A stretch of DNA of 33,854 nt from Gemmatimonadaceae bacterium (GTDB lineage: Bacteria > Gemmatimonadota > Gemmatimonadetes > Gemmatimonadales > Gemmatimonadaceae), in contig JANYFO010000239.1 in the NCBI GenBank assembly GCA_025362635.1, positions 1-33,854 of the forward strand, given 5' to 3'. Of the stretch, positions 1 to 33,854 are shown piece by piece; the stretch's first letter is position 1, and each line of letters opens with the position of its first letter. The notes under the pieces were generated by a model. The model did not search any database, was not told where the DNA came from, and saw only the letters and a program-made list of their open reading frames with translations. A program made the position numbers and the translations under genes.

Positions 1-442
1 AGCCCCAATTCACGCCGATGCGCACGGGTTTGTCGTGATCGATCGCCGCCTGCACGATGGTGGTGAAATTCGCATCGCGATGCTTCGAACCTACGTTGCC
101 CGGATTGATGCGATACTTGTCGAGTGTTGCCGCGCACGCGGGATACTTCGTGAGTAACAAATGTCCGTTGTAATGAAAATCTCCAATAAGTGGGACATCG
201 AGTCCGCGATCATTTAATCGTTGTCGAATTTCCGGCACCGCTTGCGCCGCCGCATCGTTGTTCACGGTGATGCGCACCATTTGCGACCCGGCTTCAAATA
301 ATTCTGCCACCTGATGTGCGGTCGAAGCGGCATCAGCCGTATCGGTGTTCGTCATTGACTGCACCACGATTGGCGTAGCGGAGCCAACAGGAACGCCGCG
401 CACCAGCACGGTAGAAGTGGATCGACGGAGGCTTGCGGACAC
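1..442 (-). CDS. ispG: 4-hydroxy-3-methylbut-2-en-1-yl diphosphate synthase (IspG/GcpE), N-terminal part, runs off the left edge
   Basis: Minus-strand reading gives (GTG)[39 protein letters not shown]...[40 protein letters not shown]...[12 protein letters not shown]...PVRIGVNWG, which are IspG signatures. Not in the ORF track because the gene is truncated; GTG start at 442..440 is inferred. Confidence 0.9.
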
Positions 443-522
443 GATGAACCTTGAGGCGGTGGAGGGACGTAGTGGTGTGACGTAAGGTAGCGAGACTAGG
501 TGCGTCACCCCAACTTCCAACC

Positions 523-1008
523 ATGTCCGATTCTTCTATTCCACCGCGTTCTGATCGCGATCATCGGCTTGATGAGACCATCGAGTCCGCTGCGATGCCT
601 GCCAATGAGTTGTCTGCGCTGCCGAAGAAGTCATTCGCGCGACGGCACTGGGGCAAGGTGACGCTGCTAATTCTTGTCGGCCTTCCCGCCATCAGTTTTG
701 CGATTTGGACGGCGGTCGCGTTGAACTGGAGCTATTCAGACGGCAAGCGCGACGGTTACGTGCAGAAAATGTCGCGCAAAGGCTGGCTCTGCAAAACGTG
801 GGAAGGCACGCTTTATACGGGTATCGCCAAGAGCTTTCAGTCCGACAGTTTTCAGTTCACCGTGCGCAGCGATTCCATCGCAAACGTGATTCAGTCAATG
901 CCCGGCAAAAAAGTTGCAGTGGATTACCAGCAGCATGTCGGAATTCCGTCGTCGTGCTTTGGGGATACCCAATATTTCGTTATAGGAGTCCGCGCCATAC
1001 CGGATTAG
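523..1008 (+). CDS. conserved hypothetical protein with one N-terminal transmembrane helix
   Basis: 161-aa ORF with hydrophobic segment [22 protein letters not shown] followed by a soluble domain. Confidence 0.7.
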
Positions 1009-1042
1009 CCGGAAGCGGACTCATCTACCCGTGGAGGGTTTG

Positions 1043-1594
1043 ATGTTTCGTTCGCTTCGTACGCTATCCGTCGCTGTATTGGTTGTGGTGCCAACCGTTT
1101 TGGCCGCACAGCAGAACACGCGTTCCATTCAAATCGGTGCCAGCGGCGGTTTGTCATTGCCCATGGGATCGTTGGGCGATGGGGCAAAATCCGGCTATGT
1201 CATCGCCGGACACCTGTATTACCAGCCGTCTGGTTTCAAGTCACTCGGTTACCGCGCAGACGTAAGTCTTGATAAGTGGAGTTCGAAGGTGGCGGGTATC
1301 GATTTGCGCAGCCTCGGTGTTGTAGCAAATGCGATTTATCATCTGCCGAGTAGCACCGCTTCTACCGTGCATCCGTACGTACTGGGCGGCGTTGGCATGT
1401 TTAACAGCAAGAGTTCCGGCCAGAACCTTGGCGTTACGTATTCGTCAACCAATACTGATGTTGGGGTGCAGGTTGGCGGCGGCATCGACTTCGCGTTGTC
1501 GGGCTTTTCCACGTTCGTGGAAGCGAAATATGTGAACGTGTTCTCGAGCGGCGGTACCAAATGGATTCCCATCTCGTTTGGTGTTCGCTTCTAG
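1043..1594 (+). CDS. small outer-membrane beta-barrel protein
   Basis: Signal peptide MFRSLRTLSVAVLVVVPTVLAAQ, Gly/aromatic alternating strands, C-terminal ...IPISFGVRF. The track ORF starts at 1031, but the Met at 1043 fits the signal peptide better. Confidence 0.75.
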   Translation: MFRSLRTLSVAVLVVVPTVLAAQQNTRSIQIGASGGLSLPMGSLGDGAKSGYVIAGHLYYQPSGFKSLGYRADVSLDKWSSKVAGIDLRSLGVVANAIYHLPSSTASTVHPYVLGGVGMFNSKSSGQNLGVTYSSTNTDVGVQVGGGIDFALSGFSTFVEAKYVNVFSSGGTKWIPISFGVRF

Positions 1595-1729
1595 CGTTGG
1601 ATCGAGAACAAGAGCACGTTCAGCTGTAAGCTCTTGACTTACGCTTGGGTTGCCGCACTTTTGTGACATGAGGCGGGACGTCCCAACGTTCCGGTATCTC
1701 CTCGGCTCAAAACTATTTCCGGAGTGTGT

Positions 1730-2140
1730 ATGCGCCGTCAGATTTTTGCGATCATTGTAGCGTCGGGTGTTCTGCTCTCCGGATGTTATCATGCCGTCAT
1801 CGACACGGGACGCGCCAGCGTGGGTGAACCAATTGTCACGCCATGGGCCCACGCGTTCATTTACGGTTTGGTACCACCAGCACTGACCGAGACCGCGAAA
1901 AAATGTCCGAGCGGCGTCGCGAAGGTGGAAACACAGCAGTCATTTTTGAATGGTCTCGCCGCTGCGATCACGGCAGGCATCTATACGCCGATGACTATTT
2001 CGTACACGTGCGCCAAGATGGGTGCAGAGTTGCCGACCACCAAGACAATCCGCGCGCAAGAGATGGGAGACCAGGCCGCGATGCAGGCGGCAGTTGAACT
2101 TTCTCGCAAGTCGGGTGCGGCCGTGCTCGTGCAGTTTTAG
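1730..2140 (+). CDS. Bor/Iss-family lipoprotein
   Basis: Lipobox ..VLLSGC and the Bor-family signature KVETQQSFLNGLAAAITAGIYTPMTISYTCAK. GGAG at 1721-1724 precedes ATG 1730; the track start is the GTG at 1724. Confidence 0.8.
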   Translation: MRRQIFAIIVASGVLLSGCYHAVIDTGRASVGEPIVTPWAHAFIYGLVPPALTETAKKCPSGVAKVETQQSFLNGLAAAITAGIYTPMTISYTCAKMGAELPTTKTIRAQEMGDQAAMQAAVELSRKSGAAVLVQF

Positions 2141-2159
2141 CACGTCGAATCGAAATACC

Positions 2160-2197
2160 CGTCAGCCGTTACCGTTACGGTAGCGGCTGACGTTTTT
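2160..2197 (+). terminator. rho-independent terminator
   Basis: CGTCAGCCGTTACCG-tta-CGGTAGCGGCTGACG (15-bp stem, one G-U pair) followed by TTTTT. Confidence 0.9.
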
Positions 2198-2216
2198 CGC
2201 TAATGCATATTTAAGA

Positions 2217-3512
2217 ATGACGTTTTCGAAATCATCCTCGCCCGTCGTCATCGTCGGCGCGGGCATCGCTGGGTTAGTGTGTGCGATCGAGATACATCGC
2301 GCTGGACGACCGGTGGTGGTACTCGAGGCAGCATCGGATGTTGGTGGACGGGTACGGTCATCCGTTGTCGATGGCTTTGTGTTAGATCATGGCTTCCAGG
2401 TGCTCTTCACCGCCTACCCCACGTTATCCGCCTATCTTGATTTAGACGCACTTGCACTGCGCCGTTTTCTCCCAGCGGCGCGCATCGTGCGCGATGGTCG
2501 GGTGTCACTCATTGGCGACGCGTTGCGCGATCCAACGCTGCTCTTCGATACCATTTTTGCGCGCGCCGTGTCGATCAGCGACAAGTTGCGATTGCTTGCG
2601 CTTCGCCGCTTCGCCCAGCAGCTCAGTATCGACGATTGTTTCGCTGCTCGTTTCGCGAATGTGTCGACGCGCGCGTTTCTCGAGTCTCGTGGCTTCGCAT
2701 CGCCCGTGATCGATGGATTTTTTGCTCCATTCTACGGCGGCATTCTGCTGGATCGTACGTTGGCGACGACCGCATCGATTCTTCTGTTTACGTTCAAGAT
2801 GCTGGGTGCGGGAGATACCGCAGTTCCCGCGCGCGGAATGGGCGCCATTGCGGCACAACTGGCGGCGCAATTACCGCGCGATGCGGTGCGTGTGGGTGTT
2901 GCGGTGCGTGCACTTAACGTGGAAAGCGGTCGTGTGTGTGGTGTCAGTCTGGACGATGGCAGTCGATTCGACGCGTGTGACGTGGTGCTTGCAACTGACC
3001 CACCGGCAGCGGCCGTCCTCGCGCATACAGCAAATTTGGCGCTTGCTGTTCCGGCCGGCGCCCTCGGATGCACGACCGTGTACTACACGGCGGAGCGGAC
3101 ACCGTTGCCCGGAAAGGCGCTGTGGCTCAACGCTGATGTGCACGCGGTGATTGGCCATGTCGTCACGATCAGTGACGTTGCGCCGGAGTACAGTGACGGA
3201 CGCCCGCTCATCGCGGCGACGGCGGTAGGCACGCCAGCGACGTTGCCGGACGATGCGTTGGATGTAGCGGCGCGTTGCGAAATTGCGGCGATGGCGGCGG
3301 TCGCTGGAGACAGTGTTGCTACAACGCTGACACGTCTGGCAATTTGGCGGGTACCATACGCGCAGTTTGCCCAACCACCGGGTTGGCGAAATACACCTCC
3401 CACCGTCGCCTGCGGCATTCCAGGCCTTTGGCGCGCAAGCGAAGTGTTGCATTCGAGTTCTCTTGAAGGTGCAGCGCGCGGTGGCCAGATGGCCGCGCGT
3501 GCGTTGCTTTAA
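2217..3512 (+). CDS. FAD-dependent oxidoreductase (amine oxidase / phytoene desaturase-like)
   Basis: N-terminal dinucleotide-binding motif VVIVGAGIAGLVCAIEIHRAGRPVVVLEAASDVGGRVRS; C-terminal GLWRASEVLHSSSLEGAARGGQMAA. Confidence 0.9.
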   Translation: MTFSKSSSPVVIVGAGIAGLVCAIEIHRAGRPVVVLEAASDVGGRVRSSVVDGFVLDHGFQVLFTAYPTLSAYLDLDALALRRFLPAARIVRDGRVSLIGDALRDPTLLFDTIFARAVSISDKLRLLALRRFAQQLSIDDCFAARFANVSTRAFLESRGFASPVIDGFFAPFYGGILLDRTLATTASILLFTFKMLGAGDTAVPARGMGAIAAQLAAQLPRDAVRVGVAVRALNVESGRVCGVSLDDGSRFDACDVVLATDPPAAAVLAHTANLALAVPAGALGCTTVYYTAERTPLPGKALWLNADVHAVIGHVVTISDVAPEYSDGRPLIAATAVGTPATLPDDALDVAARCEIAAMAAVAGDSVATTLTRLAIWRVPYAQFAQPPGWRNTPPTVACGIPGLWRASEVLHSSSLEGAARGGQMAARALL

Positions 3513-3531
3513 CCACAACAATTCTGCGACC

Positions 3532-4128
3532 ATGCGACGACTTACTTGCGCCACGGCGCTTTCCTGCCTCCTCTCGCTCTCGCTGTATTCGCAGTCGCTG
3601 CATGCGCAGACACGCGCACTCAACGCTGATACGATGGTCAGTCCTTCGCACATTTTGTCCGTCAATCCGTTCGTGCTGCTCTTTGGAAATTTCTCGGGCG
3701 AGTATGAGCAACGAGTCCAGTCAACGTTCTCGGTCGCGGTGGCCGGATCCTATGTAAATTTCGATAGCGATCGCTACACGAATATCGACCTGAAGGCGCG
3801 TCTGTATCCCAACGAGGTGGCGTTGCGAGGATTCGGATTTGCTGCCTCCGTAGGCGCGACCGCAATTCGAGCGCACACATCCGATTGCTATTTGTATGAT
3901 CCCGCTGTCGGTAGTAACGGACCATGCACAAATAGGAACAAGACATTCTCGTCACCATCCGTCGCACTTGAGTTGCAATATCAGTGGCTCCTCGGTTCGC
4001 GCCGTCGCACCGCCATTACACTCGGCGGGGGACTCAAACGTTTTCTTGGGTCGAGCGGTGATTTTACGTTAGCCCGTGTGTCGCGCTTCCTGCCGACGTT
4101 TCGTTCAACCATCGGGTACGCGTTTTAG
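3532..4128 (+). CDS. outer-membrane beta-barrel-like secreted protein
   Basis: Signal peptide MRRLTCATALSCLLSLSLYSQSLHAQ; barrel-like strands, C-terminal ...STIGYAF. The track ORF extends upstream into the preceding gene; start moved to ATG 3532. Confidence 0.7.
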   Translation: MRRLTCATALSCLLSLSLYSQSLHAQTRALNADTMVSPSHILSVNPFVLLFGNFSGEYEQRVQSTFSVAVAGSYVNFDSDRYTNIDLKARLYPNEVALRGFGFAASVGATAIRAHTSDCYLYDPAVGSNGPCTNRNKTFSSPSVALELQYQWLLGSRRRTAITLGGGLKRFLGSSGDFTLARVSRFLPTFRSTIGYAF

Positions 4129-4187
4129 GCTGTTGTCTTCTACCGACAATACGCGGGCGCTGCGTTTCACAAGCGGCAAACGGCTTC

Positions 4188-4817
4188 CTATACGGCAAGC
4201 ATAAACATTCGTACTTCCGGCGGCAGACTGACCGGGACAACAATGAGTTTCCCTTTCTCGCGAATTGATGAAATGGTCCGGGCAATTCCAACTACCTTTT
4301 CGTCCATCCGATATTGAAAAGCACGCTCAAAAAAACGAGGTGGCCGCTTGGATCTCAACGTACCATATCCAGCAACTTCAAACTCGTGCTGACCACGCCA
4401 GCTCGTTTGCGTGTACTTGGCAATGATTCCCTCGCCAAGAGACGTTCGTAGAATGGCGGTTCGATTCCAAGTGAGAGGAAAATCAACTGCGAATGTCTCT
4501 TGTCCTACTTTGATGGTTCGCTGTCTTGTTGCAGTTCGGCTAAATGCGTAACCAAGAATCTGATTTTGAGAATCTCTTACCACCAGACATACGCTGGTTG
4601 CTGAAGCATCCTGGGGGATAGCGAAAAGCATTTCAGATTTTTTCAAGTTGAATTTTTCAGCTTGCGCTGCAATGGTTTCCCATATTTGATCAGCCGTCAC
4701 GAGAAAATTTTCTTGTAAGAAAGATTTTCGATTGTTTAGGAGCATGTAGACTAGGCATCCGAAGCCCACAACCACGGCAAGCAAAAGGAAACCGAGGCTC
4801 GATTCGTTAACCGTCAT
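4188..4817 (-). CDS. hypothetical membrane-anchored protein, possibly tubby-C-terminal/LURP-one-like
   Basis: 209-aa ORF with N-terminal TM segment LLLAVVVGFGCLVYMLL; C-terminal pattern VVPVSLPPEVRMFMLAV. Fold assignment is by impression only. Confidence 0.65.
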   Translation of the reverse strand: MTVNESSLGFLLLAVVVGFGCLVYMLLNNRKSFLQENFLVTADQIWETIAAQAEKFNLKKSEMLFAIPQDASATSVCLVVRDSQNQILGYAFSRTATRQRTIKVGQETFAVDFPLTWNRTAILRTSLGEGIIAKYTQTSWRGQHEFEVAGYGTLRSKRPPRFFERAFQYRMDEKVVGIARTISSIREKGKLIVVPVSLPPEVRMFMLAV

Positions 4818-4881
4818 TTTTCAGTGCGTCCGGTTAGAAGTTGAAGCATGATGGTGGGGCAACTCTCGACAATAGCACGTG

Positions 4882-4922
4882 AAAAACGGGAGGACGACGC
4901 ATCGCGTCGTCCTCCCGTTTAT
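4882..4922. terminator. bidirectional rho-independent terminator
   Basis: Perfect 17-bp inverted repeat AAACGGGAGGACGACGC-atc-GCGTCGTCCTCCCGTTT with A-rich left flank and T-rich right end; lies just beyond the stop of the minus-strand OMP gene. Confidence 0.9.
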
Positions 4923-4939
4923 TGCAGCAACAGAAACTA

Positions 4940-5479
4940 CTACTTCATTTTAAACGTCACACCGAGGTTCAACGTCGCGGCACCAGCGCCGACGTCGGCA
5001 TACGCTGCTACGCTTGGCGTGAAGAAGTAACGACCACCGGCGCGGCCGATAAAGTAAATCGCGCTGTTCCCGCACAAATTGGCCGTAATGCCGATTCCAG
5101 AGTACGAGCAGTTGATGATCTGGTAGCCCAACCCAGCGCCGATAAACGGATCGAACTTCGTATTCTCGAGCTTAAAGTGATAGTTCATCGTTGCGCCGAT
5201 CGGAATATACTTAAAGCTGTAGTTACTTCCGCTGGAATACGAGTAGTAATCAGCGCTCACGCCAATGCCAAGCAGGCCATTACCGAGATCGGGAAGCACC
5301 TTAAAAATGTGCTCAAAGCGACCGCCAAACGAAGCGCTAGCCGAACCAAGATTACCAATACCAACAACCACACCCACATCGGTGTATCCCTTGCTCACCT
5401 GCGCGGACACCTGCGCCGCCGATGCGGCGACCACAACAGCAGCGACGGCTACTGAACCAACAATTTTTTTCAGCATCAT
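4940..5479 (-). CDS. outer-membrane beta-barrel protein
   Basis: Signal peptide MMLKKIVGSVAVAAVVVAASAAQVSAQ; Gly-rich barrel strands, C-terminal LNLGVTFKMK. The track ORF begins at 5668; start moved to the Met preceding the signal peptide. Confidence 0.8.
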   Translation of the reverse strand: MMLKKIVGSVAVAAVVVAASAAQVSAQVSKGYTDVGVVVGIGNLGSASASFGGRFEHIFKVLPDLGNGLLGIGVSADYYSYSSGSNYSFKYIPIGATMNYHFKLENTKFDPFIGAGLGYQIINCSYSGIGITANLCGNSAIYFIGRAGGRYFFTPSVAAYADVGAGAATLNLGVTFKMK

Positions 5480-5651
5480 GCGTTCCTCAGACAACGGGTA
5501 AGCGAGCATCGTGCGTCGCGTCAGCAACAAATCACGCGACGTGGTAAAGCCCAGTGAAATTGAGCGTGTGTCAAACTGGTCCGCGAGACTTAATGCCCAT
5601 CGCGGATTTCCCGCAAGACGTCCGTGACGTGCAACCTCGTACAGTCCCTCA

Positions 5652-6311
5652 CTACTTCGACAAACCAAGTAGCGTCCCTAACATCGATACGTGTGCAACC
5701 ACGGCGTTTGCCCCCGCGGACTTAAGTCGTGACGCAGAAATGAGATCAGCGTATCCGATGACGGTCATTCCCGCTGCACGCGCTCCCTGCACCCCTAACG
5801 GACTGTCTTCCACCACGACACAATCGGACGCACGTACGCCCATCGCCTCAGCTGCGTGCAAGAAGAGGTCCGGGGCTGGTTTGGGATGCATAACATCGTC
5901 GGACGAAAAACGACGACCTTCAAAGCGCGCAAGCAATCCCGTAGCGCCAAGCGAAACGCGCATCTTGTCGTGCTCGCCATTGGACGCAACACAGTACGGG
6001 ACGTGTGCGCCGTCCAAGTCGTCAAGCAACGCAATGATGCCATCGACGGGTTGCACCTCGCGCGCTAATGCCTCCCGCGTTAACGCGTGATAGCGTTCGA
6101 TCAAATCGTCCGGCGGCGCAAACCCCAAACGTTCGGTCACAATCTCCTTGCAGCGCGCCATCGAGTGGCCGATAAACGTCTCCGCCATCTCGTTGAGCGT
6201 GAGGTGCAGACCAAGTTCAGCGAGCAAGCCGGCAAACACGCGACTGGATATTCGCTCGCTGTCCACGAGCACTCCGTCGCAATCGAAGATGACAAGCGAA
6301 ACCGGGCTCAC
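5652..6311 (-). CDS. HAD-superfamily hydrolase (beta-phosphoglucomutase-like)
   Basis: MSPVSLVIFDCDGVLVDSERIS (motif I), VASNGEHDKM (motif II), DVMHPKPAPDLFLHAAE (motif III), VVVEDSPLGVQGARAAGM (motif IV). 4-nt overlap with argH. Confidence 0.9.
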   Translation of the reverse strand: MSPVSLVIFDCDGVLVDSERISSRVFAGLLAELGLHLTLNEMAETFIGHSMARCKEIVTERLGFAPPDDLIERYHALTREALAREVQPVDGIIALLDDLDGAHVPYCVASNGEHDKMRVSLGATGLLARFEGRRFSSDDVMHPKPAPDLFLHAAEAMGVRASDCVVVEDSPLGVQGARAAGMTVIGYADLISASRLKSAGANAVVAHVSMLGTLLGLSK

Positions 6312-7693
6312 ATGGCCTGCAGACTCTGGCGCGCCTGCACAAGCTGCGCCGCAACGGCGTTGGGCCCCGTACCGCCCGCGATGTCCCGCGCCGCAATGGA
6401 TGCTTCGGCACTAAGCGCCGCACGCGCGTCTTCGCCAAACAACGCATGCGCCGCCGCAAAACGTGCAGCCGGCAATGCATCAAGTTCGATTCCCCCTTCT
6501 TCCGCCGCGCGCACCAGGACACCGACGGCGCCGTGCGCTTCGCGAAACGTCGCCCCACGGCGAACGAGATAGTCGGCCAAGTCAGTCGCCATCATCGCGC
6601 TCGACACAGCCGCACGCATCCGCTTGGTATCAAACCGCAACTCCGCCACTGCACCGGCAACGGCCGGCAGGACGAGCAGCAACATGTCGATCGCATTAAA
6701 CATCGCACGCTTGTCATCCTGCAAATCCTTGCTGTAGCCACTGGGCAACCCTTTGATCGCGCCCATGAGTGAAACGAGATCGCCAAGCACACGTGCGCCG
6801 GACCCACGCGCGAGTTCGAAAACATCGGGATTGCGTTTCTGCGGCATCATGCTCGATCCTGTCGAGAAACCGTCACCGAATTTGACGAAACCAAATTCGC
6901 TGGAGCCGTACACGATCATGTCTTCGGCCAAACGCGAGCAGTGCGCGGCAATCATGGCGCAGGCGAACAGCGTTTCGGCGACGAAGTCACGATCGCCGGT
7001 AGCGTCGATGCTGTTCGCTGAGATTGATGCGAATCCAAGCGACTCGCGCAACGACTCGCGCGACACGGGAAAGGCGCTTCCGGCAATCGCGCCTGAGCCC
7101 AACGGCAGCACGCCGGCACATCGTGCGGCGGCGGCGAGGCGCGTGCGATCACGCGTGAGCGGCCAAAAGTGTGCGAGCAACCAATGCGTGCCGCTCACCG
7201 GCTGCGCGCGTTGCAAATGAGTGTATGCCGGCAAAATCGCGTCGACAAGCGTCTCTGCCTGTGTAAGCAAGGCTGTTTGGAGCACTCGCACGGCGTCGTC
7301 GAGCTGGTGACACGCCTCCATCGTCCAAAGCCGCGATGCGGTTGCCACCTGGTCATTGCGTGAGCGGCCGGTGTGCAACTTGGAGGCGACCGATCCCGCC
7401 TCTTCGTGCAACAGTCGATCGATCATCGTATGTATGTCCTCATCCGTCGCAACGGGCAGCGCGCCCTCGGCAAGCCGTGCACTCACGCGATCAAGTCCGT
7501 GCTGCAGCGCGGCGCTTTCGGCAATCGTCAGCACGCCGCCCTCGCCGAGCGCGCGCGCCCATGCTTTCGACAGGCGTACGTCGTGTGGCCAGAGTCGAAA
7601 GTCAGTGCCAATTGAACGGTTGAGCGCGTCGAGCAGAGGCGACGGGCCGCCGGCAAAGCGCCCACCCCAAAGTTTATGCGTATCTGTGCTCAT
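6308..7693 (-). CDS. argH: argininosuccinate lyase
   Basis: N-terminus KLWGGRFAGGPSPLLDALNRSI; fumarase/ASL signature GSSMMPQKRNPDVFE. Confidence 0.97.
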   Translation of the reverse strand: MSTDTHKLWGGRFAGGPSPLLDALNRSIGTDFRLWPHDVRLSKAWARALGEGGVLTIAESAALQHGLDRVSARLAEGALPVATDEDIHTMIDRLLHEEAGSVASKLHTGRSRNDQVATASRLWTMEACHQLDDAVRVLQTALLTQAETLVDAILPAYTHLQRAQPVSGTHWLLAHFWPLTRDRTRLAAAARCAGVLPLGSGAIAGSAFPVSRESLRESLGFASISANSIDATGDRDFVAETLFACAMIAAHCSRLAEDMIVYGSSEFGFVKFGDGFSTGSSMMPQKRNPDVFELARGSGARVLGDLVSLMGAIKGLPSGYSKDLQDDKRAMFNAIDMLLLVLPAVAGAVAELRFDTKRMRAAVSSAMMATDLADYLVRRGATFREAHGAVGVLVRAAEEGGIELDALPAARFAAAHALFGEDARAALSAEASIAARDIAGGTGPNAVAAQLVQARQSLQAM

Positions 7694-7700
7694 CTCGAAG

Positions 7701-7729
7701 TATGCAAAAGTATGCAGTCGGCCTGCATA
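7701..7729. promoter_or_regulatory. putative ArgR operator upstream of argH
   Basis: tATGCA-AAAGT-ATGCA-GTCGGCC-TGCATa: same element and spacing as in the argR/argC region. Confidence 0.7.
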
Positions 7730-7780
7730 AAATGTTCAGGACCAAGGTCGCGCAGAATCACGCCGTCCCACGGAAGAAAA

Positions 7781-8242
7781 TTAAGCACGGAGATAGTCTT
7801 GTAGACGGCGGAGTGCGCGTTCGCGTCCAGCCACGGAGCGGCAGATGATGAGCACCGTATTGTCGCCGGCAATGGTGCCGGCAATATCAGGCCACGCTGC
7901 GTAATCGAGCGCTTCGGCCACGGGTTGTGCCCCCGAGGCGACGGTGCGGACGACGATCATCACCTGGACAGCCTCTACGCCAACGATGAATTGCGGGAGC
8001 ATGGCTTCAAGCCGTCGCGCGTCGCCGTCGCTGCTGGCCGACTCGGAAAACGTGTAGCGCGCCCGTCCCTTGTCGTCTGGGATCCGCGCCAAGCGGAGTT
8101 CGCGCAAGTCACGGGAGAGCGTCGATTGCGTCACGTCCCAGCCGCGTTTCGTGAGCTGTCGCCGCAACTCTTCTTGGCTGGCGACACGTTTCGCGGTGAC
8201 GATCTCGCGAATGGCGTTGTGTCGATCGATTTTATCGGTCAC
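7781..8242 (-). CDS. argR: arginine repressor
   Basis: DKIDRHNAIREIVTAKRVASQEELRRQLTKRGWDVTQSTLSRDLRELRLARI (ArgR N-terminal wHTH), C-terminal oligomerisation domain. The track start at 8290 lies inside the operator palindrome; GTG 8242 (VTDKIDR) is more likely. Confidence 0.9.
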   Translation of the reverse strand: MTDKIDRHNAIREIVTAKRVASQEELRRQLTKRGWDVTQSTLSRDLRELRLARIPDDKGRARYTFSESASSDGDARRLEAMLPQFIVGVEAVQVMIVVRTVASGAQPVAEALDYAAWPDIAGTIAGDNTVLIICRSVAGRERALRRLQDYLRA

Positions 8243-8260
8243 GCGATGTTCTCCGTAGTA

Positions 8261-8289
8261 TTGACAGCAGCTGAATGCAAAATTATGCA
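8261..8289 (+). promoter_or_regulatory. candidate sigma70-type promoter for argCBD
   Basis: TTGACA at 8261-8266, then a 17-nt spacer to TATGCA at 8284-8289 (weak -10), placing the transcription start near 8296. Confidence 0.4.
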
Positions 8290-8304
8290 TTCAGTGTGCA
8301 TAAT
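8272..8304. promoter_or_regulatory. putative ArgR operator in the divergent argR/argC region
   Basis: ATGCA-AAATT-ATGCA-TTCAGTG-TGCAT; also the inverted repeats TGAATGCA/TGCATTCA (8272-8279/8286-8293) and ATTATGCA/TGCATAAT (8282-8289/8297-8304). Confidence 0.75.
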
Positions 8305-9297
8305 ATTCCAGTCGGGGTCCTTGGCGCCAGCGGCTACGCTGGACGCGAGCTATGTCGTCTGATTGCTGATCACTCTCAGCTTTCGCTCGCCTTTGCCACC
8401 GCCAACGCGCAGCGTGGGACAACGCTACGCGTACGCACAGCTGGGCGCAGCCACGACATTCCTTTGGTTGGTGTCGACGAGATTGATCTCGCCTCTGCGC
8501 AGCTGGTTTTTGCTGCGCTGCCGCACGGAGCGTCGGCCGAGTGGGTGGCGAAGGCATTGGCGGCCGGGGCGCGCGTGGTGGACTTGTCGAGCGACCTGCG
8601 CCCCGGTTACGGCGGCGGCGGACACGCGCTGCCCGATGGCGTGCCGACAGATGCTCCGTACGGGCTGACCGAACTGTTTCGTGATGACATTCGCGGTGCG
8701 CGCGTGGTCGCGAATCCCGGCTGTTACGCGACGAGTGTGCTGTTGGCGCTGGCGCCGTTGGCGCGGTCCGGATTGATCGCGCCCGGGGCGACCGTGACGA
8801 TTTCGGCCGCGAGCGGAGTTAGCGGTGCCGGTGCCTCGCCCAAATTGGAACTGCTTTTCGCGGAAGTCACAGAAAATTTCCGTGCATACAGCGTGGGCAA
8901 TGCGCATCGACATCTGCACGAGATGCGAGCGCTCATGCAACACCTTGGCGCTGATTGCGACTTGCTATTCACGCCGCATTTGCTGCCCGTTGATCGCGGC
9001 ATTCTGGCGACGATTACGGTGCCGCTCACCCACGCGCTTGACGATGCAATGGCGCCGTATCGGGCACTGTACGCTACCGAACCGTTCATCGAGTTGACGG
9101 ATTCGTTGCCGTCGCTCACTGATGTAGCCCATCGAAATGTGGCGCGCATTAGCGCGTGCGTTCCGGCGGGGCTGCGTGCGCCAACGTTGTTAGCGTTTTG
9201 CGCGATCGACAATCTGCAAAAAGGCGCTGCTGGCCAAGCCATTCAGAACGCCAACCTCATGCTCGGCCTAAATGAAACGGCGGGGCTAATCGCGTGA
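8275..9297 (+). CDS. argC: N-acetyl-gamma-glutamyl-phosphate reductase
   Basis: VGVLGASGYAGRELCRL, ANPGCYATSVLLAL, SGVSGAGASPKLELLFAEV, HRHLHEM. Track start 8275; GTG 8296 (VHNIPVGVLGASGYAG) is a plausible true start. Confidence 0.95.
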   Translation: MQNYAFSVHNIPVGVLGASGYAGRELCRLIADHSQLSLAFATANAQRGTTLRVRTAGRSHDIPLVGVDEIDLASAQLVFAALPHGASAEWVAKALAAGARVVDLSSDLRPGYGGGGHALPDGVPTDAPYGLTELFRDDIRGARVVANPGCYATSVLLALAPLARSGLIAPGATVTISAASGVSGAGASPKLELLFAEVTENFRAYSVGNAHRHLHEMRALMQHLGADCDLLFTPHLLPVDRGILATITVPLTHALDDAMAPYRALYATEPFIELTDSLPSLTDVAHRNVARISACVPAGLRAPTLLAFCAIDNLQKGAAGQAIQNANLMLGLNETAGLIA

Positions 9298-10082
9298 ACG
9301 TGTCCACGTTCAGACCAATTGTGGTGAAGCTGGGCGGTCGCACGCAGTCCGATCCAGCGCTGCCTGCGGCACTCGTCGCGTTGTCTCGTGCAACGCGTGG
9401 CGGCGTCGTGATTGTGCATGGCGGCGGCGATCAGATCAGCCAGTTGCAACGAATGCGCGGCGAAGAACCACGCTTTGTTGGCGGACGTCGGGTGACCACG
9501 GATACCGCGCTTGAACTTGTGCGCATGGTGTTGTCCGGGCTGGCGAACAAACAGTTGGTGTCAGCGCTTACCGCAGCGGGTGCGTCAGCCGTTGGTATCT
9601 CCGGCGAAGACGCGTCGATGGTGCGTGCGACACCCATTGATCGCGCAATGTTTGGACATTCCGGGTTGCCCGCGTCGGTCGATACGCGCCTGATCACGGT
9701 GCTTCTCGCCGGGGGATTTTTGCCGGTCATCTCCCCAGTGGCCACACACGCCGATGCGACCATCGGCGGTGCGCTTAACGTGAATGGCGATGACGCCGCC
9801 GCCGCAATCGCCGCGGCGCTCGGTGCGGCCGAGCTGTTTTTGCTCGCCGATGTCGCGGGTGTGCTTGATGCCGACAGGCAGCGCATCGACATGCTCACTC
9901 TCGACGACGCGCACGCGCTCGTGGCGGCCGGAGTGGCGGGTGGTGGTATGGCCGCGAAGCTCGATGCCTGTGCTGCCGCCCTCGCTGGTGGCGTGCATCG
10001 CGTGCGCATCGGTGATCTCGCGGCGCTCACCGATCCGAACGCCGGAACCACCGTTGTTGCGCCGCTGTCGATTTCTGTTTGA
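9294..10082 (+). CDS. argB: acetylglutamate kinase
   Basis: IVVKLGGRTQSDPAL, IVHGGGDQISQL, NVNGDDAAAAIAAALGAAELFLLADVAGVLD, GGMAAKLDACAAAL. Overlaps the argC stop by 4 nt. Confidence 0.95.
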   Translation: MNVSTFRPIVVKLGGRTQSDPALPAALVALSRATRGGVVIVHGGGDQISQLQRMRGEEPRFVGGRRVTTDTALELVRMVLSGLANKQLVSALTAAGASAVGISGEDASMVRATPIDRAMFGHSGLPASVDTRLITVLLAGGFLPVISPVATHADATIGGALNVNGDDAAAAIAAALGAAELFLLADVAGVLDADRQRIDMLTLDDAHALVAAGVAGGGMAAKLDACAAALAGGVHRVRIGDLAALTDPNAGTTVVAPLSISV

Positions 10083-10109
10083 TCTCCATTTTATCAAGAC
10101 GCTTCTATT

Positions 10110-11357
10110 ATGACTCCGTCAACCATGTCCATGCCCGTCATTCCCACGGCGTTTGTTCCGCCCGCTGCCGTTGCGCCGACCCTGTCCGTAACGTCGCTAC
10201 CGGCGATTGTCGGCACGTATAAACGGCAAGCGCCGGTGTTTGTGCGCGGTGAGGGCGTGTACATGTATGACGAGCACGGCGCGCGCTACCTCGACTTCGT
10301 GGCGGGAATCGCCGTGAATGCCCTTGGTCACGCGGACGCGGGCGTGCTACAGGCGATGCAAGAAGCAATGGCGACAGGATTGATACACACGTCAAACCTG
10401 TATCGCACCGAGCCTGGCGAGACGCTGGCGCAATGGTTTGTTGATCACTCGTTTGCGTCGAGTGTTTTTTTCGCGAACTCGGGCGCCGAGGCCAACGAGG
10501 GTGCGTTTAAGTTTGCGCGGCGTTGGGCGCGCACCACCAATCATCAGGCGAAGCACGAGATCATCGCGCTGCGCGGTGCGTTTCACGGCCGCATGCCAGG
10601 AACGCTCGCGGCCACGGATCGGCCGTCGTATCGCTTGCCATTTCGACCGTTGATGGGCGGTGTGCGCATTGTCGAGCGTGATTTGGAGGAGCTGAAAGTG
10701 GTGCTTGATACGGAAACGGCTGCTGCGGTTATTGTCGAGCCCATTCAGGGTGAAGGTGGTGTGCGCGTTGTCGATCCTGCGTTTTTGCGCGGCCTTCGTG
10801 CGCTGACGCGCGAGCGCAACGTGTTGCTCATTCTCGACGAAATTCAGTGTGGTCTCGGACGGACGGGCTCATTCTTCGCGTACGAGCAGTTGGGCTTTGA
10901 GCCGGACATGCTGACGCTGGCCAAGCCGCTCGCTGCAGGTTTGCCGATGGGTGCAATTCTCGTTAATGAGACCGTTGCACAGTGCATTCAGCCTGGTGAT
11001 CACGGTACGACGTTTGGTGGTGGTCCGTTCATCGCGCATGTCGCCAATCACGTCGTCCAGCGTTTGTCCGATCCCGCGATGCTCGCACACGTGCGTGAGA
11101 CAGGCGCGTGGTTTGGCGAACAGTTACAGGCGATGGCTGATCGCACCGGACGCGTACGCGCCATTCGCGGCACTGGGTTGATGTGGGGGATGGATGTACA
11201 CGAGTCGGCCGCGGCAATTATTCAGCGTTGCTTTAACAACGGGTTGCTGTTGGTCAGCGCTGGTGAACACACGTTGCGCTTCTTACCGCCACTTGTAATC
11301 ACGAAAGACGAATTGTCGCAGGGCCTCGCCATTCTGGAGACGGCACTCGTCGGTTGA
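10110..11357 (+). CDS. argD: acetylornithine aminotransferase (class III PLP-dependent)
   Basis: YLDFVAGIAVNALGHA, FANSGAEANEGAFKFARRW, LILDEIQCGLGRTGSFFAYE, PDMLTLAKPLAAGLPMGAI. Confidence 0.95.
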   Translation: MTPSTMSMPVIPTAFVPPAAVAPTLSVTSLPAIVGTYKRQAPVFVRGEGVYMYDEHGARYLDFVAGIAVNALGHADAGVLQAMQEAMATGLIHTSNLYRTEPGETLAQWFVDHSFASSVFFANSGAEANEGAFKFARRWARTTNHQAKHEIIALRGAFHGRMPGTLAATDRPSYRLPFRPLMGGVRIVERDLEELKVVLDTETAAAVIVEPIQGEGGVRVVDPAFLRGLRALTRERNVLLILDEIQCGLGRTGSFFAYEQLGFEPDMLTLAKPLAAGLPMGAILVNETVAQCIQPGDHGTTFGGGPFIAHVANHVVQRLSDPAMLAHVRETGAWFGEQLQAMADRTGRVRAIRGTGLMWGMDVHESAAAIIQRCFNNGLLLVSAGEHTLRFLPPLVITKDELSQGLAILETALVG

Positions 11358-11375
11358 TGGGCAAGGGTGGATGTT

Positions 11376-11464
11376 GGTAGGTGGTAGGTGGTAGGTGGTA
11401 GGTGGTAGGTGGTAGGTAGTAGTTGCAGTTCCCTACTCCCTACTCTCTACTCCCTACTCCCTAG
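11376..11464. repeat. inverted pair of 7-nt-period tandem arrays (G-rich then C-rich)
   Basis: Six exact GGTAGGT units at 11376-11417, a short centre (agtagttgcagtt), then CCCTACT CCCTACT CTCTACT CCCTACT CCCTAG at 11431-11464. Confidence 0.95.
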
Positions 11465-12005
11465 TTGCTTTGCATCTCCCTCCCCCTTCCGCGAACCCGA
11501 TCCCGCCGTGATGCTCGACTTCATCACAGCGCATCCGTTCGGTGCGCTCGTGACCGGGTCGGCGGAACACGAACTATTCGCGACACATCTACCACTGCTG
11601 CTTGACCGCACACGCGGTGCGCACGGAGTGCTGCAGGGGCACATCGCTCGCGCGAACGTACACCACGGGCGTGTATCGGACGCGTCCCCTGACGCGCTGG
11701 TGTTATTCACCAGTCCCGACGCTTATATCAGCCCGAGTTTTTATCCCACAAAGCAGCGGCATGGCAAAGTGGTGCCGACCTGGAATTACATCGCCGTGCA
11801 TGCGTATGGCCGATTGCGCTTTGTGGATGACCGCGATTTTATGATGCGGCATCTCAACGCGCTTACGGAGCAGCACGAAGAAGGTCGCGCGCACCCGTGG
11901 GCGATGCACGATGCGCCGCAGGATTTTCTTGAGCAGCTCGTGAAGTCCACCGTCGGTCTTGAAATCGAGATTACGAGACTTGAAGGAAAATGGAAGCTGA
12001 GCTAA
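11409..12005 (+). CDS. FMN-binding negative transcriptional regulator (PaiB-like), probably truncated or non-functional
   Basis: PSPFREPDPAVMLDFITAHPFGALVT..., PTWNYIAVHAYGRLRF, KSTVGLEIEITRLEGKWKLS*. The only in-frame start upstream of conserved sequence is a GTG inside the tandem array. Confidence 0.8.
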   Translation: MVGSSCSSLLPTLYSLLPSCFASPSPFREPDPAVMLDFITAHPFGALVTGSAEHELFATHLPLLLDRTRGAHGVLQGHIARANVHHGRVSDASPDALVLFTSPDAYISPSFYPTKQRHGKVVPTWNYIAVHAYGRLRFVDDRDFMMRHLNALTEQHEEGRAHPWAMHDAPQDFLEQLVKSTVGLEIEITRLEGKWKLS

Positions 12006-12116
12006 AATCGATCGTCAGAAGACATTGACGGCGTGATTGATGAACTCGCGCAGTCGCCGTCCGCAACGGAGCGAGACATCGCGGCGCACGTGCGCACGCA
12101 TCGTCCGCAACGATAG
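12006..12116 (+). pseudogene. in-frame C-terminal continuation of the PaiB-like gene beyond a premature TAA
   Basis: After TAA 12003-12005 the same frame reads NRSSEDIDGVIDELAQSPSATERDIAAHVRTHRPQR* ending at TAG 12114-12116. The family normally continues KLSQNR..; CAA to TAA would explain the stop. Confidence 0.8.
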
Positions 12117-12418
12117 ACGTAACTCATCCGCGCGTAAAAACTTTTGCAACATCCCTAGTGTGTTCGCGCGAAATGCACAATATTGCCGTCGCCTTCACGT
12201 GTCTCCGTGAACGGTGCGGGAACGAGACACGGCGACGTACGCGTGTTGGTAGCCGAGAATGTGTCGGCTCCGTGTGGCTCGCTCATCGGCGGTGTAGCAC
12301 CTGTCCTAGCGCGTCGATCCGGCGGCGCGCACGAGACCGGACAGGTGCCGCCGATTGAGTTTGTCCCACGCGTGTCACGTATCAAACAAAGTTGTCGCGG
12401 CGCGCTATTTTTGATTGC

Positions 12419-14062
12419 ATGTCCATTTTCTTTGTGGTTCGCGCCACTCAGGCTGCTGCGTCCGCCGTTGCGTCGACGCTGATTGTATGCGCACTCGTCG
12501 CAACGCCGGTCATCGCGCAGTCGGCGAAACCAACGCTCCCGCCCACGTTGCTCGTACAGATCACCGTCGATCAACTGCGTCCCGACTACTTCGACCGCTT
12601 CGCTCCGCAACTCACCGGTGGCCTTGGTCGACTCATGCGTCAGGGCGCACGATTCACAAATGCATTTCATGATCACGCCACGACGGAAACGGCACCTGGT
12701 CATGCAACCCTGTGGTCGGGACGTTTTCCTTCGCACACGGGTGTTGTGCTCAACGAGATCGGAGTGGCGGACCCGCAGTCGCCGTTGTTATTCGGCCGTG
12801 GCGGCGGTGCGTCGCCGTATCGCTTCCGAGGCTCCGCATTGTTTGACTGGGTGCGCACGAGCGATCAATTCAGTCGCGCCTTATCGGTCTCGCGGAAAGA
12901 TCGCGGTGCCATTCTGCCGCTCGGCCGCGCGAAGCAAGAGGTGTTTTGGTATTCGTTGGACGGACGGTTTACCACCAGTCACTACTACGCTGACACGCTG
13001 CCGAGCTGGGTGCAGCGCTTCAACGCGACCAACTTCACGGCCAAATATTTAGGCACGCAATGGAATACACTGCTGCCGGCAGTGGACTATCCCGAGCGCG
13101 ACAGCGTTGCCATTGAAGGCCAAGGAAAAGATTTTACGTTTCCACACACCCTTTCGGCTGACCAACGCACGGGCACATTTGACTTCACGGAGTTTCCGTG
13201 GATGGATGACGTGACGGTAGATCTGGCACTGGCCGGCGTAACTGCGATGGAGTTGGGCAAAGGGCCAACCATTGATGTGCTGGCGGTGTCCTTATCCACC
13301 ACGGACGCCGTCGGACATCGCTACGGTCCAGACTCACGCGAGCTGCACGATCAGGTATTGCGCGTGGATCGGGCGTTAGGTCGACTCATTGATTCGTTGT
13401 ACAAATTGCGTGACTCCACCCGCGTTGTTTTCGCACTCAGTGCAGACCATGGAGTAGCCCCATTTCCCGAATTGCATTTTTCGGGCACTGATCCTGACCG
13501 TGGGCGTGTAGACCCGCGTCCCGTGATCGATTCGGCGCGGAGTGCACTGGCCGCGCGCGGTGTAGAAGGCGATGCCCTGTTGTTGCAGTCCGGCATCATC
13601 TCGCTGGACCGCGCGCGGCTGGCTGTGCGTGGGATAAATGCTGATTCGGTTGTGGAATCTGTCCGTCGAGCGATGTTGCGACGCCACGGTGTGCTACGTG
13701 TGGATCGCGTTCCGCAGCTGGCCGCCGCCGCCGCGCGCGGTGACAAGATTGCGCGACGTTGGCTGCATTCGGTGCCGCCCGATCTGCATGCGGTGCTCAC
13801 GGTCACATTGGAGCCGTACTTTTATTGGTACACCACGCGGTATGCGACGCACGGTACACCGCACGACTACGACGCGCACATTCCGATGCTGTTTATGGGG
13901 CCGATGTTTGTACCGGGCACGTATGCAGTGCCGGTGCGCTCGGTCGACATTGCGCCGACGTTAGCGGCAGCCATTGGCATTGAGCCCACCGAACCCGTTG
14001 ACGGTCGCGTGCTCACGGAAGCGCTGCGCAGCAAATCGCGCAAGAAGACGTTCAAACCCTGA
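12419..14062 (+). CDS. alkaline phosphatase superfamily / type I phosphodiesterase (PafA-like), secreted
   Basis: Signal-like N-terminus; VQITVDQLRPDYFDRFAPQLTGGLGRLMRQGARFTNAFHDHATTETAPGHATLWSG; ALSADHGVAPFPE; HDYDAHIPMLFMGP..VRSVDIAPTLAAAIGI. Track start 12392; Met at 12419 fits the signal peptide. Confidence 0.88.
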   Translation: MSIFFVVRATQAAASAVASTLIVCALVATPVIAQSAKPTLPPTLLVQITVDQLRPDYFDRFAPQLTGGLGRLMRQGARFTNAFHDHATTETAPGHATLWSGRFPSHTGVVLNEIGVADPQSPLLFGRGGGASPYRFRGSALFDWVRTSDQFSRALSVSRKDRGAILPLGRAKQEVFWYSLDGRFTTSHYYADTLPSWVQRFNATNFTAKYLGTQWNTLLPAVDYPERDSVAIEGQGKDFTFPHTLSADQRTGTFDFTEFPWMDDVTVDLALAGVTAMELGKGPTIDVLAVSLSTTDAVGHRYGPDSRELHDQVLRVDRALGRLIDSLYKLRDSTRVVFALSADHGVAPFPELHFSGTDPDRGRVDPRPVIDSARSALAARGVEGDALLLQSGIISLDRARLAVRGINADSVVESVRRAMLRRHGVLRVDRVPQLAAAAARGDKIARRWLHSVPPDLHAVLTVTLEPYFYWYTTRYATHGTPHDYDAHIPMLFMGPMFVPGTYAVPVRSVDIAPTLAAAIGIEPTEPVDGRVLTEALRSKSRKKTFKP

Positions 14063-14074
14063 CGCATCAGCGTC

Positions 14075-14716
14075 GTGCGTGTGCATACTTCAGATATGAG
14101 TGTGCATGATGACAAATCACCGTCCCACTTGCATCGTGCCTTCGACGAACTGCGCTTCGGTTCGTCGCGCACGTTGAATTTGCGCGCCTTACAACCCACA
14201 GCCATGCAAGCAACAGACCTTGCCGAGCGTTGGTTGCGCTTCCAGCAGGTGCAAGGAGCAAGCGAGGCGTTGGTAATTACTGGTCGTGGCAATCGGAGCA
14301 TTGAAGGCATCTCGCCGGTGCGCGAGGCGATTGTAAAGCTTCTGCCGTCGTTGCGACGTCGCAATGTGCTCAGCGCGTTTGCCGAGCACACCCCGGGCTC
14401 ATTTACGGTGACCTTTGCATCGGTGCGGGCGCTGTTTGAAGCGCCAAAACGTCGTCGCGAAAAAACGTCGCCGGAAAGGCCGATCACTCCGACATCGCTT
14501 GCAGCGCTCGACGAGCAGACGCGCTTCGCACTGCAAGATGTTGCGGTGGCCATGCTCGCGTCGCTAGGCGTACATGCACCCTCGCGCGAGATGATTGAGG
14601 AGGAGATGTGTCGGCAGTTTGCGCAGATTAGCGCGGCGTTGCCGCCGGGCCCGGATAAGGAGGCGCTGTTGCAGCAGGCTGCGCAGCGGGCGTTGGAGGA
14701 GTTTGAGCTGGGGTGA
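14075..14716 (+). CDS. Smr-domain-like protein
   Basis: TLNLRALQPTAMQATDLAERWLRFQQVQGASEALVITGRGNRSIEGISPVREAIVKLL...HTPGSFTVTF resembles the Smr/MutS2 C-terminal domain; the C-terminal half is unassigned. Confidence 0.65.
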   Translation: MRVHTSDMSVHDDKSPSHLHRAFDELRFGSSRTLNLRALQPTAMQATDLAERWLRFQQVQGASEALVITGRGNRSIEGISPVREAIVKLLPSLRRRNVLSAFAEHTPGSFTVTFASVRALFEAPKRRREKTSPERPITPTSLAALDEQTRFALQDVAVAMLASLGVHAPSREMIEEEMCRQFAQISAALPPGPDKEALLQQAAQRALEEFELG

Positions 14717-14917
14717 GGGGTGCCGAACGCGTTAAAAATGTTTGGGCGCATTTCTTAGTTACCGTGATGAAGGCGAAGCAAGAAAACGCACATTCTAGCA
14801 AGCGAACAAAAGGTGACACGCCCTTGCCTAACGCACTGCTAGTCGGCAGCGTCCGCAGACCAGTACTGCTTCCGCGCGACTCACCATCACGCGCCCGTCT
14901 CTCATCGCCCGTCGATC

Positions 14918-17116
14918 ATGCCACTCGCCCAAGAAAGGCGTACGTTCCTGTTCGTACCGCGCCTCGCTCTATTGTCGCTGCTGTCAGGTGCCGTTGCGGG
15001 AGCGCAAGCACCGAAGTCAACGGCGACCGCACCCACCGCCCAACGCAAGCTCCCCGGCTTCAGCCCAAAATCTGCCACCGAACAACGTCGCCTCGAAAAA
15101 GACGCCGTCAACGGACCCGAACCACTCCGCGCCGAAGCACACTCGGCCGTTTTGTCGAAAGAGCCACACGTCGCGGGCACACCGGCGCAAGCGCGCACGC
15201 GCGACTACGTCATCGATCAGATGAAAGCGATGGGCCTCGAAACCGAAGTGCGCACATACGACGTGTGGTTGCCGCACGCGACGAGCGTGAAAATTACGCG
15301 CATCGGCAAACGCGATACTACGGTCCTCGATTTGTCGGAGCCGTCGATTCCCGGTGATCCCGCCACGGCACTTCCGCAGTATCTCACGGTGAATGGTTCG
15401 AGTGGCGCGGGCGTCGGTCAGGGCGAAGTGGTGTTCGTCAACTACGGCCTCATTGAAGACTACGCCGTTCTTGATTCACTCGGTGTGTCGGTGAAAGGCA
15501 AAGTGGTGTTAGCACGATATGGTCGCAGCTTTCGCGGCATCAAAGCGCGCGAGGCGGAAAAGCGCGGCGCGGTAGGCGTGCTGATTTACACGGATCCCGC
15601 CGACGACGGTTTCGCGCGCGGCGACGTGTATCCAGAAGGTCCTATGCGACCGATGCGTGGCGTGCAACGCGGGAGCGTCTACAACGGCACCGGTGATCCA
15701 CTCACGCCCGGATACGCGAGCAAGCCGGGCGCACCACGACTGGCACTCTCGCAAACATCACTACCGAAAATACCGGTGGTGCCGATCAGCGCGGCGAACG
15801 CGCAATTGTTATTTGACCAAGTGCGCGGCACCAACATTCCCGCTGGCTGGCAAGGTGGCATTGGTTTGCGTTATCACGTCGGACCGGGACCAGTGCAGGT
15901 GAAGGTGGAAGTCACAACCGACGCTGCAACCAACGGCACCAAACAAATCTTCAACACCTTAGGCTATCTGCGCGGCAGTGAATTTCCCGACCAGTACGTC
16001 TATATCGGTGGACATCGGGACGGATGGGGACCAGGTGCGGCCGACAACATCAGCGGCACGGTAAGCATCCTTGAAGCCGCGCGATCAATGGCCGATATGG
16101 CCAAGGCCGGATGGCGTCCGAAGCGCACCATTGTGTTTGCGACATGGGACGCCGAAGAGTGGGGACTGGTGGGCAGCACGGAGTACGTCGAAGAAGATTC
16201 ACTGCGCTTACAGAAGGGCGCCGTCGCGTACTTCAACCAAGACGTATCCGCACAAGGCAGCGCGTTTGGTGGTGGCGGATCACCGTCGTTGCGCAGCACA
16301 CTGCGCGATGTGCTGCGTGGTGTACCCGATCCAAAAACGCAGGGCACCGTGTACGACGCGTGGCGCTCGGCGAGTGGCATCAAGAGCGACACGCTCGAAC
16401 CGAACATGGGTGATCCGGGTGGCGGCAGCGATTTTGCCGGCTTCTACAATCACCTAGGCATACCGATCGCCGAATGGGGCTTTGGCGGCCCGGCCGGTAC
16501 GTATCACTCAGCGTACGACACGTTCGCGTGGATGCAAAAGTTTGGCGATCCAGGCTTCCAGTATCACGCGACGTCGGCGCGCATCGTCGCGGCCATGGCG
16601 TTGCGTGTCGCGGATGCGGACATCCTCCCATACGATTACGTCGAGTTTGCGCGCACGATGCAAAAGTATTTGGCGCCGATGCAACGCGCCTTCACGGCAC
16701 ATAAATGGGACGTCGCCGCAATTACTCCGTTGGCCGCTTCTATTGCCCGTCTCGAACGAGTCTCTGCCACCTTCGCAACAGCGCGCGATGCGGCGCTTAA
16801 AGGCGAGCTGTCACACGATGCGCGAGACGCGACGAATCATGCGCTGCTCAAAGTTGAACGCGCCTTCGCGCGGCCGAGTGGGTTGAAAAGTCGGCCGTGG
16901 TATCGGTCGCTGATTTATGCGGCGGACGTCGACAATGGGTATTCGACGATGAACTTTCCGGGCGTGAACGAGGCCGTGCGCGCGAGCGATCAAGCGGGTG
17001 CGAAAGAAGAGTTGGTGGACCTAACCATGCGTTTTGGAAAAGCGGCGGACGCAGTGGACGAAGCTCGTCGTGCGATGAGTGTGTCGCCCGCGACAAGGGC
17101 TCCGAAAAAGCAGTGA
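14918..17116 (+). CDS. M28-family metallopeptidase (glutamate carboxypeptidase II-like, PA and dimerisation domains), secreted
   Basis: Signal peptide LALLSLLSGAVAGAQA; PA-domain VVFVNYGLIEDYAVLDSLGVSVKGKVVLARYG; metal-site motifs IGGHRDGWGPGAADNISGTVSILEAAR, FATWDAEEWGLVGSTEY. Confidence 0.92.
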   Translation: MPLAQERRTFLFVPRLALLSLLSGAVAGAQAPKSTATAPTAQRKLPGFSPKSATEQRRLEKDAVNGPEPLRAEAHSAVLSKEPHVAGTPAQARTRDYVIDQMKAMGLETEVRTYDVWLPHATSVKITRIGKRDTTVLDLSEPSIPGDPATALPQYLTVNGSSGAGVGQGEVVFVNYGLIEDYAVLDSLGVSVKGKVVLARYGRSFRGIKAREAEKRGAVGVLIYTDPADDGFARGDVYPEGPMRPMRGVQRGSVYNGTGDPLTPGYASKPGAPRLALSQTSLPKIPVVPISAANAQLLFDQVRGTNIPAGWQGGIGLRYHVGPGPVQVKVEVTTDAATNGTKQIFNTLGYLRGSEFPDQYVYIGGHRDGWGPGAADNISGTVSILEAARSMADMAKAGWRPKRTIVFATWDAEEWGLVGSTEYVEEDSLRLQKGAVAYFNQDVSAQGSAFGGGGSPSLRSTLRDVLRGVPDPKTQGTVYDAWRSASGIKSDTLEPNMGDPGGGSDFAGFYNHLGIPIAEWGFGGPAGTYHSAYDTFAWMQKFGDPGFQYHATSARIVAAMALRVADADILPYDYVEFARTMQKYLAPMQRAFTAHKWDVAAITPLAASIARLERVSATFATARDAALKGELSHDARDATNHALLKVERAFARPSGLKSRPWYRSLIYAADVDNGYSTMNFPGVNEAVRASDQAGAKEELVDLTMRFGKAADAVDEARRAMSVSPATRAPKKQ

Positions 17117-18225
17117 TGATTCACGTCGACGACCCGCGATACGCGCGACAGCATGTCTTGCGCGGGTTTGGTCGTGCTGGACAAGAACGATTGGCCGCCG
17201 CGCGCGGGCTGATTGTTGGTGCGGGAGGGCTGGGGTCTCCGGCGGCGCTGTATCTCGCGGCCGCCGGAGTGGGGGCGCTTACATTAGTGGACGCGGACGT
17301 GGTGGATCTCACTAACTTGCATCGACAACTGTTGTACGGCACACGTGACGTAGGCCGACCAAAGCTCGACGCCGCACGCGACCGTTTGCAGGATGTGAAT
17401 CCGCAGGTCACCGTAGTCACGCACCATGTGCGCATGAATGCGAGCAACGCGTTGTCGTTGCTACACGGACACGATGTGGTCATTGATGCGACGGATAATT
17501 TTCCGGCGCGCTATGCGATCAACGATGCGTGCGTGGCACTCGACACCGCGTTTGTCTACGGGAGTATTGCGCGCTTTCAAGCACAGGTGAGTGTCTTTGC
17601 CGCAGCCACAGGGCCGTGTTATCGCTGTCTCTTTCCCGAGGCACCGACGCCGGGTTCGGTGCCTACATGTGCAGAAGAAGGCGTGCTTGGTGTCGTGCCA
17701 GGAATTGTCGGTCTGCACCAAGCCTTGGAAGCGATCAAGTTGATCACAGGCATTGGCACGCCGCTGATCGGTCAACTGTTGTTACTGGATTTCTTGTCCA
17801 ATGATTCGCAACGCATCACGTTGGCGAAGCGCGATAATTGTCCGGTGTGTAGCGTGGTTGCACGTTCCGAACGCCAAACCTCTACTCTTACACTGCGCAC
17901 GATGACCAGTCCGGATATCACCGTCACAGACCTCGCTGCGCGTATCGCACGCGGTGATGCGCTGACCGTGCTTGATGTGCGCGAGCAATGGGAATACGAC
18001 ACTGCGCAGATCGCCGGGAGCGTCCTCGCTCCGCTTTCTATACTGGCCGACGCGGTGAACGCGCTGGACCGTGACGCGGAATATGTGGTGCTCTGTCATC
18101 ACGGCATGCGCAGCGAGATGGCCGCGGGGTGGATGCGTGCGCACGGTTTTTCGAACGTAACGAACATGACCGGCGGCATTGATGCGTGGAGTGTGTCGGT
18201 CGATACGACCGTGCCACGCTACTAG
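17116..18225 (+). CDS. ThiF/MoeB-family adenylyltransferase with C-terminal rhodanese domain
   Basis: RYARQHVLRGFGRAGQERLAAARGLIVGAGGLGSPAALYLAAAGVG, DVVIDATDNFPARYAIND, CYRCLFP/CPVC, then rhodanese LTVLDVREQWEYDTAQIAGS and VVLCHHGMRSEMAA. Track start 16897 overlaps the peptidase; ATG 17116 overlaps its stop (TGATG). Confidence 0.92.
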   Translation: MIHVDDPRYARQHVLRGFGRAGQERLAAARGLIVGAGGLGSPAALYLAAAGVGALTLVDADVVDLTNLHRQLLYGTRDVGRPKLDAARDRLQDVNPQVTVVTHHVRMNASNALSLLHGHDVVIDATDNFPARYAINDACVALDTAFVYGSIARFQAQVSVFAAATGPCYRCLFPEAPTPGSVPTCAEEGVLGVVPGIVGLHQALEAIKLITGIGTPLIGQLLLLDFLSNDSQRITLAKRDNCPVCSVVARSERQTSTLTLRTMTSPDITVTDLAARIARGDALTVLDVREQWEYDTAQIAGSVLAPLSILADAVNALDRDAEYVVLCHHGMRSEMAAGWMRAHGFSNVTNMTGGIDAWSVSVDTTVPRY

Positions 18226-19163
18226 CCAATCGGCGTGATGAATTGATTACGGTGCTGCGCGCACTTGATCGACTGCTGTTCGCGCTCGACGACCGATTAC
18301 CATGGCGGCGTGCTATTCGCGAACAGTTTCAGAATGCCGACGCGGTGCGTCGACCGCACGGACCGGATGGTGTCGTGCTCGGTGCGGAAGCGATTCGGCT
18401 TGATGCGAGTGTCACGCATGCCGTGCTCTTAATACACGGTTTCAACGACACCCCGCAGTCGATGGCACCGCTCGCGATGGCGCTACACGCGGCTGGCTGG
18501 ACGGTGCTCATACCGCGCCTGCCCGGACACGGATGTGACTTGCAGACAATGGCCCGACAGGCGAATGCGGCTGAGTGGACCGCGTGCGTGTTCGATACGT
18601 ATCGAGCGCTTCGCGCAACGCATGACGTGGTTGCGGTGTGCGGACTATCCATGGGCGCGGCATTGTCAGCGACACTCGCGGCGCAGTATCGCGACATACC
18701 AGCGCTCGTACTGCTGTCGCCGTACATCGGCATGCCGCGCCCACTGCAAGGGGCGTTAATCGCGGCGTGGGTTGTCCAGTGTATTCGACCGTATCGTCGA
18801 GGAACGGGTGGTGAACGTTCGATTCACGATCCCTTGGCGCGAGCGAAGTCACTCGGTCCAGGCATCCTGACCGCACGGATGCTTACGGAACTGCGAACGG
18901 TCGCGCGACGGGCGCAGGCAGTACTGCCGCAACTACGTATACCGACGCTGTACCTGCAATCACGTGAAGACAATCGCATTACGGCGGATGCGGCCGAGCG
19001 CAATTTTTCGAACCTGGGCACGTCGGTGGGCGAGCACATGATACGTGAGCAGCGTTGGCTGTTTGGCTGCGGACACATCATCACGGTGGACTACTGTCGC
19101 GATGATGTCGCTCGGCAGGTGCTTAAGTGGATCACGACGTATGCGGGAACACCGTCAGACTGA
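18186..19163 (+). CDS. alpha/beta hydrolase (carboxylesterase-like)
   Basis: HAVLLIHGFNDTPQSMAPLA, CGLSMGAALSATLA nucleophile elbow, PTLYLQSREDNRI, GCGHIITVD. True start may lie downstream of 18186. Confidence 0.85.
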   Translation: MECVGRYDRATLLANRRDELITVLRALDRLLFALDDRLPWRRAIREQFQNADAVRRPHGPDGVVLGAEAIRLDASVTHAVLLIHGFNDTPQSMAPLAMALHAAGWTVLIPRLPGHGCDLQTMARQANAAEWTACVFDTYRALRATHDVVAVCGLSMGAALSATLAAQYRDIPALVLLSPYIGMPRPLQGALIAAWVVQCIRPYRRGTGGERSIHDPLARAKSLGPGILTARMLTELRTVARRAQAVLPQLRIPTLYLQSREDNRITADAAERNFSNLGTSVGEHMIREQRWLFGCGHIITVDYCRDDVARQVLKWITTYAGTPSD

Positions 19164-19443
19164 CGCCGTTCGCTGGCGACAAGTATTTTTTCATTATCGT
19201 TATGCACGATGTTGTTGTGCAGCGAGGTGCGATCGCAGTGGCGTTCTATGACCGTGCCGCGACACAGCCGCGATTGGCGTTGCGCAGGTCCTAAGCTGTT
19301 GCCGTTGTCATGCACATGTGCATCAGATGGGCACAAGCTTCTGGAACCACCATAGGGTAGCGTGCGCTGTTCACCGGGCTAGCTTTCCACTCTTGCACCC
19401 GACATTGGTGCAGTTCAGCCCGTGACTTTCTGGAGTGCTGTAG

Positions 19444-20217
19444 ATGCCCGAGTTTGGAAGTTGGGGAACGGACTGGTGGAAACCTGTGCTGTTCATCGTC
19501 ATCGCTGGTCACCTCACCAACGTGTGCGTGACGCTGTTCCTCCACCGCGCACAGACGCATCGTGGCGTGCGCTTTCACTATATCGCCGAACTCCCGATGC
19601 GTTTATGGTTGTGGCTTACCACGGCCACGCGCACGAAAGAATGGGTGGCTTGCCATCGCAAGCACCACGCCTTTGCTGATCGGGAGGGCGACCCGCATAG
19701 TCCACTAATGGAAGGACTGCGCAACATTCTTCTCAAGGGCGCCTTTTACTATCGCAATACGGTACGTCAGCCTGGCGTGCTCGAGAAGTACGGCAAAGGC
19801 ACACCCAACGATTGGCTCGAGCGACATCTCCTCGATAAGCGCAGCGGACTCGGCATCATCCTTATGCTGGTCATCGACGTGTATTTGTTTGGCTTTTTTG
19901 TTGGCCCGCTCGTCTGGGGCGTGCAGATGATCTGGATTCCGTTGTGGGCAGCCGGAGTACTGAATGGTGTCGGTCACGCCTTCGGGTATCGCAACCACGA
20001 CGTGAAAGACGAAAGCCGCAACATCACACCCATCGCCATTTGGTTAGGTGGCGAGGAGCTGCACAACAATCATCACGCTGATCCGCACTCGGCAAAATTT
20101 GCACATCGGTGGTTCGAGTTCGACATCGGTTGGGTCTACATCAAACTGCTGTCCCTGTTCGGATTGGCCGAAGTGAAGTATGCCCGCGAAGGCGCGCATG
20201 TGCGCGTGACGGAGTAG
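19444..20217 (+). CDS. fatty acid (acyl-CoA-type) desaturase
   Basis: Histidine boxes HRAQTHR, HRKHHAFAD, and GGEELHNNHHADPHSAKF. Confidence 0.92.
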   Translation: MPEFGSWGTDWWKPVLFIVIAGHLTNVCVTLFLHRAQTHRGVRFHYIAELPMRLWLWLTTATRTKEWVACHRKHHAFADREGDPHSPLMEGLRNILLKGAFYYRNTVRQPGVLEKYGKGTPNDWLERHLLDKRSGLGIILMLVIDVYLFGFFVGPLVWGVQMIWIPLWAAGVLNGVGHAFGYRNHDVKDESRNITPIAIWLGGEELHNNHHADPHSAKFAHRWFEFDIGWVYIKLLSLFGLAEVKYAREGAHVRVTE

Positions 20218-20223
20218 CACGAG

Positions 20224-20502
20224 ATGACTGATGTTACATGCGCGCGCTGTGTCCAGACACGCGAAGGTTTCGAGAAGCCGCCGTTTCCCGGTGCAATCGG
20301 CATACGCATTGTCAGTGATATTTGTAAGGATTGCTGGGCGCAGTGGCTCAAACAGCAAACCATGCTGATCAATCACTACGGGCTGAACGTGATGGATCCG
20401 CAGGCGCGGCAATTTCTTACGCGCAACATGGATGCATTTTTGTTTAAAGCCGGTCAAACTGACGACGTGGATACGAGCAAGCAGGGCACCATAAGTCACT
20501 GA
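20224..20502 (+). CDS. Fe(2+)-trafficking / oxidative damage protection protein (YggX family)
   Basis: CARCVQTREGFEKPPFPGAIGIRIVSDICKDCWAQWLKQQTMLINHYGLNVMDPQARQFL matches YggX. Confidence 0.92.
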   Translation: MTDVTCARCVQTREGFEKPPFPGAIGIRIVSDICKDCWAQWLKQQTMLINHYGLNVMDPQARQFLTRNMDAFLFKAGQTDDVDTSKQGTISH

Positions 20503-20524
20503 ACGACTGCGAGGTACGATGACG

Positions 20525-20557
20525 AACGCCCCGATCGGAAAGTCCGATCGGGGCGTT
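20525..20557 (+). terminator. intrinsic terminator-like hairpin downstream of the yggX-like gene
   Basis: Perfect 15-bp stem AACGCCCCGATCGGA-aag-TCCGATCGGGGCGTT followed by GTTGTG (weak T tract). Confidence 0.75.
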
Positions 20558-20587
20558 GTTGTGTGCGAAATCACTCCACGTACAACC

Positions 20588-20797
20588 TCAGTTCACTCCG
20601 GCGATGTAACGGGCCAACCGACCACAGCTCGTGCACTTCAGCGTCACGTGCGAATTGGGCGGTGGCGGGCTCGAGACCGGATCCCGATCAATGTGTCCAG
20701 AACAAGACGGGCAACTCAGTGGCAGACCCGTGCGGTCCGCTGCGATCAGATGCAGCGCTTGCGCCGGGTTATAGGTGTTGGGTCGTGGTTTACGCAT
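20588..20797 (-). CDS. small zinc-ribbon-like protein (two CxxC)
   Basis: 69 aa MRKPRPNTYNPAQ...LSCPSCSGHID...LKCTSCGRLARY; GAGGAGG upstream of the ATG. Track start 20899. Confidence 0.6.
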   Translation of the reverse strand: MRKPRPNTYNPAQALHLIAADRTGLPLSCPSCSGHIDRDPVSSPPPPNSHVTLKCTSCGRLARYIAGVN

Positions 20798-20970
20798 CCC
20801 GCCTCCTCGCGAATTGTGCGCCGGACGCTCAGCGCGATCCGGAAACCGAAAGATAAACAATTTTGAACCCCTTTTGCACTGGCGCGCTAAAATTTGCACG
20901 AACTGACATAACCAGTATTTCTCATTACGCCGGTTACTCTCTAATCAAATACCCATCCTAATCCTCATTC

Positions 20971-21975
20971 CTAGTCCGACCCCCACGTTTGAGGTCGCCG
21001 CCACAACTTTCGACCTAGTCGAAATGAACGTTTCGCCGACACCTCCGCCGTACTTCCCGGCGGAAACAACTCTGGATCAGCAAATTCGTCCAACATGTCC
21101 GTTGCCTTCGCCGACGCTTCGTCGGCCCAATGCACAATTTCCGCTTCAACCGTCATCGGAATGACTGGACTACCATGCTCCAAAGCGCCGTGATGCGACA
21201 AAATGAAGTGCAACAGCTCGTCACGATGCGCAACGGTCAATGCCAGCCCCGAAGCGACCAATCGACGGTCAAACATTAGCGCACCGAGCGTTACGTGGCC
21301 CAGCAACATTCCAGTTGGGGTGTGATCAAATCCCTCCGCCGTCACCGAGTACGCTTCGACCTTGCCGACGTCGTGGAGGAGAGCGCCAGCCACGACCAAA
21401 TCTGCGTTCGCCGTCCGTACCGTTCGCGCGATGTGTTTGGCAATTGATGTCACTTCGTACACATGTAGCAAGAGACCTCCCAACTGCGCATGATGCCCCT
21501 TTATCGCGCCGGGTGTTCGCTCGAAACGCACCCGAAACGCATCATCGGCGAAAAAGAGATCGACCGCATTGCGCAACGTCGTGGACATAATGCCCGCGCG
21601 CAACTTGTCGATCGCATCCCAAACTTTTTCCGTCTCCACATCAATGCGCAACAGAAAATCCGACGCATTAAACTCCCGCGCCAATAGGACGCGCAGCGGC
21701 GCCGTCAGCTGCAATTGACGACGCTTCGCCCCTTCGTCACCGAACGTCCCGATGTCGCCAACTACTTGCACCACTTTGCCTTTGTCCGCGCCCGCGCACC
21801 AGTCAAGCCGTTCGGACCAGATCGGCGCCGTGTCGATCGTACCCGTCGTATTTCCCAGTGTCAGCACCACAAATGGCAAACCAGCCCGAGTCGTACGCTC
21901 AACGCGATCTCGAACGAGAAATTCATGTTCGACGCGAGCACCAATGGCGGCGGTTCGAAGGTCAAATGGCGGCAT
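20971..21975 (-). CDS. 3'-5' exoribonuclease YhaM-like protein (OB fold + HD domain)
   Basis: N-terminal OB-like segment (FLVRDRVERTTRAGLPFVVLTLGNTTGTIDTAPIW) and HD motif GGLLLHVYEV...LVVAGALLHDVGKVEAY...HHGALEHGSPVIPMTVEAEIVHWAD. Confidence 0.85.
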   Translation of the reverse strand: MPPFDLRTAAIGARVEHEFLVRDRVERTTRAGLPFVVLTLGNTTGTIDTAPIWSERLDWCAGADKGKVVQVVGDIGTFGDEGAKRRQLQLTAPLRVLLAREFNASDFLLRIDVETEKVWDAIDKLRAGIMSTTLRNAVDLFFADDAFRVRFERTPGAIKGHHAQLGGLLLHVYEVTSIAKHIARTVRTANADLVVAGALLHDVGKVEAYSVTAEGFDHTPTGMLLGHVTLGALMFDRRLVASGLALTVAHRDELLHFILSHHGALEHGSPVIPMTVEAEIVHWADEASAKATDMLDEFADPELFPPGSTAEVSAKRSFRLGRKLWRRPQTWGSD

Positions 21976-22108
21976 ATTTATATAGTCAAAGGTTATGCTG
22001 GCCCTAAGCAAGGGCAGATTGATCTCTTTTCAACCCTTGCGCTCGGCTGGGGGTATATAGAGGCTTGAGGGAGAGTCTCACGTCCGCCATCACCAGAGCG
22101 TCCATCGA

Positions 22109-22639
22109 ATGTCGAACACCACGCATCCAGATACGTCCCGATCGAGCGACGAATCCGCGCATGCCGAAGTGACTGTGCCGAGATCACCGGAGTTGGAAGT
22201 CGAACAGGAAGCCGCGCTTCGTCTCTGGGTCATTTTGTCGCGTGCGCATGCCGCGATTGCGTCGCACGCGCATGCGGACGTCGCGCGCAGTGGACTGACA
22301 TTAGCTGAATTTGCGATTCTTGAAGTACTCTATCATCGGGGCCCGATGCTCTTGGGCGAAGTACAACGGCGCATTCTTGTTTCGAGTGGTGGCATCACGT
22401 TTCTGGTGGACCGTCTCACCGCAAAAGGATTGGTCGAGCGTCGCAATTGCGATAAGGATCGCCGAGCGCGGTACGCGGCGTTAACACCGCCGGGTGAGGC
22501 CTTGGTCGCTGAACTGTTTCCTGCGCATGCGGACGCGATTACGCAGGCAATGCGAGGCCTCGCCGCCGATGATCAGCAGGTGGTCGCTGAAATGCTTCGG
22601 AGCCTGGGCCTGCATGCGGCTGCGAAGCCACTGCCGTAA
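22109..22639 (+). CDS. MarR-family transcriptional regulator
   Basis: LTLAEFAILEVLYHRGPMLLGEVQRRILVSSGGITFLVDRLTAKGLVERRNCDKDRRARYAALTPPGEALV. Confidence 0.93.
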   Translation: MSNTTHPDTSRSSDESAHAEVTVPRSPELEVEQEAALRLWVILSRAHAAIASHAHADVARSGLTLAEFAILEVLYHRGPMLLGEVQRRILVSSGGITFLVDRLTAKGLVERRNCDKDRRARYAALTPPGEALVAELFPAHADAITQAMRGLAADDQQVVAEMLRSLGLHAAAKPLP

Positions 22640-22644
22640 TGCGA

Positions 22645-22687
22645 TTGACATCTCACTACTAAGGATTACATTTCTCAGTAGTGAGAT
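22645..22687. promoter_or_regulatory. yceI promoter with two putative MarR operators
   Basis: TTGACA 22645-22650, possible -10 TACATT 22667-22672; TCTCACTACTaAGg at 22651-22664 and its inverted copy TCTCAGTAGTGAGA at 22674-22687. Confidence 0.7.
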
Positions 22688-22755
22688 AAGCGAGGGCATT
22701 TAGCGCTCGCGTCTCCACGACGAGACCAACGCCTTTCACCGGCAGGAGCGCAATT

Positions 22756-23271
22756 ATGAAATGGGCAATCGACCCGGCACATAGCCAAATCCAGTTTGCC
22801 GTAAAGCATCTGGGTATTTCGACGGTGCGCGGCACGTTTGAACAGTTCAGCGGCACGATTGAGGAAGACAACGGTCAGGTTGCCTCTGTGAATGTCGATA
22901 TTGACGTTAATTCGATCAACACGGGTGCTGCGCAGCGTGACGGGCACCTCAAAAGCGCGGATTTTTTTGACACCGCCGAGTATCCCACCGCCTCGTTTCT
23001 GCTCACAAAATTTGATCGCGTGGGCACAGATGTGACGGCCAGCGGCGAACTGACGATTCGGGGCGCAACACATCCGATCACGTTGAAAGGCGACATTGGC
23101 GGTCCGGCAACGGATCCGTACGGCAACCAAAAAGTATCGGCTACGCTTGAAACGAAGTTCTCGCGAAAGGAGTGGGGGCTCGTGTGGAACGTCGCGCTTG
23201 AAGCGGGTGGGGTACTTGTAAGCGATGATGTGCGAATGAGCATCGACATTCAGGCCGCACCTGCCGTGTAG
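22756..23271 (+). CDS. YceI-family protein
   Basis: WAIDPAHSQIQFAVKHLGISTVRGTFEQFSGTI...RDGHLKSADFFDTAEYPTASF...LTIRGATHPITL. Confidence 0.93.
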   Translation: MKWAIDPAHSQIQFAVKHLGISTVRGTFEQFSGTIEEDNGQVASVNVDIDVNSINTGAAQRDGHLKSADFFDTAEYPTASFLLTKFDRVGTDVTASGELTIRGATHPITLKGDIGGPATDPYGNQKVSATLETKFSRKEWGLVWNVALEAGGVLVSDDVRMSIDIQAAPAV

Positions 23272-23301
23272 ACGACGCTCGACCGAGTCGTGTGTGAGCG
23301 T

Positions 23302-23520
23302 TCAGTTCACGTAGACCACATCGCCATCACTGTCGATGCCAAGTTCTTGCTGAACGCCACACACGCCGCAGACCAGCACTGCGTGCCACACTTCGCCTAG
23401 CTCGGTGTGCAATGCGGGACTCGCTTCGCGAACACTTAATTTTCGGTACGTGTATTCGCGACAGCTCACGCACGCGTGCGCGCGGGCGATACGTTCAGCG
23501 CGCTCGCGCGTGATGGCCAT
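23302..23520 (-). CDS. small CxxC (zinc-ribbon-like) protein
   Basis: 72 aa with CVSC and CGVC pairs; immediately downstream of the SPFH gene on the same strand. Confidence 0.65.
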   Translation of the reverse strand: MAITRERAERIARAHACVSCREYTYRKLSVREASPALHTELGEVWHAVLVCGVCGVQQELGIDSDGDVVYVN

Positions 23521-23528
23521 GTTTTACG

Positions 23529-24614
23529 TCAACCCGTTGGCGGCGCGCCATCACCAATGGCTTTGGGTACGCTCGGATAGCCAAGTCCGGACGACGCCTG
23601 ACTTCGAGTACCGGGGTCACGCACGCCCGCGGTATCCGCATGTCGCGCTTCACTTGTGGCATTCAACAACTCCCGCAAGCCACCTAACGCACCCATCACA
23701 CCTGAAGCCTCTGCCGGCAGAAAAATGGTGGTACCTTTCCCCTGCGTAAGCAGCGGCAATGCTTCGAGATATTTAAGACCAAGCAAATACATCGCGCCCT
23801 GGCCTTCCGGAAGCGCGGCTGAAATTAGCGTAATGGCTTCGGCCTCCGCATGCGCAACTGCGAGCCGTGCTTCGGCGACACCTTTTGCGCGCAATACGTT
23901 GGCATCGCGCTCACCTTCTGCTTTGCGCACCTGTGATTCGCGCTGTCCTTCCGACTCCAGAATGGCGGACCGCTTCCCTGCTTCTGCATTCGTCACAGAG
24001 GCCCGACGTTCGCGCTCGGCGCGCATCTGCAGTTCCATCGATTGCTGGATGTCACGCGGTGGTTCGATCGACTGCAATTCAACACGCGTCACATCGACGC
24101 CCCACCCGATCGAGGCTTCTTCAATCACATCGCGCATACGTTTGTTGATCACGTCGCGACTCGTAAGCGTCGCGTCAAGCTCCATGTCACCAACAATGTT
24201 TCGCAAGGTCGTACGCGTCAGTGTTTCAAGCGCGTACGGTAAATTGGTGACGGAATATGTGGCCTTTTGCGGGTCGGCGATTCGATAGTACAGCACCGCA
24301 TCAATGTCGATCGTCACATTGTCTTTCGTGATCACCGGCTGGCTTGGAAAGTTCAGTACCTGCTCGCGCAGATCAATGCGCGAGGTTGAACCAGCGACAA
24401 GCTTGCGTACGCCGGACACATCCGATTCGAGATACCGCACGTCAATCGTGCGCGGACGTTCGATGAACGGAATGAGCAGGTTTAATCCAGATCGCGCGAG
24501 ACGATCAAACCGTCCGAGTCGCTCGACGACCATCACTTCGGCTTGCCCAACAATTTTGACCGAGCTGATAAAAAGCACGAGCACAAGTACGACAGCAATG
24601 ACGAGCGGGATCAT
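23529..24614 (-). CDS. SPFH/Band 7 (stomatin/QmcA-like) protein
   Basis: VKIVGQAEVMVVERLGRFDRLARSGLNLLIPFIERPRTIDVR...DNVTIDIDAVLYYRIADPQKATYSV...GWGVDVTRVELQSIEPP. Confidence 0.93.
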   Translation of the reverse strand: MIPLVIAVVLVLVLFISSVKIVGQAEVMVVERLGRFDRLARSGLNLLIPFIERPRTIDVRYLESDVSGVRKLVAGSTSRIDLREQVLNFPSQPVITKDNVTIDIDAVLYYRIADPQKATYSVTNLPYALETLTRTTLRNIVGDMELDATLTSRDVINKRMRDVIEEASIGWGVDVTRVELQSIEPPRDIQQSMELQMRAERERRASVTNAEAGKRSAILESEGQRESQVRKAEGERDANVLRAKGVAEARLAVAHAEAEAITLISAALPEGQGAMYLLGLKYLEALPLLTQGKGTTIFLPAEASGVMGALGGLRELLNATSEARHADTAGVRDPGTRSQASSGLGYPSVPKAIGDGAPPTG

Positions 24615-24638
24615 AAGTCGACCGGCAAAAGTTGACGA

Positions 24639-25751
24639 TCAGGGTTTCCAGTCCGCCATGAACAGATTCGTTTCGCCGGGTTTTGCGTCGAAGCGATTGG
24701 ACGCCCAGATCAGGTGCTTCCCATCGGGACTAAACATCGGGAATCCGTCGAACTCGGGATTTGTCGTCACCTGTTCGAGCTTGGTGCCGTCGAGATTCAC
24801 CAGATAGAGATCAAAGTTCCGACTCTTCGGATTCTTGTGGTTCGAAGAGAAGATGATGCGCGTTCCGTCTGGCGTCCACGATGGACCAAAGTTGGCGCCG
24901 CCGAGATTGGTGATTTGTGTCTGGTTTGATCCGTCAGCGTTCATGACGTAAAGCTCCATCCGATTGGGGCGAATCATGTGCTGTTTCAGCAAATCGCGAT
25001 ACAACGCGAGCGAGTCCGGATTTGTCGGATGCCACGCGCGATACGCGATTTTCGTCCCGTCGGGTGACCACCACGGACCACCATCGTACCCTGGTGTCGT
25101 CGTGAGTTGCTTCACATCGGTGCCATCGACGTTCATGGTGTAAATGTCGAGATCGCCGCCTTTGAGCGACGTAAACACAATGCGTTTACCATTGGGCGAC
25201 AGCACCCCTTCTGCGGTGTAAGTGCCGTAGTTTGTCAGGCGCCGTAAATCCTTGCCGTCGCGTCCCACGGTGTAGAGGTCGAACGGATCGATGCCCCACA
25301 CGTACCCCTTGGACGGATCGGGCTTGACAGGGCACACGCTGTCCGCCGCGTGGGTCGATGCGAAAAAAAGCCGATTGCTTCCGGGCAAGAACCAACCACA
25401 CGTGGTTTTACCGCCGACCGAGACTTTCGTGAGGCCGCTGCCGTCAAAGCGCATTACATATTGCTGATCACAGCTGCGCCCGTCACGCGTTGACTGAAAC
25501 GTTATCCATTTGCCGTCGGCACTAAAATACGCCTCCGCATTTTCGCCGCCGTTGGTGAGCTGGCGAATGTGGGTGAGGTGCGTTTCACCGGCATCGGAGA
25601 CAATAGGCCTACTCTCGGCGCTCGAAGCGCCGCGTGCGCTACCGGTGGCAGCGGCGCGACTGCACGCTTGCGAGGCGACAAAAAGCAGCGGGCTTGCCGC
25701 GAGCAGCGCTGCCCAAACGTGGCGCGCCTCAGATCGGTTTAAAATAGACAT
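24639..25751 (-). CDS. TolB-like WD40/PD40 beta-propeller lipoprotein
   Basis: Repeated WSPDGTKIAYRA, WTPDGTRIIFSSN, FSPDGKHLIWASN motifs; N-terminal lipobox-like ..VASQAC. Confidence 0.88.
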   Translation of the reverse strand: MSILNRSEARHVWAALLAASPLLFVASQACSRAAATGSARGASSAESRPIVSDAGETHLTHIRQLTNGGENAEAYFSADGKWITFQSTRDGRSCDQQYVMRFDGSGLTKVSVGGKTTCGWFLPGSNRLFFASTHAADSVCPVKPDPSKGYVWGIDPFDLYTVGRDGKDLRRLTNYGTYTAEGVLSPNGKRIVFTSLKGGDLDIYTMNVDGTDVKQLTTTPGYDGGPWWSPDGTKIAYRAWHPTNPDSLALYRDLLKQHMIRPNRMELYVMNADGSNQTQITNLGGANFGPSWTPDGTRIIFSSNHKNPKSRNFDLYLVNLDGTKLEQVTTNPEFDGFPMFSPDGKHLIWASNRFDAKPGETNLFMADWKP

Positions 25752-25779
25752 GACCTAACCGTAGGTCGGATCGCAAAAC

Positions 25780-25819
25780 CGGGCAATCCGGACGATTACG
25801 CAGTCGTCCGGATTGCCCG
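25780..25819 (-). terminator. intrinsic terminator downstream of the S41 peptidase gene
   Basis: Perfect 16-bp stem CGGGCAATCCGGACGA-ttacgcag-TCGTCCGGATTGCCCG, followed on the minus strand by GTTTTG. Confidence 0.75.
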
Positions 25820-25841
25820 CAATTAATTGGACCGCAAAGCC

Positions 25842-27455
25842 CTACTTAGACCCACTACTTTTCGCGACGCGAGGCTTGCCGACTGGAAGTAATGCCGCTG
25901 CCGCATATACATCTTTTTGTGTGGCGCTCTTGCGGAGCAATTCAACGGCTTTGAGAAGCTGGTTGTCATCTTTGATGTTATGACGCTTTACCAAGCTATC
26001 GCCGAAGGCCGTTCGAGCGACATAGGTTTCGACGTTGCGGTCGACATAGCCGACACCGGCGTCGTACGTTGCGCGGTCGAGCTTCACACCCTTGGCGGCC
26101 AAACGATTAAAAATGTCGTTGCGCCATTCGTTCGTGACGACAAAGTCTGACTTCACTTTGCCCTTCTGCGACTCGGCGAACTCGCCGAGCACGTCGGCGA
26201 ATTGTTGCGATTTGGGTACGATCTCGCGACCGAGCTTGAGTTCTACGGTGGTCAGTGTGTCGGGCTGCACGTAAACGTCCGGCGTAATTGCGCCACCGCC
26301 GTACAGCGTCCGCCCGTTGACCAATGACTTGTACGTGGGCTTGGCCTTTCGCATCGAGTCGGTTTCCATCGAGTCAGGAATGACTTCCAAAAACTGACCA
26401 TCTGCGTTGAACTTGCGCTCCTTTTGAATGGAGCGGCCCGACGGCGTGTACCACTTGCCTGTCGTGATTTTTAGGGCGTACCCACCGTCAAGGTTGTACA
26501 CGCTTTGGACGAGCCCTTTGCCGTACGACGTGGTCCCGAGCACCAACGCGCGATCGTAATCTTGCAACGCACCAGCGACAATTTCTGACGCAGACGCGGA
26601 GTAATTATCTACGAGTACGACCAGCGGAATATCGGGAGCAAGCGGTTCGACGCTCGCGGTAAACTTCTGGAACTCCGCGCGTCCACGAACGCTCAGGAGC
26701 TCTTTGCCTTTTGGTAAAAACAAATTCGACATAGAAAACGCTTCATCGAGGATGCCTCCAGGATTGTTGCGCAGGTCGATGACGATGCCTTTTGCTCCTT
26801 TCGCTTTAAAATCTTTGATCGACTGCGCGACGTCGTGCGTGGTTTGTTCGCTAAAACGTTCGAGCAAGATGTAGCCGACACGATCATCAATCATGATTGA
26901 ATAGCGCACGGCCGGCACGTGAATTTCCGCGCGTTTAAAATCCAGCTTGATGGGCTGTGGCACACCAGCACGTGCAAACGTGACGGAGACGCCGGTGCCA
27001 ACGGGACCAAGCAGTTTGTTCTGCGCTTGCAGATTAGTAAATCCTCGCGCGTTGAACGTGTCGATGGCGACAATTTTATCGCCGACCTGTACGCCACGAG
27101 ATTCTGCCGGCGAACCAACGAAGACTTTTTGGATCGTGACATATCCGCCAACGGGCAAAATTTCCATGCCGATGCCGGCGTACCGTCCGCTCGTGGAACG
27201 CGAAAACTCTTCTAGCTGCTTGGGTGAAAAGAGCTCCGTGTACGGATCCTGCAGCTCCTTCACAAGTCCGCGCGCGGCCTTTTCGTACAACACCTGCGCG
27301 TCGAGCGTGTCGACGTAGCGCAACGCGACGAAGGTGAGCACTTGGTCGAGTAGTTGAGCGCCGCCTCTCGTGGTGCGCGTCTGCAGGGCAAAGCCGCCCG
27401 CGAGCACGGGGAGCGATACCAAACAGGCAAGGGCGATCTTACGGGAGCGGGTCAT
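25842..27455 (-). CDS. S41-family C-terminal processing peptidase (CtpA-like, PDZ domain)
   Basis: DPYTELFSPKQLEEFSRSTSGRYAGIGMEI, GIVIDLRNNPGGILDEAF, LVDNYSASASEIVAGALQDYDRALVLGTTSYGKGLVQ. Track start 27500; Met at 27455 precedes the signal peptide. Confidence 0.93.
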   Translation of the reverse strand: MTRSRKIALACLVSLPVLAGGFALQTRTTRGGAQLLDQVLTFVALRYVDTLDAQVLYEKAARGLVKELQDPYTELFSPKQLEEFSRSTSGRYAGIGMEILPVGGYVTIQKVFVGSPAESRGVQVGDKIVAIDTFNARGFTNLQAQNKLLGPVGTGVSVTFARAGVPQPIKLDFKRAEIHVPAVRYSIMIDDRVGYILLERFSEQTTHDVAQSIKDFKAKGAKGIVIDLRNNPGGILDEAFSMSNLFLPKGKELLSVRGRAEFQKFTASVEPLAPDIPLVVLVDNYSASASEIVAGALQDYDRALVLGTTSYGKGLVQSVYNLDGGYALKITTGKWYTPSGRSIQKERKFNADGQFLEVIPDSMETDSMRKAKPTYKSLVNGRTLYGGGAITPDVYVQPDTLTTVELKLGREIVPKSQQFADVLGEFAESQKGKVKSDFVVTNEWRNDIFNRLAAKGVKLDRATYDAGVGYVDRNVETYVARTAFGDSLVKRHNIKDDNQLLKAVELLRKSATQKDVYAAAALLPVGKPRVAKSSGSK

Positions 27456-27598
27456 GCGGCTTCTCGCGATGGAGGGAGCAGAAAAATGCGACACGAGCAC
27501 ACGGCGCCGAGCAACAGCGATTGAGCAATGCTTCTGACTTCGTACGCGGCGCTCGGAGATGGGTTCCGTGCGGCGACCGTTCGTCTAGTCCAACTCGT

Positions 27599-28456
27599 TC
27601 AGACCTCATCGCGGGGACGAGATCCTAAGACGTAGTCCACATGCCAAACTCGATCATACTGACGGATGCCGATATCACGCACCAATCCGGCACTGAGCAA
27701 CATCTCGTGCGCTGGTTGAAGGACGCGTTGGAGGTGTGATGGATAACGTTGCGTGAGGGGAAGTTGTTCGGCGAGTCGTTCCAAGGGTATACGCCACGAC
27801 AGGCGTCCATCGGCCCGGGCTACCTCAAGCATGCGATACAATCGGCGCGCGACTGGTGAGGAGAGGGCGTGATAGCGGGCCGCCGACAGTGTGATGGTGT
27901 GACGCGCGGCAAGGTTGGTTCGCATCGTGGGGGACAGGATGACGCGTGCATCACCCGGTTCACCTGCCGCCAGATTGCCGAACAAGTGCAGTTGTTCGCG
28001 ATCGGCCACTCGTCGTCGCTGCACCGCGACGGACGAAAGAATGGTGAAGCTCACATCGGCCAAGCCGGATGAGGCCGACCAGTACGCTCCTACCGATTCG
28101 AGCGTGGTGCGTTCGAGACGAGCGAGGGCACCGCGCAGCTGCTCGTAGGTGCGTCCATCGGCGCGACGACCCATCGACCGCAAAAAGGCGTGCAAGGTAA
28201 AGGTGACGGTTCCGTCCGCGGGCGAACCGGCTTCGCTGTACCGATGCAGTAGTTCTATATAGACATCTTGATCAAACGTGCCGGGAAGGCGATCGCCGGC
28301 CGAGGGGATGACGCGCCAGCGCCCGCCATTCTCGCAGGTAAACGAGACGGGCGCATCATCCGCAGAATCGCTCAGTCGAAACAGCGGAAGTTCCTCGAGT
28401 GCTCGATCGAGTACTACTCCGCGAATCGCCGGGCGCCGACGCGCAGCGAGTGTCAT
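27599..28456 (-). CDS. plasmid-type replication initiator homologue (RepA/RPA-like)
   Basis: RWRVIPSAGDRLPGTFDQDVYIELLHRY...GTVTFTLHAFLRSMGRRADGRTYEQLRGALARLERTTLESVGAYW...ARYHALSSPVARRLYRMLEVAR: architecture of the replication initiator protein A family. Track start 28597; MTLAARR at 28456 chosen. Confidence 0.75.
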   Translation of the reverse strand: MTLAARRRPAIRGVVLDRALEELPLFRLSDSADDAPVSFTCENGGRWRVIPSAGDRLPGTFDQDVYIELLHRYSEAGSPADGTVTFTLHAFLRSMGRRADGRTYEQLRGALARLERTTLESVGAYWSASSGLADVSFTILSSVAVQRRRVADREQLHLFGNLAAGEPGDARVILSPTMRTNLAARHTITLSAARYHALSSPVARRLYRMLEVARADGRLSWRIPLERLAEQLPLTQRYPSHLQRVLQPAHEMLLSAGLVRDIGIRQYDRVWHVDYVLGSRPRDEV

Positions 28457-28722
28457 CAAGCGTGGAAGGTGAGCACCATGCGGCGAGAGCGCCAGCGCCT
28501 TGATGCATTCGGTGTGATGCGGCGCCCGAACGACCTGTTGCCGGTTAGCCGCTGGTGGGAGGGCTGCGTCGCACTGCGGGCCGCTTCGTTTGAGCAAAAA
28601 ACAGCAAATCCGCCAGTTGTCGGCGTGTTTCGTTGGTGTCCGTGTCCACGCGTCTGGTTGTTTTTCGGGACAATAGAAATAGCGGCGACCAACACAGCGA
28701 GCGCATTGTTTGCGTTGCTGCT

Positions 28723-29445
28723 TTACGCCAGGGTAATGACCTGCCCCGTGATGTTGCGCGCCGCGGCGCTGGCAAGGAACGCCACGACGTCGGCGACCGA
28801 CTCGCGTTCGACATACTTCGTATCGGCCTTCATGCTGTTCATGTTGGCCGCAGTGCGAATCTGCGTTGGCGCCACGGCGTTAGCACGAACGCCATTCACG
28901 TGTTCTTCTTCGGCGACTGCGCGCATCAGCGTGAGCACGCCACTTTTTGCGGCTGCATACGCGGCGATACCATTTGGTGAACCACTCGGCAACGCGGCCA
29001 CGGAGCCGAAAAATACCAACGAGCCTCGACCCAACCGCAGTGCCGGAAGAAACGCGCGCGTTGCGCCATACGCCGTATCCAGATTGATCATAAACTGTTT
29101 GTGCCACGCCTCGGGATCACTGATGTCCAACGGGCCCGTCGCGCCAAACCCACCGGCAACGTGCACGAGGGCATGCACGGCTCCAGCGCAGTCGCTATGC
29201 GCCGCGAGCACCTGGTCGGCAACGATCTTTGCGTCAGTCGCGTCCGACAAATTCGCAATGTGTGCAGAAACTACATGACCATCCGCACGTAGCACGTCTG
29301 CCCGCGCATCGACCTCATCCTGTTGCATGTCGAGTAGCGCGAGAATGGCACCGCGTTGCGCGAAACCGAGTGCGACCGCTTCGCCCACTTGACCGGCCCG
29401 ACCCACGCCGGTGATCACGACCAACTTGCCGGTGAAGTCCATCAC
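28723..29445 (-). CDS. SDR-family oxidoreductase
   Basis: KLVVITGVGRAGQVGEAVALGFAQRGAILALLDM (TGxxxxxG-like), VHVAGGFG, ..GIAAYAAAKSGVLTLMRAVAEE (YxxxK), VNGVRANAVAPTQIRT. Confidence 0.9.
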   Translation of the reverse strand: MMDFTGKLVVITGVGRAGQVGEAVALGFAQRGAILALLDMQQDEVDARADVLRADGHVVSAHIANLSDATDAKIVADQVLAAHSDCAGAVHALVHVAGGFGATGPLDISDPEAWHKQFMINLDTAYGATRAFLPALRLGRGSLVFFGSVAALPSGSPNGIAAYAAAKSGVLTLMRAVAEEEHVNGVRANAVAPTQIRTAANMNSMKADTKYVERESVADVVAFLASAAARNITGQVITLA

Positions 29446-29479
29446 GTGAATCTCCGTCGTACAGCGTGAGTGAGCGTGT

Positions 29480-30595
29480 CTACTCTGCTTTCAGGGACTG
29501 CAATGCGTCGGAGACTGCGTCGAGACAGCGACGCAGTCCGTCGACGCTATGATCGCCCATGTGCCCGATGCGAAACGACGCTGCTTTCAACTTGCCGTAG
29601 CCACCACCAACAACAAACCCACGTTGCGCGACCGCCTGTACGAGCGCGTCGCCGCTAAACTGTGCGGGCAACGCAATAGCGGATACCGTTGGTGAGCGAT
29701 GTCCCAAGCGCGCGTACATGCACAGCTCGATACCAAGCGACTCTCGCGTTTGCGCAATCCACTGCTCGGTTGCGCACTGCAAGGCCGCGTGTCGCAGCCA
29801 TCGCTGTTCAATACCATCGCTTGCGATCGCTTCACATTGCAGCAATGTCGCATACAGCAATGAGATTGCGGGTGTGTTTGGTGTCTGATGCTTCTTCGCG
29901 TATTGCTCAAACTCGAGCACGTCGAAATAACGACCGCGCGCCGTCGCGAGGTGTGCGCGTTGCAGGAAGCGCTCGCTGACCGTTGCAAATGCTAACCCGG
30001 GTGGCAACGCGAGTGCCTTTTGAGACCCTGTCAATACGACATCGAGATCCCACGCATCGGTTTCGACCGGAGCGCCCCCGACACCAGTCACGCTATCGAC
30101 CAGAACGAGTACGTCGTGCGCGCGTGCCAGTTGTGCGAGCGGCTCGAGCGGCGTGAGCGCACCAGTACTCGTTTCCGAATGCACCACGGTGAGCGCCACG
30201 TACGGACGCGCGCGCAACGCTGTGTGTACTTGATCGAGCGACACGACGTCGCCCCACGCCGCGGATACGACGTCTACATCGCGACCACAGGACCGCGCAA
30301 TATCTGCGAACCGCTCGGAGAATGCACCGTTCACCAGCGACAGCACCGGGCCTGGCGGTGCGCACCGTACGGCCATCTCCATGAATCCCGTCGCGGACGA
30401 CGTGCTCACGTACACCGAACGCGTTGTACGAAAGATGGCCCCCAACGAGGTCACGATGCGCGCGAACATGTGCTCAAACTCGACGCCGCGATGCGGCAGC
30501 ATGGGCGCGAGCATGGTCTCGAGCACCTCGCGTCGTACTTCCGTTGGTCCCGGAAGAAAGAACGTTCCAAACGCTGGGCTGTGCGGATCAGTCAT
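29480..30595 (-). CDS. class V (alanine-glyoxylate / serine-pyruvate-type) PLP aminotransferase
   Basis: FFLPGPTEVRREVLETM...MLPHRGVEFEHMF; VTVVHSETSTGALTPLEPLA; VDSVTGVGGAPVETDAWDLDVVLTGSQKALALPPGLAF. Confidence 0.9.
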   Translation of the reverse strand: MTDPHSPAFGTFFLPGPTEVRREVLETMLAPMLPHRGVEFEHMFARIVTSLGAIFRTTRSVYVSTSSATGFMEMAVRCAPPGPVLSLVNGAFSERFADIARSCGRDVDVVSAAWGDVVSLDQVHTALRARPYVALTVVHSETSTGALTPLEPLAQLARAHDVLVLVDSVTGVGGAPVETDAWDLDVVLTGSQKALALPPGLAFATVSERFLQRAHLATARGRYFDVLEFEQYAKKHQTPNTPAISLLYATLLQCEAIASDGIEQRWLRHAALQCATEQWIAQTRESLGIELCMYARLGHRSPTVSAIALPAQFSGDALVQAVAQRGFVVGGGYGKLKAASFRIGHMGDHSVDGLRRCLDAVSDALQSLKAE

Positions 30596-31272
30596 AGTTG
30601 AAACAACAAGGTATGCAGCGTTGCGAAGTCGACCGCCTCTGCATCGGCAACCGCTACGACATTCTGCCGACGCGCCACTCCAGTGTACGCAATGAACGCA
30701 TCGGAAATACCACGCACGGCCGCGTCCGTCGCGCCATCACCAATCATCACGAGCGGCCGGGGCAACGCGAGGCGGTGTAACACCGCGGGTTTGCCACGCT
30801 GTGTGGCCAGCGGTTGCTCACCCGCAAGCGACACGTAACGACCGTCATCATCAAATAGCACGGTCACCGCATGCACGCGCGATGCCGGAATGCCCATGTA
30901 TTCGGCCAACGGGAGGATGGCGTCGCGCAGTCCGCCGCTCAATAGCGTTACCTCGCACCCGGCAACGGAAAGCACGGCACACAACGCCCGCGCCCCGGGT
31001 TGCACGGTTTCGATGTACGCGTGACCCAATGCCGAGACCTCATCGCGCGTCGGTTGAATAAGCTCCAGGCGGTGCGCATATACTGATTCAATAGCTATCT
31101 CGCCTGCCATTGCGCGATCGGTGAGCGCTGCGATCTCCTTTGCAACATCGTTGCCACGCAAACTCGCGAGCCAATCGATGCCTTCCAATGAGGTGATGGT
31201 CGAATCGACGTCAAGGACCACCGATGCAAATCGCGGACGCGCATCAGTCATGGACAATGAGAGCGGCGTCAC
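30592..31272 (-). CDS. serB: phosphoserine phosphatase-like HAD-IB hydrolase
   Basis: SVVLDVDSTITSLEGIDWLA (DxDxT), TLLSGGLRDAILPLAEYMGI, VMIGDGATDAAVRGISDAFIAY. 4-nt overlaps with both neighbouring genes. Confidence 0.85.
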   Translation of the reverse strand: MTPLSLSMTDARPRFASVVLDVDSTITSLEGIDWLASLRGNDVAKEIAALTDRAMAGEIAIESVYAHRLELIQPTRDEVSALGHAYIETVQPGARALCAVLSVAGCEVTLLSGGLRDAILPLAEYMGIPASRVHAVTVLFDDDGRYVSLAGEQPLATQRGKPAVLHRLALPRPLVMIGDGATDAAVRGISDAFIAYTGVARRQNVVAVADAEAVDFATLHTLLFQL

Positions 31273-32681
31273 AACACGTTCCCTGGTGCCAGTAGTCCCA
31301 ATGGATCAAACTCGTGCTTTATGGCGCGCATCACGCGCAGTTGCTCGGCAGTTGCCTGCGTTGGCAACCAGCGACGCTTGAGTTTTCCAATCCCGTGTTC
31401 AGCAGCTACCGTACCACCCATGGCGAGTACCTCGCGAAGCGTTGCATCCACGACGACCTCAATGCGATGTAACTCGTCAGCGTCACGCGCGATAAAATTT
31501 TGATGCGGATGTCCGTTACCTGCGTGTCCATAGGCCACCGCCTGCGGGACGCCATGTGCGGATGCGATGTCGCGAGCTGTGCGTAATGCCGACGCGAGTC
31601 GAGGATACGGCACCGCCCAATCGGTAGACACTTTACGACCACCAGCCGACCGGACGGCCGCGCCGCGTTCGTTCATCATCGTCGGGACGGCGTGTCGCAA
31701 TCGTCGCGCGTCGCGCAACGACGAAGGCGCATCATACGCGCGAATATCGCTCGTAAGTGCGCCGTAATCCTCCGATAACGCGAGCCACGCATCGAGTGGC
31801 AGCTCGCCATCATCACGCGATTCGTTTGCGCCGGTTTCTTCGACGTACACCATGGCCTGCGCGTTCAGCGCCCACGTTGGCGAACCGTCTGCGTCACGCG
31901 CAATGGTAAAGGCCTGCGCATCAAAAAATTCGAGGCACCGAGGAAACACGTTCGACGACCGACGGGCAGCCACCACAAATGCGAGCGCATCCTCTTCACG
32001 GATAAATGGAATGGCGAGCCCGAGCACCTGCACTGGTAGTGCGTGCAACGCAAGTTCTGCCTCGACAACGATGCCAAGTGTGCCCTCGCTGCCAACAAAC
32101 CAATCGACAGGATCCTGCGCGATCGGATAACCCACCGTGTTCTTCTCCAACGCCGGGCGCCGCACCTCGAGCATTGATCCGTCGGCAAGTAACACGGTGA
32201 GTGCGCGCACATGGGGACCGGTTGCTCCGTACCGCAATGACCGCGCGCCGGATGCGTTACACGCAATTGCACCACCAATTGTGCACTCCTCTTCGCTTGT
32301 GGGATCGGGAGTAAACAATAGACCCGCTGCCTCGGCCGCACGCCGGATGTCGGCCAACAACGCACCAGCGCCCACGCGAATAGTCTGTGCATCCGTGTCG
32401 ACCTCGTGCAGGTGTGCCATCCCGCGCAACGACAGCAACAACCCATTGTCCGTAATTGAAGCCGCCGTGGTACTCGATTGCGCACCTGCGGCCGTGACTG
32501 GCGTTCGCAACGCAGTGGCTTCGCGCAACAATGCCGCCACTTCGGTCACCGTTGACGGCCGCGCAACGGCGTCAGGAATCATCTCCAATCCTGACGCATC
32601 ACGCGCGTACGACAACCGCACGTCAGGGTCGCGTGAAATTGACATCTCGCTGTTGCTCCTCGATGTCGTTGTGCCGAGCAC
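31269..32681 (-). CDS. FAD-linked oxidase (GlcD / D-lactate / D-2-hydroxyglutarate dehydrogenase family)
   Basis: VARPSTVTEVAALLREATALRTPVTAAGAQSS, DPTSEEECTIGGAIACNASGARSLRYG, VGSEGTLGIVVEAEL, AYGHAGNGHPHQNFIARD, GTVAAEHGIGKLKRRW...FDPLGLLAPGNVL. Confidence 0.92.
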   Translation of the reverse strand: MLGTTTSRSNSEMSISRDPDVRLSYARDASGLEMIPDAVARPSTVTEVAALLREATALRTPVTAAGAQSSTTAASITDNGLLLSLRGMAHLHEVDTDAQTIRVGAGALLADIRRAAEAAGLLFTPDPTSEEECTIGGAIACNASGARSLRYGATGPHVRALTVLLADGSMLEVRRPALEKNTVGYPIAQDPVDWFVGSEGTLGIVVEAELALHALPVQVLGLAIPFIREEDALAFVVAARRSSNVFPRCLEFFDAQAFTIARDADGSPTWALNAQAMVYVEETGANESRDDGELPLDAWLALSEDYGALTSDIRAYDAPSSLRDARRLRHAVPTMMNERGAAVRSAGGRKVSTDWAVPYPRLASALRTARDIASAHGVPQAVAYGHAGNGHPHQNFIARDADELHRIEVVVDATLREVLAMGGTVAAEHGIGKLKRRWLPTQATAEQLRVMRAIKHEFDPLGLLAPGNVL

Positions 32682-32686
32682 GAGAC

Positions 32687-33854
32687 TTAGTCGGCGCGAA
32701 AGTGCACGATGCTCGCCGACACGACGTCCGGGAGCTCGAGCAATGCACGACGCGTTGCCTCTTCCACTGTGCCGTCAACCGAGATTGCCGCCAGTGCATC
32801 GCCACCCTGCGCGAGTCGCGCCTGATGATACTCGGCGATATTCACTCCGCGTTCGCCGAGGACGGTGCCGACGCGACCGATCACCCCGGGGACGTCCTTG
32901 TTGGTGAGAATGAGCAGCGTCTGCTTCGGATTGACATCCACGTGAAATGACCCGATGCGCGTGAGTCGCGCAATACTGCCTTCAGGCGCGGAACCGGCCA
33001 CCGCGAGTTGCTGCATACCGCCGGAAAGCTCCACTTCAAGAGAACGGCGACTGCCAAGTTCTGACGATTCGCCAACCGTGAGTTCGATGCCGCGCGCTTC
33101 AGCAAGACTGCGCGCATTGATGAGATTGAGACGATCCGTTTCAATCACGCCTTCCAGCAAACCGGCGGCCGCCGCAGCAAGCAGCGGACCCGAACCGTGC
33201 GCAAGGTCAGGACTAACACGCAAAGAAAGTCGTCGAACGGTTCGCATGCCTTGATCGGCCAATACAGCACGCGCAACCGCCGCGGCACGTCGCGCCACGA
33301 GCATCGCCGGTTGCAATTCTGCCCACCCATCGCTGCCAGCGGCAACATTGATGGATCGCGAGAGATCGTTGTGCAACAAAGCATCGCGCACCGCGACGCA
33401 GACGTCACGCGCCACATTCCGTTGCGCTTCCACCGTGTTGGCGCCAAGATGCGGCGTAAGCAACAGATTGGGCGTGCGTCGCATGGGATGATTTTCGGCG
33501 AGCGGCTCGACGGTAAAGACGTCAAGCACGGCACCGCGCAATTGATCGGATTCGAGAGCAAACAGTAGTGCTTCCTCGTCAATAATACCGCCACGCGCCA
33601 TGTTAACAGCGACGGACCGTGATGGTAATCGCGCGAGTTCGCGCTTCCCGATCATGCCACGCGTTTCGTCGGTGAGCGGGACGTGCACTGTGAGCACATT
33701 TGTTTCGGCAATAAGCGCGTCAAGCGACGGCGCGCGTCGCACGCGTAATGCGGTAAATCGCGCATCAGCAATGTACGGATCATACGCCACTACCTGCATG
33801 CCGAACGCGTGTGCACGCGTGGCCACTTCACCGCCGATGCGACCAAGTCCAACA
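32687..33854 (-). CDS. serA: D-3-phosphoglycerate dehydrogenase, long form with C-terminal ACT domain; N-terminus beyond the right edge
   Basis: VGLGRIGGEVATRAHAFGMQVVAYDPYI, LTVHVPLTDETRGMIGKREL, VNMARGGIIDEEALLFAL, NLLLTPHLGANTVEAQRNVA; C-terminal ACT TLLILTNKDVPGVIGRVGTVLGERGVNIAEYHQAR. Confidence 0.95.
   Translation of the reverse strand, partial: VGLGRIGGEVATRAHAFGMQVVAYDPYIADARFTALRVRRAPSLDALIAETNVLTVHVPLTDETRGMIGKRELARLPSRSVAVNMARGGIIDEEALLFALESDQLRGAVLDVFTVEPLAENHPMRRTPNLLLTPHLGANTVEAQRNVARDVCVAVRDALLHNDLSRSINVAAGSDGWAELQPAMLVARRAAAVARAVLADQGMRTVRRLSLRVSPDLAHGSGPLLAAAAAGLLEGVIETDRLNLINARSLAEARGIELTVGESSELGSRRSLEVELSGGMQQLAVAGSAPEGSIARLTRIGSFHVDVNPKQTLLILTNKDVPGVIGRVGTVLGERGVNIAEYHQARLAQGGDALAAISVDGTVEEATRRALLELPDVVSASIVHFRAD

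Follow-up and report, generated by a model that had tools for sequence, protein, structure and literature searches.

A probable recent paiB pseudogene with two disabling mutations in a Gemmatimonadaceae genome

A paiB orthologue that has probably become a pseudogene in recent times, in a way ordinary in kind, lies in the window, the 33,854-nucleotide stretch of DNA analysed here, which is contig C269 of its source genome. The host, an uncultured bacterium, was placed in the Gemmatimonadaceae from its relatives. The nearest of these, G008 (sister contig G008:C12, L003; MAG Gemmatimonadaceae bacterium GL140_1, JANYHT010000033.1, L026), is 90% identical and collinear across the whole window, with an intact paiB orthologue at the same place. 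Against that orthologue the window copy carries two disabling mutations, a frameshift and a premature stop. The two lesions, the largely intact state of the other window genes and the absence of paiB from 12 of the 30 genomes of the genus together favour a recent pseudogene. The frame sits directly after the aminotransferase gene at 10110-11357 (argD-like, judged by eye) of an arginine-biosynthesis cluster, and the locus contains the following features.

11375-11422, no strand assigned: tandem array of the 7-bp unit TGGTAGG, 6.9 copies, between the argD-like gene and the paiB frame (TRF)
11430-11463, no strand assigned: tandem array of the 7-bp unit TCCCTAC, 4.9 copies, forming an imperfect inverted counterpart to the TGGTAGG array (TRF)
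11470-11511, plus strand: out-of-frame remains of the conserved N-terminus, which reads MYIPxPF in relatives (TTG CAT CTC CCT CCC ... in the window)
11486-11487, plus strand: first lesion, the loss of one base compared with G008 (blastn alignment with G008)
11511-12002, plus strand: PaiB-family body, open from ATG 11511 (PF04299 match, ORF list, 90% identity to G008)
12003-12005, plus strand: premature TAA replacing an invariant glutamine codon, the second lesion (alignments with homologues)
12006-12116, plus strand: untranslated homologous tail of 36 codons with the original TAG stop, corresponding to two C-terminal helices

The initial annotation had recognised the interrupted frame as PaiB-like, and this assignment is borne out by a match to PF04299 (FMN_bind_2; E = 2.6e-58, 196.8 bits, profile cut-off 22.4 bits) that starts at 11478 and covers profile positions 4-168 of 168. 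PaiB is a common type of split-barrel protein that binds haem or flavin. The ORF list gives a mechanical open frame at 11409-12005, from GTG 11409 to the TAA at 12003-12005. The intact G008 protein was modelled with AlphaFold (mean pLDDT 96, pTM 0.90), and a fold search with the model returned haem-bound PaiB 9VYC and PaiB 2OL5, followed by piperazate synthases and NohD, a relationship found by sequence as well. The window copy belongs to the same sequence family as PaiB / PAI 2 (PF04299; PDB 2OL5, haem-bound 9VYC), and the intact G008 protein has the same fold (TM 0.80-0.84 by query length, 35-36% identity) and likewise a C-terminal tail beyond K-L-S-Q-N. In contrast to these proteins, the window copy has no MYIPxPF in frame at its N-terminus and nothing from the invariant Gln onwards. 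The piperazate synthases (KtzT, PipS, LnzB, SbPZS) and the N-hydroxylamine dehydratase NohD have the fold and superfamily in common but are less similar, at 23-31% identity in the fold search. For PaiB, haem binding has been reported, together with a lack of N-N bond formation (PMC13274692).

As the initial annotation had noted, the TAA at 12003-12005 is followed by an intact tail (12006-12113) and a TAG (12114-12116), all in one frame. The tail, which encodes the peptides SSEDIDGVIDELAQSPSATER, matches the intact G008 orthologue at 29 of 36 residues. At the position of the stop, 19/19 Gemmatimonadales homologues have a Gln codon (CAG in 17, CAA in 2, with CAG in G008), a count that leaves out the window's own copy, and an equivalent tail is present in all Gemmatimonadales homologues. 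This Gln (Q179 in G008 numbering) is invariant in 40/40 aligned proteins from Gemmatimonadota, Pseudomonas, other Proteobacteria and an archaeal MAG, and the same alignment shows near-invariance of N180, R181, D185 and G188, which follow it. From the Gln, homologues at motif-bearing loci run on for 31-44 residues. The window copy departs from this family feature, an invariant Gln after K-x-S and a C-terminal part of 31-44 residues, by having TAA as the codon. We checked whether orthologues end at KLS, the outcome named as contrary to a lesion, and found no such truncated orthologue among the homologues examined; they keep both the Gln and the tail. Because the Gln is invariant and the homologues continue past it, the tail is a family feature, and the stop is specific to the window genome. 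A scan of reference genomes detected no further close relative carrying the stop.

The reading of the stop as a converted Gln codon agrees with these alignments. The proposed single CAA-to-TAA change covers just one of two possible routes: the nearest relative, G008, has CAG, which differs from TAA at two positions. As CAA is common in the source genome (59 CAA vs 79 CAG in 12 window genes, CAA 43%), CAG>CAA>TAA is an easy route; CAG>TAG>TAA is also possible.

The initial annotation missed a second lesion, the N-terminal frameshift at 11486/11487. In the alignment, G008 reads ...CTGTATCTCCCTCCCCCATTCCGC... where the window reads ...TTGCATCTCCCTCCCCC-TTCCGC..., and the loss of this one base puts the MYIPxPF N-terminus out of frame. 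Relatives begin ATG/GTG/TTG-TAC-ATC-CCC (MYIP), with M1, Y2, P4 and F7 nearly invariant across 40 homologues. The conserved N-terminal M-Y-I/V-P-x-x-F of the window copy is not in frame with the body, and the shifted frame runs into a TGA at 11509-11511 that overlaps ATG 11511. The start first placed at 11476 does not share the frame of the stop, the distance 12003-11476 = 527 not being divisible by 3, and translates as LPPPSANPIPP before terminating. A 13-codon frame from TTG 11470 (11470-11513) ends in the TGA overlapping ATG 11511 (TGATG), an overlap that could permit reinitiation into the paiB body. At the position where relatives start with ATG, GTG or TTG, the G008 sister gene (L003:1459-1461) reads CTG; TTG codons lie in frame upstream of this CTG, and GTG-ATG lies downstream. 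Given this CTG, the start was perhaps already weak or unusual before the split.

With the deletion at 11486/11487 disconnecting the conserved N-terminus and the stop in place of the invariant Gln codon, ribosomes would be expected to stop at 12003, and a product begun at GTG 11409, GTG 11508 or ATG 11511 would be missing the MYIPxPF start as well as both C-terminal helices. In the model of the G008 protein the lost part consists of two ordered helices, 183-194 and 199-210, in a block with pLDDT mostly about 97. A product lacking both ends would probably be unstable or inactive. Haem-binding and catalytic His, Asn, Thr and Lys residues have been named for the superfamily (PMC13274692), and by conservation the candidate cofactor residues should be H58, N63, T104 and K176 (G008 numbering), all located before the stop. 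The truncated product would thus keep the candidate cofactor residues and lose both ends.

The shorter protein, from ATG 11511 (or GTG 11508/11409) to TAA 12003, might still be used, with the tail now 3′ untranslated sequence. We regard this as unlikely. Between the window and G008 the body has dS 0.58, dN 0.055 and omega about 0.09; this lack of relaxation counts against a pseudogene, as a functional trimmed protein would give the same value. Identity of the body to outgroup L008 is 109/163 for the window and 108/163 for G008, and to outgroup L011 it is 105 for both; the two copies being equally far from the outgroups, the window branch shows no acceleration. Had the whole of this branch evolved neutrally, the body would be expected to carry about 90 non-synonymous changes, so that a recent break explains the low omega equally well. 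A trimmed functional gene is also consistent with the position of the candidate cofactor residues ahead of the stop (roles from PMC13274692, mapping putative) and with the absence of a standard start from the usual position in G008 as well. Against it stand the 40/40 invariance of Q179, the order of the tail helices in the model and the continuation past KLS of every homologue examined. The absence of acceleration in the body means either that the breaks are young relative to the G008 split or that a shortened core remains in use.

The tail has dS 0.19, dN 0.11 and omega about 0.61 between the window and G008, including a Gly to Glu change where 17/18 outgroups have Gly. The tails of intact pairs also evolve faster, and the excess over them is not significant (Fisher p = 0.25). 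Relaxed selection was dropped as a dating tool, the tail having too few changes. That the tail is still recognisable is attributed to a stop young relative to the G008 split. Of the explanations first offered for the conserved tail, a recent lesion holds up, with an intact collinear G008 orthologue, two breaks and a tail that is still homologous.

Sequencing error, another of those explanations, is possible for the stop alone and becomes less likely with a second lesion in the same gene. An error of assembly, base calling or strain mixture in the MAG is on balance improbable. The source genome (3.73 Mb) is a fragmented draft of 486 contigs, 90% complete with 3.8% contamination, and from a silent CAA precursor (43% of Gln codons in 12 window genes) a single wrong base would suffice. 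However, two separate lesions in one gene would both have to be wrong, and when the genes were compared one by one with G008, any other internal stop could be explained by upstream extension, by overlap or by a terminal shift of a few codons. Other uncompensated single-base indels in reading frames are few (4741, 28581) and fall in poorly conserved or start regions. The frames concerned, 4188-4817 and 27602-28609 (minus strand), each differ from G008 by such an indel; the former is a poorly conserved hypothetical frame with 69% identity over part of its length. A recent pseudogene is to be read with the further caution that the G008 start was perhaps already unusual and that the evidence comes from one MAG assembly.

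Readthrough or recoding of the stop, the remaining explanation, found no support. Programmed UAA readthrough or recoding giving a full-length protein is very improbable, even though the tail retains frame and homology. No anticodon UUA (for a UAA-reading tRNA) was present among the 41 tRNA genes found in a genome about 90% complete, and a suppressor tRNA or a reassigned UAA was rejected on this ground. TAA serves as a normal stop nearby, ending the 98%-identical gene at 7781-8290 at the same length in the window genome and G008. A tRNA missed by ARAGORN (C365:2603-2674) is by eye a Gln tRNA with a TTG anticodon. Moreover, no homologue has a stop at this site, which is sense Gln in 19/19 Gemmatimonadales homologues, and the N-terminal frameshift would need rescue too. 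It is likewise highly unlikely that efficient UAA readthrough yields the full-length protein or that translation is coupled from the short TGATG-ending upstream frame to a PaiB trimmed at its N-terminus. Either route would be unusual decoding in Gemmatimonadota, and real readthrough would be notable; no finding supports it.

Among the 12 of 30 genus genomes without paiB are G001 and G028, both 99% complete, and on the basis of these absences the gene is accessory and dispensable. No plasmid copies were found at megablast sensitivity, and the papers searched contained nothing relevant on Gemmatimonas pseudogenes or PaiB truncations. The locus resembles ordinary bacterial pseudogenes formed by nonsense and frameshift mutations in its two disabling mutations, its intact collinear orthologue and its patchy presence in the genus. 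Nothing sets it apart from them, and the window copy is young enough for its coding signal to be intact. The locus should be annotated as a probable pseudogene, and not as a short PaiB protein followed by an intergenic tail. It offers a clean case of recent accessory-gene loss and matters little beyond annotation.

The two 7-bp arrays directly upstream of the conserved start are expanded in the window and mostly absent from the sister G008, against which they align as insertions. A stem-loop formed by these repeats was considered and rejected, its stability being no greater than that of shuffles (z = 0.69). The repeat (CCCTACT)n is a dispersed 7-bp intergenic satellite in the source genome (11375-11463; L147-L154), with 40 exact matches to a satellite 19-mer, compared with 3 in G008 and 0-8 in other members of the genus. 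Several of the satellite copies inspected adjoin terminator-like hairpins, and some have GGGA-TAGGG arms flanking their other side.
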